NCBI RefSeq assembly: GCF_010119975.1
Contig: NZ_CP048222.1
Coordinates: 7,788,501 to 7,852,500 of the forward strand
Source: Rhodocytophaga rosea
Lineage (GTDB): Bacteria; Bacteroidota; Bacteroidia; Cytophagales; 172606-1
DNA: 64,000 nucleotides
Reading direction: 5' to 3'
Numbering within the stretch: the first letter of the stretch is position 1; every line of letters starts with the position of its first letter. The translations under genes and the position numbers were made by a program. Below the pieces are notes generated by a model, which saw nothing but the letters and a program-made list of their open reading frames with translations, made no database searches and was not told the DNA's origin. This document shows, piece after piece, positions 1 to 64,000 of the stretch.

Positions 1-520
1 CGTGAAGATGTTCAAAAATATGAATGCGAACCTGGTGATTCCTGTTAAAGTGGCTAAAAAATGGGAAATCAATAATAACCTGACAGCTGCCTATCAAGAT
101 TATAGTGTAGAACAACAGGGAAATACGCTCCGCAACCAGCAGTTCTTTTTCTATGCGCAGTCAACGAGTACCATACAATTACCCAAAAAGCTTAGCTTAG
201 AACTGAATGGTGTATACCAGGGGCCGCTTGCCTATGGCTTGTACAGAATTTCAGGAATGTGGTGGGTAGATGCCGGCCTGAAACGTTCCTTCATGGAGGA
301 CAAACTGGAATTAGCTCTGAATGTTACCGATATATTTAAAACCAGGCAAGTAGTAGGAGCCGCCAATTACAATGGCAATGTAAATGAGTTTGACCAGTAT
401 TTTGGCTCACGGGGTATTCGCCTGAACCTGCGCTACCGCTTTACCAAGGGTGCTTCATTTGAAATGAAAAAACGCAATACCAATCTGGATGAACTAAACC
501 GGGCTGGAGGTAATAATTAA
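1..520 (+). CDS. Outer membrane beta-barrel protein, C-terminal part (partial)
   Basis: This is the C-terminal end of a gene that starts before the window; the reading frame is open from the first bases to a TAA at 518-520. The roughly 170 residues seen are alternating short beta strands with aromatic residues and turns (for example the segments WWVDAGLKRSF and LNLRYRF), typical of the last strands of a TonB-dependent-receptor-like barrel. In Bacteroidota such barrels of the PF14905 type sit in the outer membrane and bind or import large ligands. The tail after the last strand is short and hydrophilic. No plug or carboxypeptidase-like domain can be seen because the N-terminus is missing, so the ligand is unknown. 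A terminator follows directly, so this gene is not co-transcribed with the RiPP genes downstream. Confidence 0.75.
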   Translation, partial: VKMFKNMNANLVIPVKVAKKWEINNNLTAAYQDYSVEQQGNTLRNQQFFFYAQSTSTIQLPKKLSLELNGVYQGPLAYGLYRISGMWWVDAGLKRSFMEDKLELALNVTDIFKTRQVVGAANYNGNVNEFDQYFGSRGIRLNLRYRFTKGASFEMKKRNTNLDELNRAGGNN

Positions 521-548
521 TTTCTAAACTGGTAATTTTCTGAACAGG

Positions 549-575
549 TTCCCGGCCCATAACCGGGAATTTTTA
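549..575 (+). terminator. Rho-independent terminator after the barrel gene
   Basis: A perfect 7-bp stem TTCCCGG / CCGGGAA (549-555 and 563-569) with a 7-nt loop is followed by a run of T. It separates the outer-membrane gene from the RiPP-like unit. Confidence 0.8.
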
Positions 576-657
576 TTGACGTCTGATCGTAGTTTGTTGC
601 AACTATTAGGCATATAGCAGGGTCATAAGAGGGAAGAGAACCTAAACGTACCCATCT

Positions 658-825
658 ATGAAACTCTCAAAAACGCTGCTTGGCGCCATTCTGCTGGGCA
701 TTGCCCTTGAAACCACATCTTGTTTAACCGCTGAAGAAGCTCCACAGCCAGAGTCAGAACAAGGATCCAAAAATGAACCAGAAGGTACTATACCTGACAG
801 TTGTCCGGGTTGTGGCATGGGTTAA
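658..825 (+). CDS. Putative MNIO-class RiPP precursor peptide ending in CPGCGMG
   Basis: This is a 55-codon ORF from ATG to TAA. The product has a basic start and a hydrophobic stretch (residues 6-17) ending at Cys22 in TTSC, which looks like a Sec or weak lipoprotein signal. An acidic, proline- and glutamate-rich linker (residues 25-47) follows, and the chain ends in Cys49-Pro-Gly-Cys-Gly-Met-Gly55. The short chain, the signal-like leader and the C-terminal CPxCGMG motif match the chryseobasin-related peptides of Bacteroidota, which DUF692/MNIO enzymes modify at this cysteine-rich end. The next gene, 25 nt downstream, is exactly such an enzyme, so the pairing is the strongest evidence. The signal-like leader suggests the product leaves the cytoplasm. 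No protease or exporter gene is adjacent. The mature chemistry cannot be read from sequence; the pairing and motif are seen, the modification is inferred from the family. Confidence 0.85.
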   Translation: MKLSKTLLGAILLGIALETTSCLTAEEAPQPESEQGSKNEPEGTIPDSCPGCGMG

Positions 826-850
826 ATTGTTCACTATACTTCTATAACTA

Positions 851-1975
851 TTGGCTAAGATTCTATCATCGGTTGCCTGTAATCTGGATGTTCATATACT
901 TTCGGCCAGCATTCCTTTGCTGGAAGAGTCCCAGGTAGATGCCATTGAATGGTCATTTGACACCCTGTTTAATATCTGGCATACCCCAGGCTGGTTTGCC
1001 AGGCTGCTTACTGCCTTCAGCAAAGAAGAAAGGCTGATTGGCCATGGCGTATTTTTCTCCCTTTTGTCAGGCAAATGGTCTAAGGAGCAGTATCAGTGGC
1101 TTTCGCAGCTAAAACAGTTATCTGCAGAATTTCACTTTGACCATATTACCGAACATTTTGGCTTTATGACCGGACAGAGTTTTCATCAGGGAGCTCCTAT
1201 GTGCGTACCGTATTCACCTGCTACTTTAGCTATTGGCAGGGATCGTCTGGCCAGAATACAGGAGGCTTGCTCTTGTCCGGTTGGGCTGGAAAATCTGGCG
1301 TTTGCTGCTTCACTGGAACAAGTAAAACAGCAGGGAGAATTTCTCGAAAGGCTGATTGAACCGGTGAACGGCTTTATTATACTTGATCTGCATAACCTGT
1401 TTTGCCAGATGCATAATTTCTTCATGGATTTTGAGCAACTTCTTTCATCTTATCCGCTGGAACGGGTTAGAGAAATTCATATTTCGGGAGGCAGCTGGGA
1501 AAAATCAGGGAAACAATCTGAACGGATCATCCGCAGGGATACCCATGATCAGGCTGTACCACCCGAAGTATTTCATCTATTAGAAAAAACTATACCGGTA
1601 TGTCCCAATCTGAAATATGTGGTGCTGGAACAATTAGGTATTGCCTTAAAAACGCAGGAAAGTAAAGCTGCTTTTTATCAGAATTTTGTGCAAATGAAAC
1701 AAATTGTGGAGGATAACAATCAAACGATTGCAAACTCTTCAGAAAACCCATTTATCCCACCATCCATTACTCTCCCGGAAACTTTTGTAGAAAACCAGGA
1801 ACTCTATGCACAACAACGGGAATTGTCGGAAATTTTAGAAACCTCTTCTTCCTATGAAGAGACAAACAGGCTATTGAAAGCATCCAGTTTAGCGCATACT
1901 GCCTGGAATATCGAAAGCTGGGACCCGGCCATGATTGAAACTGCCATTCATATTGCCCGGAAATGGAAGAAATAG
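851..1975 (+). CDS. DUF692/MNIO family RiPP-modifying enzyme with C-terminal extension
   Basis: This is a 374-residue protein, predicted cytoplasmic. Residues 1-285 form a DUF692 TIM barrel of the multinuclear non-heme iron oxidative (MNIO) enzymes, the family of MbnB, TglH and ChrH, which modify cysteines in peptide substrates with O2. The expected metal-ligand pattern is visible: His65 in GHG, Asp97-His98, Glu101-His102, Glu147-Asn148 in GLEN, Asp179 and His181 in DLHN, His210 in HISGG, Asp230-x-His232 and Glu260. Typical members have about 280 residues. Here about 90 extra residues follow a low-complexity linker and end in a helical W-rich segment, and no separate partner gene is present. 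The start must be TTG at 851: a stop lies just upstream in frame and the next Met is beyond residue 100. It lies 25 nt after the precursor gene and is surely co-transcribed with it. Confidence 0.9.
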   Translation: MAKILSSVACNLDVHILSASIPLLEESQVDAIEWSFDTLFNIWHTPGWFARLLTAFSKEERLIGHGVFFSLLSGKWSKEQYQWLSQLKQLSAEFHFDHITEHFGFMTGQSFHQGAPMCVPYSPATLAIGRDRLARIQEACSCPVGLENLAFAASLEQVKQQGEFLERLIEPVNGFIILDLHNLFCQMHNFFMDFEQLLSSYPLERVREIHISGGSWEKSGKQSERIIRRDTHDQAVPPEVFHLLEKTIPVCPNLKYVVLEQLGIALKTQESKAAFYQNFVQMKQIVEDNNQTIANSSENPFIPPSITLPETFVENQELYAQQRELSEILETSSSYEETNRLLKASSLAHTAWNIESWDPAMIETAIHIARKWKK

Positions 1976-2148
1976 TGAGTGGTAACCATCCTTGAAATGT
2001 TTGCTCATCACTGAATTCATTTACCACTTTCTGAGAGGCACAATATTTACTTTCCCTGTACTTACTTTCTATCATATCATTACCTATTTTAGCCCATCAT
2101 AGGTAAAATAAATATTCTGCCTATGAACAACCTATTCTTCATTTCTGA

Positions 2149-2784
2149 ATGAAATCGCCGGCAGAAACTGTTTTTGAGTATTTATATCTGAGAGACCCTG
2201 TTTCAAAAGCAGATGTGGTTATCGGTTTTGGTCATTTCGATCCGAAAATTCCAGCCAAGTGTGGCGAACTTTATTTGGCAGGAATGGCTCCACAGATCAT
2301 TTTTACTGGCGGTATGGGGGCAGGAACAGCAGATTTAGGTGAACCTGAAGCCTTATATTTTACAAAAGTACTTTATCAAACCTATCCCTCGATTCCTAAA
2401 CCGGTAGTGATTACTGAATCAACATCTGCCAATACGGGCGAAAATCTGCGGTTTACTGCAGCACTTCTGCAAACCAAGTATCCCCATCTGGCATTTGATA
2501 CCAGTATGCAGAGGGTAATTATTGTAGCGAATGCATACCGGCAACGAAGGGTATTTCATACCTGCCAGTTGTATTTTTCGCAGGTTACCTGGATCAATTG
2601 CCCACCAGAAACCAGTTACCAGGCAGAATGGGAAATGTTTGCCTCCAAAGGTGAAAATCTGGATGTACAGTTAGTGGGTGAAACAGAACGTTTGCTTACT
2701 TATCCTGCTAAAGGATTTATGAGCAGTATTAGTATTCCAGACCAGATCATGGAAGCGTATCATACATTGAAAGAAAGCCTGTAA
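2149..2784 (+). CDS. YdcF family protein (DUF218)
   Basis: A 211-residue protein of the YdcF/SanA/ElyC family, with a Rossmann-like core. Seen are the early strand ADVVIGFGHFD, the loop TGGMGAGT, the conserved TESTSANTGEN segment (usual family form E..S.NT.EN) and a later strand with the positively charged NAYRQRR loop. There is no signal peptide or membrane segment, unlike SanA and ElyC, so it should be cytoplasmic, like E. coli YdcF, which binds S-adenosylmethionine. Its biochemical role is unknown. It lies 173 nt after the MNIO gene on the same strand with no terminator between, so co-transcription is possible. Nothing in the family ties it to RiPP maturation, although SAM binding would fit. 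Confidence 0.8.
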   Translation: MKSPAETVFEYLYLRDPVSKADVVIGFGHFDPKIPAKCGELYLAGMAPQIIFTGGMGAGTADLGEPEALYFTKVLYQTYPSIPKPVVITESTSANTGENLRFTAALLQTKYPHLAFDTSMQRVIIVANAYRQRRVFHTCQLYFSQVTWINCPPETSYQAEWEMFASKGENLDVQLVGETERLLTYPAKGFMSSISIPDQIMEAYHTLKESL

Positions 2785-2821
2785 AGGGTGTATTAATTGG
2801 TTTCAGATTAATACACCCTTT
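2783..2821 (+). terminator. Long perfect hairpin at the end of the ydcF-like gene
   Basis: A 15-bp perfect inverted repeat, 2783-2797 against 2807-2821 with a 9-nt loop, starts at the stop codon and is flanked by A and T runs. It is probably the terminator of the plus-strand unit. Confidence 0.75.
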
Positions 2822-2837
2822 ATAAATCTTAACATAA

Positions 2838-2865
2838 AAAAGCCTGGCTGAAAAACCAGGCTTTT
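2838..2865. terminator. Bidirectional terminator between convergent genes
   Basis: AAAAGCCTGG (2838-2847) pairs with CCAGGCTTTT (2856-2865) across an 8-nt loop. It has A runs on one side and T runs on the other, so it can serve both the plus-strand unit and the convergent DUF2939 gene. Confidence 0.75.
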
Positions 2866-2897
2866 ATTGATTTGACTTTTGATTTTTAAGAAATTTA

Positions 2898-3494
2898 TTA
2901 TTGCATTTGCTTGAGAAACTCACTCAGGTTTTCGATTTCTACAATTTGCCAGTGCTTGCCTTTATCAGCCATTTTCATACGAAGCCCGAGGGATATATTT
3001 TTTTGCGGCATATAAAAATCGGCAGTTACATCCGCAAATCCATCCTGCTTATCAATCGTACGGAAACCATCAAATTCTAATTTACTCACAATATAATCCT
3101 GCAACTGCATCAGCATAACTCCCGGTGATGTTTCTCCAGTTTGTCCACCTAGCTCGGCATCATTGCTGTACTTGCCATTTTGTACATAATCTGCTACAAT
3201 CTCCTGAAAAGTTCTGTTTAACTCGGTAGATGAGGCAACAGACACAGATCTTTTCAAAGCCGGATCTACCAGTTCTTCTGATCTGTCGGCACTGGAATAG
3301 GAGATAAATTGGATGGCCAGACTTTCTGATAAAGCATGCACATCTACAAATTTTTCAAACTTTTCCTGATCGTGTTGTTCAGCCGCTTTTTTGATTTGAT
3401 GCAGTGAATATTCAGGCATTTGTTTATAGATAAAAAAGTAAACAACTGCCAGTACCAGCAATAAAGCAGGCAGAACTCTGGTATACATTTTCAT
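2898..3494 (-). CDS. DUF2939 domain protein, membrane anchored
   Basis: A 198-residue protein with one N-terminal hydrophobic segment (about residues 8-23) and a hydrophilic body, so it is probably anchored in the inner membrane facing the periplasm, or secreted. The start of the body, YSLHQIKKAAEQHDQEKFEK, matches the DUF2939 signature, in which a short helix is followed by a (K/E)F.K.VD element. Near the C-terminus are strands reading FADVTADFYMP and HWQIVEIENL, typical of the NTF2-like or cystatin-like folds such proteins are thought to adopt. Function is not known. It stands alone: a terminator lies downstream and about 100 nt separate it from the next minus-strand gene upstream. Confidence 0.75.
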   Translation of the reverse strand: MKMYTRVLPALLLVLAVVYFFIYKQMPEYSLHQIKKAAEQHDQEKFEKFVDVHALSESLAIQFISYSSADRSEELVDPALKRSVSVASSTELNRTFQEIVADYVQNGKYSNDAELGGQTGETSPGVMLMQLQDYIVSKLEFDGFRTIDKQDGFADVTADFYMPQKNISLGLRMKMADKGKHWQIVEIENLSEFLKQMQ

Positions 3495-3599
3495 GGCTCA
3501 ATCATTAAAACTTAATCTATAAATTTACTATTTTCTGTCCGCCCTGACAAACAGTTATACTGCTTTTTGTAAAAAAACAAGTGTAATAACATATAGTTG

Positions 3600-5564
3600 C
3601 TACTGTTTTTGAAGGACGATAAACTCGTTGAATTTGGCCATTACCTGGTTATGAAACTCTTTTAGATACAAGAAATAATCCGCCGGTTGCAGGAATGGTT
3701 TAATCGTAACACTGGTAGAAAGCTGTATCTGTTGCCCACTGTGCTTAATGTCATATTTGAAATCACCTTTATTTTCCGGCAAACGGACTAAAATGGATTT
3801 AGGTAATTCCTGAACCTGGTAACCTGCCGGAATTTTCATGTTGAGAATATAATTAAACCCAACCTGATAATCATGTTCTACCGGTAAGCGCCGGTCGACT
3901 TGTTTATATGGATTTTCCTGGAAAGAGTGAAGTAATACCGGCTTAATATATAGCATTTTTGCGTCGGGATCGATCTGATCTGAAGTAAACTGATATACAG
4001 TCCTAAAATCCTGCTCGGCATCTTCTACAGGCGAAGGCGAAAAATTTGTGAGGGTATAATCTGTTAAGCTGGCCGTTGTCTGCTTCTTGATATAGGCATC
4101 TTTGCCCAGTTTGAGGAAAGCCTTTTTGTGGTCTAAAGACGAATATCCCTTAAAATTGACATCTGCCTGGTATGTAGGATTTTTTATGTCTGACAAATCT
4201 GCTGTCATTACGATCACGTCTCTTGTTTCAATTGTGGGCTTAATTTCTATCCACCTGGGTTGATTTTTATCAAGCAGGAAACCGGCTATATTCAGGTCTT
4301 CTTTATCTAAGATCTTATAAGAGCGGAGTGGATCAGTAGCATTCAATAAATAGGTTTTATCGCCAACCAGTACGTGTACAATTACATGGTTGAACTGGGA
4401 GCGCAGGGGATAGGTGCGTTGCGGTTTGCCATGCTCCCTGGTACTCACCAGCACTGGGTTAGCGGTAAACCCGGCTTCAGAAAGCAATAGGGTAAGCAAA
4501 AGGTTGATCTCCACACTGCTGCCTTCTTTGGTTTCCAGCAGTTCAGCAATACTTTTTTTAGGGTATATTCTGTACAAACCATTCCAGCGTATATTGTTCT
4601 TTACATAGTCATAAATTTGCTGTACCCTGTCGGTGCTTTCAGAGGTGTTTATTTTCTCAATTATTTTAGAAGCCACATTCCTGCGGTTTAAATAGGAACT
4701 ATAATCCTGGTCTTCCAGCACTTCCTGGGCTAATTTTTCCCAGGTAGTCATGGTTGTTACATATTCAAGACCTCCGCCAATGCCATCTTTACTTTTGTAA
4801 TAGCCTGCCAGTTGAAAGCGGATTTTTTCTGCATAATCCATGTAGTTTGCCGTAAAAGGTTCGTCAATTAAAGCAGGCAGGTTATCGAGCATCCAGCGGT
4901 TGGAATTTTTTTCAGAATATTTATGCAGTAGGCGTACGCCTTGCAGTAAAAGCCTGTAATCGAGATCCTGCCCGATACTTGCCAGCAATTCGCTGTGCAG
5001 GGTAGGAATATCGTGTTGAAACACCCATGCGTCTAGAAAAGAAAAGTTCTTGGAAAGGGTGGTATATTTATATTCGATGATAGAACCTTCGCTGACAGAG
5101 GGCAAGGTGAATCTTTTCTCCTGCCAGTTTTCATTGATTTTTATGTCGAACACCTGCTTATCTGAGAGCTCATGGAAAGTAGTTTTGCCCTGGGCATTCA
5201 CATTGATAGTCTGGGCTTTGATATCTGTGATTTTTTCCAGTTCATTTCCCACATAATAAGGCAGGGTAATATTGGCCCGGTCGAGTGCTTTGCGGTCCAG
5301 GATTTTAATACGTGTATGCCGTTGGATCACGATATGACTTCCATAGGTGAAAGTAATGGTGCCATAATCGTTCAGAACCACAGCGGTAGCCGCACTATCA
5401 TAATCAACAAATTTCAAGGCTAAGTCCCTATCGGATACTTTTCCCCATTTCATAGGAGGACCCTGAGACTGGGCAAGGCCGGATTGCGTAAAAGAAACAG
5501 TTAGAAGAAGGGCAAAGAAAGTCCTGTACACACGGTTGTGCAGGCAGAAAAAAGTTGAAATCAT
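3600..5564 (-). CDS. DUF3857 / transglutaminase-like protein, secreted
   Basis: A 654-residue protein when read from the ATG at 5564. That start gives a normal signal peptide ending near GLAQ. A longer reading frame up to 5663 would run through the terminator of the upstream gene and adds proline-rich sequence, so I reject it. The order is signal peptide, DUF3857 (about 60-220), transglutaminase-like core (about 310-420) and DUF2569/immunoglobulin-like tail. In the core, the His (FNHVIV, residue 393) and Asp (LLNATDP, residue 411) of the triad remain. The segment where the catalytic Cys belongs reads EGSSVEINLLL, with Ser350 in or next to the Cys position, so the domain is probably not an active transglutaminase. 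This pattern is common in Bacteroidota members. Role unknown; perhaps periplasmic binding or scaffolding. Confidence 0.82.
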   Translation of the reverse strand: MISTFFCLHNRVYRTFFALLLTVSFTQSGLAQSQGPPMKWGKVSDRDLALKFVDYDSAATAVVLNDYGTITFTYGSHIVIQRHTRIKILDRKALDRANITLPYYVGNELEKITDIKAQTINVNAQGKTTFHELSDKQVFDIKINENWQEKRFTLPSVSEGSIIEYKYTTLSKNFSFLDAWVFQHDIPTLHSELLASIGQDLDYRLLLQGVRLLHKYSEKNSNRWMLDNLPALIDEPFTANYMDYAEKIRFQLAGYYKSKDGIGGGLEYVTTMTTWEKLAQEVLEDQDYSSYLNRRNVASKIIEKINTSESTDRVQQIYDYVKNNIRWNGLYRIYPKKSIAELLETKEGSSVEINLLLTLLLSEAGFTANPVLVSTREHGKPQRTYPLRSQFNHVIVHVLVGDKTYLLNATDPLRSYKILDKEDLNIAGFLLDKNQPRWIEIKPTIETRDVIVMTADLSDIKNPTYQADVNFKGYSSLDHKKAFLKLGKDAYIKKQTTASLTDYTLTNFSPSPVEDAEQDFRTVYQFTSDQIDPDAKMLYIKPVLLHSFQENPYKQVDRRLPVEHDYQVGFNYILNMKIPAGYQVQELPKSILVRLPENKGDFKYDIKHSGQQIQLSTSVTIKPFLQPADYFLYLKEFHNQVMAKFNEFIVLQKQ

Positions 5565-5638
5565 AGCGTTACCTAAAAATTGTTGAAAACTTAAATTAAA
5601 ATTTAGGTGGGGTGGCCGGGAGGGAGGTGGGGTAATAT

Positions 5639-5676
5639 AAAACAGCCAGTCTGCAAAGAGCAATACTGGCTGTTTT
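5639..5676 (-). terminator. Terminator of the DAHP synthase gene
   Basis: AAAACAGCCAGT (5639-5650) pairs perfectly with ACTGGCTGTTTT (5665-5676) across 14 nt, directly downstream of the minus-strand stop at 5700. It ends in a T run on that strand. Confidence 0.75.
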
Positions 5677-5699
5677 TAGAGTATCATAAGGAATATAGA

Positions 5700-6797
5700 T
5701 TATTTAACGATCGTCCGTTCGCTTACTTCCGTTTGCTTACGGATAGATTCTAAGTGAATCAGTTTGAAAAGGTCTGCTACAAAATCTTCATGCACATTCA
5801 TTTTGGCAGCCCATTCCGGACGGGATTTGAACACTTCATTCCAGCGTTCTACCTGGAAAATTGCTACGTTGTTTTCTTTTTTGTATTCACCTAATTTTTC
5901 TACCAGCGACATCCGTGCAGCCAGTACTTCGATCAGTTCGCGGTCTACCCGGTCGATCTGGCTACGGATTTCTTCGAGTTTATTCACAAAGAAAGCATCG
6001 TTGCTGCTTGCCTGGCGGATTTTAAGGTCAGACAGAATTTCAGCCAGACGGTCTGGCGTAACTTGCTGGGCAGCATCGCTCCATGCATTATCCGGATCTA
6101 AATGCGTTTCAATCATCAAGCCATCATAGTTCAGATCCAGCGCTTTCTGGGAAAGGTCGAATATCAGATCCCGCTTTCCGCCGATGTGGCTAGGATCGCA
6201 GATGATCGGAAGGTCAGGGAAAATAGTTTTAAGTTCAATTGGAATCTGCCAGAACGGGTCGTTACGGTATTTGCCTTTCTGGAATGTAGAGAACCCACGG
6301 TGAATGGCCGCAATATTCTCAACCCCTGCATTGTAAATACGCTCAATGGCACCAATCCACAGAGCCAGTTCCGGATTGATTGGGTTTTTAATCAGTACAG
6401 GCACTTTCACCCCTCTGAGGGCATCTGCAATTTCCTGTACATTAAAAGGATTTACGGTGCTGCGGGCACCAATCCAGAGAATATCCACGCCATATTTTAA
6501 GGCTTCCTCAATATGCTGGGGCGTAGCAATTTCTACGGCAAAGGGCAGACCTACCTCTTTTTTTACGGTTTGAATCCAGGGCAGCGCCACTACACCATTT
6601 CCTTCAAAGCTGTTCGGACGGGTACGGGGTTTCCAGATACCTGCACGAAGGGCATCGACGTTCAACTTTTTGAGGGCACGGGCTGTATTAAGCAGTTGTT
6701 CTTCTGTTTCAGCACTGCAAGGACCGGCAATAACCAATGGCTTCTGATCATATTTGATCCACGAAGAAAGAGGTTTAAATGTTAAATTAGCAGACAT
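5700..6797 (-). CDS. Bifunctional 3-deoxy-7-phosphoheptulonate synthase / chorismate mutase type II
   Basis: A 365-residue enzyme of the shikimate pathway. The N-terminal part (about 1-265) is a KDO8P-synthase-type DAHP synthase, which condenses phosphoenolpyruvate and erythrose 4-phosphate; the motif AGPCSAE and the later IICDPSHIGG are diagnostic. The C-terminal part (about 275-365) is an AroQ chorismate mutase with the pattern RSQIDRVDRELIEVLAARM. Fusion in this order is the standard Bacteroidota form and links entry to the pathway with the phenylalanine/tyrosine branch, probably allowing feedback control by prephenate. I chose the ATG at 6797 because the 13 upstream codons are not family-like. 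A single gene with its own terminator; pheA with a second chorismate mutase lies at the far end of the window. Confidence 0.93.
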   Translation of the reverse strand: MSANLTFKPLSSWIKYDQKPLVIAGPCSAETEEQLLNTARALKKLNVDALRAGIWKPRTRPNSFEGNGVVALPWIQTVKKEVGLPFAVEIATPQHIEEALKYGVDILWIGARSTVNPFNVQEIADALRGVKVPVLIKNPINPELALWIGAIERIYNAGVENIAAIHRGFSTFQKGKYRNDPFWQIPIELKTIFPDLPIICDPSHIGGKRDLIFDLSQKALDLNYDGLMIETHLDPDNAWSDAAQQVTPDRLAEILSDLKIRQASSNDAFFVNKLEEIRSQIDRVDRELIEVLAARMSLVEKLGEYKKENNVAIFQVERWNEVFKSRPEWAAKMNVHEDFVADLFKLIHLESIRKQTEVSERTIVK

Positions 6798-6970
6798 ATA
6801 GATGTAACGTTTGGTACCGGAGCCAAATTCCGGCAAATAGTTTGTAAAAATAATAAATTTAATATTATAGATGCTAATAATTTTGCACTATATTCAGAAT
6901 AATATAATTTTATTAGGATATATTACAAATTGCAGCAGTTTCTGTTTGCTGTATCTACAAGCCATAGTAT

Positions 6971-8317
6971 ATGATCGGAAATAAGTATCCCAGCATTGAG
7001 GACCTGATGCGTGAAAATGAGAGATTGAAAACAGTGATTGCCTTGCTGGAAGAAAATAATCCTCAGAAAAAATATGGCCTGGTATGGGAAAAGCAAGCAG
7101 ATGGCGAATCTGTGCCACCACAGGAATTGTATTTGCGGGAAGTAACTGAAAAACGCATTTATACCTCAGAGACGTCGCCGCTGCACTGGCTGATCGAAGG
7201 AGATAATTACCATTCCTTATATATATTGCTGCAAACCCACCGGCAGAAAATAGACCTCATCTATATTGATCCGCCGTATAATACCGGCAACCGCGATTTT
7301 AAATTTAAAGACCGCTTTTCAGACCAGGAAGCTGCTTACCGGCATAGCCGCTGGATTGCTTTTATGGAAAAACGCCTTCGTTTAGCCAGGCAATTATTAT
7401 CTCCCTCGGGTGCCATCTTTGTCAGTATTGATGATACCGAACTAGCGCAGACCAAATTGCTCTGTGATGAGATTTTCGGAGAAAAGAATTTTGTGGCCAA
7501 CTTTATCCGCAAATGCAAAACCGGCAGCGGGCATGATAGCGGAAAAATTGCCATAGAGTTTGATTACATGCTCTGTTATACCAAAGATAGCTCCAAACAA
7601 AAATTCAATAAGTTGCCTCTGGATGTAGAATCAGATGCCAAATACAGGCATCAGGATACATTTGTGGCGCACCGGGGCAAGTATTACCTGCGTGACCTGG
7701 ATTACAAAGGCAGTTACAGTGCAAGCCTGGATTATCCCATACAGGCTCCGGATGGTACCGAATTATGGCCTGGAGGAGCTTTCGGGCGGCCCAATACCTG
7801 GCGCTGGAACCGTGAAAAATTTGAGTGGGGGCTAGCTAATGATTATATAGTATTTAAACGCAATGCAAAGCAGTGGAAAGTATATATTAAGCAGTACCAG
7901 TATGTAGATAACCAGGACCAAAAGAGGGTTCGGGAACTGCCTCACCGGGCCATGATCGAATTTATTAATTCTAAAGGAAGCAATGAACTAAAAGATATTT
8001 TGCATGAAGATATATTTACACATCCCAAACCGGTTGATCTGATTGAGTTTGTTATCAATCTGATGCCTGGAAAACAGCTTACTATTCTGGATTTTTTTGC
8101 CGGTTCAGGTACGACCGGCCATGCAGTACTGCGCCTCAACCAGCAACAGGGTACACAACACCACTTCATTTTGTGTACAAATAATGAAAATGGCATTTGT
8201 GAAAAAGTATGTTACGAGCGGCTGCGACGGGTAATTGGAGGATACGAAACCAGAAATGGGCGGTATGTAAAAGGCACGGGTGGCAATTTGTCGTACTGGC
8301 GGGTAGCAGAGAGTTGA
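6971..8317 (+). CDS. Beta-class DNA N6-adenine methyltransferase (type III Mod-like), orphan
   Basis: A 448-residue site-specific DNA methyltransferase. The catalytic motif DPPYNTGN (Asp100-Tyr103) comes before the S-adenosylmethionine motif FFAGSGTTGHA (from Phe375), the order of the beta group that includes type III Mod subunits. The roughly 250 residues between them should be the target recognition domain. The N-terminus has a short coiled-coil (ENERLKTVIALLEEN) like that of Mod proteins. At 448 residues it is shorter than typical type III Mod (about 600 or more). No Res helicase-nuclease gene lies on either side; the neighbours are aromatic biosynthesis and a sensor kinase. It could be a solitary regulatory methylase or part of a decayed system. 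A PD-(D/E)XK-like gene lies 4.3 kb downstream but is not in the same operon. Confidence 0.88.
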   Translation: MIGNKYPSIEDLMRENERLKTVIALLEENNPQKKYGLVWEKQADGESVPPQELYLREVTEKRIYTSETSPLHWLIEGDNYHSLYILLQTHRQKIDLIYIDPPYNTGNRDFKFKDRFSDQEAAYRHSRWIAFMEKRLRLARQLLSPSGAIFVSIDDTELAQTKLLCDEIFGEKNFVANFIRKCKTGSGHDSGKIAIEFDYMLCYTKDSSKQKFNKLPLDVESDAKYRHQDTFVAHRGKYYLRDLDYKGSYSASLDYPIQAPDGTELWPGGAFGRPNTWRWNREKFEWGLANDYIVFKRNAKQWKVYIKQYQYVDNQDQKRVRELPHRAMIEFINSKGSNELKDILHEDIFTHPKPVDLIEFVINLMPGKQLTILDFFAGSGTTGHAVLRLNQQQGTQHHFILCTNNENGICEKVCYERLRRVIGGYETRNGRYVKGTGGNLSYWRVAES

Positions 8318-8376
8318 TTGTATATACTGCCATAATTAATTAAATTAACAGTTGCCTACTACCTTTTATTAGTAAC

Positions 8377-11300
8377 ATGAAATTTTTTTTGTACGGCATT
8401 TTAGTCATTTTATATCTATTCGTATTATTTCCTGTAAATGGACATTCCCAGAGTAACCTTGTAAAAAATGAGCCGGAAGAACTAAGATTTGACCGGCTCA
8501 CCACTGCTCAAGGTTTATCGCAGGCGACCGTAAATACTATTTTACAGGATAGTAAAGGGTATATGTGGTTTGCAACAAGAGACGGTCTCAATAAATACGA
8601 TGGGTATACTTTTACGGTATACCGGAATGACCCGACCAATCTCAACAGTTTAAGTTCAAGTCATGTCAGGGGATTGGTGGAAGATGCAAATAAGGTATTG
8701 TGGATTGCAACCAATGGCGGTTTGAATAGATTAGACCCTAAAACAGGAACATTTACTTCCTACCAGAATAATGAGCATAATCAAAATAGTTTAAGCGACA
8801 ATCATGTAAGTGCTGTGAGTATAGACAAGGCAGGGATGTTGTGGATTGGTACGGAGGATGGTTTAAATAAATTTGATCCTGCCAACGGGCAGTTTACCAG
8901 ATTTTTACATGATCCTGCGCAGAAAAATAGTTTGATCGATAATGATATTTATGACCTGCAATTAGATAGGAGGGATGGCACCCTATGGATTGGAACCGAT
9001 GCCGGACTGGAGCATTATAATCCCAGAACCAATACCTTTCAACATGTACTTCTCACAGAGGCAAATGGTCAACCTGCCCTATCTTATAAGATCATAGAAG
9101 TGTACCAGGATCGCTCTGGGATGATCTGGGCCGGAGTAGATGGTATCGGTTTAATGAGGTATAATCCTGCTTCAGGTAAACAATCCTGGTTTGTTCACAA
9201 TCCTGCCGATCCCTTCTCTATCAGTAGCAATAATATTACCGCCGTATTTGAAGACAGCAAAGGACAGCTTTGGATGGGTGCCTGGCCTGGCGGTTTGAAT
9301 AAGTTTGATCCTGCCAGTCAGACATTCACCGTCTACCGGCATGACAAGAATAATCCCTCCAGCATTTCAGATGATTATATTAAAACTATATATGAAGATC
9401 CCAGTGGCATGCTCTGGTTTGGTACGTTCAATACAGGAATCAGTATGCATGATAGAGGCCGGAATAAGTTTAAATTGTATTCACATATCGGTGAAAATGC
9501 TACCCTGAGCCAGGGACAGGTTCATTCCTTACTCGAAGACTACTTACAAAATGTCTGGATTGGCAGTGAAAATATTCTGGTACGCTTAGACAAGAAAACC
9601 GCACAGAAGATAACCTATGTATTGAGTGATCCTTCTGTAAGCGGGGTAAATAAAATAACTGTGTATTCCCTTTTTCAGGACAGGCAGGGCACCATTTGGG
9701 TAGGTTCCAGAGGAAAAGGATTAGGAAAGTATATTCCGGAATCAGATTCTTTTCAATGGTATCAGCATGACCCTTTAAATACTTCTTCACTTAGCCACAA
9801 TGTAGTTACAGTAATCCGGGAAGATAGTAGCGGCAAGTTATGGATAAGCACCAATAACGGCTTAAACCAGTTTGATCCCATGACTGGAAAATTTTCCAGG
9901 TATATGCCTGAAAAGGAATATCTGGATAAGGAAGGGCACTTTGGCATATCAGCTATACATATGGGTAAATCAGGAATAATATGGATAGCATCAGCAAAAA
10001 ATGGTATTGCCAGCTTTAATGCAGATACAGGTCTGTTTACTCATTATCCTTACAGAACCGAAACGGCAAATGTTCTTAATAATTCTGGTACGCACTGCAT
10101 TTATGAGGATAAAAAGGGATTCGTATGGGTTGGGTTTATTGAGAATGTTTTACACCGGTTTAATCCCCATACTGGTATTTTTGCCCCTATCACGCATAAG
10201 GAAGGTTTGCCTACTACCAAGATACGTGCAATTATGGAAGATAATTCAGGCAATCTCTGGGTTACAACAAGGAGTAATGGTCTGTATACCTATAATCCAC
10301 AAACTAAAAGCTCCAGGCATTTTGACAGACGAAACGGCTTGCAAGGTGATGAATTTCTAGGAGCATTTTACAAAAATGAAAGCGGAGAAATGTATTTTGG
10401 AGGTAAAGACGGATTTAATGTATTTCATCCGGATAGCGTAAAAGCTAACCCATATGTACCGCCAGTTGCAGTCTCTGGTTTTAAGGTGTTCAATTCACCC
10501 AGAGCTTATTCAGATAGTATTATTTCTTTATCGCATAATGAAAATTTTTTCTCGTTTGAATATGTTGGATTAAGCTACTCTCTGCCGGAAGAAAATACAT
10601 ATCAGTATCAACTGGAAGGCGTAGACAAAGGCTGGGTAGATGCCGGTAACAGGCGGTTTGTATCTTATACCAATCTTGATCCCGGAGAGTATACCTTCAG
10701 GGTGAAAGCAGCCAATTATGATGGTGTTTGGAATCAGCAGGGGATTTCTCTAAAACTTCGGATTATACCTCCTCTCTGGCTACAAAAGTGGTTTCAGATT
10801 ACCTCTGTTTTGATTGGTTGCTTGCTGGTGTATGTCTGGTATAAATCAAGGGTGTATACAATAAAAGCCCGCAACAGCCAACTGGAACAACTCGTTGCCC
10901 AGCGGACTGAGGAGCTAAGGCAACGCAGTTTACAACTGGAACAATCGCTTATTGAAACACAAAAACAGCAGCAGGCAGCCGAGTATCAGCGCCAGCGGGC
11001 CGAAGAAGCAAACCGGTTAAAAACAGAATTAACCAACCTTACCGTACATGACCTGAAAAATCCGCTGGGTGGGATTATGCTGTATTCTGACCTGATCAAA
11101 GAATCGGTTGCTGATCCGGAAAGAATTATCCGCCTTTCACAAACCGTGAAGGATATATCAAAGCAAATGTTTCATCTGCTTTCAAACCTGCTAAAAAGAG
11201 CAAAACTGGAAAATAACTATATCAGTCTCCAAAAAGATAAAATAGACATAGCCTTGCTTGTCAGAAGTGTAGTGGACCGCAACCAGCTACAGGCTATGCA

Positions 11301-11718
11301 GAAAGGGCAGAACCTGTTTTTTCAGGAAACAAGTGGCCTTGAGGTAGAAATAGATGTTGAACTTATCAATGATGCCCTGGAAAACCTGATCAGTAATGCC
11401 ATTAAATTTACTCCTTCTGGCAAAAACATCTGGATAGGGATTGAAGCAAGCCAGGAACAGGTAAAAATCTATTTTAAAGATGAAGGATTAGGTATACAGC
11501 CAGAGGAAATGAAGCATCTTTTTGCGCCATTTCAGCGCTTATCTGCCAGGCCAACCGGTAACGAGAGTTCCACCGGATTAGGATTGTTTATTGTGAAAAG
11601 AATTATTGAACTGCATCAGGGAGAAATTATTGCCCAAAGCGGAGGCCTACATAGCGGAAGTACATTTACAATTGTATTGCCGCTTTCTCCTGTGGTTGAA
11701 AGCGTGGCTGCTGACTAA
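8377..11718 (+). CDS. Two-component propeller histidine kinase
   Basis: A 1113-residue sensor kinase. A signal peptide (1-25) is followed by about 14 propeller repeats (about 35-700) with recurrent WIGT.GGLN/.FDP motifs forming the periplasmic two-component regulator propeller. A Y_Y_Y immunoglobulin-like domain (about 720-795), one transmembrane helix (about 804-822), a coiled-coil (830-885), a HisKA domain with His891 in VHDLKNP, and an HATPase domain with the N box ENLISNAIKF and G boxes DEGLGI and GLGLF complete it. Unlike the hybrid HTCS proteins of Bacteroides, there is no receiver or AraC domain, so it must signal to a separate regulator. The NarL-type regulator that converges on its 3' end, 3 bp away, is the natural candidate. 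The ligand is unknown; such propellers often sense glycans. Confidence 0.92.
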   Translation: MKFFLYGILVILYLFVLFPVNGHSQSNLVKNEPEELRFDRLTTAQGLSQATVNTILQDSKGYMWFATRDGLNKYDGYTFTVYRNDPTNLNSLSSSHVRGLVEDANKVLWIATNGGLNRLDPKTGTFTSYQNNEHNQNSLSDNHVSAVSIDKAGMLWIGTEDGLNKFDPANGQFTRFLHDPAQKNSLIDNDIYDLQLDRRDGTLWIGTDAGLEHYNPRTNTFQHVLLTEANGQPALSYKIIEVYQDRSGMIWAGVDGIGLMRYNPASGKQSWFVHNPADPFSISSNNITAVFEDSKGQLWMGAWPGGLNKFDPASQTFTVYRHDKNNPSSISDDYIKTIYEDPSGMLWFGTFNTGISMHDRGRNKFKLYSHIGENATLSQGQVHSLLEDYLQNVWIGSENILVRLDKKTAQKITYVLSDPSVSGVNKITVYSLFQDRQGTIWVGSRGKGLGKYIPESDSFQWYQHDPLNTSSLSHNVVTVIREDSSGKLWISTNNGLNQFDPMTGKFSRYMPEKEYLDKEGHFGISAIHMGKSGIIWIASAKNGIASFNADTGLFTHYPYRTETANVLNNSGTHCIYEDKKGFVWVGFIENVLHRFNPHTGIFAPITHKEGLPTTKIRAIMEDNSGNLWVTTRSNGLYTYNPQTKSSRHFDRRNGLQGDEFLGAFYKNESGEMYFGGKDGFNVFHPDSVKANPYVPPVAVSGFKVFNSPRAYSDSIISLSHNENFFSFEYVGLSYSLPEENTYQYQLEGVDKGWVDAGNRRFVSYTNLDPGEYTFRVKAANYDGVWNQQGISLKLRIIPPLWLQKWFQITSVLIGCLLVYVWYKSRVYTIKARNSQLEQLVAQRTEELRQRSLQLEQSLIETQKQQQAAEYQRQRAEEANRLKTELTNLTVHDLKNPLGGIMLYSDLIKESVADPERIIRLSQTVKDISKQMFHLLSNLLKRAKLENNYISLQKDKIDIALLVRSVVDRNQLQAMQKGQNLFFQETSGLEVEIDVELINDALENLISNAIKFTPSGKNIWIGIEASQEQVKIYFKDEGLGIQPEEMKHLFAPFQRLSARPTGNESSTGLGLFIVKRIIELHQGEIIAQSGGLHSGSTFTIVLPLSPVVESVAAD

Positions 11719-11721
11719 ACT

Positions 11722-12357
11722 TTAATCAATTAGCCCTTGTTTAAGGGCAAATTTTACTAAACCAGCCGTATTTTTTACGCCAATCTTTTGCATAATATTC
11801 CGCCGGTGAGTATCTACAGTAGTAGGAGCTATAAATAATATGTTTCCGATTTCGTGGGAAGAATACTCTTTGGCCACCAACGCTACAATCTCCTTTTCGC
11901 GTTCTGAAAGGGTAGAAGCTATTGCAGGCTCTGGCATATACTGGCGGGCTAGTTCGGTTGCTACAGCTTCGCTGAAATAAGTTAAGCCTGCTTCCACCCT
12001 TCGTAAAGCTCTTTCAAATTCTTCCCGGCCGGTAGTTTTAAGAATATACCCTAAGGCTCCTGCCTGAAGTAAATTTCTGATGAGAGAAAACTCATTATTC
12101 ATGGTCAGAATTAGTACCTTAGTCCGGGGGAAGCGCTGTTTGATGATCTTAGTGGTTTGCAGCCCATCCATTACAGGCATATGAATATCCAGAATGGCCA
12201 CATCACACAACATTTTTTCCAGTTTGCTGATCACTTCCTGTCCATTATTGGCCGTAGCTATCATTTCTACCCCACTTATTTTCGATATCACTTCTGAAAG
12301 TCCGTCCACAAAGATCTGATGATCATCCGCAACAATAAGTCTGATCGGGGCAGTCAT
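11722..12357 (-). CDS. NarL/LuxR-type response regulator
   Basis: A 211-residue cytoplasmic transcription factor. The receiver domain (1-120) has the acidic pair Asp11-Asp12, the phosphoacceptor Asp57 in AILDIHMP, and Thr/Lys positions in LILTMNN and GYILKTT. The C-terminal GerE/LuxR helix-turn-helix (about 145-205) has LSEREKEIVALVAKEYSS and the recognition helix region TTVDTHRRNIMQKIG. It ends 3 bp from the stop codon of the propeller kinase on the other strand, so the two genes converge without room for a terminator. I infer that it is the output of that kinase, because the kinase lacks a receiver; this is not proven by operon structure. Confidence 0.92.
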   Translation of the reverse strand: MTAPIRLIVADDHQIFVDGLSEVISKISGVEMIATANNGQEVISKLEKMLCDVAILDIHMPVMDGLQTTKIIKQRFPRTKVLILTMNNEFSLIRNLLQAGALGYILKTTGREEFERALRRVEAGLTYFSEAVATELARQYMPEPAIASTLSEREKEIVALVAKEYSSHEIGNILFIAPTTVDTHRRNIMQKIGVKNTAGLVKFALKQGLID

Positions 12358-12576
12358 ATCATCATAGAATTTTGTAGGAAAGGTACTTAATTTAAAAGCA
12401 TGAGTAAATACTTAGTTTTATGGATTTTGCGTCTGAAATATTAGCCAAAAGCCGATGGTGAACGACAGGTTGCTACCGCATCCTACTGAAATTGGCTTCT
12501 GACCAGTCACCTGTTAATTTCTCTGGTTACTCTTCCCTAAACAAGCCGATCAACAGCATACTATATCAATATCATT

Positions 12577-13317
12577 ATGGCTGTTGTTTACCAGGATGTT
12601 ATCTCTTTACCTCTTTCAGAATCTGATATTTTACAGGCCATTCAACGGGCAAAACAAAGCAATTTGATGGATAATTTGCGGATGCGCCATCCAAATATTG
12701 GTTTTGATTGTAAAGTACGGGGATTTATTGGTGAAATAGCCCTCAAAAACTGGTTTGCCAGCCACCAGGTTTTCTTTAATCAGGTAAATTATCTGCCAGA
12801 TGGTACTTGTATGGACATTGATTTTGTGTATGGATTGGGAACACAAGCGTTACACCTGGAAGTGAAAACATCCCTGATTCCCGATGAATGGCGCACACTG
12901 CCAGCCTGTATCCAGAAAGGAGATATCAAACTGATCCGAAGGGGGAAACAAACCATTGAACAGATGGGGGGAGATATCCATCTGCAGATTTATTTCCGGC
13001 AACGCCGTAAAGCCAAAGATCGCTGGTTATCTCAGCAAGCAGTTGATTTGCACCACTGGAGTGAAAAACAATTATATGATGCACTGTTGGGCAGAGCCTA
13101 TCTGGACAATATTTTCCTGGTGGCCTGGATAGATAAATCTACACTGGTATCGAAACTTTCCCCTTTTCCTCTTTCTAACAGCACCTGGCAGTTTCCGGGA
13201 TTGGCGAGAAAATTCTGGAGGTGCAGTATTGTCGGCTCTCATAAACCTGCTGAACTGATTCAGTACCTCAAAGCACAATCAACTAGAGTTAACAACCTAA
13301 ATTTCCATGCAGCTTAG
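12577..13317 (+). CDS. Putative PD-(D/E)XK-fold nuclease-like protein
   Basis: A 246-residue protein that I cannot assign to a named family. Residues 48-97 carry the hallmarks of the restriction-endonuclease-like fold: a helix with Glu53 (GFIGEIALKNW), Asp82 in MDIDFVYG, and Glu95-Val-Lys97 in LHLEVKTS, with the usual beta-hairpin spacing between the Asp and the ExK. The rest contains a basic stretch (RQRRKAKDRW, 141-150) and aromatic-rich segments that might bind DNA. There is no signal peptide or membrane helix. Such proteins include restriction enzymes, Mrr-like and repair nucleases. It stands alone between the regulator gene (divergent, 219 bp gap) and the DUF4349 remnant. The fold call is from motif spacing only. 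Confidence 0.55.
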   Translation: MAVVYQDVISLPLSESDILQAIQRAKQSNLMDNLRMRHPNIGFDCKVRGFIGEIALKNWFASHQVFFNQVNYLPDGTCMDIDFVYGLGTQALHLEVKTSLIPDEWRTLPACIQKGDIKLIRRGKQTIEQMGGDIHLQIYFRQRRKAKDRWLSQQAVDLHHWSEKQLYDALLGRAYLDNIFLVAWIDKSTLVSKLSPFPLSNSTWQFPGLARKFWRCSIVGSHKPAELIQYLKAQSTRVNNLNFHAA

Positions 13318-13438
13318 GAGAAATTTTTCTTGATTTTTTCCTGCCCTCGGCTGGGTTACCTTGATCAGATGGCTGTATAAATTGTCATATTTATTCTTCC
13401 TTTCCAAATATTCACTCCATTTATTGTGTATTGAACCT

Positions 13439-13999
13439 ATGAAATCATATTTCAGCAGCTATCCTTTTGCATTTATTTTCCTGTTTGCCGTATTATTCGG
13501 TTGCTCTAATGAACGTAGCATGGAAAAAGCGTATACTGAACAAATATCTTTAGACTCAGTGTCCGTTGCACAGTCACCAGCAGCAGTGAGTGAAAGTAGT
13601 ACTCCTGCTACACCCGAAAGAAAATTCATCCGTACGGCAGATGTAAAATTTAAAACTGACAATGTAACACAGGCAACAGAAACAATTGAAGAATTAACCC
13701 GCAGCTATCAGGGCTTTGTAAGCCATACAAATCTCACCAGTACTGTGGTTTATTCCACCTCTACGCAAATAAAAGCTGATACCATGCTGCAACAAACCGA
13801 ATATATGGTAGAAAACAACATGACCTTACGGGTGCCAAACTCACAATTTGACAGCTTACTAAAAGAAATTAGCCAGGTGACAGGTTTTCTGGACCACCGG
13901 GTTATTAATGCGGATGATGTAAGCTTACAATTGCTGGAAAATAGCCTCCGGATCAAAAGAAATCAAAAGGCGGAACAGCGGGTAGAACAAGCCATTTAG
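13439..13999 (+). pseudogene. DUF4349 lipoprotein gene, 5' fragment cut by the insertion sequence
   Basis: This encodes the first 186 residues of a DUF4349 protein. It begins with a lipoprotein signal (MKSYFSSYPF through LFGC, lipobox Cys about residue 22) and continues into the DUF4349 core (FIRTADVKFKTDNV, then MTLRVPNSQFDSLLKEI). The frame hits TAG at 13997-13999, made by the first base triplet of the inserted element. If the element and one 9-bp target copy are removed, the frame continues exactly into the 3' fragment, giving a 310-residue protein. So the break is recent and the gene was intact beforehand. The truncated product lacks the end of the coiled-coil, the last strands and the C-terminal membrane helix. 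A longer start at 13361 gives no better signal peptide. Confidence 0.88.
13988..13996. repeat. Target site duplication, left copy
   Basis: CAAGCCATT directly precedes the element. The same 9 bases recur at 15162-15170 just after it. A tenth base (A) also matches if the last base of the element is counted as target. Confidence 0.88.
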
Positions 14000-15161
14000 G
14001 GTTTCCGCACTAAATATTAAGTTTTAAGAATAGCTAACAGGAAATTAGTGTCTCTGTTAGCTTTTTTTCTTTTCCGTTTGACACTCACGCAAGAAGGCTC
14101 TTTTTTGAGCAGATGCAAAGACCACTTTCTAATCAGATGCAGATTGATGGGTCCTTTATCTTTCCTGACTTTAGCCTCATCTTCCCTAAAGGTAACATCT
14201 AGTTGCCAATGCAAGCCATTCTCTATCGCCCAATGGCCTCTTATGTAGCGGCTGTACAAGGCAGGGTCTGTATCTGTTAAACTGCTTATATAGAACAGGG
14301 TTTGTTCTTGCTTTTTGCCTGCTATAATGCGTTTTCTTTCTACCATGACTAAAGTATGTAAGTCCTGCCATTTTTCCTTTTCCTCTACCAAATCAATGCA
14401 TTGAGCAATATATACCCTACGTTCTTCTCCTCTGCCATGGGCTTTATCTAGTTGCTGATTAAAAGCGAGAGCAGACTTATTGATTTGCATAAAATGGGCT
14501 ACCTGCTCATAGAGTACACCTTGATTAGCCTTTAGGGCAATCACATAATGGGCTTGCTTATCCCTGATCTTTTCTACAATTGCCTGCTGACAAGCAATAG
14601 CATCTATAGTAATGATACTACCTTTGCAATCAAGGGTATCTAATAAAGCAGGAATAGTTGTAATCTCATTACTCTTGGCTTCTACGGCTACTTGTCCAAA
14701 GCTTAAGCTATGTTCCTCTACCCATACATTGACCATACGAACCAAAGCATGCTTTTTGCCTGCAGGTATAGTACCTCTCAATTCTTTGCCATCTATACAT
14801 ACCTGCTTGCCTGCTAAGGAGAAGCCAGCTACACACGCTTTGAAGCATTGCTCCAAACTATGGCTATCCAGGTGTCTGATCACCCGATTTAAAGTGTCAG
14901 CAGAAGGTATACCATTAACAAAACTTAATCCTAGTTCTTGCTGCAGAAACGCTGTATTATCTTTGCCATAATCTGCTATCTCGTCAAAGTCATCACAATC
15001 GGCTATTACCCCACATAAAACTAAGCCTAAAATATCTGCTAATAGATGTAAGCAGCGGCCTTGCACCCGAAAATCAGCTACTTTGTTTAGTATCTTTTTA
15101 AGTTCCATGCACAAAGTTAGCCCCTCTTTCCTTTTTCTCTATCTTTGGTGCGGAAACCCTA
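13997..15161 (-). mobile_element. ISAs1-family insertion sequence, 1165 bp, complete
   Basis: The element begins TAGGGTTTCCGCAC (13997-14010) and ends with its exact reverse complement (15148-15161), 14 bp of perfect terminal inverted repeat. It is flanked by a 9-bp direct repeat. It carries one full transposase gene on the minus strand filling nearly all the interior. The size, the single transposase, the CAGGG/TAGGG-like ends and the 8-10 bp target duplication all fit the ISAs1 family. No second copy is present in the window. Intact ends and gene suggest it may still be mobile. Confidence 0.9.
14017..15108 (-). CDS. ISAs1-family DDE transposase
   Basis: A 363-residue transposase filling the insertion sequence. 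The N-terminal part (about 1-85) is the DDE_Tnp_1-associated domain (HLLADILGLVLCGVIADCDD). The catalytic domain follows, with the first Asp in VCIDGKELRGT, the second Asp in IITIDAIACQ and the Glu in YIRGHWAIENGLHWQLDVTF, the YxxRxHWxIEN signature of this family. The spacing and length equal those of full-length relatives (about 370 residues), so it looks functional. I start at the ATG at 15108; a TTG two codons upstream is also possible. Confidence 0.93.
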   Translation of the reverse strand: MELKKILNKVADFRVQGRCLHLLADILGLVLCGVIADCDDFDEIADYGKDNTAFLQQELGLSFVNGIPSADTLNRVIRHLDSHSLEQCFKACVAGFSLAGKQVCIDGKELRGTIPAGKKHALVRMVNVWVEEHSLSFGQVAVEAKSNEITTIPALLDTLDCKGSIITIDAIACQQAIVEKIRDKQAHYVIALKANQGVLYEQVAHFMQINKSALAFNQQLDKAHGRGEERRVYIAQCIDLVEEKEKWQDLHTLVMVERKRIIAGKKQEQTLFYISSLTDTDPALYSRYIRGHWAIENGLHWQLDVTFREDEAKVRKDKGPINLHLIRKWSLHLLKKEPSCVSVKRKRKKANRDTNFLLAILKT

Positions 15162-15545
15162 CAAGCCATTGCCCAACGGGGAAAAAAGTTAAATGAGACC
15201 ATTCAGGCAGAAGAAAACTTGCTTAGTAAGCAGCAGGAGGCAGATGCGGGTACCATCCGGAATATGAACTATATGGATCAGGTAAATTTCAGCACCATCA
15301 AACTTACCTTGTATCAGCCCCATACCACCTTTCAGGAAAAAACATACCAGTATCCTGCTATTCAAGCTTATGAAGCACCACTAACCTCCAGATTATATGA
15401 AGCATTTCTGAGTGGATGGAAGGTATTTGAACAATTGCTGGTGTTTCTGGTCAATATCTGGGCTTTGCTTGTAATTGGATTTGTGGCGTATTTATTATAT
15501 CGAAAACATGCCATCCGCATTGTTAAACAAATAGGGGACAGATAA
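15162..15545 (+). pseudogene. DUF4349 gene, 3' fragment after the insertion sequence
   Basis: The frame beginning with the right target copy (codons CAA GCC ATT GCC) continues the DUF4349 protein. It holds a coiled-coil (KKLNETIQAEENLLSKQQE), the strand segment VNFSTIKLTLYQ that is typical of the family, a transmembrane helix (LLVFLVNIWALLVIGFVAY) and a basic tail. It has no start codon of its own in the right place; an internal ATG near 15264 could only give a stub. Joined to the 5' fragment it gives a normal family member anchored at both ends, as a lipoprotein and by a membrane helix. Confidence 0.88.
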
Positions 15546-15652
15546 CTATTCAATTTTACTATTCAATAAATACCGTGGATCGTTGGAAACAAGCAGTACT
15601 TGAGCAGTGTTAGTATCTATAGTACATTTATGTTCTGGTACCAGTTGTTTCC

Positions 15653-16549
15653 ATGAAAACAGTTAGTTATTCTCCTGCAGCACCTTTATCTCATTTTATC
15701 GACATCATCTGGTGTTCGCAGGCTGTCAGTTTTGATTATTGTAACCTCACCTTGCCAATGTTACATCAGGAACTGATCATTAACTTTTCTGATCAGTTTC
15801 TTGTATCCAGGGCAGACCAGGTGGGTTTTGAAAAACAGCCCGACAGGCATATTCCGGTTCTGAAAATGCAAAAGGACCAAGCAGTGCTGGTCAATAATGA
15901 ACATGGATGGATTTCCGGCTTGCAAACAAGGCCTATTTACACCAGCACTGCAGGCAATCATTTTACAATCGGAGTGCTTTTTAAGCCATGGGGATTGCAG
16001 GCACTAACAGGAATAAATGCTTTCGAATTACAGGATTCGTCTGTATCTATGGAAGCAGTTTTTGGCAAACAGGCTACTGAATTAATTGATAAAATTTATG
16101 AGGCCAAAACGCCAGCAGCCATTTTTGTCCTGTTTGAAAAATTTCTGTGGAGCAAGCTAGGTGATCGCCATATTCCAGGTATTTTGCTCAATAGCTTAAG
16201 CCGAATGAAACAGGCTAGATTAGTAGAAGGGATTGTGGGGCGTATCGCTGATGAGTATAAAATTTCTTCTAAGACTTTCATTCAGTCGTTCAAAAAATAT
16301 ATTGGTATTACACCAGGCAAATTTCACCACTTGCTGCTACTCAACCAGACTTTACAACATTTAATACAACATCCCTCACAACCCCTCACTGAAAGTACCT
16401 ATGATCTGGATTTTTACGATCAGGCACATTTTATACATTTTTTCAAGCGGTATACAGGGTTTACGCCAGCAACTTACATCCGGCAGTTTAGGGCAGGGCG
16501 TGTACTTCCTGCTTCGCCTCATATTATAGAAATAAAAATAACAGAGTAG
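15653..16549 (+). CDS. AraC family transcriptional regulator
   Basis: A 298-residue cytoplasmic regulator. Residues 1-165 form a DUF6597-type N-terminal domain, opening with SPAAPLSHFIDIIWC and containing the FKPWGLQALTGI segment typical of it. The C-terminal third carries the two AraC helix-turn-helix motifs, the first around ISSKTFIQSFKKYIGITPGK and the second around FYDQAHFIHFFKRYTGFTPA. No ligand can be deduced. It lies upstream of the RibD-like reductase gene on the same strand (74 bp gap), so it may control or be co-expressed with it; such pairs are common but unproven here. Confidence 0.9.
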   Translation: MKTVSYSPAAPLSHFIDIIWCSQAVSFDYCNLTLPMLHQELIINFSDQFLVSRADQVGFEKQPDRHIPVLKMQKDQAVLVNNEHGWISGLQTRPIYTSTAGNHFTIGVLFKPWGLQALTGINAFELQDSSVSMEAVFGKQATELIDKIYEAKTPAAIFVLFEKFLWSKLGDRHIPGILLNSLSRMKQARLVEGIVGRIADEYKISSKTFIQSFKKYIGITPGKFHHLLLLNQTLQHLIQHPSQPLTESTYDLDFYDQAHFIHFFKRYTGFTPATYIRQFRAGRVLPASPHIIEIKITE

Positions 16550-16623
16550 CAACTGGAATTGAAGGTTAATTTTATACAATTCCCAGGCAATGTATTAAGG
16601 TAATTTTACAGGAAAAAAGATGT

Positions 16624-17142
16624 ATGCGTAAAGTTAAATTATACATTGCCACCAGTCTGGATGGCAAAATTGCCCGGAAAGATGGCTCTGTCAACTGGCT
16701 GCCTGATCCAGCCTCTGAGGATTATGGCTACCAGCCGTTTGATGATTCTATTGATGCCACCTTGATGGGCTACAAAACCTACGAAATCTGCCTCCAGTTT
16801 GGAGAATGGCCATATCAGGGAAAGTCTACGTATGTTTTTACCAGAGATTCAGCTAAACCTGTTGTACCAGAATCAATACTGGTCACGCAGAATCCGGTGG
16901 ATTTTGTGCGGCACTTGAAAGAGCAAAAAGGCAAAGATATCTGGCTGGTGGGCGGCGGGGAAATAGTCTCATTATTTCATGATGCTGATCTGATTGATGA
17001 ATACATTCTAGCCTTTATTCCGGTTCTATTGGGTGAGGGCATTGAGTTGTTTCCTAATATTAAAAAGCAGGAAAATCTCCGGCTCATCAGGCATAATGTG
17101 TTTTCTAATGGGGCAGTTTTGCTGTATCTGGAGAAGGGATGA
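16624..17142 (+). CDS. Dihydrofolate reductase family protein (RibD C-terminal domain)
   Basis: A 172-residue NADPH-dependent reductase-like protein. It opens with VKLYIATSLDGKIARKDGSV, the RibD C-terminal/DHFR-like signature, has the nucleotide-binding segment DIWLVGGGEIVSLF near residue 105, and ends in LFPNIKKQENLRLI and VLLYLEKG. Family members of this size (YyaP/YwjB-like) are common in Bacteroidota; their substrate is mostly unknown. It is not the deaminase-fused RibD of riboflavin synthesis. It follows the AraC regulator and is ended by a strong hairpin. Confidence 0.88.
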   Translation: MRKVKLYIATSLDGKIARKDGSVNWLPDPASEDYGYQPFDDSIDATLMGYKTYEICLQFGEWPYQGKSTYVFTRDSAKPVVPESILVTQNPVDFVRHLKEQKGKDIWLVGGGEIVSLFHDADLIDEYILAFIPVLLGEGIELFPNIKKQENLRLIRHNVFSNGAVLLYLEKG

Positions 17143-17242
17143 AAATTGTTGCCAGCTGCTTGCAAAATGCCTCTACAAAACCTGTTTGATTTTAGGCGAG
17201 TGTAGTATATTGAGTAGGGTTAATTTTCTAAAGGTAAAAACA

Positions 17243-17271
17243 AAAAGGCTGTCTTTCATCGACAGCCTTTT
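17243..17271. terminator. Bidirectional terminator between the reductase gene and mraY
   Basis: AAAAGGCTGTC (17243-17253) pairs with GACAGCCTTTT (17261-17271) around a 7-nt loop, with A and T runs on the two sides. It lies between convergent genes, 15 bp from the mraY stop. Confidence 0.85.
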
Positions 17272-17286
17272 AAATTATTTAGAATC

Positions 17287-18501
17287 TTATCTCAATTTCA
17301 AAGTTGCTAAACAGAAGATGGCCAGCAGAATACCCAGAATCCAGAAGCGGGTGACAATTTTAGCTTCATGGTAGCCAGATTTCTGGTAATGGTGATGCAA
17401 GGGTGCCATTTTAAAAATCCGGCGGCCTTCTCCATACTTTAGCCTGGTGTATTTAAAATAATATACCTGAATGATTACAGAAATATTTTCCACCAGAAAT
17501 ATGCCGCACAATACCGGAATCATTAGTTCTTTACGTACTGTAAAAGCTAATACGGCAATTACGCCACCCAGGGTTAAACTTCCGGTATCACCCATAAATA
17601 CCTGGGCAGGAAAAGAATTATACCATAAAAAACCAATACAGGCACCTACAAAAGCGGCGCAAAAAATCATCAGTTCGCCGGAATTAGGAATGTACATGAT
17701 ATTCAGGTAGTCGGCGAAAATGGCGTTACCGGAAAGATAAGCAAAGAGCCCCAGTGTAAACCCAATAATAGCAGAAGTTCCGGCCGCCAGTCCATCTATG
17801 CCATCGGTAATATTAGCTCCATTCGATACAGCAGTGATTATAAAAATCACTACCAGCACATATACAATCCAGGTATATTCATCTGGTAAGTAGGGAATCA
17901 GATTGTTGTAATCAAACTCATTGTTTTTGAAAAATGGCACCGTTGTACTGGTAGATTTGATTTCAATATAATTGCGTACATCTTCTACGGGTTGACTATT
18001 GGTAGTTTCAGCACCTGGATACTGGCGTATCACCACATCATCGTTAAAATACAGGGTAAGTCCTACAATTAGGCCCAGCCCAACCTGACCAACTACTTTA
18101 AAACGGCCATGTAAGCCCTCTTTGTTCTTCATGAACACTTTAATATAATCATCCAGAAAACCGATCAAACCCAGCCAGACGGTAGATACAATGAGCAGAA
18201 TGATATAAATATTGTTGATCTTGGCAAACAGGATCGTGGGAATCAGAATGGCAGCAATCATGATGATGCCACCCATGGTAGGCGTACCTTTTTTGCTTAA
18301 CTGTCCTTCCAGCCCCAGATCCCGGATGCTTTCGCCAATTTGTAAACGGCGCAGCAGGTTGATCAGATTTTTTCCAAATACAATGGCAATGATCAGCGAA
18401 ATAATAACGGCCATACCCGCCCGGAAAGAAATATACTGGAATACCCCGGCCCCAACAAAATCAAAACGCTTGTCTAAATAATCAAATAAATAATATAACA
18501 T
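17287..18501 (-). CDS. mraY: Phospho-N-acetylmuramoyl-pentapeptide-transferase
   Basis: A 404-residue integral membrane enzyme that transfers phospho-MurNAc-pentapeptide from UDP to undecaprenyl phosphate, making lipid I. About ten membrane segments are visible. Conserved motifs are KKGTPTMGG (periplasm-proximal loop), the Asp pair in [22 protein letters not shown] with the catalytic NxxxxTDGxDGL pattern, VFMGDTGSL, and [12 protein letters not shown], the HHH motif. Bacteroidota forms are longer than the 360-residue E. coli enzyme because of an insert around residues 150-210, and that insert is present here. It lies 26 bp downstream of murE on the same strand. Confidence 0.97.
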
Positions 18502-18527
18502 GCTATGGTCAAACTGGATGGTATATA

Positions 18528-19994
18528 CTAATGAGTTTTTACTGTAAAAATGGATTGCAGCACTTGCCTGTCGTCGAAGGGATGTTTTACCCCTTTAATT
18601 TCCTGGTATGTTTCATGACCTTTGCCAGCCACCAGAATAATATCTCTTGATTTGGCTAACTGGCAAGCTTTGGTAATGGCTTCTTTGCGGTCGGCAATTA
18701 CCTGTACTTTTTTTCGGTCCGTAATTTTTACTCCCTGCATCATTTGATCCAGAATATCCATAGGATCTTCATTGCGGGGATTGTCGGAGGTAAGAATCAC
18801 CACATCGCTGAATTTACAGGCAATTTCTGCCATTAACGGCCGTTTGGTGGCATCCCGGTTTCCGCCACAACCCACCACAGTAATAACCTGTTCGTTCCCT
18901 TCCCGAAGCGATTGTATGGTGGACAATACATTTTCCAGGGCATCCGGTGTATGCGCATAATCCACAATTCCAGTAATTCCATTAGGAGAAACAACTTGCT
19001 CAAATCTGCCGGGAGCTGCATACAGGTTAGATAATTCCATCAATACTTCTTCACTTTCTTCACCCAGCAAAATGGCCGTTCCATAAACCCCCAGCAGATT
19101 ATAGGCATTAAAGTTGCCGATCAGTTTAAACCATACTTCTTTCCCGCCAATTTCCATTTGTAAGCCGTGCAGGGTATTGGCGATCAGTTTTCCCTTGAAA
19201 TTGCCCATACTTTGCAGCGAAAAAGTATTCCGGCTGGCTAATGTATTCTGCATCATTACCAGTCCGCGTTTGTCATCGAGGTTCACCAGCGCAAAGGCTG
19301 AAGAAGGCAGGTCATCGAAGAATTTCTTTTTAGCCCGGATATAATTATCGAAAGTTTTGTGAAAGTCTAAATGATCGTGGGTAATATTGGTGAAAATCGC
19401 TCCGGTAAAGCTGATTCCCGTTACCCGGTGCTGTACCACCGCATGTGAACTCACTTCCATGAATGCATGGGTACAACCAGCTTTTACCATGTCATCGAGC
19501 AGTTTATTGAGCTGAATGGCATCGGGAGTGGTGTGTGTAGATGGAATAACCGTTTCGTTGATCTGGTTCTGTACTGTTGAGAGCAAGCCTGTATTATAGC
19601 CCAGTTTCCTGAATAATTTATGAAGCAAGGTAACTGTAGTTGTTTTGCCATTGGTGCCGGTAACTCCTACCAGTTTAAGTTTAGCAGACGGATTCCCATA
19701 ATAATTGGCTGCAATCCAGCCTAATGCCTGGGCACTATCTGATACCTGCACATATACCGCTTCATCTCTGAGTTTATCAGGCATTTGTTCGCAGACAATG
19801 GCTGCTGCACCACTATCGATCGCTTTATCAATATAGGCATGACCATCGGTCTGGGTGCCTTTTACGGCAATAAACAAACTATCCAGCTGAACGGCTCTGG
19901 AATCAAAACATATGTTAGAAATCTGGACGGAGGTATCTCCTTTTACAGATAAGAGGGAAACTTTATATAAAAGGTCTTTTAGTAATGCTTTCAA
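18528..19994 (-). CDS. murE: UDP-N-acetylmuramoyl-L-alanyl-D-glutamate--2,6-diaminopimelate ligase
   Basis: A 488-residue cytoplasmic Mur ligase. The ATP-binding loop [15 protein letters not shown] is at about 112-126. The central domain has the TTPD and HDHLDFH segments, and the C-terminal domain has the motif [12 protein letters not shown] is the signature for meso-diaminopimelate specificity, as opposed to lysine-adding enzymes. It is the first gene of a two-gene unit with mraY. The rest of the division and cell wall cluster that usually surrounds these genes in Bacteroidota (mraZ, rsmH, ftsI upstream; murD, ftsW, murG downstream) is absent. Confidence 0.97.
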
Positions 19995-20535
19995 AATGGA
20001 TAAATTAATGGGATGTTAATACTAATCAGAATAAATTAAGATGCTCAATTAAAACTATTTACTAAGAAAATCCGAATTACTACATCTTAAATTTTCGTGA
20101 AATAAGAATAAAAGTAAGAAAATCAAAAATTAAAAATCGTTTAATATTACACTTTGCTTTTTCTCCTGCTTCACTTGCTACAATTCATCATTTGTTATCC
20201 GACCAATTCCTTTCTTCTTACGATGGCCTGATAAATTCATAATTTAGCTTTCTGATACGCTTAGAAAGTTAGTCTAATCTGTTTCAACGGATATTTACCG
20301 GCATTCACTATCTATTCTATCAGATAGGATTCAAATGATTGATGTGCATATATATAAATAGTACATTTTATTACATAAGCCGTTAGAAGGAATCTGACAG
20401 GCAGTTAAAAAAGAGCTGGCTTGAAGGCTGTTTTCAGGGCACTATTTATCCCTTTTTTCCGTATATAAATTAGCCACCTACTCAGGATAATCGGGCTGAA
20501 AGTCAGTTATTCTTTTTCAAATGATTCTCCCAACT
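19995..20535. other. Intergenic region between divergent murE and the M23 lipoprotein gene
   Basis: About 540 bp of AT-rich DNA holding the divergent promoters of murE-mraY and the M23 peptidase gene. I see one short palindrome (CTATC-A-GATAG at about 20320-20330) and no convincing coding frame, tRNA or long repeat. A consensus -33/-7 pair could not be assigned with confidence. Confidence 0.5.
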
Positions 20536-21903
20536 ATGACCATACCATTATATAAATCATTATTCAAACGATATCTGTTACCATTTGTCCTGGCTGTAGG
20601 AATAATGGCCTGTGGTGGGGTGCAACCATTGCGGGAAGTATTTAAAAAGCAAACACCTTATGAAAAATACGAACAGTCTCTAAAAACGGCTAAACTGGAA
20701 AACACGGCTTTAGGCAGAGAGTGGATGGCTGCCGGTCAACGGGCATTACGGGATTCGCTCACGATCACATTGCCATTTAAAGAAACCGGATACTTTGCTG
20801 CCGATAAACCCGCTGCCATCAGTTACCGGTTATCTGCAAAAAGAGGGCAACGCCTGGTGATTGGTACAGAAATAAAATCCACGCAGCCGGTACAGGTATT
20901 TATAGATGTGTTTGAGCTGAATAATGCTTCCGGCCGCAATCCCAGGCATGTAGCCACAGCAGATACCAATACTGCTTCCCTCAGTTATGAAGTAGAAGAA
21001 GACCAGATTCACCTGATACGACTCCAGCCAGAACTGCTCACCAGTGGAAATTATACCATCAGTATTACCAGAGAGCCTACCCTGGCTTTTCCGATTCCAG
21101 GAAAAAATAGCAAACAGATAGGCAGTGTATGGGGTGTTCCCCGTGACGGAGGCGCCCGTCGGCACGAAGGAGTGGATATATTTGCCAGGAAGGGAACGCC
21201 TGTTATTGCTTCCACCAATGGCTATATCAGGGCCGCCAATGAAAACAATCTGGGTGGAAAGGTAGTGTGGTTGTCGGATGAGAACCGGAATCAGGTATTA
21301 TATTATGCGCATCTGGATAGCCAGTTGGTACGGGGTGGCGAACGGGTTGAGATTGGAGATACAATTGGTCTGGTAGGCAATACTGGAAATGCCCGTACAA
21401 CAGCGCCACATCTGCATTTTGGTATTTACCGCTCTGGAAGGGGTGCTTTTGATCCATTTCCTGCCTTACAACTGGCATCCGAAGACCCCCAGCCAGTGAT
21501 TGCAGACATGAAACGACTGGCGACATGGGCTAGAGTAGGAGCAAAAAAAGCCAGTGTCCGTATAGCGCCGGATGCTAAGGCAACGTTATTACTTGAACTA
21601 GACCGCAATACACCAGTCTATATTACTGGCGGTGCCGCAAACTGGTATAAAGTAAAGCTTCCCAACGAAATAACCGGTTATGTTTCTTCCACGCTTATTG
21701 AAAACCTGGAGAAACCTTTACGTACTCAACGATTGCAGGCTCCTGGTCTATTGCTGGAGCAACCAGATTCATTAGCTCCATTTGTAACAGCTCTTGAAGC
21801 AGGAGATGCTTTGCCAGTGCTGGCTGAAAATGATGAGTTTCTCTTTGTACAAACACTTAATGGCGAACAAGGCTGGATTCCTAAATCAGCTGAGATTGAA
21901 TGA
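20536..21903 (+). CDS. M23 family metallopeptidase lipoprotein with SH3-like domains
   Basis: A 455-residue cell-envelope peptidase. The signal peptide ends at a lipobox GIMAC (Cys26), so it is a lipoprotein. Residues about 55-180 form a beta-sandwich like a PPC/carbohydrate-binding domain. The LytM/M23 zinc domain has His210-x3-Asp214 (HEGVDIFARKG) and His292-Leu-His294 (HLHFG), the full metal and catalytic set, so it should be an active DD-endopeptidase on peptidoglycan cross-links or an activator. Two bacterial SH3-like modules follow (about 325-385 and 390-455). A start 15 nt upstream at 20521 is equally possible. It diverges from murE-mraY, placing a wall hydrolase beside wall synthesis genes. 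Confidence 0.9.
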   Translation: MTIPLYKSLFKRYLLPFVLAVGIMACGGVQPLREVFKKQTPYEKYEQSLKTAKLENTALGREWMAAGQRALRDSLTITLPFKETGYFAADKPAAISYRLSAKRGQRLVIGTEIKSTQPVQVFIDVFELNNASGRNPRHVATADTNTASLSYEVEEDQIHLIRLQPELLTSGNYTISITREPTLAFPIPGKNSKQIGSVWGVPRDGGARRHEGVDIFARKGTPVIASTNGYIRAANENNLGGKVVWLSDENRNQVLYYAHLDSQLVRGGERVEIGDTIGLVGNTGNARTTAPHLHFGIYRSGRGAFDPFPALQLASEDPQPVIADMKRLATWARVGAKKASVRIAPDAKATLLLELDRNTPVYITGGAANWYKVKLPNEITGYVSSTLIENLEKPLRTQRLQAPGLLLEQPDSLAPFVTALEAGDALPVLAENDEFLFVQTLNGEQGWIPKSAEIE

Positions 21904-21905
21904 AA

Positions 21906-21950
21906 AAACTAAACCGCTTCTGGTGTACTATATCAGAAGCGGTTTAGTTT
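21906..21950. terminator. Strong bidirectional terminator
   Basis: A 16-17-bp perfect stem, 21906-21922 against 21934-21950, has an 11-nt loop. It lies between the convergent M23 and T9SS protein genes, and its ends pair A-rich with T-rich sequence. Confidence 0.88.
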
Positions 21951-21970
21951 AATTTTGTTTGTACAAATGA

Positions 21971-24900
21971 CTATTGAATCAACAGTTTATGATGCGAGGT
22001 TCCTTCTGGGCTGGTGATCGTCACAATGTGATAACCTGGTATAAAGGATACTGATTTAAGTCCGATACGGATTAAGCCTTCTGAATCAGGAGCATGTGAC
22101 TGCTGATACACGAGTTTACCGGTGATTTCTCTTACAGAAACAGAGTATGTATGCTCATAAGAACTGTTGTTTGTCAGAATCTTTATCAAACTGGGAGAGG
22201 TTGGATTGGGAATAATATATTCCGGAACTTGCCTGATTGTTTGAACAGCAATGATAGTTGAGTATTGGTTTTTTCCATCAAAATCGCTTTGTTTGAGCCG
22301 GTAGTAAGTAACTCCGGATAGCGGTTTCTGGTCGGAATACTGATAACTATTCAACTTACGGCTTGTACCTGCTCCACGTACCCTGGCTATTTCTTCAAAA
22401 TATTTTCCATCGGCTGATCTTTCTAGACCAAAATAATCATTATCCGTTTCCGACACGGTATTCCATTCCAGATAAACTGCATTCTGTACAGCTTGCGCTT
22501 TAAAATGTAGTAATTCAACAGGTAATGGATTTACATTATCACTTACAGTCCATTTGGAGAATTGAGTGGTATTTACAGAAGTTGTCGTACGTAAAGTAGT
22601 ATTTGCTACCGTTTGTGTAGAGCCGACCGGTTGCCAGGATGGAGCTGATTCCTGTCGCCATACTTGCATGGCTGATATATTTTTTCCATTATCTAAATCG
22701 CTTAGCCAGCTGAAAGAAACATTTCTTCCTCCACCAGTGGCAGGCTGGTTACTTACATTAATATCCCATAAGGAGGCAATGCTGGTATAAGCATCAACTG
22801 TACTGATACCTGTAGGTCCGGTTTTCCGGTTAATAAGCACGTTGCCTATATTATTAGAAGCATTTGCCGAGATATTGGCTCCCAGGAAATTTATTGTGCC
22901 TGTACCTATGCTTCTGCTTGCCATTTCTGCTTCGCCAATAATTCTTGCTGTGCTCACTTCAGCCGGACTGGTAGCGGTGGTAGAGAAAATAACTTTGCTG
23001 GTATTGGTAGATAAAATTCCTGCAGTTAAGTTAAGCGCACCTGTTAAAGTAATGTTCTGGTTTCCTAAACCTAAAGAATTTAGGCGATTTAGTGTCAGGT
23101 TGGTAAAAGTGGGTGCGGTGGTGAAAGTGCCATCTGGAATAGTAAATGCGCTTCCGCCAGTATTGCCATTTGTGCCGAATGTAAGATTAGCCCCTCCAGA
23201 CACAGTAAGTGTTCCATTGGTACGGACAATTGGAGTATTTCCGTTTTGGAATATCAGGTTGCGTCCGGCTATATCAAGCACCCCATTGGTTAAAGTAAGA
23301 CTACCAGTAAGGGTTATATCCTGGTTACTAAAGGAGATCGGATTTGTCCGGTTGATGATCAGATTACTAAATAATACTTGCGCAGCAAAGGTGTTATTGG
23401 GTAAGGTAAATGCATTTCCTCCCAGATTTCCAGGAAGCCCGAATTGAATGGTTGCTCCACTTCCTACACTAATCCTGTCTCCGCCTCCGGCTGCGATGGG
23501 TACATTTCCGGTATGGAAAGTAAGCTGATTGTTTCCTACATCGAAGATGCCATCAATAATATTTAACTGGGCTGATGTACTTCCACCAATGATAAGATTG
23601 TTTCCTAGTATTACTCCACCACTACCGGTTGAACGGTTCAGTGTAAGAATATGTATTTTACGGGTCACATCACTGGCCTGGGTGAAATAGAGCGTACCGG
23701 CATTACCACTTCCATTGATAGTCAGGTTAGAACTGCTGCTGCCGGTAAGGGTGCCTGTTCCGGGGCTATTTCTGGTAATCACTCCGTTTATGGTGAGGGT
23801 ATAGCCATTAATACTTACGGTTCCGCTTTGCAAATCTATATTATTACATGCTGAATTGCTATTTAGTGCCGGATAATTGGGTCTGCCGGTTGGAATTACC
23901 ACATCATCGCTGGCTGTTGGAACCACATTGGGAGTCCAGTTACAGCCCAGATCCCAGTTACTGCTTACACTGCCATTCCAGGTGCGGGTACCACTCACTG
24001 CGGTTGTAACAGTTACTACTGCACTTCCTGAGGTAGTACCACTACAAGAGGCATCGCTAACGGCAGAAACACTATAAGTGGTCGTACTTGTAGGTGAAAC
24101 AGAAAACATATAGGGGCTCGTGGCAATATTAGTAACATTCGTAGTGGTACTGCCATCTGACCAGGAAAGTGCCCAGGGAGAAGTTCCGGTTAAGGCAATA
24201 CTTATAGTGGTTGAGGACCCCCTGCAAATGGTGGTACTTCCGGTGATGGTAGCTGTAGGAGCGGCATTTATCGTCACCGCCACCGAACCACTGTTTGCAG
24301 ACCAGCATCCGCTTGAGTTATTTCTTGCCCGTACATAATAGGTGCCGCTTGCATTCAAAGCAAACGTGGCGGATGTAGGATTGGTGGTGCTGATACCGCT
24401 AGAATTGTTTCCTTGCCAGTAATAAGTTACTCCAGCTGGTGCTGTCATGGTATTTAGTGTGGTAGACCCACAAGCCGGATTTGCAGCTGCTACCGGATTT
24501 CCTGGATTAACAGGTGAAGCATTTACGCTTAAGATAGCCGAATTGGAAGTAGTAGTTCTGGGACAGTTAGTAACAATCACTCTATAGTGATTATTATTCA
24601 TAGCAGTAGTAGGAGAACTTATAGTAAGAGTGGCAGAGGTAGCACCACTGTAAATCCCACCATTTGAAAGCGTAACAAATCCGCCTGAGCCTACTCTTTC
24701 CTGCCATTGATAGGTAAGTGTAGAACCTGCCGCTGTAGCTGCTACTGAAAATGAAACGGGTGAACCTGCACAGGCTGAAGTATTAGCAGGCTGGGTATTG
24801 ATTACCGGTGTTGTAGCAGTTGAATTTATTGAAGAGGCTGGAATAGACCCGTTATTAGGACTCGCTCCCTTATTTACTGTGACATTATTGGTAAAAGTGC

Positions 24901-25504
24901 CATTATTCGAAAAAGAACCACTTATTGCAATACTATTACAACTACCTGAAGGTCCACTAACGGTTACTCCGCTATTTACAGTAAGATTTCCGTTAACCGT
25001 GATTGGACTACTTATGAGTATACTACTGTTAATAGAGAGGCTTACAAAGGTGGAAATACTTCCTGGGTAATTAATAAAATTTCCGTTTGAATTAATCGAA
25101 ACATTGGAGCCTGCTGGTTGAGTAAGGGTACCATAATTATGAAAAGGCCCATTGATGTCCATTCCATTCGTGGGAGTAAAGGTATTACAGTTGTATATCG
25201 TGCTTCCGCTGTTAAAGTTAACATTACCTGTTACGGTTCCATTATTATAGAGCGTTCCGCCGTTTAATGAAATACTGGTTACTGTAATGCCAGCATTAAT
25301 ACAAACAACTGCTCCTGAATTAATATTTAAATTACTTTGATTACTGCTTATGATAGTTGCTCCACTTGGGCAGGTAGGGCATTGCGCGTATAGCGGGCTT
25401 TGAAGTAAACTGCTTCCCAGCAGGAATGAAAGTAACCAGAGTGTATATCGACTATACAAGCCTATGGATAATCTTTTTAATAGCCTGAGTATAATGTGTA
25501 TCAT
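21971..25504 (-). CDS. Large secreted adhesin-like protein with Ig-like domains and type IX sorting domain
   Basis: A 1177-residue protein with a signal peptide ending at LYAQ (about residue 41). Residues 45-225 are rich in Asn, Ser and Gly with short repeats suggesting a beta-helix. Three Ig-like domains follow: PVINTQPANTSACAGSPVSF, then NPGNPVAAANPACGSTT, then APTATITGSTTICRGSS. A second beta-helix-like stretch from about residue 505 starts TRTWNGSVSSNWDLGCNW and holds an approximately 80-residue internal repeat (the elements SNQDITLTGSLTLTNGVLD and GNQNITLTGALNLTAGIL mark the two copies). The C-terminus has PVELLHFKAQ, a fibronectin-like segment and a type A T9SS sorting domain. It should be exported through the type IX system and fixed to the surface. 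The precise binding target is unknown. Confidence 0.85.
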   Translation of the reverse strand: MIHIILRLLKRLSIGLYSRYTLWLLSFLLGSSLLQSPLYAQCPTCPSGATIISSNQSNLNINSGAVVCINAGITVTSISLNGGTLYNNGTVTGNVNFNSGSTIYNCNTFTPTNGMDINGPFHNYGTLTQPAGSNVSINSNGNFINYPGSISTFVSLSINSSILISSPITVNGNLTVNSGVTVSGPSGSCNSIAISGSFSNNGTFTNNVTVNKGASPNNGSIPASSINSTATTPVINTQPANTSACAGSPVSFSVAATAAGSTLTYQWQERVGSGGFVTLSNGGIYSGATSATLTISSPTTAMNNNHYRVIVTNCPRTTTSNSAILSVNASPVNPGNPVAAANPACGSTTLNTMTAPAGVTYYWQGNNSSGISTTNPTSATFALNASGTYYVRARNNSSGCWSANSGSVAVTINAAPTATITGSTTICRGSSTTISIALTGTSPWALSWSDGSTTTNVTNIATSPYMFSVSPTSTTTYSVSAVSDASCSGTTSGSAVVTVTTAVSGTRTWNGSVSSNWDLGCNWTPNVVPTASDDVVIPTGRPNYPALNSNSACNNIDLQSGTVSINGYTLTINGVITRNSPGTGTLTGSSSSNLTINGSGNAGTLYFTQASDVTRKIHILTLNRSTGSGGVILGNNLIIGGSTSAQLNIIDGIFDVGNNQLTFHTGNVPIAAGGGDRISVGSGATIQFGLPGNLGGNAFTLPNNTFAAQVLFSNLIINRTNPISFSNQDITLTGSLTLTNGVLDIAGRNLIFQNGNTPIVRTNGTLTVSGGANLTFGTNGNTGGSAFTIPDGTFTTAPTFTNLTLNRLNSLGLGNQNITLTGALNLTAGILSTNTSKVIFSTTATSPAEVSTARIIGEAEMASRSIGTGTINFLGANISANASNNIGNVLINRKTGPTGISTVDAYTSIASLWDINVSNQPATGGGRNVSFSWLSDLDNGKNISAMQVWRQESAPSWQPVGSTQTVANTTLRTTTSVNTTQFSKWTVSDNVNPLPVELLHFKAQAVQNAVYLEWNTVSETDNDYFGLERSADGKYFEEIARVRGAGTSRKLNSYQYSDQKPLSGVTYYRLKQSDFDGKNQYSTIIAVQTIRQVPEYIIPNPTSPSLIKILTNNSSYEHTYSVSVREITGKLVYQQSHAPDSEGLIRIGLKSVSFIPGYHIVTITSPEGTSHHKLLIQ

Positions 25505-25702
25505 AGTGTTTTGAAGGCATATTATTTTACCAGCAAATAGGTAAATATTTTATAAGAATATGATAATTTTAATTTCTTATAATACATACATTAAATATGT
25601 AGCATGTAAGCTATTTAAGAATTTTACTAATTTTTTGGGAGTTGTTTAGATGTGACTTTAATATAAAATGAATGCTTGTCTTTATTATATGGATAAGAAT
25701 TG

Positions 25703-25753
25703 CTGAAATAAAAAACCCACTAAAACATTCTGAAAGGAAGTTTTAGCGGGTTT
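25703..25753 (-). terminator. Terminator of the arginine operon
   Basis: On the minus strand AAACCCGCTAAAAC pairs with GTTTTAGTGGGTTT (G-U wobble in the middle) and is followed directly by a T run. The wobble works only in the minus-strand RNA, so the hairpin belongs to argD. Confidence 0.85.
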
Positions 25754-25800
25754 AACGATAAAATATTACCGTTGATCTATCCGTTTTCTGTATTTATTAC

Positions 25801-26940
25801 TTATTTCATTATGTAATTTTTTGTTATAATTTTTTCTAAATTTTCTAAAAAATGATCAGCATCTTTTCTCTGTAATGCTAAAGAAGGCAGCAAACGTATG
25901 GTATTTTTTCCAGATGCACCTGTGAATATATGATGATCAAACAACAATTCTTTGCGGATCGGATCTGCTGACCCTTCAAACTCAATGCCGATCATTAAAC
26001 CTCTTCCCCGGACTTCTTTGATATTAGATATAGTTTTGAGTTGATTCATGATGTAATCTCCCACTTTTGCTGCATTTTCTACCAGGTTTTCCTCTTTGAT
26101 CACATCCAGCACCGCAATACCAGCAGCACAAGCCAGATGGTTTCCACCAAAAGTGGTTCCCAGCAATCCATAGGAGGCTTTGAACTTTGGATGAATGAGC
26201 ACACCTCCAATTGGAAATCCATTGCCCATTCCTTTGGCTGTGGTAATCAGGTCTGGGTGAATGCCAGCATATTGATGTGAAAAGAATTTACCGGAACGTC
26301 CATAACCACATTGCACACTATCCAAAATAAGGACTGCTCCATACTTATCGCACAATTGACGGGCTTTTTGCAGAAAATCTTCAGAAGAAACATTTACACC
26401 ACCTACGCCTTGAATTCCTTCTACAATTACGGCACAGACTTCTTCGTTCATGGCCTGTTCCAGTGCCGCTACATCATTGAAAGGTAGAAACTGCACATGG
26501 TCAGTTGAATTAATAGGCGCTACAATCGACTTGTTATCCGTTACAGCCACGGCTCCAGCAGTACGACCATGAAAGGCTTTGGAAAAGGCAATAACTTTTT
26601 TTCTTCCATTGTGAAAAGAAGCCAGCTTTAATGCATTTTCATTGGCCTCTGCTCCAGAATTACACAAGAATAAGGCATAGTCCTGGTAACCAGATAAGGC
26701 TCCTAATTTTTCTGCCAGTTCTTCCTGCATCGAAATCCTGACGGAATTAGAATAAAACCCGATTTTATTTAGTTGCTCGGTAAGCTTTTCAACATAATGC
26801 GGATGAGCATGCCCGATAGAAATCACTGCATGGCCACCATATAAGTCCAGGTATTTTGTAGCTTCATTGTCCCATACATAACTTCCCTGGGCACGGACCG
26901 GCTCAATGTTATAAATAGGATATACGTCGAATAATTTCAT
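25801..26940 (-). CDS. argD: Acetylornithine aminotransferase
   Basis: A 379-residue class III, PLP-dependent aminotransferase, cytoplasmic. It converts N-acetyl- (or in some Bacteroidota N-succinyl-) glutamate semialdehyde and glutamate to the acylated ornithine. Visible are CNSGAEANENALKLA, the Asp of ILDSVQCGYGRSG that contacts the PLP ring nitrogen, and the Schiff-base lysine Lys236 in TTAKGMGNGFPIGG. I start at the ATG at 26940 (MKLFDVYP), which matches family N-termini; 8 further codons upstream would be in frame. It is the last gene of the arginine operon, 31 bp after argC, and is followed by a terminator. Confidence 0.95.
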   Translation of the reverse strand: MKLFDVYPIYNIEPVRAQGSYVWDNEATKYLDLYGGHAVISIGHAHPHYVEKLTEQLNKIGFYSNSVRISMQEELAEKLGALSGYQDYALFLCNSGAEANENALKLASFHNGRKKVIAFSKAFHGRTAGAVAVTDNKSIVAPINSTDHVQFLPFNDVAALEQAMNEEVCAVIVEGIQGVGGVNVSSEDFLQKARQLCDKYGAVLILDSVQCGYGRSGKFFSHQYAGIHPDLITTAKGMGNGFPIGGVLIHPKFKASYGLLGTTFGGNHLACAAGIAVLDVIKEENLVENAAKVGDYIMNQLKTISNIKEVRGRGLMIGIEFEGSADPIRKELLFDHHIFTGASGKNTIRLLPSLALQRKDADHFLENLEKIITKNYIMK

Positions 26941-26971
26941 GTTGCAGTTGTTTTGTAATAGCAATATTTAA

Positions 26972-27940
26972 TCAGAAAAATACCGGCTTTAAGGCCAATC
27001 CAGCTGTTTCGGGTATTCCTGTGATCAGATTCATATTCTGAACCGCTTGCCCGGAAGCACCTTTTGTAAGGTTGTCAATTACGCTGGTAATGAGTAACTG
27101 ATCTTCTACTTTTTCCAGGTACAAAAAGCATTTATTGGTATTTACCACCCGTTTCACATCTACCGGATCAGAGCTGATATGGGTAAAAGGATGATTTTTG
27201 TAATAATCCTTATATAATTCCTGGGCTTGCGATAAAGTGAGATCAGTAGTGGTATAACAGGATGCAAAAATTCCCCTGGTAAAGCTGCCCCTATATGGAA
27301 TAAAATTAATTTTGCCGCTATAAGAAGTCTGTAATTTACCCAGGCTCATGCGGATTTCTTTGAGATGCTGATGAGTAAATGCTTTATAAACCGAAATATT
27401 TCCATTCCGCCAGCTATAATGCGAAGTAGCGTTCAAGCTTTGCCCGGCACCGGTTGAACCTGTAATGGCACTGATGTGTACAGCTTCATTTAACTGTTTT
27501 TCTTTAGCCAGCGGTAATAAGGCCAGTTCAATACAAGTGGCAAAACAACCAGGATTTGCAATTTTATGAGCCCTTTTAATTTTCTCCCGCTGTAATTCTG
27601 GTAATCCATATACAAACCCATTACTCTCATCCCGGAAATCCTGGCTTAGATCAATAATTTTTACATCCGGCGAAAATTGATTTTCACTCAGAAATACCTT
27701 CGATTCGCCATGACCCATACAGAGAAACAAGACATCAGCGGGAATATCCAGCCGGTCTGTGAAAGTTAACTCTGTTTCTCCCAGTAAATCATGGTGGGTA
27801 TTATAAACAGGTTTGCCTGCCTGACTTTTACTATGGACAAATACTATGTTTACTGAAGGATGCTGCAATAAGATCCGCAATAACTCACCTCCGGTATAAC
27901 CAGCGCCCCCTATGATGCCTATATTTAGTTGATTAGTCAT
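26972..27940 (-). CDS. argC: N-acetyl-gamma-glutamyl-phosphate reductase
   Basis: A 322-residue NADP-dependent enzyme that reduces acylglutamyl phosphate to the semialdehyde, the step just before ArgD. The N-terminal nucleotide-binding motif GGAGYTGGELLRILLQHP and the catalytic cysteine in ANPGCFATCIELALLP are clear, as is GSTGAGQSL in the substrate domain. It sits between argG and argD on the same strand. The gap to argG (111 bp) holds a 13-bp inverted repeat with an AT-rich loop. Confidence 0.96.
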   Translation of the reverse strand: MTNQLNIGIIGGAGYTGGELLRILLQHPSVNIVFVHSKSQAGKPVYNTHHDLLGETELTFTDRLDIPADVLFLCMGHGESKVFLSENQFSPDVKIIDLSQDFRDESNGFVYGLPELQREKIKRAHKIANPGCFATCIELALLPLAKEKQLNEAVHISAITGSTGAGQSLNATSHYSWRNGNISVYKAFTHQHLKEIRMSLGKLQTSYSGKINFIPYRGSFTRGIFASCYTTTDLTLSQAQELYKDYYKNHPFTHISSDPVDVKRVVNTNKCFLYLEKVEDQLLITSVIDNLTKGASGQAVQNMNLITGIPETAGLALKPVFF

Positions 27941-27974
27941 TGGTTAGTTTTTAACTCTACAGAAGCCATTAAAG

Positions 27975-28036
27975 AATTACTGAATGATAGAAGATAAAAA
28001 TAATATATAATTATATAATCCTGTCATTCAGTAATT
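27975..28036. repeat. Inverted repeat in the argG-argC gap
   Basis: AATTACTGAATGA (27975-27987) pairs perfectly with TCATTCAGTAATT (28024-28036). The 36-nt loop is nearly all A and T and contains the smaller palindrome TATAATTATA. It lies inside the operon, so it could be an mRNA processing or stability element, or an insertion remnant. The arm sequence ATTCAGTAATT recurs in the tandem repeat before parC. Confidence 0.7.
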
Positions 28037-28051
28037 TCCGTTGACTATTTT

Positions 28052-29248
28052 CTATTCGTTATCCTGGCTGATTTTGCCATAGATCATCGTCTGGTTGGAG
28101 AGTATTTTCGAAAAGCCGCGTACATCTTCTCCCGACCATGCATTGTTCATTTCACCATAACTGCCGAATTTTGCCGACATCAGGTCAAATTTCGATTCAA
28201 TTCCCAATACATAGAAACGATAGGGAGCCAGTTGGACATGTACGGTTCCGGTTACATGTTTTTGGGTATCTGTCAGGAAAGTTTCAATATTACGCATCAC
28301 TGGTTCCAGGAATTGCCCCTCATGCAGCAGGTTTCCATACCAGTTGGCCAGTTGTTCTTTCCAGTATAATTGCCATTTGGTAAGCACATGTTTTTCCAAG
28401 GTATGGTGTGCTTTAATAATGATCAGCGGAGCAGCGGCTTCAAAACCTACCCGTCCTTTAATACCAATAATGGTATCGCCTACGTGAATATCCCTTCCTA
28501 CGGCAAACGGAGTAGCTATTTCTGTAAGTTTTTTGATGGCATCAGCCGGGTTTTCGAATTTTTGTTCGTTGATGCCTTTTAGTTCTCCCTGTTCAAAATG
28601 CAGGTCTACCGTTTGAGGCTCCTCTTTGGTAAGCTGTGTTGGAAAAGCAGATTCCGGCAGGTATCCATGCGAAGTAAGTGTTTCTTTGCCTCCCACTGAA
28701 GTTCCCCACAGTCCTTTGTTGATAGAATAGGCCGCTTTATGCCATTCCTGCACCACACCTTTGGATTTGAGGTATTCAATCTCCTGTTCTCTGGATAGTT
28801 TATTATCGCGGATAGGCGTAATAATTTGTACATCCGGAATCAGAATGCGGAAAATGATGTCAAAGCGGACCTGGTCGTTGCCGGCACCAGTACTGCCATG
28901 GGCAACATATTTGGCTTGTATTTTCTTTGCATATTCAGCTACAGCCATTGCCTGAAAAGCCCGTTCTGCACTTACTGAAAGAGGATAGGTATTATTCTTT
29001 AAAATATTACCAAATACCAGGTATTTGATACACTGTTGATAGTAAGTATCTACCTGACTTACCGTGACATGGCTGGTTACCCCCAAGGATTTGGCTTTGT
29101 TTTCAATCTGCTGCAATTCTTCCGGGGAGAAGCCGCCTGTATCAACCAGTACCGAATGTACTTCCAGTCCTTTTTCTTCTGATAAATATTTTACGCAATA
29201 CGAGGTATCCAGGCCTCCGCTGAAAGCCAGAACTACTTTTTGTTTCAT
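28052..29248 (-). CDS. argG: Argininosuccinate synthase
   Basis: A 398-residue cytoplasmic ligase that joins citrulline and aspartate using ATP. The N-terminal P-loop of the N-type ATP pyrophosphatases, AFSGGLDTSYCVKYL, is at residues 8-22. The ATP/citrulline-binding stretch YVAHGSTGAGNDQVRFD and the later segment WGTSVGGKETLTSHGYLPES are typical. The length fits the family. It is the second gene of the operon after the GNAT gene; the gap holds a 12-bp inverted repeat. Confidence 0.96.
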   Translation of the reverse strand: MKQKVVLAFSGGLDTSYCVKYLSEEKGLEVHSVLVDTGGFSPEELQQIENKAKSLGVTSHVTVSQVDTYYQQCIKYLVFGNILKNNTYPLSVSAERAFQAMAVAEYAKKIQAKYVAHGSTGAGNDQVRFDIIFRILIPDVQIITPIRDNKLSREQEIEYLKSKGVVQEWHKAAYSINKGLWGTSVGGKETLTSHGYLPESAFPTQLTKEEPQTVDLHFEQGELKGINEQKFENPADAIKKLTEIATPFAVGRDIHVGDTIIGIKGRVGFEAAAPLIIIKAHHTLEKHVLTKWQLYWKEQLANWYGNLLHEGQFLEPVMRNIETFLTDTQKHVTGTVHVQLAPYRFYVLGIESKFDLMSAKFGSYGEMNNAWSGEDVRGFSKILSNQTMIYGKISQDNE

Positions 29249-29267
29249 TTGATATGACAGTTATTGA

Positions 29268-29334
29268 ACCGGGGTTTAGCAGGAAAACCAAGAATTAAAC
29301 TGATTTAAAAATTTCTTAGTCTCTAAACCCCGGT
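29268..29334. repeat. Inverted repeat in the GNAT-argG gap
   Basis: ACCGGGGTTTAG (29268-29279) and CTAAACCCCGGT (29323-29334) are exact reverse complements around 43 nt. It is GC-rich compared with its surroundings and has no T run facing argG, so it is not a plain terminator. It could be an attenuator-like or RNA-stability structure. Confidence 0.7.
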
Positions 29335-29358
29335 CTGGTGGTTAGTTTTAATTATAAA

Positions 29359-30027
29359 TTAAGACAATACTTTTTCTTCTTTTTCCTTGGACTGGTAAGT
29401 ATTGTACAATACCCTTTTTTTCAGCCGCAGCCACCTTTCATATAACCTGGACTTCTTGGCAAAATTCTGCTCATTTTTTTCAGGCTTTTTCTCGTCTGCC
29501 GGATCAAAGAGCATACCGGTACACAGGCAGTGTTTGCGGTTGGTACGGTTCAGAATATCATAGTTGATACAGCTGGCGCAGCCTTTCCAGAATGATTCAT
29601 CATCCGTCAGTTCGGAGAAAGTAACCGGCTTGTAACCTAAACTGGTGTTTATTTTCATCACCGCCAGACTAGTCGTTAACCCAAATATCTTGGCATGTGG
29701 GTATTTTTTTCTCGACAGTTCGAAAGCTTTTTCTTTGATACGTTTGGCTATGCCACTTTTCCGGTGTTCCGGATGAACAATCAATCCGGAATTGGCTACA
29801 AATTTACCATGTCCCCAGGTTTCAATGTAACAGAACCCTACAAATTCTCCGGCCAGGGTAGTGGCTATAATCGCTTTACCTTCCAGCATTTTCTGGATCA
29901 GATAATCGGGAGAACGTTTGGCAATACCGGTGCCTCTTGCTTTGGCACTTTCTTCCATGTGAAAACATATTTCCTCAGCTAACTTTAAGTGATTATAAGT
30001 AGCCGACTGGACAATGTATTCGCTCAT
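29359..30027 (-). CDS. GNAT acetyltransferase heading the arginine operon
   Basis: A 222-residue cytoplasmic acyl-CoA-dependent acyltransferase. The GNAT core has the strand GEFVGFCYIETWG and the acyl-CoA loop VHPEHRKSGIAKRI (the R/Q-x-x-G-x-G/A pattern). After the core comes a four-cysteine motif, Cys150-x2-Cys153 and Cys167-x-Cys169, near NRTNRKHCLCTGMLFDP, probably a metal site, then a basic coiled-coil tail. As the first gene before argG, argC and argD, it is a good candidate for the missing first step, acylation of glutamate, since no argA or argJ is in view. That role is inferred from position; the cysteine motif and fold are seen. Confidence 0.82.
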   Translation of the reverse strand: MSEYIVQSATYNHLKLAEEICFHMEESAKARGTGIAKRSPDYLIQKMLEGKAIIATTLAGEFVGFCYIETWGHGKFVANSGLIVHPEHRKSGIAKRIKEKAFELSRKKYPHAKIFGLTTSLAVMKINTSLGYKPVTFSELTDDESFWKGCASCINYDILNRTNRKHCLCTGMLFDPADEKKPEKNEQNFAKKSRLYERWLRLKKRVLYNTYQSKEKEEKVLS

Positions 30028-30506
30028 CTTGTATATTATGGGTTGTGTTTAAATTAAATGAAAATGATTAGTAAAAATTAAAATACACACTACACCTGTG
30101 AAAGCATTTTGCAGTATTAAAATTTCAGTATAAGTTTTCAAGAGTAGTTTGCCACGTAGGCAAAACGAGATATGTCAGTTCCGCGGGTGCGGTAACCTAA
30201 ACCTAAATGGGGTAGTATGGAAAAACGTATCGATCAATGTGGTATAGTACCTAATCCGTTGTTGACGCAAATTTTATAAAATATAATTTTAGTAAGCAAA
30301 TCTTTTACCAAAATTTTTAAAACCTTGAAGGAAACCTATCAGAATAATAACTTTGATACTTACTTACATCAATTAAACACAAATGCTGCAAAATAATTCA
30401 ATAACTCATTAAATTTCTAACGGATCTTTACGGAAAACGAGCTTGCAAGATTCAACCGGCTCATTATTAGCAGATTTGATAGGATTCTTTGGCATTTCTT
30501 TTACGC
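30028..30506. other. Long leader and promoter region of the arginine operon
   Basis: About 480 bp without a gene. A possible minus-strand promoter uses CAAA blocks at 30297-30300 (-33, TTTG on the coding strand) and 30268-30271 (-7, TTTG), which would give a leader over 200 nt long. The leader holds a hairpin TTTGCC / GGCAAA (30148-30164) with a 5-nt loop. No conventional Arg-rich leader peptide on the right strand was found. Confidence 0.35.
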
Positions 30507-30986
30507 TCAATACCGAATACCCAGCTTTTTATAGATAAAACTCAGCAGCCAGGCTGGTCCGATCAATAAAAACTGGAGATCTTTAAAAAAGGAAGGCTTT
30601 TTTCCTTCTATTTTATGGCCGATAAATTGTCCGACCCAGGCTGCAGCAAATATAATCAGAGATATGGCCCAGAGTGGAAGTACAGCTCTTTGAGAGAGTA
30701 TATAGTTTCCAAGCGCAATTATAAAAGCGATCAATAGCATTCCCAGAAATAGGGTAAATGATAGCCTCAGATAAAAGAATAAAGCAAGTAATAGAAAAAA
30801 GGTACCCCAGTTTATAAAATCGTCGAAAGGAGCTGGCAAACTGGCAACAAAAGGGCAAGGAATAGACCATAATAACCCGATGATACTAAACATAATTAGT
30901 GGTACACATACCCAATGGACGAGCTTATTGGTATGGTTCTGGTGGCTTTCACTATATTCAGAAAACCATTCTTGTGGTGTTTTCAT
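30507..30986 (-). CDS. Mpo1-like (DUF962) membrane protein
   Basis: A 159-residue protein of the DUF962/Mpo1 family, with about four hydrophobic segments. The N-terminal signature reads EYSESHQNHTNKLVHWVCVP, in which His15 and His18 and the later His of LVHW are conserved. A second histidine site is in WVGQFIGHKIEGKKPSFF. In yeast, Mpo1 is an Fe(II) dioxygenase for 2-hydroxy fatty acids in phytosphingosine breakdown, and these histidines are its metal ligands. A similar fatty-acid alpha-oxidation step is possible in Bacteroidota, which make sphingolipids, but the substrate here is not shown. It stands alone. Confidence 0.85.
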   Translation of the reverse strand: MKTPQEWFSEYSESHQNHTNKLVHWVCVPLIMFSIIGLLWSIPCPFVASLPAPFDDFINWGTFFLLLALFFYLRLSFTLFLGMLLIAFIIALGNYILSQRAVLPLWAISLIIFAAAWVGQFIGHKIEGKKPSFFKDLQFLLIGPAWLLSFIYKKLGIRY

Positions 30987-31107
30987 AGGTATAGATCTAT
31001 AAAATACAATTTAATCTACTTTACGTACAAAGTCAAGGCGGCATTAATGTGATTGACTCTATTTTGGTAATTTGTATACCTTATAATTCTATAAATTAAG
31101 TGAATAG

Positions 31108-31470
31108 TTAATCCTCCGGGTAGGGAATAAATACAAAGTTGGTAAAGTCTGTGTCTACAACAAATAAACAGCAGAACTCATCCGGGTCTTTATAGGCTTG
31201 TTTGAATACATCAGCCTCTTCTACTAGTTTGAGCTGCTCAAATTCTTCCAGAAACGATGCATAATAATTCCACACGGTTGCCATCTCATATTTCCCGATC
31301 AGCAGACGGCCAATAGGTAGATCTGTTTTACTCACCGGAAAAATAGGGAAGGGGGAAAACCCCCGTTTGCGGATCTGATAAGAAGCTTCTTTTAAGGTAT
31401 CAGATACCAGGGCAAAGTCTTTGGTGATTGTACCTAAATATTTGCCATTTAGTTCAGGATCATTGTTCAT
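31108..31470 (-). CDS. Conserved-looking hypothetical protein, 120 residues
   Basis: I do not recognise this protein. It has an acidic, soluble sequence without signal peptide or membrane segment. A helix-rich start (ITKDFALVSDTLKEASYQIRK) is followed by a mixed region with short strands such as GRLLIGKYEMATVWNYY, and the last third ends in CCLFVVDTDFTNFVFIPYPED, which looks like an edge strand of a small alpha/beta fold. Codon use and the length of the frame suggest a real gene. It has its own transcription unit between the Mpo1-like gene and the divergent NADH dehydrogenase. Confidence 0.65.
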   Translation of the reverse strand: MNNDPELNGKYLGTITKDFALVSDTLKEASYQIRKRGFSPFPIFPVSKTDLPIGRLLIGKYEMATVWNYYASFLEEFEQLKLVEEADVFKQAYKDPDEFCCLFVVDTDFTNFVFIPYPED

Positions 31471-31640
31471 AAAAAGCGTATAATAATTTTATTGCTGTTT
31501 AAAGTGTAATTTTATATTAGATGTAAAATTAATTAAAATTAAAGGCATACTTCTGTAAAAAAGTACGTATTTGACTTAGGGGCGACTATAAATAATTTTT
31601 ATATTACTGTATTGTTCATGTAGTTTAACCTATTTACATT

Positions 31641-31648
31641 TAGTTTTG
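31641..31648 (+). promoter_or_regulatory. Bacteroidota-type -7 element before the NADH dehydrogenase gene
   Basis: TAGTTTTG is an exact TAnnTTTG match, 19 bp before the ATG. The matching -33 TTTG is not clear (only a TTG 26 bp upstream), so this is a candidate. Confidence 0.45.
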
Positions 31649-31667
31649 AGAAAATAAATTCAATAGT

Positions 31668-32999
31668 ATGCTTGAGCAAACCAGAATTGCAGATACCGGT
31701 AAAATACGCATTGTAATTATAGGAGGAGGCTTTGGAGGTATAGAACTGGCCAAGTCTCTGGCAGGTGCTGAAGTACAGGTAGTACTGATTGACAAACAAA
31801 ACCACCACACCTTTCAGCCTTTACTCTACCAGGTATCCACAGCCGGTCTGGAAGCTGATTCTATTGTGTATCCATTCCGTAAAATATTCGATAAACAGGA
31901 TAATTTTTATTTTCGCCTGGCCGAAGTTCAATCGGTAGATACCACTACCCAGATTGTAGAAACTTCTATTGGTCTGCTACGCTACGATTATCTGGTGATT
32001 GCTACCGGGGCTACCACCAATTATTATGGCAATGAACAGATTCAGAAACATGCCACTCCTATAAAAAATATCGAAGATGCCCTTTCATTGAGGAATACGA
32101 TACTTAGCAATTTTGAAAAAGCCCTGCAAATAGACGATGAAGAGCAACTCAACAGCCTGATGGATTATGTGATTGTAGGCGGTGGACCTACTGGCGTGGA
32201 AGTAGCCGGTGCCTTAAGTGAACTGCGTAAACATGTATTTCCAAAAGATTATAAAGAACTCGACTTTGTAAAGATGGATATCCACTTGATTCAGAGCGGC
32301 CCAAAATTGTTAAACGGCATGTCTGACGAAGCATCTGTAAAAGCGCAAAAATTTCTGGAGGATTTTGGGGTAAAAATATGGTTTGACCGGAAAGTAGTAT
32401 CTTATGATGGGTATACAGTTACGCTGGATAGCGGAGAAAAGCTGATCAGCCGTACCATGATCTGGGCAGCCGGTGTAGCCGGTGCTCCCATCGAAGGCAT
32501 ACGCAAAGAAAGTATAGTAAGGGGAAACCGGTTTAAAGTAGATACCTATAACCGGGTTGAAGGGTATGATAATATTTTTGCCATAGGTGACATTGCCGCT
32601 ATGGTAACAGAAGAAAACCCACAAGGGCATCCGATGATGGCGCAGCCAGCCATGCAGCAGGGCAGATTATTGGGTAAAAACCTGCAGAATATCATAGTAA
32701 GTAAACCTTTAAAGCCATTTGAATATAGTGACAAAGGCTCTATGGCTACTGTTGGCCGCAATCATGCGGTAGCAGATTTGAAAGTGATGAAAAAAGAATA
32801 CCGCACCCAGGGACTTATTGCCTGGTTTATATGGATGTTTATTCACTTGATTTCTGTGATTGGCTTTAAAAACAGGTTTTTTGTGCTGATGAACTGGATG
32901 TGGAGCTACTTCAGCTATGATAAAGGTATCCGCCTGATTATTGGCAAGAAAAAAGAAAATATTCCGGTAGAAGCTGTTACGCAAAAAGCAGTGGTATAA
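31668..32999 (+). CDS. Type II NADH dehydrogenase (NDH-2 family FAD oxidoreductase)
   Basis: A 443-residue single-subunit flavoprotein that passes electrons from NADH to the quinone pool without pumping protons. Two Rossmann motifs are present: IGGGFGGIELAKSL for FAD (about 17-30) and VGGGPTGVEVAGALSELR for NADH (about 168-185). The segment AIGDIAAM follows and is typical of the FAD-binding second half. The C-terminus has a hydrophobic stretch (WFIWMFIHLISVIGFKNRFF) and an aromatic-rich tail that anchors these enzymes to the inner face of the membrane. Single gene with a promoter and a strong terminator. Confidence 0.92.
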   Translation: MLEQTRIADTGKIRIVIIGGGFGGIELAKSLAGAEVQVVLIDKQNHHTFQPLLYQVSTAGLEADSIVYPFRKIFDKQDNFYFRLAEVQSVDTTTQIVETSIGLLRYDYLVIATGATTNYYGNEQIQKHATPIKNIEDALSLRNTILSNFEKALQIDDEEQLNSLMDYVIVGGGPTGVEVAGALSELRKHVFPKDYKELDFVKMDIHLIQSGPKLLNGMSDEASVKAQKFLEDFGVKIWFDRKVVSYDGYTVTLDSGEKLISRTMIWAAGVAGAPIEGIRKESIVRGNRFKVDTYNRVEGYDNIFAIGDIAAMVTEENPQGHPMMAQPAMQQGRLLGKNLQNIIVSKPLKPFEYSDKGSMATVGRNHAVADLKVMKKEYRTQGLIAWFIWMFIHLISVIGFKNRFFVLMNWMWSYFSYDKGIRLIIGKKKENIPVEAVTQKAVV

Positions 33000-33059
33000 A
33001 TACTACATAAGCCTGAATTGTTGCGCTATAAACTTATCTGCTGCAAGATAGATTTCTCA

Positions 33060-33103
33060 TTCAATACAAAACCCGGTAGCTATTTACCGGGTTTTGTATT
33101 GAA
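33060..33103. terminator. Long bidirectional terminator
   Basis: A 19-bp perfect stem (33060-33078 against 33085-33103) has a 6-nt loop. It lies between the convergent NADH dehydrogenase gene and the large sugar dehydrogenase gene. Confidence 0.88.
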
Positions 33104-33120
33104 AGGCAGGGAATAGTTAT

Positions 33121-36100
33121 TTAGTGTTTATCAATGATGATCTTCTGAGGCTTAACTATACGCTTTCCTGCCAGCCTGATTAAATACATTCCATTGGCTA
33201 AACTGCCTACCTGATAGACTACCTGCTGCTTGTCACCTGCTTCTACCGGTTGATCAAACAAATTAGCCACTAAATTCCCTCTCATGTCAAATAACTGCAG
33301 GGTAGCCTGTTGACTTTCAGGAAAACTAAACTCGATGCTGATCTGTTTGGAAGCAGGTACTGGATAAGCTAATAGTTCTGTACTTGCCTGCCCTTCTTCC
33401 AATTCATCCCCGATCCGGTTGATGCTGGAAACAAAAGGAGAGAGTCTGTTACCGGCGATGGGTCTTTCCAGGGTGCCATCTGGCAGTTGCCAGCCCACAG
33501 CCAGGTTATCCGTTCCGGTGCCTTCCTTGTGTAAAGCTTCAATGTAATAACGCTTACCCGCCTGCAAAGAGATGGCCATTGACTTTTGGGTGGTATACTT
33601 TTCCCATTCTCTCACAGCTGTGAAGTAAGTAACAGAGGCAATCTTTACTTTGTTGGCCGGATCACTATTGGAAGACAACCACAGTTCGGATTTATCATCA
33701 GAGGCAATCCAGAAGATATAACTACCACTTTGAGGGGGGCAAATATAGCCTCTGAGGCGTTGACCATAGTTGCTGCCGATGTTGGTGGGCGTTTCAAAAG
33801 AGGAGAGCTGCGCTACCAGGGCAGGGGTGGTGGTGAGAGGAATCAGATTGACCGAATTGCCTGCCACATTGTTCCACACTTCCCGAAGGATAGTGCCGGA
33901 AGCGGTGCAGGTTTCTGTGGCTGCCACACTGATATTTACCACAGTAGAAGTAGTAACAGCATTCAGATTATCGATGGCTTTAGCCGTGATTTGATAGGAG
34001 CCAGCACTTACATTACTCCAAGTAAACTCATAAGGACTAGATAAGTCTTCACCTAACTTAATTGAACCTTGATAGAATTCTACTTTACTAATAGTGCCAT
34101 CAGTGTCTGTGGCGGTGGCTGCCAATGTAATACTTGTCGGAGCCGTGAAACTCGCATTGTTGACAGGAGATGTTAAAGCCACTGTTGGCAATTGATTTAC
34201 AGGCTGATTTACTTTCCAAAGTTCCAAACCTGACAGGTTAGCGGCTCCTCCACTAGCGCCTATGTTGAGAATGCCATCGGCAATGGTAGTGCGATACGGA
34301 CCTAACTTTGCCCAGCTTCCCTTTCCGCCGGTGGAATAATTGCTGAGGATCACCTGTCCTTCCAGGGTGAGTGAATAGGGTTCAGGAGCAGAATCTTCCC
34401 ATACATACAAGTACAAATCATATTCTCCATTGCTTACCCCACTCAAAGCAAGACTAGCCGGTGCAGAAGCCAGGGAATAGATTGAAGATCGGATCATGGA
34501 AGCTCTGGCGGCATCGGTTGCCGGAGAAAGGGTGATGTTCTGATTGGCAAACACCCGGCCACTGTAAGTGAATCCTGCGGCAGTGGCACTGGCTTCAAAA
34601 GTGCGGGTATCAATGGTTAGCGTTCCTCCATTCAGATTGAGGGCTCTGTAAAAGCTCACCGCTGCCGCCGGACTGACTGTGATAGTAATCACAGAGGAAG
34701 TAGTAACAGCATTCAGGTTATCGGTAGCAATAGCCGTGATTTGATAGCTGCCTGCTGCTACATTACTCCAGGTAAACTCATAAGGACTAGATAAGTCTTC
34801 ACCAATTTTGGTCGTGCCTTGATAGAACTCCACTTTACTTACTGACCCATCTGCATCCGAAGCAGTGGCAGTTAGAGTGATATTATTACCGGCTGTGAAA
34901 GTTGAATTGTTCGCAGGCGCTGTTAAACTTACAATGGGCGCCTGGTTATCTTGACTTACTGTAATATTTACCACAGAAGAAGTAGTGGTGGCATTCAGAT
35001 TATCGATGGCTTTAGCCGTGAGCTGATAGCTTCCTGCTCCTACATTGGTCCATGAATAGCTGTATGGACTAGTTAAGTCTTCACCTAACTTAGTAGTGCC
35101 TTGGTAGAACTCTACTTTACTTACAGTCCCATCTGCATCCGAAGCGGCAGCGGCTAAGGAAACAGAAGCCGGCGCCGTGAAACTCGCATTGTTGACAGGG
35201 GATGTTAAAGCCACTATTGGCAATTGATTTACAGGCTGATTTACTTTCCAAAGTTCCAAACCTGACAGGTTAGCGGCTCCTCCACTAGCGCCTATGTTGA
35301 GAATGCCATCGGCAATGGTAGTGCGATACGGACCTAACTTTGCCCAGCTTCCCTTTCCGCCGGTGGAATAATTGCTGAGGATCACCTGTCCTTCCAGGGT
35401 GAGTGAATAGGGTTCAGGAGCAGAATCTTCCCATACATACAAGTACAAATCATATTCTCCATTGCTTACCCCACTCAAAGCAAGACTAGCCGGTGCAGAA
35501 GCCAGGGAATAGATTGAAGATCGGATCATGGAAGCTCTGGCGGCATCGGTTGCCGGAGAAAGGGTGATGTTCTGATTGGCAAACACCCGGCCACTGTAAG
35601 TGAATCCTGCGGCAGTGGCACTGGCTTCAAAAGTGCGGGTATCAATGGTTAGCGTTCCTCCATTCAGATTGAGGGCTCTGTAAAAGCTCACCGCTGCCGC
35701 CGGACTGACTGTGATAGTAATCACAGAGGAAGTAGTAACAGCATTCAGGTTATCGGTAGCAATAGCCGTGAGTTGATAGGAGCCAGCACTTACATTACTC
35801 CAGGTAAACTCATAAGGACTAGATAAGTCTTCACCAATTTTGGTCGTGCCTTGATAGAACTCCACTTTACTTACTGACCCATCTGCATCTGTGGCGGTGG
35901 CAGTTAGAGTGATATTATTACCGGCTGTGAAAGTTGAATTGTTCGCAGGCGCTGTTAAACTTACAATGGGCGCCTGGTTATCTTGACTTACTGTAATATT
36001 TACCACAGAAGAAGTAGTGGTGGCATTCAGATTATCGATGGCTTTAGCCGTGAGCTGATAGCTTCCTGCTCCTACATTGGTCCATGAATAGCTGTATGGA

Positions 36101-39100
36101 CTTGTCAGATCTTCACCTAACTTAATTGAACCTTGATAGAATTCTATTTTACTAATAGTGCCATCAGTGTCTGAGGCTTGTGCCTCAATGATAACAGTGG
36201 CCGGAGCATTAAAACTGGTATTTGTGGCCGGAGCAATTATATTGGCAGAAGGAGCCAGGTTTCCCGAGGAAATCACAGACACATCAGAAAAAGTAGAAGT
36301 ATTGATTAATGTGGTATCATGTGAAGTTAAAGAGAGGCCCACATAAATAGTATTGCCCATCGTAATAGTTGTCTCCCATAAGGGGGTCCAGTTTACACCA
36401 TCCGAAGAATGAGAAGCCGTAAAAGCATCTGTGTTCCGGACTAGTTTCAGCCAGGTGGGTGCACTTCCATTTTGACCTTGATAGGCTGGCTGGCTTGTAC
36501 CTTGCCGGGACATCAGCAGGGTACCTCTAGGATTAACAACTGTTGCAACAAAAGACGAATTTGCATCTAAACTTTCTCTAAACATCATCCCGGCCAGTGC
36601 GTTTGCATTCGTTGCTTCGATGCTGTTTACCTTTGCAATAATGGTGCTGTTTCCTGATACAGGTTGATATACATAATGAAAGGCATCAGGGGGTATCCAG
36701 TAATCATATCCGGAGCTTTTTACAGTAAATACGCCATTATTAAACGATGCTCCCCCGGTTATAGCAACAGCACCAATGTCCGTGTGTCGCCATGGCGCAG
36801 GCAATTGAGCAGAAACCTGACTTACATTCACTGTTACCATGGACGATGTAGTTGATCCATTCAGGTTGTCAGTAGCTTTAGCAGTTAATTGATACGTGCC
36901 AGGTGCTACATCACTCCAGTTAAAACTGTATGGGCTTTCAAAAGCTTCCCCCAGTTTTGTGGCGCCATTGTAAAACTCTACTTTGGTTACTGCTCCATCT
37001 TCATCAGAGGCATCTGCATTTATTACAATACTAGCCGGGACAGTAAAACCGGCATTATTTTCCGGAGAAGAGATACCAACAGTTGGAAGAATATTTGTTC
37101 CACCACAATTAGGATACAACCTTACTTCTTTTGTTGTAGAAAGCCCTGCGCCATCTGTTACAGTAAGTGTTATCCGGTAGAAATAACTTTGGCCGTCGCA
37201 ACCGATTGGATCAATGGTGGTGGTCGTCTGCTTTTGAGTATCTATGGGTTCGGGGTGCATGTGGTCTTCATGATGTAGGGTAGTTTGCCATTGATAACTC
37301 AACTGACTGGCACTATGCTCCTGGTCAGTAACGGTAGCCCGTAGATTAAGTGTCGTTTCTTCGTTTATAGAATACAAACCGTTATTAACAGGACTTGTAA
37401 TAGTTACATTCGGAGGGGTATTATTAGCCGAGATGACAAGTGTCGTCTGATCAGTGGCAATATTATCGCTCACTTTTAAGGTAACTGTGAATTTGGTAGG
37501 CACAGCAGTGTTCGTAGTAAAGGTATGACTAGGGTTCGCCTCAGTACTGATTGCAGAACCATCTCCAAAGTTCCATTCATACGTTAAAGGAAACCCTTCC
37601 GGGTCAGTAGAATTACTCCCTGTAAACTGTACGGTAAGCGGACTTGTGCCATACGAATTATCTACCGATGCAACTGCGTTGGGAGGAAGATTACTTGTAT
37701 TCGTAATTTTTCTGATCTCTGATCCAAAATTAATATAATACAAGCCGCCAGTAATAGGATGAGTGGCCATGTATACCACAATAGCCGTATTGTTGATAAA
37801 ATTTGTAATGGCAACTGGCTTGTCGGCAGTTGTTACAGAAACATTCCGTATCCAGCCTGCTCCATAATCCCCATGAAAATAAGTGTTTTTATATTCAGGC
37901 GGAAAATCATCTCCAGTATAAAATACGCCACCGGTAGAAGCATTCCCTCTGAACATAGGCCCGGATACTGGCGAGCCTGAAGCACCTACATTGATTATTG
38001 CAGCCGTTTCTCCATTAAAAATTCCAGTCCTTGCCAGGTCGGTTCCATGTTTCCAGTCTAGTATAGGCCTGGTATGAATAAAAGTAGGAATGGCAGGAGG
38101 AATGGTTTGTGAGGCATCACAGGGATTGGGAAAACTACTTGTACCACTTGCAGTAGCTTGTTTCAAAAGTTCATTAAAACGGAAATATTGCCTGGTACAA
38201 CCATTTATGCCATACAAAGGATTAGGGGCAAACTGGTTTTCTGTCGTCTGAGTAGCATAGGAGGGCCAGTTAGGGTCCGAATGGTAGTCGAGTCCTTCAA
38301 AAATAGGCCATCCCAGGTTTAAACCCGGACGGTCAATTACATTCAATTCTTCAAATACATTCCACCCTACATCTCCTACATACAATACTCCTGGGTTTGC
38401 ATCATCAGGATTATGGCTGCCTGTACCTGGTTTAAGTAGGGTGCGAAAAGGATTTCTTAAACCAAGCGCCCATACTTTAGAACGGACAGAATTAGGATTA
38501 GCCGGATCATAGAAAGGATTGCTTGGAATGCCAGCACCAGTTTCCGGATCTATTCTGAGAATTTTTCCATTCGGACTATCTAGGAGCTGCGAACGGAATG
38601 AACCTACATTATCTTTGGTCGTAATAATCCCATCATTAAGGCCCTGTGGTGCATAACTGTTGCCGATAGCGCCGCCAATATCTGTGCCTGACGGAGATGC
38701 CCCATCGCCTGCCGAAACAAGTAAGGTACCATCTGTGCCAAATACAAGGGAACCCACTCCATGCGTTCTGCTCAATGTAGGAATACCAGTTGATTTAGTG
38801 GCACCCAGAAGTATTTTGCGATCTGATGCAGTATAACCATTTGCTGTTGTGGTAGCTGTATAACGGGTTAAACGCCCGATAGTAGCTGTAGAATAAAGGT
38901 TTGTGGTTTCACTATAAGAAGCTGTGCCATAATATAACAGGTGATGCCGGTCCACTACATATAAAACATAAAAATACCCATTGATCTCAAACTTTGGGTC
39001 CAGGGCAAATCCCAGCATACCATGATCATGCCAGGCACCCACCTCAGGACTTATATCCAGAAGCAAAGATTTTACACCATTTTCTACCACCCAGACTTTT

Positions 39101-39396
39101 CCGGCTCTTTCCCACACAAACATCCGGTTCCCATCTTTACTGAAAGTCATCCCAACAGCCTCATTCCATCCTGAGGAAAGCAGTGTATTAGAAAACCCAC
39201 TGGGAGGTGTCTGGCTAAATACTTCAGTACAGCATCCACACCATAGCAAAATGAATGTAGCTAAAAATAGTTTTGTGAGGTGGGGATGGAAAGATGAGCA
39301 GATAAACCACAGGTGATCTATTTTTCTTCTGAGGTGTATGCACAAAAGGATGTAGAAAAACCTAAAAAGTTTTCTTTGTTTGTAGATGTTGTACAT
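33121..39396 (-). CDS. Giant modular secreted protein: PQQ sugar dehydrogenase, PKD, Ig-like, malectin-like, PA14, T9SS tail
   Basis: A 2091-residue exported protein. An N-terminal hydrophobic signal ends near FSQ (about residue 62). The order is: glucose/sorbosone dehydrogenase beta-propeller (about 70-565, with the motifs GMLGFALDPKF and NPFRTLLKPG), PKD domain (about 570-660, YEWNFGDGS), Ig-like domains, a DUF1349-like beta-sandwich (about 856-1048), two tandem blocks of Ig + Ig + malectin-like module (about 1050-1740), another Ig-like domain, a PA14 domain (about 1832-1985) and a type IX sorting domain (from about 1995, ending KIIIDKH). Six Ig-like copies share the core VSKVEFYQGTTK.GED. 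It should be a surface enzyme or binder for polysaccharides. The natural substrate is unknown. The N-terminal methionine is not well defined. Confidence 0.85.
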   Translation of the reverse strand: MYNIYKQRKLFRFFYILLCIHLRRKIDHLWFICSSFHPHLTKLFLATFILLWCGCCTEVFSQTPPSGFSNTLLSSGWNEAVGMTFSKDGNRMFVWERAGKVWVVENGVKSLLLDISPEVGAWHDHGMLGFALDPKFEINGYFYVLYVVDRHHLLYYGTASYSETTNLYSTATIGRLTRYTATTTANGYTASDRKILLGATKSTGIPTLSRTHGVGSLVFGTDGTLLVSAGDGASPSGTDIGGAIGNSYAPQGLNDGIITTKDNVGSFRSQLLDSPNGKILRIDPETGAGIPSNPFYDPANPNSVRSKVWALGLRNPFRTLLKPGTGSHNPDDANPGVLYVGDVGWNVFEELNVIDRPGLNLGWPIFEGLDYHSDPNWPSYATQTTENQFAPNPLYGINGCTRQYFRFNELLKQATASGTSSFPNPCDASQTIPPAIPTFIHTRPILDWKHGTDLARTGIFNGETAAIINVGASGSPVSGPMFRGNASTGGVFYTGDDFPPEYKNTYFHGDYGAGWIRNVSVTTADKPVAITNFINNTAIVVYMATHPITGGLYYINFGSEIRKITNTSNLPPNAVASVDNSYGTSPLTVQFTGSNSTDPEGFPLTYEWNFGDGSAISTEANPSHTFTTNTAVPTKFTVTLKVSDNIATDQTTLVISANNTPPNVTITSPVNNGLYSINEETTLNLRATVTDQEHSASQLSYQWQTTLHHEDHMHPEPIDTQKQTTTTIDPIGCDGQSYFYRITLTVTDGAGLSTTKEVRLYPNCGGTNILPTVGISSPENNAGFTVPASIVINADASDEDGAVTKVEFYNGATKLGEAFESPYSFNWSDVAPGTYQLTAKATDNLNGSTTSSMVTVNVSQVSAQLPAPWRHTDIGAVAITGGASFNNGVFTVKSSGYDYWIPPDAFHYVYQPVSGNSTIIAKVNSIEATNANALAGMMFRESLDANSSFVATVVNPRGTLLMSRQGTSQPAYQGQNGSAPTWLKLVRNTDAFTASHSSDGVNWTPLWETTITMGNTIYVGLSLTSHDTTLINTSTFSDVSVISSGNLAPSANIIAPATNTSFNAPATVIIEAQASDTDGTISKIEFYQGSIKLGEDLTSPYSYSWTNVGAGSYQLTAKAIDNLNATTTSSVVNITVSQDNQAPIVSLTAPANNSTFTAGNNITLTATATDADGSVSKVEFYQGTTKIGEDLSSPYEFTWSNVSAGSYQLTAIATDNLNAVTTSSVITITVSPAAAVSFYRALNLNGGTLTIDTRTFEASATAAGFTYSGRVFANQNITLSPATDAARASMIRSSIYSLASAPASLALSGVSNGEYDLYLYVWEDSAPEPYSLTLEGQVILSNYSTGGKGSWAKLGPYRTTIADGILNIGASGGAANLSGLELWKVNQPVNQLPIVALTSPVNNASFTAPASVSLAAAASDADGTVSKVEFYQGTTKLGEDLTSPYSYSWTNVGAGSYQLTAKAIDNLNATTTSSVVNITVSQDNQAPIVSLTAPANNSTFTAGNNITLTATASDADGSVSKVEFYQGTTKIGEDLSSPYEFTWSNVAAGSYQITAIATDNLNAVTTSSVITITVSPAAAVSFYRALNLNGGTLTIDTRTFEASATAAGFTYSGRVFANQNITLSPATDAARASMIRSSIYSLASAPASLALSGVSNGEYDLYLYVWEDSAPEPYSLTLEGQVILSNYSTGGKGSWAKLGPYRTTIADGILNIGASGGAANLSGLELWKVNQPVNQLPTVALTSPVNNASFTAPTSITLAATATDTDGTISKVEFYQGSIKLGEDLSSPYEFTWSNVSAGSYQITAKAIDNLNAVTTSTVVNISVAATETCTASGTILREVWNNVAGNSVNLIPLTTTPALVAQLSSFETPTNIGSNYGQRLRGYICPPQSGSYIFWIASDDKSELWLSSNSDPANKVKIASVTYFTAVREWEKYTTQKSMAISLQAGKRYYIEALHKEGTGTDNLAVGWQLPDGTLERPIAGNRLSPFVSSINRIGDELEEGQASTELLAYPVPASKQISIEFSFPESQQATLQLFDMRGNLVANLFDQPVEAGDKQQVVYQVGSLANGMYLIRLAGKRIVKPQKIIIDKH
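34150..35070. repeat. Large internal direct repeat, copy A
   Basis: This 921-bp stretch matches 35182-36102 at an offset of 1032 bp. The central 547 bp (34193-34739), encoding the malectin-like module, shows no difference that I could find; a few substitutions lie outside it. The period is 344 codons, so the frame is kept. Confidence 0.85.
35182..36102. repeat. Large internal direct repeat, copy B
   Basis: Partner of copy A, 1032 bp away, inside the same gene. Near-identity over more than 900 bp points to a recent duplication or ongoing gene conversion. It marks a spot where copy number could vary between strains and short-read assemblies could collapse. Confidence 0.85.
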
Positions 39397-39939
39397 ATAG
39401 ATAGTTAGGAGTACTGTTATTTAGATTATACTGATGTAGTGTTACTTTAAGGAAGAAGTTTACAAATAAATAGGCTGTTGGTTGTGTTAATAGTAATAAC
39501 TCTGCTATGTCTATACAGCAAATACCCCTAATCAATAATAAGATACGACCTTGGAGGGGTGAAAAGTTAATTGTACTAGAGTCAGATTAAGCAGTTTGCT
39601 ACTATCGAAATAATGCCTTAAAAACAGCAATATTGTCTAAAGAAATCTTGCTTCAAATTTCTATAATTTAATAAATTAGTTCAATATATGCTATTATTTT
39701 ATAATGACTATTGTAAAGCAACATATCAGGCCATTTACTAATTAATTTGCCGCAACTTTATAGCCAAATTTTGCCTTTTTCCGCTTTTCTACAAACTAAA
39801 TTTTAGGGTTAATTTTCAGAACTAGTATAAATTCATACAGACAACATTTCATGCTGATAATTATTTATAACCAGTTCCTGTTTTTGCGCTTTAAATTCTA
39901 CTTTTGTTCCTGTTTACTTGAACCAACGCATATAATAAA
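39397..39939. other. Intergenic region before the Nudix gene
   Basis: About 540 bp, very AT-rich, containing the divergent start regions of the giant secreted protein and the Nudix hydrolase. I see no coding frame above 25 codons on either strand with a credible start, and no strong dyad or tandem repeat. Confidence 0.5.
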
Positions 39940-40488
39940 ATGCCCGAATACCTTGAGATTTTTGATGTCCATAATGTCTCTTTACAAAAAAATAAATTAC
40001 GCAGGCAGGTTCATGAAGAGGGTGACTGGCACCGGACCGCACAGGTATATGTAGTAAATAGCGAGCAAGAATTGTTATGCAACCTGCGCAGTCCTGAGAA
40101 AGATGTATTTCCTTTGCTCTGGGATCTGAGTATTGGCGGACATTTGATGCCGCAGGAGAGCTATGAATCCTGTGCAGCGCGTGAATTACAGGAAGAACTG
40201 GGGCTTGAAACTGCAGAAGTATCCCTGCACTATCTGGGAATTATTTCGATAGACGGCATAGATGAAGTTAATCACTTAACTGACCGGGAACATGCCGCTA
40301 TTTTCTTGTATAACACTACTATGCCTGCCCGGGCGTTTGCTTTTCAGCCCGAAGAAATTGTAGAACTGCGCTATTTCTCTATTTCTTTCTTAAGGGAAAA
40401 TTTATTGTCTGCCAATCCTGAAATCCCTGTTATTCCTTTGATAGATAAATTCCTGGAAATTTTATCTAGGATAGAGAAAAATCTGTAA
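39940..40488 (+). CDS. Nudix hydrolase (isopentenyl diphosphate isomerase-like subgroup)
   Basis: A 182-residue cytoplasmic hydrolase. The Nudix box is present as GGHLMPQESYESCAARELQEEL, which fits the pattern G-x5-E-x7-R-E-x2-E-E-x-G with all metal-binding glutamates. The N-terminal lead (LEIFDVHNVSLQ..., then WHRTAQVYVVN) is that of the YfcD/IDI-like group, whose members hydrolyse or isomerise small diphosphates. An IDI should keep a Cys and a Glu in specific spots; these are not evident, so a general Nudix hydrolase is safer. It is 41 bp upstream of the beta-lactamase-like gene on the same strand. Confidence 0.88.
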   Translation: MPEYLEIFDVHNVSLQKNKLRRQVHEEGDWHRTAQVYVVNSEQELLCNLRSPEKDVFPLLWDLSIGGHLMPQESYESCAARELQEELGLETAEVSLHYLGIISIDGIDEVNHLTDREHAAIFLYNTTMPARAFAFQPEEIVELRYFSISFLRENLLSANPEIPVIPLIDKFLEILSRIEKNL

Positions 40489-40529
40489 ATATTGTCTGGA
40501 GCTGTATATTGAAACCCATATCCCTTTAC

Positions 40530-41333
40530 ATGAAAATTATTGCTTTCGTTTTTCTGCTTTTTACGTTTCCAACAATCTGCTTAGGGCAGATTGATTTGCA
40601 AAAGCCTTTCCAGGATTGCCAGCTAAAGGGAAGCATAACCCTATATGATTATAAAAACAAGAAATGGACGTATAGCGATGAAGCCGATAGCCGGAAAGAA
40701 ACGTTGCCTGCGTCTACTTTTAAAATTATTCACTCACTCATTGCTCTTGAAACTGGCGTAGTAAAGGATGAGTTTGAAGTGATAAAATGGGTAGGCCAAA
40801 CAGATACAGTACTATATGGATACCGGCCGGATATTTACAAAGACATGAATATGAAAGAGGCATTTGAGCTGTCAGCCGGGTGGGTATATATTGAATTTGC
40901 CAAACGTATAGACCGCAAACAATATGTAAAATACCTCCAGCAATGCGGCTATGGCAACCATAATTTAACTGAACCAGATTTTGATTTCTGGAATTTTGGA
41001 TCTTTTGGTATTAGTCCGGTAAACCAGATCAATTTTCTGAGAGATTTGTATGAGGAAAAACTGCCTTTTTCCAATCGGAACCAGCAAATTGTGAAACGTA
41101 TCATGCAGGCTGAACAAACAAATTCCTATACTATATATGCTAAAACTGGCTGGACCAGGTTTAATGGAATGGATGTGGGCTGGTGGGTTGGCTATGTGGA
41201 GAGGAAAGATAATGTCTATTTTTTTTCTACCAGAGTGTCTAAGCTTAGGTCAACACCTCATCCAAATTTTGGTCCTTGCCGCAAGGAAATCACCAAGGCT
41301 GTATTGAATCAAATGGGAATTTTAGATAAATAA
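40530..41333 (+). CDS. Class D beta-lactamase-like protein (OXA family), variant SxV motif
   Basis: A 267-residue protein exported by a signal peptide (1-19). It has the class D active-site set: Ser62-Thr-Phe-Lys65 (STFK), Tyr141-Gly-Asn143 (YGN), Trp154 in FWNFGSFGISP, and Lys205-Thr-Gly207 (KTG). The second motif, normally Ser-x-Val, reads Ser115-Ala-Gly117, so the Val that packs over the carbamylated lysine is replaced by Gly. In class D enzymes this Val helps keep Lys65 carbamylated. It may still be active, or be a related penicillin-interactive or peptidoglycan enzyme. I start at the ATG at 40530, giving a normal signal; a TTG at 40509 is the alternative. It follows the Nudix gene closely and may be in its operon. 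Confidence 0.85.
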   Translation: MKIIAFVFLLFTFPTICLGQIDLQKPFQDCQLKGSITLYDYKNKKWTYSDEADSRKETLPASTFKIIHSLIALETGVVKDEFEVIKWVGQTDTVLYGYRPDIYKDMNMKEAFELSAGWVYIEFAKRIDRKQYVKYLQQCGYGNHNLTEPDFDFWNFGSFGISPVNQINFLRDLYEEKLPFSNRNQQIVKRIMQAEQTNSYTIYAKTGWTRFNGMDVGWWVGYVERKDNVYFFSTRVSKLRSTPHPNFGPCRKEITKAVLNQMGILDK

Positions 41334-41336
41334 AAA

Positions 41337-41356
41337 TGGCGGCCTTCCGACCGCCA
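41337..41356 (+). terminator. Possible terminator after the beta-lactamase-like gene
   Basis: TGGCGG (41337-41342) pairs with CCGCCA (41351-41356) across 8 nt. The stem is short and the T run after it is poor. Confidence 0.4.
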
Positions 41357-41385
41357 ATAATAACTCATGTAAACAGGCTAGTTTA

Positions 41386-42033
41386 TTAAGCTGCATTGTC
41401 AGGCAATGCATTCAATAAAGGATTGTAAAAATTATGCGCCACTTTAATGTCAGCCACTTCAGTTAAGGTTTCTGCCCGGTAAATTTTATGATCGGATGCA
41501 AATTCTTTTAACTCTTTGGTAAGCGCCTGATCAGCACCAGCATAAGAGAATTCAGCAATATAATACACGCCTTTAGGCGTAATTTTAGTATTTTCTTTTT
41601 TTCTGGCAGTTGCTGTAATGATTACATCAGCCAGTGTCAGATCATCATAGTAAAGTGGCTCAATCAGCTTAAACAGATTTTCTACACTCCATCCATGAAA
41701 CATCATGGCAGAAAGACAGTTTTTGTCATCAATAAAGAATATTTCAGCCCATTTTTTACGGCCCATCTGCATTATATCGTCTTCGAAAATACGCCAGGCT
41801 ACCGGTTGAAAGGTAAAAGTATCTGTCAGTTTCACGGATCCATTGATGTTGAATTTACCTTCTTTGGCATCAAAACGGTACTGCTTGGGATGGCCTTCCA
41901 GGTATTTGTATTTGCTAAGAATTTCACCATTAATAGGTTCAATAATCTGGTACGTTTTCAGATTAAAAGATGTAAGTGTCATGTTTTTTGCTTCAGATGA
42001 TGAATTTTCGAAATGTTGAACAGGTTGAGTCAT
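41386..42033 (-). CDS. Uncharacterised protein, 215 residues, in the S24-associated cluster
   Basis: I do not recognise this protein. It is soluble, with alternating short strands (TFTFQPVAWRIFEDDIMQMG, WAEIFFIDDKNCLSAMMFHG) and a helical segment before the end (ADQALTKELKEFASDHKIY). The arrangement could be a beta-rich nucleic-acid-binding or ligand-binding fold, but nothing diagnostic is present. The initiating Met may be at residue 18 (41982). It is the last of four minus-strand genes running away from the S24 repressor gene. The spacing between them (91-150 bp) allows but does not prove one transcript. Confidence 0.6.
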   Translation of the reverse strand: MTQPVQHFENSSSEAKNMTLTSFNLKTYQIIEPINGEILSKYKYLEGHPKQYRFDAKEGKFNINGSVKLTDTFTFQPVAWRIFEDDIMQMGRKKWAEIFFIDDKNCLSAMMFHGWSVENLFKLIEPLYYDDLTLADVIITATARKKENTKITPKGVYYIAEFSYAGADQALTKELKEFASDHKIYRAETLTEVADIKVAHNFYNPLLNALPDNAA

Positions 42034-42183
42034 GGTAAATTAGGGTTTATTGATAAGGTTGTAGATAGGAAGTAAGACAATGAGGATTCTTGAACCAAGT
42101 TTGTGATACTTAGTTCAGCCAGCAGGCTTCACAATGAAATAAGAATGAAGTTGGTTATAGTTTGGTAATGGCGGTTTTAGGAT

Positions 42184-42552
42184 TTATGCCGCTACGTTCT
42201 CCATAAAGAAGATAGCATTCTGATTCAAATCAAAAAAACCAAATTCATTTGTTTGCCAATCTGTGTTTATTCGTAAGGCTTTAGAATCAATGGTTCCCCG
42301 TTGAAAAAATTCATTAAAAAACGGTTTAAGATCGTTTACTAATATTCTAACAACCGAGCCACCTAGCAGGGGATCATTTTCTGTATCAGCATGCCATTGC
42401 AGATGAATACAAATCGGATTCCGGTATAATACTGCATACAGGGAATCAGAAAAATAAATCTCAAACCCCATCTTGTCTTTGTACCAGGCTGTATCTCTGG
42501 CAATGTTTGCTGAGGGAAGAACAGGAATAATATTTAGAATATCTTCATTCAT
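42184..42552 (-). CDS. VOC (glyoxalase/bleomycin resistance) family protein
   Basis: A 122-residue protein with the vicinal-oxygen-chelate fold pattern: ILNIIPVLPSANIARDTAWY..KMGFEIYF at the start, LQWHADTEN near the middle (His in the first metal position) and FGFFDLNQNAIFFMEN at the end (Glu in the usual final position). These fit the paired beta-alpha-beta-beta-beta modules. Small VOC proteins act as antibiotic-binding proteins or as isomerases/dioxygenases; which applies here is unknown. Part of the minus-strand cluster divergent from the S24 repressor. Confidence 0.8.
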   Translation of the reverse strand: MNEDILNIIPVLPSANIARDTAWYKDKMGFEIYFSDSLYAVLYRNPICIHLQWHADTENDPLLGGSVVRILVNDLKPFFNEFFQRGTIDSKALRINTDWQTNEFGFFDLNQNAIFFMENVAA

Positions 42553-42641
42553 TGGTTATCAGGGGTAAAATAATGCAAGCAAACATATTGCAAGGCATAC
42601 AAATGGCAATTGGAAATAGGTTGTTAAACAAGTACTAAGGC

Positions 42642-42857
42642 TTAGGCTGCTGATTGACGGCTTATGTATTGCAAATATTCAAAGGAAGTAAAATCTACAT
42701 CTCTGGAAAGCACCACCCGGAGGTTATTTTTATCGTCAATGGCATCAAAGCAGTACATATTGGCAATTTGCCTGGGGCTATATAAGGTTCTGAGAGAATT
42801 TCCTGCGGAGGTGGCAAAACTATACATGCCATGAACCCGGTTTGTAGTGTATCTCAT
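42642..42857 (-). CDS. Small hypothetical protein, 71 residues
   Basis: A 71-codon gene with no family I recognise. The sequence begins MRYTTNRVHGMYSF and has a central hydrophobic and aromatic stretch (IANMYCFDAIDDKNNLRVVL) and a helical end (FEYLQYISRQSAA). It is too short for a fold call. It lies 47 bp upstream of the next gene in the cluster and shares its direction, which is the main reason to call it real. Confidence 0.5.
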   Translation of the reverse strand: MRYTTNRVHGMYSFATSAGNSLRTLYSPRQIANMYCFDAIDDKNNLRVVLSRDVDFTSFEYLQYISRQSAA

Positions 42858-42904
42858 ATAAGTTTAGTGAATAAGCTGAACAAGTGGATTAAAATTGTAA
42901 TTAT

Positions 42905-43165
42905 TTAACTGGCCATTGCTAGCCGGGAGCCGGATAGAATCTGATACCATTCTTGTATTTCCTGCAAAGCACCTGCAAGCGACTGGGAACGGGTATGTAT
43001 ACTTACCTGCTTATGATGAATAGTGCAGAGTACATATAGCTGCATTACCGGTTCCGAGGAATGATCCCACATACTGAATTCTACCTTAAAAGCCTCAACT
43101 CCTTCAAAGGATGCAACAAGTTGCCTGAGTGCTTGTTGAATGTGTTTAATAGATGTTGTATACAT
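42905..43165 (-). CDS. Small hypothetical protein, 86 residues
   Basis: A short cytoplasmic-looking protein, starting MYTTSIKHIQQALRQLVASF with a helical amphipathic segment, followed by strands (AFKVEFSMWDHSSEP, MQLYVLCTIHHKQVSIHT) and a final helix. This alpha-beta-beta-alpha outline could be a small dimeric fold, but I cannot name the family. It is the first gene of the four-gene minus-strand unit. Its start is 345 bp from the S24 repressor start, and the space between holds several dyads. Confidence 0.55.
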   Translation of the reverse strand: MYTTSIKHIQQALRQLVASFEGVEAFKVEFSMWDHSSEPVMQLYVLCTIHHKQVSIHTRSQSLAGALQEIQEWYQILSGSRLAMAS

Positions 43166-43206
43166 TTTCTTTGACTGATTACTGATATAAAGATAAACAC
43201 AAGTTT

Positions 43207-43220
43207 TGTTATATACAACA
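43207..43220. promoter_or_regulatory. TGTT/AACA dyad near the start of the small-gene cluster
   Basis: TGTT-ATATAC-AACA has 4-bp perfect arms, 42 bp from the start codon of the 86-residue gene, where a repressor could block its promoter. It shares the ACAA/TTGT theme of the other sites in this gap. Confidence 0.4.
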
Positions 43221-43259
43221 TTTAGTACATAAAAGTTTTAATTATTTATATATTAGTCA

Positions 43260-43271
43260 ACAAATGTTTGT
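43260..43271. promoter_or_regulatory. ACAAA/TTTGT dyad in the divergent gap
   Basis: ACAAATGTTTGT, with 5-bp perfect arms and a 2-bp centre. A possible operator for the S24 repressor. Confidence 0.4.
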
Positions 43272-43404
43272 AAATATAAGTGTATTTATATTTTAAAAAA
43301 CTGTAAATGAGCATTTTATGATAATAAAAGTATCTTAGAATTAAAACATGTATAAATAAGCAACAAATATAGTTGTATAATAGTTTAAATGATGATATGA
43401 ATGG

Positions 43405-43427
43405 TTTAGCAAAAAAATATTGCTAAA
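43405..43427. promoter_or_regulatory. Strong dyad at the S24 repressor promoter
   Basis: TTTAGCAA (43405-43412) and TTGCTAAA (43420-43427) are perfect reverse complements with a 7-bp AT centre. ATGGTT (43401-43406) and AACCAT (43431-43436) form a second, nested pair. The site lies directly upstream of the -7 element, where a repressor would block the repressor gene's own promoter. Confidence 0.6.
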
Positions 43428-43452
43428 GTGAACCATCGAATAATTATTGTCT

Positions 43453-43468
43453 TATATTTGTTGTACAA
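43453..43468 (+). promoter_or_regulatory. -7 element of the S24 gene overlapped by a TTGT/ACAA dyad
   Basis: TATATTTG (43453-43460) is an exact TAnnTTTG match, 50 bp before the ATG. TTGTACAA (43461-43468) is a perfect 8-bp palindrome starting right after it, at the likely transcription start. No good -33 TTTG is found at the usual distance. Confidence 0.5.
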
Positions 43469-43510
43469 GCATAAAAATTCAGACCAATCAATAGATAATT
43501 ATATATCCTT

Positions 43511-44392
43511 ATGGAAATAAATGACAGAATTACGGCCCTGGTGAATGAGTTAGGCATGAGCGCTTATCAGTTTGCCAAAGAACTGGGTTACGACCGCCCG
43601 GAAAAGATCTATACCATCCTCAATAAAAGAAATAAGCCTGGCTATGATACTTTAGTGGATATTTTAAGTCATTTTCAGCAGGTAAATGCCGAATGGCTAA
43701 TGCTGGGAAAAGGAGATATGTTTAAACCAAAATTTACTCCTTCCCGGCTCAATGGCAATACTGAAACTGGCTTGCAGGCATATTCGGGTACCAGAAATGG
43801 AAAAAACTACTCCGTAAAAAAAGAGGCCGGCATTGTAGCTATTACCCTGGACCGGGAAACCGGAGAAGAAAATATTGCCATGGTCGACACCAGAGCAGCT
43901 GCCGGTTACCCCCAGTATTTCCTGGAGCCTGAATACCTGGTCGATCTTCCTAAATTTACCCTGCCCGGACCTCAGTTCCGAAACTCCACTTTCCGCTGTT
44001 TCCAGGTGGTAGGCGATAGTATGTCCGAAACCTTATATCCCGAAGACTGGGTAATTTGCTCGTATGTTGACCTGAGCCAAGGACGTAAAGCCTTTAACAA
44101 TATTAAGGAAGGATACATTTATGTGGTGGTAACGGAAGAGGCTGTTCTGGTAAAACGCCTGTTAAACCGGGTACAGGAACGGGGAAAAATTGTAATTATG
44201 TCGGATAATGAAGCCTATGCCACTAGAGAAATAGATGCCATTGATATTAAGGAACTCTGGTATGTAAAAGCCAAAGTAAGTTTCCATTTCCCCAATACCC
44301 GCTATAATACCCTGCGCAAACTCAGCGGCCTAGAAGCCGACCTGATCCATTTGCATGAACGGGTAAAAAGACTTGAAAGCACCAACCGCTAA
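43511..44392 (+). CDS. XRE-type repressor with S24/LexA-like autoprotease domain
   Basis: A 293-residue regulator. Residues 1-60 form a helix-turn-helix of the phage-repressor type (SAYQFAKELGYDRPEKIYTIL). The C-terminal half is a Peptidase_S24 domain with the cleavable bond Ala131-Gly132 (RAAAGYPQ), the nucleophile Ser170 in VVGDSMSE and the general base Lys215 in AVLVKRL. All parts needed for RecA-stimulated self-cleavage, as in LexA or lambda CI, are present. A coiled-coil-like tail (LEADLIHLHERVKRLES) may add oligomer contacts. It should repress itself and the divergent four-gene cluster until DNA damage or another signal cleaves it. No prophage genes are nearby. Confidence 0.88.
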   Translation: MEINDRITALVNELGMSAYQFAKELGYDRPEKIYTILNKRNKPGYDTLVDILSHFQQVNAEWLMLGKGDMFKPKFTPSRLNGNTETGLQAYSGTRNGKNYSVKKEAGIVAITLDRETGEENIAMVDTRAAAGYPQYFLEPEYLVDLPKFTLPGPQFRNSTFRCFQVVGDSMSETLYPEDWVICSYVDLSQGRKAFNNIKEGYIYVVVTEEAVLVKRLLNRVQERGKIVIMSDNEAYATREIDAIDIKELWYVKAKVSFHFPNTRYNTLRKLSGLEADLIHLHERVKRLESTNR

Positions 44393-44403
44393 TTATAGTT
44401 CTG

Positions 44404-44447
44404 CAAAAAAGCAAAGGCTGTCTTTTGAGACAGCCTTTGCTTTTTTG
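44404..44447. terminator. Terminator of the S24 gene
   Basis: A 20-bp perfect stem (44404-44423 against 44428-44447) has a 4-nt loop. It begins 12 bp after the stop and ends in a T run. Confidence 0.9.
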
Positions 44448-44607
44448 AATTTAAAAAAATGTGATATACTAATTTGTTATTGCTTCTTCGTTGATAGTTG
44501 TTAGTATAATATTTATTATCAAGATGTTAATTCAATGATGCCATTCTTATCTTAATATAGTATTATATACTAACCAATAAGGAGCGGATTTAAAAAATAT
44601 AAATGTA

Positions 44608-44979
44608 CTATGTGGAAGAATTTTTTACTCTCCACCTTAATATCAGATAGGCCAGCAGAGAAATAATATAAATAATTAAGGCATAGAGCAAAGCGATTAG
44701 CAGTGCCTGCAAGCCGCCCATTAATACTTCCAGGGGAGGGGCAACTTTCATAGCTTGTAAACCTCTAAACATGGCATATAAGCCAACTATGGTAGCTAGT
44801 ACGCCCCAGGATAAAGCGAGCATACCTGTATGCTTAATGGTTTCCAGCCACTTAGGAGTTATAGTTTTACCAGTAGCCAGGCTATAACTAGCATAAGCAA
44901 TAAATCCAAGTAAAGTAAGTAACATCAAAGAAAGTGGGAACATCCATTCTAGTCCTCCACGTTCATGTAGTTCAAGCAT
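44608..44979 (-). CDS. Small membrane protein, MotA/TolQ/ExbB proton-channel-like
   Basis: A 123-residue protein with three hydrophobic segments: about 12-35 (MFPLSLMLLTLLGFIAYASY), 52-72 (GMLALSWGVLATIVGLYAMF) and 86-115 (VLMGGLQALLIALLYALIIY). The GV/GL-rich second and third helices (LATIVGLYAMFRGLQAM, GGLQALLIALLYALIIYI) look like the core two helices of MotA/TolQ/ExbB stator proteins, in a reduced version often annotated so in Bacteroidota. No ExbD/TolR partner lies next to it. The family call is moderate. It lies 53 bp downstream of the serine hydrolase gene on the same strand. Confidence 0.6.
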   Translation of the reverse strand: MLELHERGGLEWMFPLSLMLLTLLGFIAYASYSLATGKTITPKWLETIKHTGMLALSWGVLATIVGLYAMFRGLQAMKVAPPLEVLMGGLQALLIALLYALIIYIISLLAYLILRWRVKNSST

Positions 44980-45032
44980 AAGTTTAAAATTGATAAGGTT
45001 ATTAATTAATAATTTTTGAAGGAAAATGGATA

Positions 45033-46454
45033 TTATTTGCTTACTACTGCCTGCGAAATCTTTTTTTGCCGGTTTATCATATCACCTCTATATAAAGAAG
45101 AATATTCTATTGCATTAATTTTACCTTTTTCGTCTCTCACAAACTGCAGATAACTGTACATTTCTTTGGTAAAGAACCTGTCTTTGCCAACCGGCCAGAA
45201 TTTCAGTTTCCGGAATTCACCGATATTACTAATAAGGGTATCTCCACTCAATGTAAATACCTCGTTTATTCCTGCAGGTGCACCAGGCACTTCAAAAGCG
45301 CCAGTATATTGTTGTAATTTACTAGCCGACAAGGATACTGGTGTAGGCATGGTAATTTCACGGCCTGCTACACGTAGAGCTATGGGCATAATAATTCCGG
45401 GATCTTTTGCACCTCCTGCATTGGTAAGCAAAATGGCATATACCTGTTCCTCAGGAATGCGAATACCTAAACATATGAATCCGGGAATACCTCCTCCATG
45501 CTGAAGAAGCGTAACATCCTTATAAGCGCCTATTCCCCAACCATACCCATACCCGGTAGCCCTGCCATCCGATATTTTGTAAGCAGTCCAGGCTTTTTGC
45601 AGCAAAGATTGCGGCAGCAGTTTATCGGTGTACAGGGCGTGATCCCATTTAAGTAAGTCGTCAACTGTAGAAATTATGGCACCGGCAGAAAAAGGTTGAG
45701 AAAAACTTAGGTACACACCGGGTTTAAAGGAGCCATCCGGACCAGGATCATAACCACTGGCCATATCAGGAATTACTTGATCGTAGGTTCCCAGCAGGGT
45801 GTTGGTCATGCCCAGCGGCTGCCAGATGTTTTTTTGCAGATATTGCTCATAGGATAGACCTGATGCTTTTTCAATAAGCATTCCCAACAGGTAATACCCG
45901 GAGTTATTGTATAGAAAATTCGTATTAGGCTCAAAGTTTAGCGAGTCGTCCATAAAGTATTTGAGCATTTCCTCCTGCGAAAAGTCTAGCCGCATCTTGC
46001 TCTCAAAGTCTTGTTTGCTTGTATAACTCTGAATACCGCTTGTATGGGTGAGTAACTGTTCAATGGTAATGGTTTCTCCATGGGTGTTAAAAGTGGGCAG
46101 GTATTTACGGATGTCATCTGTTAAAGAAAGCTCGCCTTGCTGCACAAGCTGAAGAACCGCTACAGCTGTAAACTGCTTGGTAATCGAACCAATGCGGAAT
46201 TTATACTCCGGCTGATTGGGTACTTTTAATTCCACATTTGCCAGTCCAAATGCTTTTCTGTACACTGGAACTCCTTTTTTGGCCACTAATAGTACGCCTC
46301 CTGGCTGATCAGCTGTAAACGTAGCAGCTGTCAGGCTATCGATGTATGCTTTGGTTTTTGCATCTATAGATTGAGCTGAAGCAGTGTGTGTTTCCAGTAG
46401 GATTGCCGCTAAACAAATGAATACCAGTAAAATCTGAGAAGAGTATTTATACAT
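45033..46454 (-). CDS. Serine hydrolase, beta-lactamase (class C / PF00144) family
   Basis: A 473-residue exported enzyme; the signal peptide ends at about residue 28 (ASAQ). Active-site motifs of the family are in place: Ser90-x-x-Lys93 (SITK), Tyr182-x-Asn184 (YNN) and His319-Gly-Gly (HGGGIPG, the KTG equivalent). The last 100 residues form the small beta-barrel domain often found in Bacteroidota members. Such proteins include D-aminopeptidases, esterases and penicillin-binding relatives; the substrate cannot be chosen here. Its promoter region is shared with the divergent LytS/LytTR pair, suggesting that it may be a target of that system. Confidence 0.9.
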   Translation of the reverse strand: MYKYSSQILLVFICLAAILLETHTASAQSIDAKTKAYIDSLTAATFTADQPGGVLLVAKKGVPVYRKAFGLANVELKVPNQPEYKFRIGSITKQFTAVAVLQLVQQGELSLTDDIRKYLPTFNTHGETITIEQLLTHTSGIQSYTSKQDFESKMRLDFSQEEMLKYFMDDSLNFEPNTNFLYNNSGYYLLGMLIEKASGLSYEQYLQKNIWQPLGMTNTLLGTYDQVIPDMASGYDPGPDGSFKPGVYLSFSQPFSAGAIISTVDDLLKWDHALYTDKLLPQSLLQKAWTAYKISDGRATGYGYGWGIGAYKDVTLLQHGGGIPGFICLGIRIPEEQVYAILLTNAGGAKDPGIIMPIALRVAGREITMPTPVSLSASKLQQYTGAFEVPGAPAGINEVFTLSGDTLISNIGEFRKLKFWPVGKDRFFTKEMYSYLQFVRDEKGKINAIEYSSLYRGDMINRQKKISQAVVSK

Positions 46455-46546
46455 AAGGTTAATAGAGGATTGGTTTATAAAAAATGTTCAGCAAGCTTAC
46501 TGCAAAAATATATATCAACCTTTCCTTTATGACCATCTGAGAAATA

Positions 46547-46616
46547 GAAAAGGGATATTGCCTTTTAAGCTGGGGATGTGGCGAAAAGGGTATATTTCTG
46601 GTAGAAAAGGGTATAA
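46547..46616. promoter_or_regulatory. Three direct repeats of GAAAAGGG(T)ATA between the hydrolase and LytS genes
   Basis: Copies lie at 46547-46558 (GAAAAGGGATAT), 46583-46595 (GAAAAGGGTATAT) and 46604-46616 (GAAAAGGGTATAA). The last two are 21 bp apart start to start, two helical turns. LytTR-type regulators such as AgrA bind direct repeats at about this spacing, so these are likely sites for the adjacent LytTR protein. Confidence 0.6.
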
Positions 46617-46689
46617 TGCTCTATTCTTTCTGTTCAGCGCTGGTAAGCTGGTTTATTTTTTCATAAATATGTAGTTGTAGAACAGGTCT

Positions 46690-47781
46690 ATGAAGCAAAT
46701 TCAACAGGTATATCATTCTGCTTTTATCTGCCGGCGATGGCTGATGCATAGTGCATTCTGGATAGGAGTGTTGTTGATATACGTGATTTTCTTTGGGCGT
46801 GCCAATCATAATTACTTACAAACCTTTGTATTTGTGGGATTATTGATGCCGATCACCATTGGAACAACCTATTTCCTCAACTACTATCTGGTTCCGCGCT
46901 ATTTTATGCATGGACAGTATGGCTTATTTGCTTTGTATTTTATATACACGGTGTTAGGTTCGCTTTGCCTGGAAATGTTTGTAGCCATGTTTACCTACAT
47001 GGCGATTGCCCAAATGCAATGGAACAATATGAACCCGGCTTCTGTAGATATTTTTTTTCTGCTGGCTTCTTTGTTAATGGTCGTTTTTTTCGGTGTAGCC
47101 CTTAAAGTGATGCTGCAATGGCGTCAATCCAGAGAAGCGTATCAAAAACTGATGCATGAAAAACTGGAGGCAGAACTCAGGTTTCTGAAAACCCAGTTGA
47201 ATCCGCATTTTCTGTTTAATACACTGAACAATTTGTACTATCTGGCCAGTGAAAAATCTGATAAGGCTCCCCAGGCCATTCTGGCGTTGAGCGAAATTCT
47301 GGATTATGTATTACAGGAAGGAAAAGCCATTTTAGTTCCGCTAGAAAAAGAGCTCAAGCAGGCAGAAAACTTTATTGCATTAGAGTTACTCCGGTATGGC
47401 GACCGGGTAAAAGTTGAAACACATATAAACGGCTTTTTACCAGATAAAAATATTGTTCCGATGCTGCTGATTACTTTACTGGAGAATAGTTTTAAACATG
47501 GGGTGATGCAGGTATCAGGCAAATCATGGATAATTCTGCAAGTGGAAGGGAAAGCGGATGGTATATATATTAAGGTGGGTAATAGCTGCAAAAATACCAG
47601 TTTGGGTAAAGGCATTGGCCTGGAAAATCTGCAAAGTCAGCTTCAACATGTATATGCAGCTACTCATTCATTGTCTATAGACAGAAGCAAAGCCAATGAA
47701 TTCTGGATTCAGGTGATGCTGCCTGGCAAACAAATAACAGGGAATATAGCAGCAAATAAAATTTTAACACACAAGCCATGA
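46690..47781 (+). CDS. LytS/YehU-type sensor histidine kinase
   Basis: A 363-residue inner-membrane kinase. The N-terminal third has four transmembrane helices (about 18-37, 48-66, 80-104, 120-140) with short loops and no large sensor domain. The His_kinase domain (PF06580) has LKTQLNPHFLFNTLNNLYYL, in which the His of NPHFLFN is the phosphorylation site. The ATPase part has VPMLLITLLENSFKHG (N box) and GKGIGLENL (G box). The last 4 bp overlap the start of the LytTR regulator, a textbook translational coupling of a two-component pair. Confidence 0.93.
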   Translation: MKQIQQVYHSAFICRRWLMHSAFWIGVLLIYVIFFGRANHNYLQTFVFVGLLMPITIGTTYFLNYYLVPRYFMHGQYGLFALYFIYTVLGSLCLEMFVAMFTYMAIAQMQWNNMNPASVDIFFLLASLLMVVFFGVALKVMLQWRQSREAYQKLMHEKLEAELRFLKTQLNPHFLFNTLNNLYYLASEKSDKAPQAILALSEILDYVLQEGKAILVPLEKELKQAENFIALELLRYGDRVKVETHINGFLPDKNIVPMLLITLLENSFKHGVMQVSGKSWIILQVEGKADGIYIKVGNSCKNTSLGKGIGLENLQSQLQHVYAATHSLSIDRSKANEFWIQVMLPGKQITGNIAANKILTHKP

Positions 47782-48482
47782 AATACAGATACCTCATTGT
47801 AGATGATGAACCTCTAGCCAGAAAGCTTGTTTTAGCACATACATCCAAAATAGAAGGACTGGAGCTGGCAGGTGAATGCGAAGATGCGATTGTAGCCGGT
47901 AATATGCTCCGGAGCAAACCGGTAGACCTGCTTTTCCTGGATATTCAATTGCCCGAAATCAATGGATTAAAACTGATGGGTACGTTAAAAAATCCTCCTG
48001 CTGTAATTATTACCACGGCCTACCGGGATTTTGCACCCGAAGCCTTTGATCTGGATGTGATTGATTACCTGCTTAAACCCATTGCCTTTGAGCGGCTCAT
48101 GAAAGCTGTTAATAAATTCTTTGACAGGAAAGCTATTGTGTCCCATTTTTCTACAGGGCAGGAAGAACAGAAAGCCTTCATTTATCTGAAAGCAGAGCGT
48201 AAATCTCATAAGGTGTACATGGAAGATATTCTTTACGTGGAGAGCCTGGATGATTATGTAAAAGTTCATTTACATAACCAAATGCTGATTACCAGAGAGA
48301 ATATCAGCCAGTTGGAACAAAAGCTGCCTGCTGAAGCATTTGTTCGCATACACCGGTCGTTCATAGTAGCTGTAAAAGCAGTGAGTTGTATCAGCCTGGA
48401 AGGAGTGGAGGTGAAAGGAAAAAGGTTACCATTCGGCAGGGTATATAAACACAGTGCCCTGGCCGGGTTGAAGTTTAAATAG
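47778..48482 (+). CDS. LytTR family response regulator
   Basis: A 234-residue transcription factor. The receiver domain (1-120) has the acidic pair Asp9-Asp10, the phosphoacceptor Asp55 in LLFLDIQLPE, a Thr in VIITTAY and Lys in YLLKPI. The LytTR DNA-binding domain (about 130-234) carries the family pattern DILYVESLDDYVKVHL and FVRIHRSFIVAVKAV. It overlaps the kinase gene by 4 bp. The direct repeats before the kinase gene are its probable sites, which would give autoregulation and control of the divergent hydrolase. Confidence 0.94.
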   Translation: MKYRYLIVDDEPLARKLVLAHTSKIEGLELAGECEDAIVAGNMLRSKPVDLLFLDIQLPEINGLKLMGTLKNPPAVIITTAYRDFAPEAFDLDVIDYLLKPIAFERLMKAVNKFFDRKAIVSHFSTGQEEQKAFIYLKAERKSHKVYMEDILYVESLDDYVKVHLHNQMLITRENISQLEQKLPAEAFVRIHRSFIVAVKAVSCISLEGVEVKGKRLPFGRVYKHSALAGLKFK

Positions 48483-48508
48483 ATAATACTGTTGACAAAT
48501 CTATTGGC

Positions 48509-49543
48509 TTACACTGTGTTTACATATTTTTCCCATTTTTCCAGTACAGAAGAAAAATCTTCAGGCAAAGGCGAATCAAACTGTTTCCACTCTTTGGTAC
48601 GGGGATGCGTGAATCCTAAGGATTTGGCATGTAATGCCTGCCTGGGTATTAATTTAAAACAGTTATCAACAAACTGACGGTATTTGGTGAAAGACGTGCC
48701 TTTCAGAATTTTATCGCCTCCATAAGTAGCATCATTAAACAGCGGATGACCCAGGTATTGCATATGTGCCCGGATCTGGTGAGTACGTCCGGTTTCCAGG
48801 TTACATTGAACCAGTGACACATACCGCAAAGGTTTGAGTACTTTATAATGGGTTACGGCATTGCGTCCAAACTCACCCTCCGGAAACACGGCTGTTACCC
48901 TGCGGTCTTTCAAACTCCGGCCAACATGGGCATCAATGGTTCCGGATTCCAGTTTGGGTTCTCCCCATACTAAGGCATAATAGGTACGTTCGATGCTGTG
49001 GTCATAGAACTGCCTGGCCAGATGCGCCATAGCCAGTTCTGTTTTTGCCACCGCTAGCAATCCGGAGGTATCCTTATCCAGGCGGTGTACGAGTCCGGGA
49101 CGGCCTTCACCGTTCTGTGAGGTAGGTAAGTGCTGAAAGTGATACGTTAGCGCATTCACCAGCGTACCAGTCCAGTTATTATAAGCCGGATGAACCACCA
49201 TCCCTGCCGGTTTGTTCACTACCAATACATCTTCATCTTCATATACAATATCCAGAGGGATGTTCTCAGGGATAATTTCCGTATCCCGGGGCGGTTGGGG
49301 CAGGGAAATCGTAATTACATCTGCAGGTTTTACTTTATAACTGGACTTAATTACTTTATCATTCACCTTTACGGCTTCGCTGTCAATGGCTTGCTGGAGT
49401 TTATTTCTGGTTGCATTGGGAATGCGATCCATCAGAAACTTGTCAACCCGCAACAGTGATTGCCCTTTATCTACCTGTATCCGGTAGTGTTCAAATAAAT
49501 CTTCATCTTCATTCCATTCTTCCTTTTCAATATCTGCATTCAT
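48509..49543 (-). CDS. RluD-type pseudouridine synthase
   Basis: A 344-residue RNA-modifying enzyme. An S4 RNA-binding domain (about 30-90, KFLMDRIPNATRNKLQQAID) is followed by the RluA/RluD catalytic domain (about 105-320) with the catalytic Asp in GRPGLVHRLDKDTSGLLA (the HRLDKDTSG motif) and the later GRTHQIRAHMQYLGHPLFND. This is the RluD arrangement, which converts uridines in helix 69 of 23S rRNA. The acidic N-terminal extension is common in Bacteroidota. Single gene, convergent with the LytTR gene at 26 bp. Confidence 0.92.
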   Translation of the reverse strand: MNADIEKEEWNEDEDLFEHYRIQVDKGQSLLRVDKFLMDRIPNATRNKLQQAIDSEAVKVNDKVIKSSYKVKPADVITISLPQPPRDTEIIPENIPLDIVYEDEDVLVVNKPAGMVVHPAYNNWTGTLVNALTYHFQHLPTSQNGEGRPGLVHRLDKDTSGLLAVAKTELAMAHLARQFYDHSIERTYYALVWGEPKLESGTIDAHVGRSLKDRRVTAVFPEGEFGRNAVTHYKVLKPLRYVSLVQCNLETGRTHQIRAHMQYLGHPLFNDATYGGDKILKGTSFTKYRQFVDNCFKLIPRQALHAKSLGFTHPRTKEWKQFDSPLPEDFSSVLEKWEKYVNTV

Positions 49544-49636
49544 GTCTGTAAATCGGCTTTGCTGAATTCGGTCTGTAAGTTAACCTGAAAAATCCTATAA
49601 ATCTTATACGCTGCAAATCCTGGTTCTGACATTTTA

Positions 49637-50689
49637 TTATTTCCCATGTGCCTGTTGATCGTAGTGTTTCTTGAGAATATCCTCTCCGAAGTCATCCGTC
49701 AGGTCGCGGACAACGGTGTGTACATGGTTTGCATGGGTCTGGGTATTATCATATTCGATCAGCAGGGTGGGTCCGTGAATGCGGTAATAATGGCCTTGTC
49801 CTCTTTCCTGGCTGCCAGCCCAGGCAAAACGAAGATTGTCCAGGCCTGCTTTCCTGATTTTCTTCATGTGGTTTACAGCCAGTTCTTCGTTAAAATTATC
49901 CAGGTATACATTCAGCAGTTCCATAAACCGTTTTTTCTGGATCAGGCTCATCTCAGCCATCCGGATACCCTGGCTGGACTCCAGTATGGCTTTGCGTTTA
50001 TTGCTGGTAATAATTTCTCCGGGCGCTTTTACATCAATAATGACGGTTTTCAACTGTTCTGCCGAAAAAGACTGCATCAGGCTTCTGGCCAGGTCTTCTT
50101 CCAGTTTTAAGATCTGTTTTCCTTTTTGAGGGCCATCTGGAACAATGGCCGGATTAGAGCCCAGAAAAGCTGGTGTGCTGGAAAGCAATTGCCCGGTAAC
50201 CGAAGAAAAGTTCAGCGAAATATGATGTCCTTCCATCCGCCAGGCCCAGGGTTCTTTGCCGCCTGGGGTACCAAAAACCGTAAAATAATAGTTTTCAGGA
50301 TCGCGGTAGTGATCATTAGGTTCTCTATTTTCCAGGGCTTTTAGTATAATTTCCAGTTCCATAATTGCTATAGTTTTGGCATTGCCCTTCTCACTCAATA
50401 CCGTCTGGATAATGGCCAGCGCTGCCTGCCTCTGGGATTGGTTCATGGATTTATAACAGGCACCTTTCCGGGGACGGGGTGTAAAATGCCAGTTAAAGCG
50501 CTCCTCATCGTCAAACGGAAATACGGCTTTTTGCTTCAGGGAATCTGGCAATACATTTAGAAATTGCTGCACAGTTGCTGCCATTTCTCTCAGTTCACGG
50601 GGTTTTAGTTGTTTGCTGGCAGCAGCCTGTCCATAGCTCACCTGCAATCCTGCCAATAGGCAGCCTATGATGACAAAAAATTTCTTCAT
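49637..50689 (-). CDS. DUF3500 domain protein, secreted
   Basis: A 350-residue protein with a signal peptide (about 1-20, ending SYGQ). Almost the whole body is DUF3500. Telling segments are VFPFDDEERFNWHFTPRPRKG near residue 60, EGHHISLNFSS in the centre and the end LLIEYDNTQTHANHVHTVVRDL with its histidine cluster, then DDFGEDILKKHY. The family's function is unknown; the conserved histidines, acids and size suggest a metal-dependent hydrolase, but that is a guess. Single gene between terminators. Confidence 0.85.
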   Translation of the reverse strand: MKKFFVIIGCLLAGLQVSYGQAAASKQLKPRELREMAATVQQFLNVLPDSLKQKAVFPFDDEERFNWHFTPRPRKGACYKSMNQSQRQAALAIIQTVLSEKGNAKTIAIMELEIILKALENREPNDHYRDPENYYFTVFGTPGGKEPWAWRMEGHHISLNFSSVTGQLLSSTPAFLGSNPAIVPDGPQKGKQILKLEEDLARSLMQSFSAEQLKTVIIDVKAPGEIITSNKRKAILESSQGIRMAEMSLIQKKRFMELLNVYLDNFNEELAVNHMKKIRKAGLDNLRFAWAGSQERGQGHYYRIHGPTLLIEYDNTQTHANHVHTVVRDLTDDFGEDILKKHYDQQAHGK

Positions 50690-50814
50690 GAATTTCAGCG
50701 ACTAGTCTAAAAAGTTCTCAAGATAGTTAAATTTTGAATAAGGTAGCGGATAAATGAGCCTGTTGTATATAATCTGATGCAGGCAAAATTTATGCTGATG
50801 AAAGGGGAGGGTAC

Positions 50815-50878
50815 AAAAAAATAAAGCATTACAGATATCTTCCAAGCTTCTACTCCTATCCGAATCTGTAATGCTTTA
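50815..50878 (-). terminator. Terminator after the double-ABC gene
   Basis: A 15-bp perfect inverted repeat (50822-50836 against 50864-50878, 27-nt loop) is followed on the minus strand by seven or more T. It ends the ABC gene unit. The 50690-50994 gap holds nothing else. Confidence 0.8.
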
Positions 50879-50994
50879 AAACAAAATAGAAAAACGAAAA
50901 TCAATCTTTTTATTCAATCGAGCTGATTTTTGTTCCTCTGAATAGAGATTTAAACGCGGGTTTATGAGAAAGGTTACAAATTTTCTTAAAATTT

Positions 50995-52491
50995 TTAACT
51001 AGGTTTTTGGGAATAATACGCCATTTTCCGGATAATGCCTTTTTCCAGAAAAAGATAACGGGTGATAAAGCCGGGAATTTCATGGGCATAATGACTCACA
51101 AACAGCAGCGTCGTATCTGGCTGGCAATAGTGCTGCAATAAGCTTGAAGATTGATTTATGAATGCATTGTCCACATTTTGAAAAGGCTCATCCCAGATGA
51201 TGAGATCCGGATTTTTAACCAGTGAACGGATTAGCAATATAATTCTTTGTTCGCCACTGGAAAGCTGCTGAAACCGCCGGTTGAGCAAGGATTCCATATT
51301 ATAGTAATGGAAGAGATCAATAATTATATTGTTCTCTTCTTCAGTGATTTGCCGGTTCAAAGTAAGTACATCTCTGAATCCGGTGGCAGCTACTTCCCGG
51401 CTGGTCATACCGGTTTTAAAATACAAATGCAATTCTGGCGATACAAATCCGATGCGCTGCTTGATGTCCCAGATGCTTTCGCCTGAACCTCTCCGTTTTC
51501 CGAATAACTCAATATGATTGGCATACGCCTGTGGATGATCAGCGGCGATCAGGCTGAGCAAGGTAGATTTTCCAGACCCATTTGGCCCCAGCAAAGCCCA
51601 TTTCTCGCCTTTTTTCACCGTCCAGTTAATGTGTTGCAGTGCTTTTTTACCTTCGTAGGCTACCTGCACATTTTTGAATTGAATTACTGTCTCAAAAGCA
51701 GGAGTTGGTTTATTCGCTAAGAACGGAAGCTGGCTTTGCTCAGCATAACCATTTTGTTGTACCGACAGTGTTCCCAGAAATTCCTTGCGGCTGTATTTAC
51801 CTTTGATTTGAAGCTTATCCAGCCAGAGGACATGCGTAATACTCTGGGGAAGTTCCGTGGGATAAGAGGTGAGCAAAAGATGAATTCCCTGCACTACCAG
51901 TTGATCTATGATCTTATGCAGATCTTTTCTGGACGAAGCATCCAGACCGGCAAACGGATTATCCAGGACAAGTAAAGCTGGCTTTTGCAATAAGGCTTTG
52001 ATGATTCGTAGTTTCCTGGTTTGCCCGTTTGACAATTTGATAAATTCCAGGGGCAATACTTCCGTAATTCCAAACTGGCGGCTTAGTTCTTCTACAAGTA
52101 AAATGCTTTCTGAATCTGGCAATGCCCGAAGTAAATAATCTCTGGCGGTAATAATTCCGGCCGTTTCTGTGGCATGAAAGCGTTGCTGGTAATAAAAATT
52201 GGCATAATTGAATACATGCGATTCTTCCTGAAAAGAGAGCAGGTAGGAAGCTTCATGAATATCGGGAGTTTCTGGCAGATCTTCAAGGAAAGGAAACATG
52301 GCTTCTCCACTTCTGAGAAACAATTTACCCGTAATTGCTTCAGCCAGACTGGTTTTTCCTGAACCCAGGCCTCCGACAATCGCCCAGCATTCACCTTTGC
52401 GGATGGTCCAGTTGAGAGAATCGAATAAATGCGTGTTTCCTTTATAATAAGTGGCATTGTTGAGTTGAATAAATATAGAATCAGGCTTCAT
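50995..52491 (-). CDS. Double ABC ATPase, PhrA/ModF type
   Basis: A 498-residue soluble protein made of two ABC ATPase domains and no membrane segment. Domain one (about 5-245) has Walker A GGLGSGKTSL, signature LSNGQTRKLRI and Walker B LLVLDNPFAGLD. Domain two (about 265-495) has GPNGSGKSTL, LSSGEQRIILL and LIIWDEPFQNVD. This twin set-up without a transmembrane partner matches the ModF/photorepair protein PhrA group, whose role is poorly defined (linked to molybdate genes in Proteobacteria). No mod or photolyase gene is near. The neighbouring lipoprotein gene diverges from it by 56 bp. Confidence 0.85.
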   Translation of the reverse strand: MKPDSIFIQLNNATYYKGNTHLFDSLNWTIRKGECWAIVGGLGSGKTSLAEAITGKLFLRSGEAMFPFLEDLPETPDIHEASYLLSFQEESHVFNYANFYYQQRFHATETAGIITARDYLLRALPDSESILLVEELSRQFGITEVLPLEFIKLSNGQTRKLRIIKALLQKPALLVLDNPFAGLDASSRKDLHKIIDQLVVQGIHLLLTSYPTELPQSITHVLWLDKLQIKGKYSRKEFLGTLSVQQNGYAEQSQLPFLANKPTPAFETVIQFKNVQVAYEGKKALQHINWTVKKGEKWALLGPNGSGKSTLLSLIAADHPQAYANHIELFGKRRGSGESIWDIKQRIGFVSPELHLYFKTGMTSREVAATGFRDVLTLNRQITEEENNIIIDLFHYYNMESLLNRRFQQLSSGEQRIILLIRSLVKNPDLIIWDEPFQNVDNAFINQSSSLLQHYCQPDTTLLFVSHYAHEIPGFITRYLFLEKGIIRKMAYYSQKPS

Positions 52492-52547
52492 TCTTTGCTA
52501 TAAAATTATGCTTATGTTTAAGTATGCGCTATTTACTAAAAAGTAGA

Positions 52548-53273
52548 ATGAAGTTGAACGCCATAATAATTATTATCAGCCTCAGTTTAGCACTGCTTTC
52601 CTGCTCGCAGAAAAATGAGGCAGAGCTTTCTTCGAAAGAGATAGAGTACTATTATGTAGAGTATAACATAGAGTGTTGCACCATGGCAGGGGTACTCAAA
52701 CAGAAAATGCTCCATTCAACAACCGTTAAAGACAGCATGTACACGCTTACTTATATTATTGAAGGGAAGCAAAAGCCAGATACCCTTATTTACAGATTGA
52801 AGGAAAATCATACCTATATTCCGCAATATGAGTATAATACTATCCCTGATAAACTATTTTCATTGGTAGGCAGCACATCCATACTAGTGTGGGGAGATTC
52901 TTTGCTTACAAGAGGTTTAAAAGATACATACAAGGTATATAAATATGCAAGCAATGGGGCAAGCATGGATGGATGTTATAGTCACTTCTGGATTCCTCAA
53001 TTTGGAATCATCTTAAAGCGTAATCCCACCTGGCGGAATTTTCAAAAATTAAGAACAAACAATGATAGTATTAACCGGCAAATTGAATTGTTAACTGATA
53101 TTATCTACCAGGATCAGGACTTTTATAGAGGCTGTGATTTTGAGTTGCCTGATGAAGGGTTTGAAGTAGAAAGGGAGCAAATGATAGCAGAAAGAGAGAA
53201 GAAATTGGTAGAAAGGCAGAAGAAGATACTGGAAAAACAAAAAAGATCAAGGCACGGCACACCATCTCAATAA
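52548..53273 (+). CDS. Hypothetical lipoprotein, 241 residues
   Basis: I do not recognise the family. Starting at ATG 52548, the protein has a lipoprotein signal ending at LALLSC (Cys19). The body contains a possible metal or disulfide cysteine pair (IECCTMAG), several beta strands and a Trp-rich part (HFWIPQFGIILKRNPTWRNF). It ends in a highly charged helix (residues about 195-240, EREQMIAEREKKLVERQKK) that should be a single long coiled-coil. It is probably anchored to a membrane with the coiled-coil pointing into the periplasm. A start 24 nt earlier at 52524 is possible but weaker. Confidence 0.65.
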   Translation: MKLNAIIIIISLSLALLSCSQKNEAELSSKEIEYYYVEYNIECCTMAGVLKQKMLHSTTVKDSMYTLTYIIEGKQKPDTLIYRLKENHTYIPQYEYNTIPDKLFSLVGSTSILVWGDSLLTRGLKDTYKVYKYASNGASMDGCYSHFWIPQFGIILKRNPTWRNFQKLRTNNDSINRQIELLTDIIYQDQDFYRGCDFELPDEGFEVEREQMIAEREKKLVERQKKILEKQKRSRHGTPSQ

Positions 53274-53350
53274 TGTAGCATTTAGAAGTCTGGTAGGAAT
53301 ACCCCTGTTTTTACCTGTTATCAGGTCTATTAAAATACTATATTTGCCGG

Positions 53351-54019
53351 ATGAAACCCATACTTGCTCCTTCCATTCTGGCGGCTGACTTTACTAACCT
53401 GGGCCGGGATATCGAACTCATCAATCAAAGCCAGGCCGACTGGATTCATTTTGATGTCATGGATGGGCATTTTGTACCCAATATCTCTTTTGGCCTGCCG
53501 GTATGTGAAGCGGTTCACCGGATCGCCCGTAAACCACTGGATGTGCATTTAATGATTACCGAGCCAGACCGTTACCTGGAAGCCTTTGCCAAGGCTGGAG
53601 CGGCGCATATTACTGTACACCTGGAAGCCTGTACTCACCTGCACCGCACTATTCACCATATTCAGGAATTAGGTTGTAAAGCAGGCGTCGCCCTCAATCC
53701 GCATACGCCAGTACAATTGCTTGAAGATATTATTGCTGACCTCGATATTGTGCTTGTAATGACGGTGAACCCAGGCTTTGGCGGTCAAAAATTTATCGAA
53801 CACAGCTACCAGAAGATCGCTGCTCTTAAAGAATTGATCGCCCAGCACCGTTCGCATGCCTTAATTGAAGTGGATGGAGGTGTAAATGAACAGAATACGC
53901 CGGCATTAATTCAGGCTGGTGCGCAGGTACTGGTGGCAGGTAACTTTGTTTTCTCTTCTCCCAATCCCACCTTAACCATCGAAAATTTAAAAAATACAGT
54001 AGTTTCCTATAAAGTGTAA
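53351..54019 (+). CDS. rpe: Ribulose-phosphate 3-epimerase
   Basis: A 222-residue cytoplasmic TIM-barrel enzyme that interconverts ribulose 5-phosphate and xylulose 5-phosphate in the pentose phosphate pathway. The metal site is visible in IHFDVMDGHFVPN (His and Asp), HLMI and EVDGGV (second Asp), with the phosphate-binding VNPGFGGQKF loop. The length is exactly that of the family. It sits 5 bp before a TonB-dependent receptor gene, so the two should be one transcript. Confidence 0.96.
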   Translation: MKPILAPSILAADFTNLGRDIELINQSQADWIHFDVMDGHFVPNISFGLPVCEAVHRIARKPLDVHLMITEPDRYLEAFAKAGAAHITVHLEACTHLHRTIHHIQELGCKAGVALNPHTPVQLLEDIIADLDIVLVMTVNPGFGGQKFIEHSYQKIAALKELIAQHRSHALIEVDGGVNEQNTPALIQAGAQVLVAGNFVFSSPNPTLTIENLKNTVVSYKV

Positions 54020-54024
54020 CCAGC

Positions 54025-56442
54025 ATGGTGCATAAAGTTTTTATTTGTTTGCTATGCTGTACTTTGTTAGTATTCAGTACATTATATGGTGTATTCGCAC
54101 AACAGGCAACTCTGCAAGGGATTGTTACTGAAACTGATGGTACGCCTGTGCCATTTGCTACAATCAGAATAAGCAATACGACCACTGGTACAACGGCGGA
54201 TACTTCCGGAATATTCCGTTTGGGTATTCCTTCGGGTAAACTCATAAGCTGTGTGGTAACACATATTGGATATAAAGAAGCACAGAAAAGTTTTTTTCTG
54301 GCAGAAGGGCAGGTTGCCGATTGGAAAGTGATACTGGAAAAAGATACCAAAGTACTGCGGGAAGTAGAAATTAAATCAGCCAGGGGTATATTGTTAAAGC
54401 CGGAAATCAGCATTGCCAATATTAGCCCTCAAACCGTAAAAGCGCTTCCTTCAGCTTTCGGAGATTTCAATAAAATACTGGCTACCTTACCTGGCGTTGT
54501 GAGCAATAATGAATTGTCGGCTACCTATTCGGTGCGGGGAGGCAATTTTGACGAGAATCTGGTGTATGTAAATGGCATGGAAGTATACCGGCCGTTTCTG
54601 GTGCGGTCTGGTCAACAGGAAGGTTTGAGTTTTGTGAATCCCGATCTGGTGCGGAATGTGGAGTTTTCATCTGGTGGCTGGCAATCTAAGTATGGCGATA
54701 AATTGTCTTCTGTGCTCAATATTGCTTATAAAGAACCCGATTCCTTGGCTGGTTCTCTTACCGTAGGTTTGCTTGGTGGTGCAGGACATTTGGAAGGAAA
54801 ATATAAAGACCGGATTTCATATGTAGTAGGAGTGCGGGAAAAACGCTCACAATATTTGCTGGGAACGCTGGATGTAAAAGGGGAGTACCTGCCCAGGTTC
54901 ACTGATGTACAAAGCTATATCAATATCGACTTATCGAAGCGGAAACTGTCTGAAGGTTTTGTTCCTCAGACTACGCTAGGTATTTTATTATCCTATGCCC
55001 GTAACCGCTACTTTATCCAGCCAGTAAGCCAGCAAACTTCTTTCGGCACTTTAGACCAGGTATTCACTTTATTCGTTGCATTTGGCGGACAGGAATTGCT
55101 GAGCTATGATATGTATCAGAATGGCCTGAAGTTTACCCACAAACTCAACCGGAAATTAACGCTCAATATCATTGTTTCTGGCATGCAAACCAGCGAGCGA
55201 GAGTATACCGAAACAGAAGGTGCTTACCGTTTGTGTGATACAGGCTTCAATCCGGCTACCGGCAGGTTTAACGATTGTATTGCCACAAGGGGGGCAGGTA
55301 GTTTGTATACACATTACCGCAACCGCCTGAAAGCAAGTGTAATAAATTTTGAAAGCCGCAATTTATTCGAGGCTAGTATTCGCAATAAGTTCGAATGGGG
55401 CTTACGCTATGGGCACGAAAAGATAACTGACCGGCTCGAACAATATACATTTATAGATTCTGCTTCCTATGTGCGCCTCAACGAAACCTTATTTACTGAC
55501 CTGTATCTGGAAACCGACAGAATGAGTGCATATGGGCAGCATACTTTTCTCTTAAATTCTCAGCATACCTTTACCTATGGGTTCCGGATGGGATATTGGA
55601 GCCTGAATAAACAATTTTTGTTCAGCCCTACTTTTCAGTATGCGTTTAAGCCGGATTGGGAAAAACAGGTAAGTTTTAAACTGGCGGCAGGCATTTACCG
55701 GCAGCCTCCTTTCTACCGCGAACTGCGAACCCGTACCGGTGAACTAAATACCAGTCTGAAAGCACAGAGTTCCTTACATTTGATCGCCGGGGCAGAACGT
55801 GTGGTTAAATTATGGGGAAGGGATTTTTTGTTTACTTCGGAAGCATATTATAAACAGATATGGGATGCCGTGGCCTATGATGTGGAGAATGTCCGTTTGC
55901 GTTATTATGCGAATAATAATACCAAAGCCTATGCCTGGGGAACAGATTTCCGCCTGAGCGGCGAATTTATCAAAGGTGCAGAATCCTGGTTCAGCCTGGG
56001 TGTGCTGAGTACAAAAGAGGATTTAGGTTTTGATTCAAATGGGTATGTGCGAAGACCTACGGATCAACGGGTTACAATCTCCGCTTTCTTCCAGGACCAC
56101 TTGCCAAACAATCCTACCCTCAGGGTATACATGAACCTGATTTATGGAACTGGTTTGCCCTTTAGTCCACCGCAGGTATTGCGCTACCGCTCTGCTTTTA
56201 CAGCTCCCTCTTACCGCCGCATTGATCTGGGATTTTCTAAGATCATTACTTTCAAAGACAAAACAAAAGGAGTAGGTCGCTTTACAGAATCTCTCTGGCT
56301 GGGCGCAGAAATCCTGAATGTAGTGGGTGCCCGCAATACAATCTCCTACACCTGGGTTACTGATACTGAGCGCAGGCAGTATGCAGTACCGAATACACTT
56401 TCTGCCAGGTTTATTAACCTGAAAGCAATTGCAAAGTTTTGA
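54025..56442 (+). CDS. TonB-dependent receptor with carboxypeptidase-like regulatory domain
   Basis: An 805-residue outer-membrane receptor. A signal peptide ending at VFAQ (about 27) is followed by a carboxypeptidase-regulatory-like domain (about 30-110, LQGIVTETDGTPVPFATIRI), the plug (about 130-235, with SVRGGNFDENLVYVNGMEVY) and a 22-strand barrel to the C-terminus (final strands FINLKAIAKF). No SusD partner is next to it, so it may take a small ligand such as a siderophore or vitamin rather than a glycan. The ligand is unknown. It starts 5 bp after rpe. Confidence 0.9.
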   Translation: MVHKVFICLLCCTLLVFSTLYGVFAQQATLQGIVTETDGTPVPFATIRISNTTTGTTADTSGIFRLGIPSGKLISCVVTHIGYKEAQKSFFLAEGQVADWKVILEKDTKVLREVEIKSARGILLKPEISIANISPQTVKALPSAFGDFNKILATLPGVVSNNELSATYSVRGGNFDENLVYVNGMEVYRPFLVRSGQQEGLSFVNPDLVRNVEFSSGGWQSKYGDKLSSVLNIAYKEPDSLAGSLTVGLLGGAGHLEGKYKDRISYVVGVREKRSQYLLGTLDVKGEYLPRFTDVQSYINIDLSKRKLSEGFVPQTTLGILLSYARNRYFIQPVSQQTSFGTLDQVFTLFVAFGGQELLSYDMYQNGLKFTHKLNRKLTLNIIVSGMQTSEREYTETEGAYRLCDTGFNPATGRFNDCIATRGAGSLYTHYRNRLKASVINFESRNLFEASIRNKFEWGLRYGHEKITDRLEQYTFIDSASYVRLNETLFTDLYLETDRMSAYGQHTFLLNSQHTFTYGFRMGYWSLNKQFLFSPTFQYAFKPDWEKQVSFKLAAGIYRQPPFYRELRTRTGELNTSLKAQSSLHLIAGAERVVKLWGRDFLFTSEAYYKQIWDAVAYDVENVRLRYYANNNTKAYAWGTDFRLSGEFIKGAESWFSLGVLSTKEDLGFDSNGYVRRPTDQRVTISAFFQDHLPNNPTLRVYMNLIYGTGLPFSPPQVLRYRSAFTAPSYRRIDLGFSKIITFKDKTKGVGRFTESLWLGAEILNVVGARNTISYTWVTDTERRQYAVPNTLSARFINLKAIAKF

Positions 56443-56540
56443 GAACTTTTCATTTTTAAATTATCCGACATATTTTTATAACCACTCTTTTCTATATGTT
56501 ACGTACACGGCTATAGCATCTCTACAAACTTTACAGCTAT

Positions 56541-57644
56541 ATGCAAACTGTTCCGGTCAGCCGAGTAAATTCTGTATTATTTTTGGGCTTTCTTATTTGT
56601 ACAGCCTTATATTTTGCCAAGTCCTTCCTGATTCCTTTTGTGGTTGCCCTACTGCTCGCCATGCTAGTATTGCCCTTATGCAACAAGTTTGAAGGATGGG
56701 GAATAAAACGAGGATTGTCTATTTTTTTATGTATCCTGCTCATACTGGCTGTAGTGGCCGGTATTTTTGGCGTATTTACAGCACAAGTGGTTAGTTTCAA
56801 TGAAGAACTGCCAAAGATGAAAAGCCAGATGCAGGAAGTATTATATAAAGTGCAGCAATGGATTGAAGTTCAGTTTAAAATACCTCCGCAGGAACAGGAA
56901 TCTTTTCTGGAAGAGAATACGGCTTCTTCTGCCAAAGATGCCGGAAAAATAGCCAAACAAATTGTAAGTGGTGCCATTGGCGGACTTACAACCTTTCTGT
57001 TAATCCTGGTATATATTTTCTTTTTCTTGTTCTACCGGGAAAAATATGAAGTATTCTTTATGAAGATACGGGGAGAAAATAACGCAGGGGAGATAAAAGA
57101 TGTACTCAATAAAATTGCCAAAGTAGCTATTAAATACATAGGAGGCCGGTTTGTAGCCATTTTAATCCTGGCGGTACTCAACTCGGTAGGTTTGCTGATT
57201 ATAGGTGTGAAGTATGCCATTTTGCTGGGTTGCCTGGCAGCACTATTCACTTTTATACCTTACGTTGGAACCATTATAGGTGGTGTTTTTGCAGCCGGAA
57301 CCGCCCTGGTTACCAAATCTCCTGGAGCTGCCCTGGCCGTGATTGGCATGCTTGCTTTCATACAGCTTGTTGACGATTATTTTATAGAACCCTATATTGT
57401 AGGCGGACAGGTAAATTTAAGTCCTCTGGCCATTATTGTGATTCTGGTGATTGGCGGTTTATTATGGGGCGTTGCCGGGATGATCCTGTTTATTCCCTTG
57501 CTGGGTATTGCCAAAGTAATTTTCGATCATGTGCCTACTTTACAGCCTTACGGGTACCTCATTGGAGATGATAAAAAAGAGGAAGGAAATTCATTCAAGC
57601 AGAAAATTAAAAATTGGTTTCAAAAACGCAAGCAGGCAGCATAA
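56541..57644 (+). CDS. AI-2E family transporter (PerM-like)
   Basis: A 367-residue inner-membrane protein. It has about seven hydrophobic segments: two near the start (17-37, 52-75), a soluble helical part (80-140) and then five helices between about 145 and 340. The family pattern shows in FLILVYIFFFLFYREKY, KYIGGRFVAILILAVLNSVGLLIIGV and FIPYVGTIIGGVFAAG. Some members export autoinducer 2, others Na+ or H+; the substrate here is unknown. A basic tail ends the protein. It starts 98 bp after the receptor gene. Confidence 0.88.
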   Translation: MQTVPVSRVNSVLFLGFLICTALYFAKSFLIPFVVALLLAMLVLPLCNKFEGWGIKRGLSIFLCILLILAVVAGIFGVFTAQVVSFNEELPKMKSQMQEVLYKVQQWIEVQFKIPPQEQESFLEENTASSAKDAGKIAKQIVSGAIGGLTTFLLILVYIFFFLFYREKYEVFFMKIRGENNAGEIKDVLNKIAKVAIKYIGGRFVAILILAVLNSVGLLIIGVKYAILLGCLAALFTFIPYVGTIIGGVFAAGTALVTKSPGAALAVIGMLAFIQLVDDYFIEPYIVGGQVNLSPLAIIVILVIGGLLWGVAGMILFIPLLGIAKVIFDHVPTLQPYGYLIGDDKKEEGNSFKQKIKNWFQKRKQAA

Positions 57645-57667
57645 AAATGAAGATAGTGGTTGGTGGT

Positions 57668-58231
57668 TTATTGCTTGTTTTCCAGCCAGCGTAGCCCTAT
57701 TTGTCTGTCATCAAATCTAAAATAGGATATAATACATTGAATAGTATCTCCTGCTTTTAATTTTTCAATAAAGTCGATTGGCAATCTATCTCCTCCGTTG
57801 AAATCTGTATGTCCAATATCCACTACACCCTGATATGGATAACCCAAATCAACAAATATTCCGAATGGTACAATTGCTTTTACAACTCCTGATGTGATGG
57901 TTCCTTCTTTGAGAGTTTTAATAACTTGATAAAAAGCTTGATATTCTTCCACTAACTTCAAGTCTTCCTGATCTACGCTTAAGCATAACGTATCATCTAT
58001 GTGATTTTTGATAACAGTTTTGATAATACTTCCTCTTTCGGGAAGAAGTTCTTCTTTAAAGTCTTCGGCTTTCCCATGCAATGTTACAATGGCTTTATAT
58101 TTTGTAACTGCTTTTAGTTCAATATTACAAACATAGAAACCGTTAAATTCATGTTTCTCCTATCTCACTACTTCTCCTGTCATTAGATAACCTACTTTGT
58201 GAACATTTTTCAATACATCGTATGAGTTCAT
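57668..58231 (-). pseudogene. S1 RNA-binding domain gene with an internal TAG codon
   Basis: The frame from the ATG at 58231 is open to 57668 except for one TAG at 58160-58162 (codon 24). Upstream of it the translation is MNSYDVLKNVHKVGYLMTGE, then VVR; downstream it continues EKHEFNGFYVCNIELKAVTK. The C-terminal half has a clear S1-like OB domain (GTITSGVVKAIVPFGIFVDL, then GVVDIGH). Without the stop it would give about 187 residues. A shorter product could start at a TTG at 58081 (137 residues), losing the first strands. Three readings are possible: a real nonsense mutation, a sequencing error, or a shorter gene with an odd start. I prefer the first two because the upstream codons fit the rest of the protein. 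Confidence 0.6.
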
Positions 58232-58298
58232 CTTTAGAGACAGTTTTTAATTCTGTTTTGTTAAGCACGGATTGATGCAGTTTAAACCAAAGCTTAAA

Positions 58299-58679
58299 TT
58301 AACCATTATCCCTTATCTCTTTTCCAAACGGAGCAAAGCTGAGCGAAACTAGCTTAAAATGCTGCATAGCGAATGGAATTCCGATGATGGTGATCGCACA
58401 GATCAGGCCGAACAGCAAGTGAGTCAGGGCGATCCAGATGCCACCAATCAGTATCCAGATGATATTCATCATCAGAGAAAGACAGCCATCAGCCGCCTCA
58501 GCAGTCCGTACTTCCTTGCCAAAAGGCAATAAGGCGACAAAAGATAAGCGGATACACTGTAAGCCAAAAGGAATTCCAATGATGGTAAGGCAAAGCAGGA
58601 TACCGCCTATAAAATACTCCAGAAAGAGAAATATGCCTCCTCCAAAGATGATCCAGAGAATATTACCAATTGTGCTCAT
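58299..58679 (-). CDS. YccF family inner membrane protein
   Basis: A 126-residue membrane protein with four hydrophobic segments in two related halves. Both halves carry the family signature: CLTIIGIPFGLQCIRLSFVALLPFGKEV in the first and CAITIIGIPFAMQHFKLVSLSFAPFGKEI in the second. This is the YccF domain; its job is unknown. I start at the ATG at 58679 (MSTIGNILW), which is the normal N-terminus; the upstream ATG at 58727 adds 16 residues of unrelated sequence. Confidence 0.88.
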   Translation of the reverse strand: MSTIGNILWIIFGGGIFLFLEYFIGGILLCLTIIGIPFGLQCIRLSFVALLPFGKEVRTAEAADGCLSLMMNIIWILIGGIWIALTHLLFGLICAITIIGIPFAMQHFKLVSLSFAPFGKEIRDNG

Positions 58680-58742
58680 GGATTCGATTGTTTCAGAAAT
58701 AAGTAATGACGAATGAGAATCTGTCATTACTTATAAGATTGC

Positions 58743-61325
58743 TTAAAATATGCCGAGCTGGTTTACTTTTACGCCAGCATTCTCTTCTTTCATTTCAGGA
58801 GTGGCATGCACAATGATTTTTTCTATGTCCTTTTCTGGCTTTGAGGCAAGCATTTTCACACGCAATACCTTATAGTTAGAGAGTTTATTTCCCAGTGCTT
58901 TCCAGCCCCTTACTTCTGTAAGCATGTCCAGGTCATAAAACTGGGTTTCTTCCTTATCTTTGGCGCTCTTCTTAAACGTTACTTCAATTTGTGGCTGAGG
59001 ATCAGTTGAAACTACCACTAATCTTGAACCTTTGCTTTCGCTGATAAAGGAGAATTTTTTATCTACACTGGTCGTTTCGATGCGGAAACGTTTTACAAAA
59101 AAGTTATTCTGCGTGCCATCATAATGAATCGCCGATACTACTGTAGCCGGGTCGAACTTCTCGAGCAGCATAAGTTCGTTGGGTTCATAGCGGTTGGTGA
59201 GTTCATAATTGGTGAGCTCGTACTGCCCGTCTTTGTAGATCACCAGAATATTCTCTTCGCCCTCGAAGTTGCCTAGTTTTCTGCCTCTTCCTTCCCGGTT
59301 GAGGCGGCCTATGGATTCATCGTACCAGATCGCAAGTCCGCCCATGGTAGAAGTGCCTTCTGATTTGAGGCTTACTTTACGGATCGGATGTTTAGTGAGA
59401 ATATTTCCCTGGGCGCTCCGGCCTTTGATTTCAATTTCAGCAAAATTATAATCAAACGCCTTGATCTTCGCTTTGCTGGCAGCCGTTAGATTTATTGTTA
59501 CGACTTCTGCTTCTGCATTCGGATTGGCAGTAAAATAGACCACTTTCGAGCCAGGGTTTCCTTTGGTGAGATCATATTCACGGTCGCGGGTGACAGCGGT
59601 TACCTGGAAACGTTTTACATAAGCAATGCCATCTTTCCCATCTACATAGATCAGGTTGTATACCTGCCGTTCGTCATTTTTCTTGAAAACGGCCGCATGA
59701 ATAATATCTTTACCTACAAATACTTTATCCTGTACTTTTACCACTTTACAAACCCCATCCCGGCGGAAAATGATAATATCATCAATATCTGAACACTCCC
59801 CAATCAGTTCTACATTTTCATCTTTCTTGAGGGAAACGCCAATAAAGCCATCTTTCCGGTTGACATACAGTTTCTGGTTGGCAGCTGCTACGGCAGTGGC
59901 AGCAATGGTATTAAACTGGCGGATCTCCGTTTTGCGTTCACCACCTTTACAATACTTTTTGAGCAGTTCCTTAAAATAATTGATCGCATACCTGGTAAGA
60001 TTGGCCAGATTATCTTCGGTCTCTTCGAGTTCGTCCTGAAGCCGTTTCATCAGTTCATCGGCCTTAAAACCATCGTACTTGGAAATACGCTTGATCTTAA
60101 TTTCTGTCAGACGAACAATATCATCCGTTGTGATCGCCCGGTAAAACTGCTTTTTGTATTTGTCCAGTGCTTTGTCGATGGTGTCGAGTACGGCATCCCA
60201 GGTTTCGCATTCTTCAATTTTGCGGTAGATGCGGTTTTCAATAAATATCTTCTCCAGGGAGGAATAGAGTATCCTTTCCAGCAATTCCCCTTTTTTGATC
60301 TCGAGTTCCTGCCTGAGCAATTCTACCGTTTTCTGAGTAGAAAGCTTGAGCATATCATTTACACTCACAAAATGCGGCTTCTCCTCAATAATAACACAGG
60401 TATTAGGGGAGACAGATATTTCACAATCGGTAAAGGCATATAAGGCATCAATGGTAATGTCAGGTGATACATTGGGTGCCAGATGTACCTGGATTTCTAC
60501 GTCTTTAGCTGTATTGTCCACTACCTTTTTTATCTTGATCTTTCCCGAATCATTGGCTTTTACAATAGACTCCATCAGGCCGGTTGTATTTACGCCATAG
60601 GGAACGTCTTTGATTACCAGTGTTTTTTTATCGAGTTCTTCGATGCGTGACCGGATTCTTAGCTTGCTTCCTCTGGCCCCTTCATTATAGTAGGTTACAT
60701 CTACTAGTCCGCCGGTTTGAAAGTCGGGGTACAGGTTGATCTCTTTTCCTTTTAATACATCGATGGAAGCAGTAATGAGTTCGCAGAAGTTATGGGGCAT
60801 GATCTTGGTAGAAAGCCCGACAGCGATTCCTTCTACGCCTTGTGCCAGCAGTAAAGGGAATTTTACCGGCAAGGTGATGGGTTCTTTCTTACGTCCATCG
60901 TAAGATAATTGCCAGGGAGTTGTGTCAGCGTTAAATACCACATCCAGAGCGAATTTAGATAGCCTGGCTTCGATGTACCGGCTCGCAGCTGCACCATCTC
61001 CGGTGTATATATTTCCCCAGTTTCCCTGTTTATCTATTAATAAATCTTTCTGACCCATGTTTACGATGGCTTCATAAATGGAAGCATCGCCATGGGGGTG
61101 GTACTGCATAGTTTGCCCGATGATGTTAGCCACTTTATTGTAGCGGCCATCATCCATTTCCTTCATGGCATGCAGAATCCGGCGCTGTACTGGTTTGAGT
61201 CCATCTTCTATAGCTGGTACGGCTCTTTCCAGGATTACATATGACGCATAATCCAGAAACCAGTTTTCGTACATACCCGAAACGGCTGTAGCTTCATGCA
61301 GACTTTCGTTGTTATTTTCGTTCAT
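58743..61325 (-). CDS. parC: DNA topoisomerase IV subunit A
   Basis: An 860-residue type IIA topoisomerase subunit. The catalytic Tyr117 is in AASRYIEARLSKFA, in the winged-helix breakage domain. The quinolone-determining region reads HPHGDASIYEAI. A coiled-coil (about 330-470) and a beta-pinwheel C-terminal domain (about 500-830) follow. The C-terminal domain lacks the GyrA box (QRRGGKG), having GRSAQGN at the equivalent place, so ParC rather than GyrA is the better name; the upstream gene parE agrees. It makes up a heterotetramer with ParE that decatenates chromosomes using ATP. It lies downstream of pheA on the same strand. Confidence 0.9.
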   Translation of the reverse strand: MNENNNESLHEATAVSGMYENWFLDYASYVILERAVPAIEDGLKPVQRRILHAMKEMDDGRYNKVANIIGQTMQYHPHGDASIYEAIVNMGQKDLLIDKQGNWGNIYTGDGAAASRYIEARLSKFALDVVFNADTTPWQLSYDGRKKEPITLPVKFPLLLAQGVEGIAVGLSTKIMPHNFCELITASIDVLKGKEINLYPDFQTGGLVDVTYYNEGARGSKLRIRSRIEELDKKTLVIKDVPYGVNTTGLMESIVKANDSGKIKIKKVVDNTAKDVEIQVHLAPNVSPDITIDALYAFTDCEISVSPNTCVIIEEKPHFVSVNDMLKLSTQKTVELLRQELEIKKGELLERILYSSLEKIFIENRIYRKIEECETWDAVLDTIDKALDKYKKQFYRAITTDDIVRLTEIKIKRISKYDGFKADELMKRLQDELEETEDNLANLTRYAINYFKELLKKYCKGGERKTEIRQFNTIAATAVAAANQKLYVNRKDGFIGVSLKKDENVELIGECSDIDDIIIFRRDGVCKVVKVQDKVFVGKDIIHAAVFKKNDERQVYNLIYVDGKDGIAYVKRFQVTAVTRDREYDLTKGNPGSKVVYFTANPNAEAEVVTINLTAASKAKIKAFDYNFAEIEIKGRSAQGNILTKHPIRKVSLKSEGTSTMGGLAIWYDESIGRLNREGRGRKLGNFEGEENILVIYKDGQYELTNYELTNRYEPNELMLLEKFDPATVVSAIHYDGTQNNFFVKRFRIETTSVDKKFSFISESKGSRLVVVSTDPQPQIEVTFKKSAKDKEETQFYDLDMLTEVRGWKALGNKLSNYKVLRVKMLASKPEKDIEKIIVHATPEMKEENAGVKVNQLGIF

Positions 61326-61387
61326 AGGTGTATAGAAATGATAGAATTACAGCATTACAGAAGGTCAGAATAAAAAATAAATTATAT

Positions 61388-61454
61388 AATTCAGTAATTC
61401 AGTAATTCAGTAATTCAGTAATTCAGTAATTCAGTAATTCAGTAATTCAGTAAT
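61388..61454. repeat. Tandem repeat, AATTCAGT x 8
   Basis: Eight perfect copies of the 8-mer AATTCAGT (61388-61451) followed by a partial AAT lie in the 131-bp gap between pheA and parC. Such a perfect short array can slip in length during replication. Its unit recurs in the inverted repeat between argG and argC. Confidence 0.95.
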
Positions 61455-61456
61455 GT

Positions 61457-62533
61457 TTAACTTAACTTCACATAGCTTCCCAGCCACTTTACATGCGACT
61501 GGTGTTTTTGCATAATTTTCTGCACATTTTCATCTTCAATATGTCCATCGAAATCAATGTAGAACCAGAACTGGAATTTTTCATCAGCTTTGGTAGGACG
61601 GCTTTCAATTTTGGTCAGGTTGATTTGCTTTTCATTAAAATCCTGTAGAAAAGAAGCCAGACTACCTGGTTTTTCTGATACGGGCAAGTCTACAATGATC
61701 GTAGTTTTATCCTGGCCGCTTTTCTGATTTTTGAAATCTTTGCTGATAATAAAAAATCTGGTCCGGTTGTATTGTCCATCTTCTATATTTTCAAACAAGA
61801 TCGGAACCTCTGAAAGTTTGGCTGCAATGTGTGAACAAATGGCTGCACTATTTGGCTCTGTTGCTGCTATCCTGGCTGCTTTCGACGTAGATTCTATAGG
61901 AATTAGTTTAACTTTCGTAATGTCAAAGTATTCATTCAGAAACTTCTGGCATTGGCGGAAAGCAATATCCTTGGAATAAATGTTTTTAATGTCACTGAGT
62001 TTTTCTGTTTTTGTCGCAAACGTATGATGAATAGGCAGCAACACTTCGGCTACAATCCGGATATCAAGTTCATACAACAGATCGATGGTTTCATTCACAA
62101 TGCCTTCCCGGTTATTTTCAATCGGAACCACTCCAAATCTCACCCTGCCGGTATCAACGCTTTCAAACACCGAACGGATGCTGGGCAAAGAAATATAATC
62201 ACTCATGGCACCAAACCGGCTTTCAGCCGCCTGGTGGGTAAAGCTTCCCTCCGGACCCAGGAATGAAATGCGTTCTGGAAGTTCCAGATTCCGGCTCACG
62301 GCAAAAATCTCCAGGTAAATCGCTTCAATCGCCGACCGGTTCAGCAATTTTCCTTTACTATGTTCGGTCAGCCGGTCAATAATAGATTTTTCGCGTTCGG
62401 GCCGGTAAATAACTGTATTGGTGGTGCGTTTTAAATTGCCAACTTCCTTTACAATTTCCATCCGCTGATTAAGCAGTTGCAGCATCTGGTTATCAATCAG
62501 GTCGATCTGTTGCCGGAGTTCTTCTAAGGTCAT
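61457..62533 (-). CDS. pheA: Bifunctional chorismate mutase / prephenate dehydratase
   Basis: A 358-residue P-protein. An AroQ chorismate mutase domain (about 1-85, EELRQQIDLIDNQMLQLLNQ) is fused to a prephenate dehydratase (about 90-270, with FLGPEGSFTHQAAESRFG, ESTSKAARIAA and NRTRFFIIS) and a C-terminal ACT domain (about 275-355, EKPGSLASFLQDF) that usually binds phenylalanine for feedback control. It makes phenylpyruvate from chorismate. It sits between parE and parC on the same strand; the DAHP synthase/chorismate mutase gene is over 50 kb away, so the aromatic genes are scattered. Confidence 0.95.
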   Translation of the reverse strand: MTLEELRQQIDLIDNQMLQLLNQRMEIVKEVGNLKRTTNTVIYRPEREKSIIDRLTEHSKGKLLNRSAIEAIYLEIFAVSRNLELPERISFLGPEGSFTHQAAESRFGAMSDYISLPSIRSVFESVDTGRVRFGVVPIENNREGIVNETIDLLYELDIRIVAEVLLPIHHTFATKTEKLSDIKNIYSKDIAFRQCQKFLNEYFDITKVKLIPIESTSKAARIAATEPNSAAICSHIAAKLSEVPILFENIEDGQYNRTRFFIISKDFKNQKSGQDKTTIIVDLPVSEKPGSLASFLQDFNEKQINLTKIESRPTKADEKFQFWFYIDFDGHIEDENVQKIMQKHQSHVKWLGSYVKLS

Positions 62534-62671
62534 AGCGTGAGTTATACTTGGGTTTAAATTCTTCCACTAAACTATTGAAACTATCCTGCAAAAAACAAAA
62601 TCGACCTATATACTCATAATTTTCAGCCTTATTTTATTCATCCTTCTTGTTAAATCAGGGATTTAACTATT

Positions 62672-64000
62672 TTATGCTGCGCCAGCCTCAAGTGGCAGAT
62701 TATCATCATTGGCCAGGTCTTTCTCTATGCGAAGGTTTTCAATAATAAACTTCTGGCGTTCCGGTGTATTTTTACCCATATAATAACTCAGCAGTTTAGA
62801 GATAGAGGTATCCTTGTGCAGAATAATTGGTTCCAGGCGCATATCCTCTCCGATGAAGTCTTTAAATTCATTGGGTGAAATTTCTCCCAGTCCTTTAAAT
62901 CTGGTGATCTCAGGTTTTGGTCCCAGCTTTTTAATTGCTTTCTGCCGTTCTTCGTCGGTATAACAATAGATGGTGTCTTTCTTATTGCGTACCCTGAATA
63001 AAGGAGTTTCCAGTATATACAGATGCCCGTTCCGGACCAGATCCGGGAAGAATTGCAGAAAGAACGTAAGCATCAGCAAGCGGATGTGCATGCCATCTAC
63101 ATCAGCATCGGTAGCAATCACGATTTTATTGTAACGCAAGGTTTCCATGCCATCTTCAATGTCGAGGGCATGCTGCAATAAGTTAAATTCTTCGTTCTCG
63201 TATACGATTTTCTTGGTCAGGCCAAAGCAGTTCAACGGTTTCCCACGTAAGCTGAATACGGCCTGGTGCTGCACATTCCTGGAAATGGTAATAGAGCCGC
63301 TGGCTGAATCTCCTTCTGTAATGAAGAGGGTAGTTTCATAGCGTTTATCTTCCGGATTGTTCTTATCTACCTTGATCACATCGTTATAATGAATGTGGCA
63401 ATCGCGGAGTTTTTTGTTGTGTAGGTTTGCTTTTTTCGCCCGCTCATTCGCCAGTTTTTTGATACCGGCAATATCCTTGCGTTCCCGTTCCGATTGCTGA
63501 ATGCGTTTTTTTAGCGCATCCGCTGTCTCTTTATTTTTATGGAGGTAGTTATCCAGGTTCTTTTTAATAAAATCTCCCACAAAGGATCGTACACTTTGCC
63601 CTTCAGGCGCCATATTAATAGAACCTAATTTTGTTTTGGTCTGGGATTCGAACACTGGTTCCTGTACCCGCACACTAATCGCTCCTACAATAGAAGCCCG
63701 GATGTCAGAAGCTTCAAATTTTTCTTTGAAAAAATCCCTCACCGTCTCTACTATTGCTTCCCGCATCGCAGCAAGGTGCGTTCCGCCCTGGGTAGTATAC
63801 TGTCCGTTTACAAACGAGTAATACTCCTCGCCATATTCATTTCCATGGGTAAGGGCAATTTCAATGTCATCGCCTTTCAGGTGGATAATAGGATACCGGA
63901 GGCTTTCTATATTTGTTTTCCGTTGTAAAAGGTCTAATAAACCATTCTGGGAAAAAAACTTTTGCCCATTGAAATTGATAGTAAGTCCCGCATTCAGAAA
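62672..64000 (-). CDS. parE: DNA topoisomerase IV subunit B, C-terminal part (partial)
   Basis: The frame stays open to the window edge, so the N-terminus (ATPase domain start) lies outside. About 443 residues are visible. The first part is the transducer with [20 protein letters not shown] and the motif around GKPLNCFG. The TOPRIM domain has the acidic site [11 protein letters not shown] and later [17 protein letters not shown] (DxDxD metal pair), then the C-terminal [16 protein letters not shown]. These are GyrB/ParE signatures; the neighbour parC decides for ParE. The Met within the frame at 63766 is not the real start. It forms the ATPase half of topoisomerase IV. Confidence 0.9.

Follow-up and report, generated by a model that had tools for sequence, protein, structure and literature searches.

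Among the described systems, the one closest to the locus considered here is DybA/DybH of Dyadobacter crusticola, presented in a preprint as a pair of genes for which no partner is needed (PMC12636315). As described in that source, DybH works on the C-terminal heptapeptide alone, its action upon CPACGMG results in a loss of 4 Da with formation of a macrocycle and a hydantoin, and the third Cys of DybA is lipidated. HymA (CPGCGLG) and ChsA are reported to lose 4 Da likewise, ChrH to methylate and ArlH to yield a mixture, and what lipidated RiPPs of the DybA type do is, according to that source, unknown (PMC12636315). A search of one literature library, by title and start of abstract, found no other studies of this lipidated branch.

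Here we describe two genes located within a 64,000-nucleotide stretch of the Rhodocytophaga rosea genome, hereafter the window, that, judged by their sequences, are a new example of the already described DybA/DybH-type system. The pair is assigned to this known kind because the architecture is characterized in PMC12636315, the CPGCGMG core is a common variant, and the minimal layout is usual. The features of the locus are as follows.

546 to 574, forward strand: hairpin followed by a run of Ts, probably the terminator that closes the outer-membrane beta-barrel gene upstream (RNA fold)
597 to 626, forward strand: candidate ECF-type promoter, TTGCAAC (597-603), a 17-nt spacer and GGTCAT (621-626) (two-box search)
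658 to 825, forward strand: precursor peptide, 55 aa, DybA-type (full-length match to NF050125, 72.3 bits)
658 to 720, forward strand: lipoprotein signal peptide MKLSKTLLGAILLGIALETTS (leader comparison across precursors)
721 to 723, forward strand: lipobox cysteine, predicted lipid attachment site (internal Cys and lipobox rule across precursors)
724 to 801, forward strand: hydrophilic tether of 26 residues with an acidic pair at +5/+6
802 to 822, forward strand: core heptapeptide CPGCGMG at the C-terminus (genome DNA pattern; cores of relatives)
851 to 1975, forward strand: MNIO oxidase of the DybH/ChrH type, TIM barrel plus C-terminal helices (profiles, model, solved folds)
1796 to 1969, forward strand: C-terminal helices, residues 316-373 (predicted model; subfamily feature in PMC12636315)

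With DybA/DybH, as described in the preprint, the locus shares a two-gene layout, a lipobox cysteine, a CPxCGxG end, C-terminal helices of the MNIO and the lack of a partner, and it differs in its core, CPGCGMG rather than the CPACGMG of DybA (PMC12636315). HymA/HymH of Hymenobacter gelipurpurascens, from the non-Chryseobacterium branch of Bacteroidota, likewise has a CPGC core and gives a product lighter by 4 Da, which is predicted here by analogy, but HymA ends in CGLG and the window precursor in CGMG (PMC12636315). ChrA/ChrH, the source of chryseobasin, resembles the pair in enzyme subfamily and C-terminal motif, whereas ChrA is longer and carries a signal peptidase I leader, and ChrA and ChrH lie in an operon with ChrI, ChrE and ChrP that gives rise to an S-methylated product of +10 Da (PMC10214503, PMC12636315).

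The precursor ORF at 658-825 comprises 55 codons from an ATG start, and its product, laid out as MKLSKTLLGAILLGIALETTS, the lipobox C, LTAEEAPQPESEQGSKNEPEGTIPDS and CPGCGMG, is matched over residues 1-55 by NF050125 of NCBIfam ('chryseobasin-related MNIO class RiPP peptide'; 72.3 bits, cut-off 40), with the C-terminal CPxCGxG adjoining an MNIO gene in agreement on motif. The initial annotation, made from the sequence without database searches, had proposed just such a 55-residue peptide ending in CPGCGMG within a RiPP system linked to chryseobasin, and both points are borne out, the latter by the NF050125 match together with the account in PMC12636315. Across the whole genome, the DNA pattern for CPxCGxG followed by a stop matches the precursor and nothing else, such that no further substrates with this ending were found. 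The 21-residue leader runs into TTS-C, in line by eye and by rule with the lipobox of DAG-RiPPs; of the earlier description of this leader, the resemblance to a lipoprotein signal is therefore retained and the generic secretion type is not. An internal Cys follows a leader of 19-26 residues in 103 of 105 precursors (it is absent in two), and of these 103, 97 have a lipobox by rule and six fail it. Two precursors that lack the internal Cys, an ORF at 7137 of locus L113 and one in L062, keep a similar N-terminal stretch; L113 holds precursors with and without this Cys side by side, and the L062 peptide, which comes from the 395-genome sample of the phylum and has a CPACGMG end adjoining an MNIO gene, scores under the cut-off.

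Cores are distributed unevenly among 101 distinct precursors: CPACGMG occurs in 65, CPGCGMG in 19, CPACGLG in seven and CPGCGLG in four. The window core is thus the second commonest, and what had been regarded as its distinguishing feature is commonplace within the subfamily. Divergent cores (CLSCGMG, CQGCGMG, CPACGRG) were observed in loci L101, L109 and L120.

The MNIO gene begins 25 nt downstream of the precursor with a TTG start, encodes 374 aa, and has relatives that align from about the same residue. PF05114 matches the protein with 112.8 bits (cut-off 25), and its predicted structure (mean pLDDT 88) consists of a TIM barrel followed by helices at residues 316-331, 335-344 and 359-373, an extra C-terminal domain being described as a feature of the ChrH subfamily (PMC12636315). 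TglH and MbnB are the best solved folds for the model, and the conserved His/Asp/Glu positions align with those of solved TglH (8hci) and 3bww. By profile, modelled barrel and predicted metal-binding His/Asp/Glu set, the protein is a member of the MNIO family (PF05114), and profile, alignment and gap all agree with the original description of a DUF692 enzyme with its full His/Asp/Glu set 25 nt downstream. The ChrH model NF050165, by comparison, yields 393 bits, under its equivalog cut-off of 600, a score reached by none of the 12 strong MNIO copies, own included, among 194 genomes of the order; by these scores the enzyme is assigned to the wider ChrH subfamily, outside the ChrH equivalog.

Pairing of the two genes was followed, with a threshold of 350 bits for the MNIO, in an order-wide sample of 194 genomes that contains the window's own. 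Precursors scoring above cut-off were found in 11 of these genomes (12 copies, own included), and the 12 MNIO copies above 350 bits reside in the same 11 genomes; weak MNIO matches alone (about 70 bits or less) were found in 12 further genomes. All 12 strong copies adjoin a peptide, the twelfth, on contig G082:C221, by coordinates. In a sample of the phylum, the precursor passes in three of 395 genomes, own included. When the best 80 of 310 relatives from an MNIO-alignment scan were considered (two of them, L063 and L074, are contigs already present in the order sample), a C..CG.G peptide was found no more than 650 nt upstream of the MNIO, and mostly within 100 nt, in 79 of the 80 loci. The one further case, L115, encodes an MNIO of the same subfamily at 6688-7809 with no recognisable precursor on its 8-kb contig. 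Since pairing holds for 12 of 12 strong copies within the order and for 79 of the 80 additional loci, the association is not a matter of chance; it is conserved elsewhere in the order, where the initial annotation had advised looking for it, and the outcome is the opposite of relatives that never lie beside such a peptide, which the initial annotation had named as grounds for rejection. Two or more lipobox-type precursors occur in 10 of 93 loci; the loci in which one MNIO has more than one precursor gene nearby are L078, L088, L093, L094, L099, L107, L111, L113, L119 and L132; a CPVCGMG core is present among the precursors of L093 and L119.

Within the family to which the window's organism belongs, the pair is sporadic: two of seven other genomes have it and five do not, the latter including the same-genus genome G040 and one genome that is 72% complete. 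Dyadobacter we take to be a member of another family of Cytophagales. Profile scans found both genes absent from G040. A clean empty site was sought in that genome without success: the orthologue of the upstream barrel is present with 75% identity, but on the downstream side no match exceeds 34%.

Apart from the MNIO, no neighbour recurs widely in 95 precursor loci, several of which end at contig ends and two of which are present twice. The next groups, named from one Pfam representative each, include SusC-like receptors (15 loci), SusD (nine) and relatives of the upstream barrel (eight). A minimal pathway free of extra genes, as suggested at the outset, is consistent with the MNIO being the sole widely conserved neighbour, but this layout, then viewed as distinctive, is usual for the subfamily. 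The upstream gene (window 2-520; L018 6579-9020) encodes an 813-residue outer-membrane beta-barrel protein (PF14905), and a DUF218 protein, outside the 25 most widespread neighbour groups, is encoded downstream on the same strand at 2149-2784. The proposal of a terminator just upstream of the pair is upheld by the hairpin at 546-572, which runs into Ts and folds at -13.3 kcal/mol (z -2.45; six of 200 shuffles fold as well); it is not among the terminators listed by a pattern scan.

Taken together, sequence and analogy point to a minimal DybA/DybH-type pathway making a lipidated RiPP, a reading to which we assign a probability of roughly 0.85. In such a pathway, a cytoplasmic MNIO would recognise CPGCGMG at the C-terminus and use iron and O2 for a four-electron oxidation (-4 Da) of the core; by analogy with DybH and HymH, two cysteines would be joined in a thiohemiaminal macrocycle, a hydantoin would form, and one thiol would stay free. 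The precursor would then be exported, lipidated at Cys22 and cut by signal peptidase II, and the lipopeptide would probably be carried to the outer membrane, where the ring would sit on a 26-residue tether. It could be argued that the MNIO is an S-methylating enzyme as well and makes a +10 Da product like chryseobasin, given that motif and subfamily are shared with ChrH, which methylates, and that ArlH gives a mixture (PMC12636315). This we regard as highly improbable: the three enzymes of other Bacteroidota genera for which results are described (DybH, ChsH and HymH) bring about a loss of 4 Da (PMC12636315), and the window MNIO attains only 393 of the 600 bits demanded by the ChrH model.

Whether the lipidated product instead serves as a buffer for copper or another metal, in the manner of bufferins or methanobactin, bears upon the earlier suggestion of a "metal-handling or surface product". 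Copper is bound by other MNIO products (PMC12452194), and the Dyb product keeps a free thiol; that product, however, is described as lacking the absorbance typical of methanobactin or bufferins (PMC12636315). Moreover, no metal gene was recognised in the 25 commonest groups of neighbours, of which three representatives were checked by Pfam, and none of the ten members of the candidate regulon discussed below has a metal-related Pfam match, five of them having no match at all. A metal-buffering role is accordingly judged improbable; of the two halves of the suggestion, the metal finds no support, and a product located at the membrane or surface is the better fit.

Residues that follow the lipid Cys speak to the location of such a lipidated product. 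In Capnocytophaga, the lipoprotein export signal (LES) reads C-X-K-(D/E)2-X (PMC5080379). Among 103 precursors, K is found at +3 in 54, and an acidic residue at +4 in 40 and at +5 in 60; K-(D/E)2 lies between +2 and +7 in 23 of the 103, whereas it is found in 42 of 1605 windows placed farther along the tether. Across the family, the residues after the Cys thus resemble the surface-export signal of Bacteroidota. SusD lipoproteins of the same genome mostly show C-[KSN]-D, with D/E at +3 in 17 of 23 (30 loci were taken from 44 matches, no lipobox was obtained for seven of the 30, and two of the remaining 23 seem to be wrong calls). The window precursor, C-L-T-A-E-E-A, does not fit the signal of these 23 proteins, and because of this misfit of C-L-T-A-E-E, surface exposure of its product is uncertain.

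In addition to its core, the precursor is conserved in its leader. Signal peptides of the precursors are on average 51.9% identical over 66 genome pairs, versus 31.9% for BamD (55 pairs), 34.2% for GldK (55 pairs) and 34.0% for GldJ-like proteins (45 pairs) from the same genomes; the name GldJ-like is used because all GldJ matches fall below the model cut-off, and no signal was obtained from BamD of G082 or GldJ of G069. In cross-genus pairs, which are not independent of one another, the precursor leader is the more conserved in 48 of 52 (BamD), 35 of 42 (GldK) and 37 of 42 (GldJ-like); a GldK row with a wrong signal call (G176) was kept in the first means and dropped from the cross-genus set, and the means are similar. 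Specific positions stand out among 96 distinct leaders: L8 in 93, A10 in 89 and G14 in 79, conservation of residues 1-4 being biased by a start that was picked by a pattern on those positions. Fourfold sites of the leader are near saturation (34% identical, against a codon-usage expectation of roughly 30%) while its amino acids are conserved, from which it follows that the short ORF is coding, the answer to the synonymous-site test proposed in the initial annotation, and that selection on the leader acts at the protein level. Relaxed selection on the N-terminus of substrates, as put forward in PMC12636315, may hold across substrate types, but from these comparisons does not seem to hold within the lipoprotein branch. 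Reading of the leader by the C-terminal domain of the MNIO was considered and is not supported, since the partial distance correlation (0.10; Mantel p 0.012) is weaker than that between leader and barrel (0.37).

Upstream of the precursors, repeated 8-mers led to a two-box pattern, written after the sequences had been seen: T[GA][CT]AAC followed, after 17 nt, by NNTC or GTTT. In the window it takes the form TGCAAC-N17-GGTCAT and lies at 598-626, between the hairpin of the upstream gene and the start of the precursor. Among 101 distinct 200-nt upstream regions (two of 103 were removed as exact duplicates), 43 contain the element, as compared to a mean of 1.2 and a maximum of five in 20 dinucleotide shuffles, and the loose pattern has a background of 0.012 per 200 nt on both strands of 95 loci. 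A spacing of 17 forms a peak, other spacings from 12 to 22 being found in at most 14 of the 101 regions. All 43 sites are distinct and their spacers are on average 30% identical, too little for shared ancestry to explain the boxes. By taxonomic group, assigned by hand, the element is present in 13 of 29 upstreams in Chitinophagales, 11 of 17 in Hymenobacteraceae, three of four in the Pontibacter group, five of eight in other Cytophagales, one of nine in Fluviicola, none of eight in Saprospiraceae, none of four in Sphingobacteriales, none of eight in the remaining Bacteroidetes, and 10 of 14 in the remaining sampled genomes. Three strict forms hardly occur away from precursors, which account for eight of 10, six of seven and six of seven of their matches in 94 relative loci.

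Other promoter types were examined and set aside. Sigma-70-like sites are not enriched (12 versus 10.5 expected in a pattern scan). The general promoter motif of Bacteroidota is TTTG/TAnnTTTG, and it too is not enriched, with one match in 103 upstreams and 1.7 in shuffles. The SigP motif of Porphyromonas, as given in PMC4800418, bears no resemblance to the two-box element, and a text search of the main text of PMC12636315 returned no 'promoter', 'regulat' or 'transcription'. Precursor transcription most likely starts from the 597-626 element, as far as sequence patterns indicate.

Scanning of the window's own genome with TGCAAC-N17-GGTCW identified 17 sites, and five were found with the reversed pattern as control. 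Six of the 17 are intragenic, a number close to that of the control, and 11, the precursor's included, lie 55-175 nt ahead of an ORF start (the L279 site does so if a later Met is taken, and the L293 site also overlaps a 117-codon antisense ORF). The ten other genes behind intergenic sites encode eight predicted lipoproteins, a type IX sorting-domain protein and an ECF sigma factor. This share of lipoproteins, eight of 10, contrasts with six of 70 background genes of the same genome under the same rule (Fisher p 4e-6), and becomes eight of 14 when in-gene sites and any listed downstream ORF are counted. FKBP isomerase, TssR-like VWA and META-domain proteins are among the lipoproteins, and half of the ten genes have no Pfam match.

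The ECF sigma gene (G000:C1:8615166-8615720, minus strand) is proposed as the regulator only because it carries the element itself, beginning 71 nt before the sigma ORF; the two boxes at fixed spacing are thus common to the sequences upstream of the precursor and the sigma gene. We favour, with moderate confidence, the view that the two-box promoter would be used by this autoregulated sigma factor and that the product would belong to an envelope lipoprotein programme, the latter because predicted lipoproteins make up most of its other candidate targets. That a different regulator acts at the element, or that the genes behind it are a chance set, seems to us unlikely. Such a view would accommodate the 58 of 101 upstreams without the element at spacing 17, and about five of the 17 genomic sites are expected from the reversed control. 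Against it stand a fixed spacing maintained around divergent spacers and the excess of lipoproteins behind the intergenic sites, and the lack of enrichment of the general Bacteroidota pattern.

The proposed sigma gene overlaps a 641-codon ORF (together 8613257-8615720, minus strand, within L294, G000:C1:8606001-8622000). The predicted protein, whose N-terminus is cytosol-sized, has a single TM helix predicted from about residue 48, a long low-complexity stretch and a C-terminus, FQYRF, ending in aromatic residues; no Pfam match was obtained at E 1. By hydropathy and composition it resembles the layout of Dma-type anti-sigma factors, described as a cytosolic domain, TM helix, tether and outer-membrane barrel encoded beside an ECF21 gene and as affecting vesicle formation in Bacteroides thetaiotaomicron (PMC13088901). 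It differs from the Dma/ECF21 systems of that source in that it has no Pfam match, the sigma factor is placed as ECF only, and the link to the RiPP is a promoter motif (PMC13088901). Three successive predicted lipoprotein genes lie at 11665-14731 of L294, on the upstream side of the sigma gene and on the opposite strand.

A broader proposal can be advanced only tentatively, and we would not bet on it at even odds: that the ring peptide is an output of an outer-membrane-sensing ECF/anti-sigma lipoprotein regulon, acting at or shed from the surface, for example in vesicles, in response to the state of the envelope, and that its signal peptide is a conserved and specifically recognised element. 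Were the signal peptide so recognised, it would not be a generic leader, contrary to what the literature assumes, and its unexpected conservation suggests a step of recognition to which assays on leaderless substrates would be blind. The conserved promoter shared with an ECF sigma factor and predicted lipoprotein genes, in turn, gives a clue, open to testing, to the timing of peptide production.
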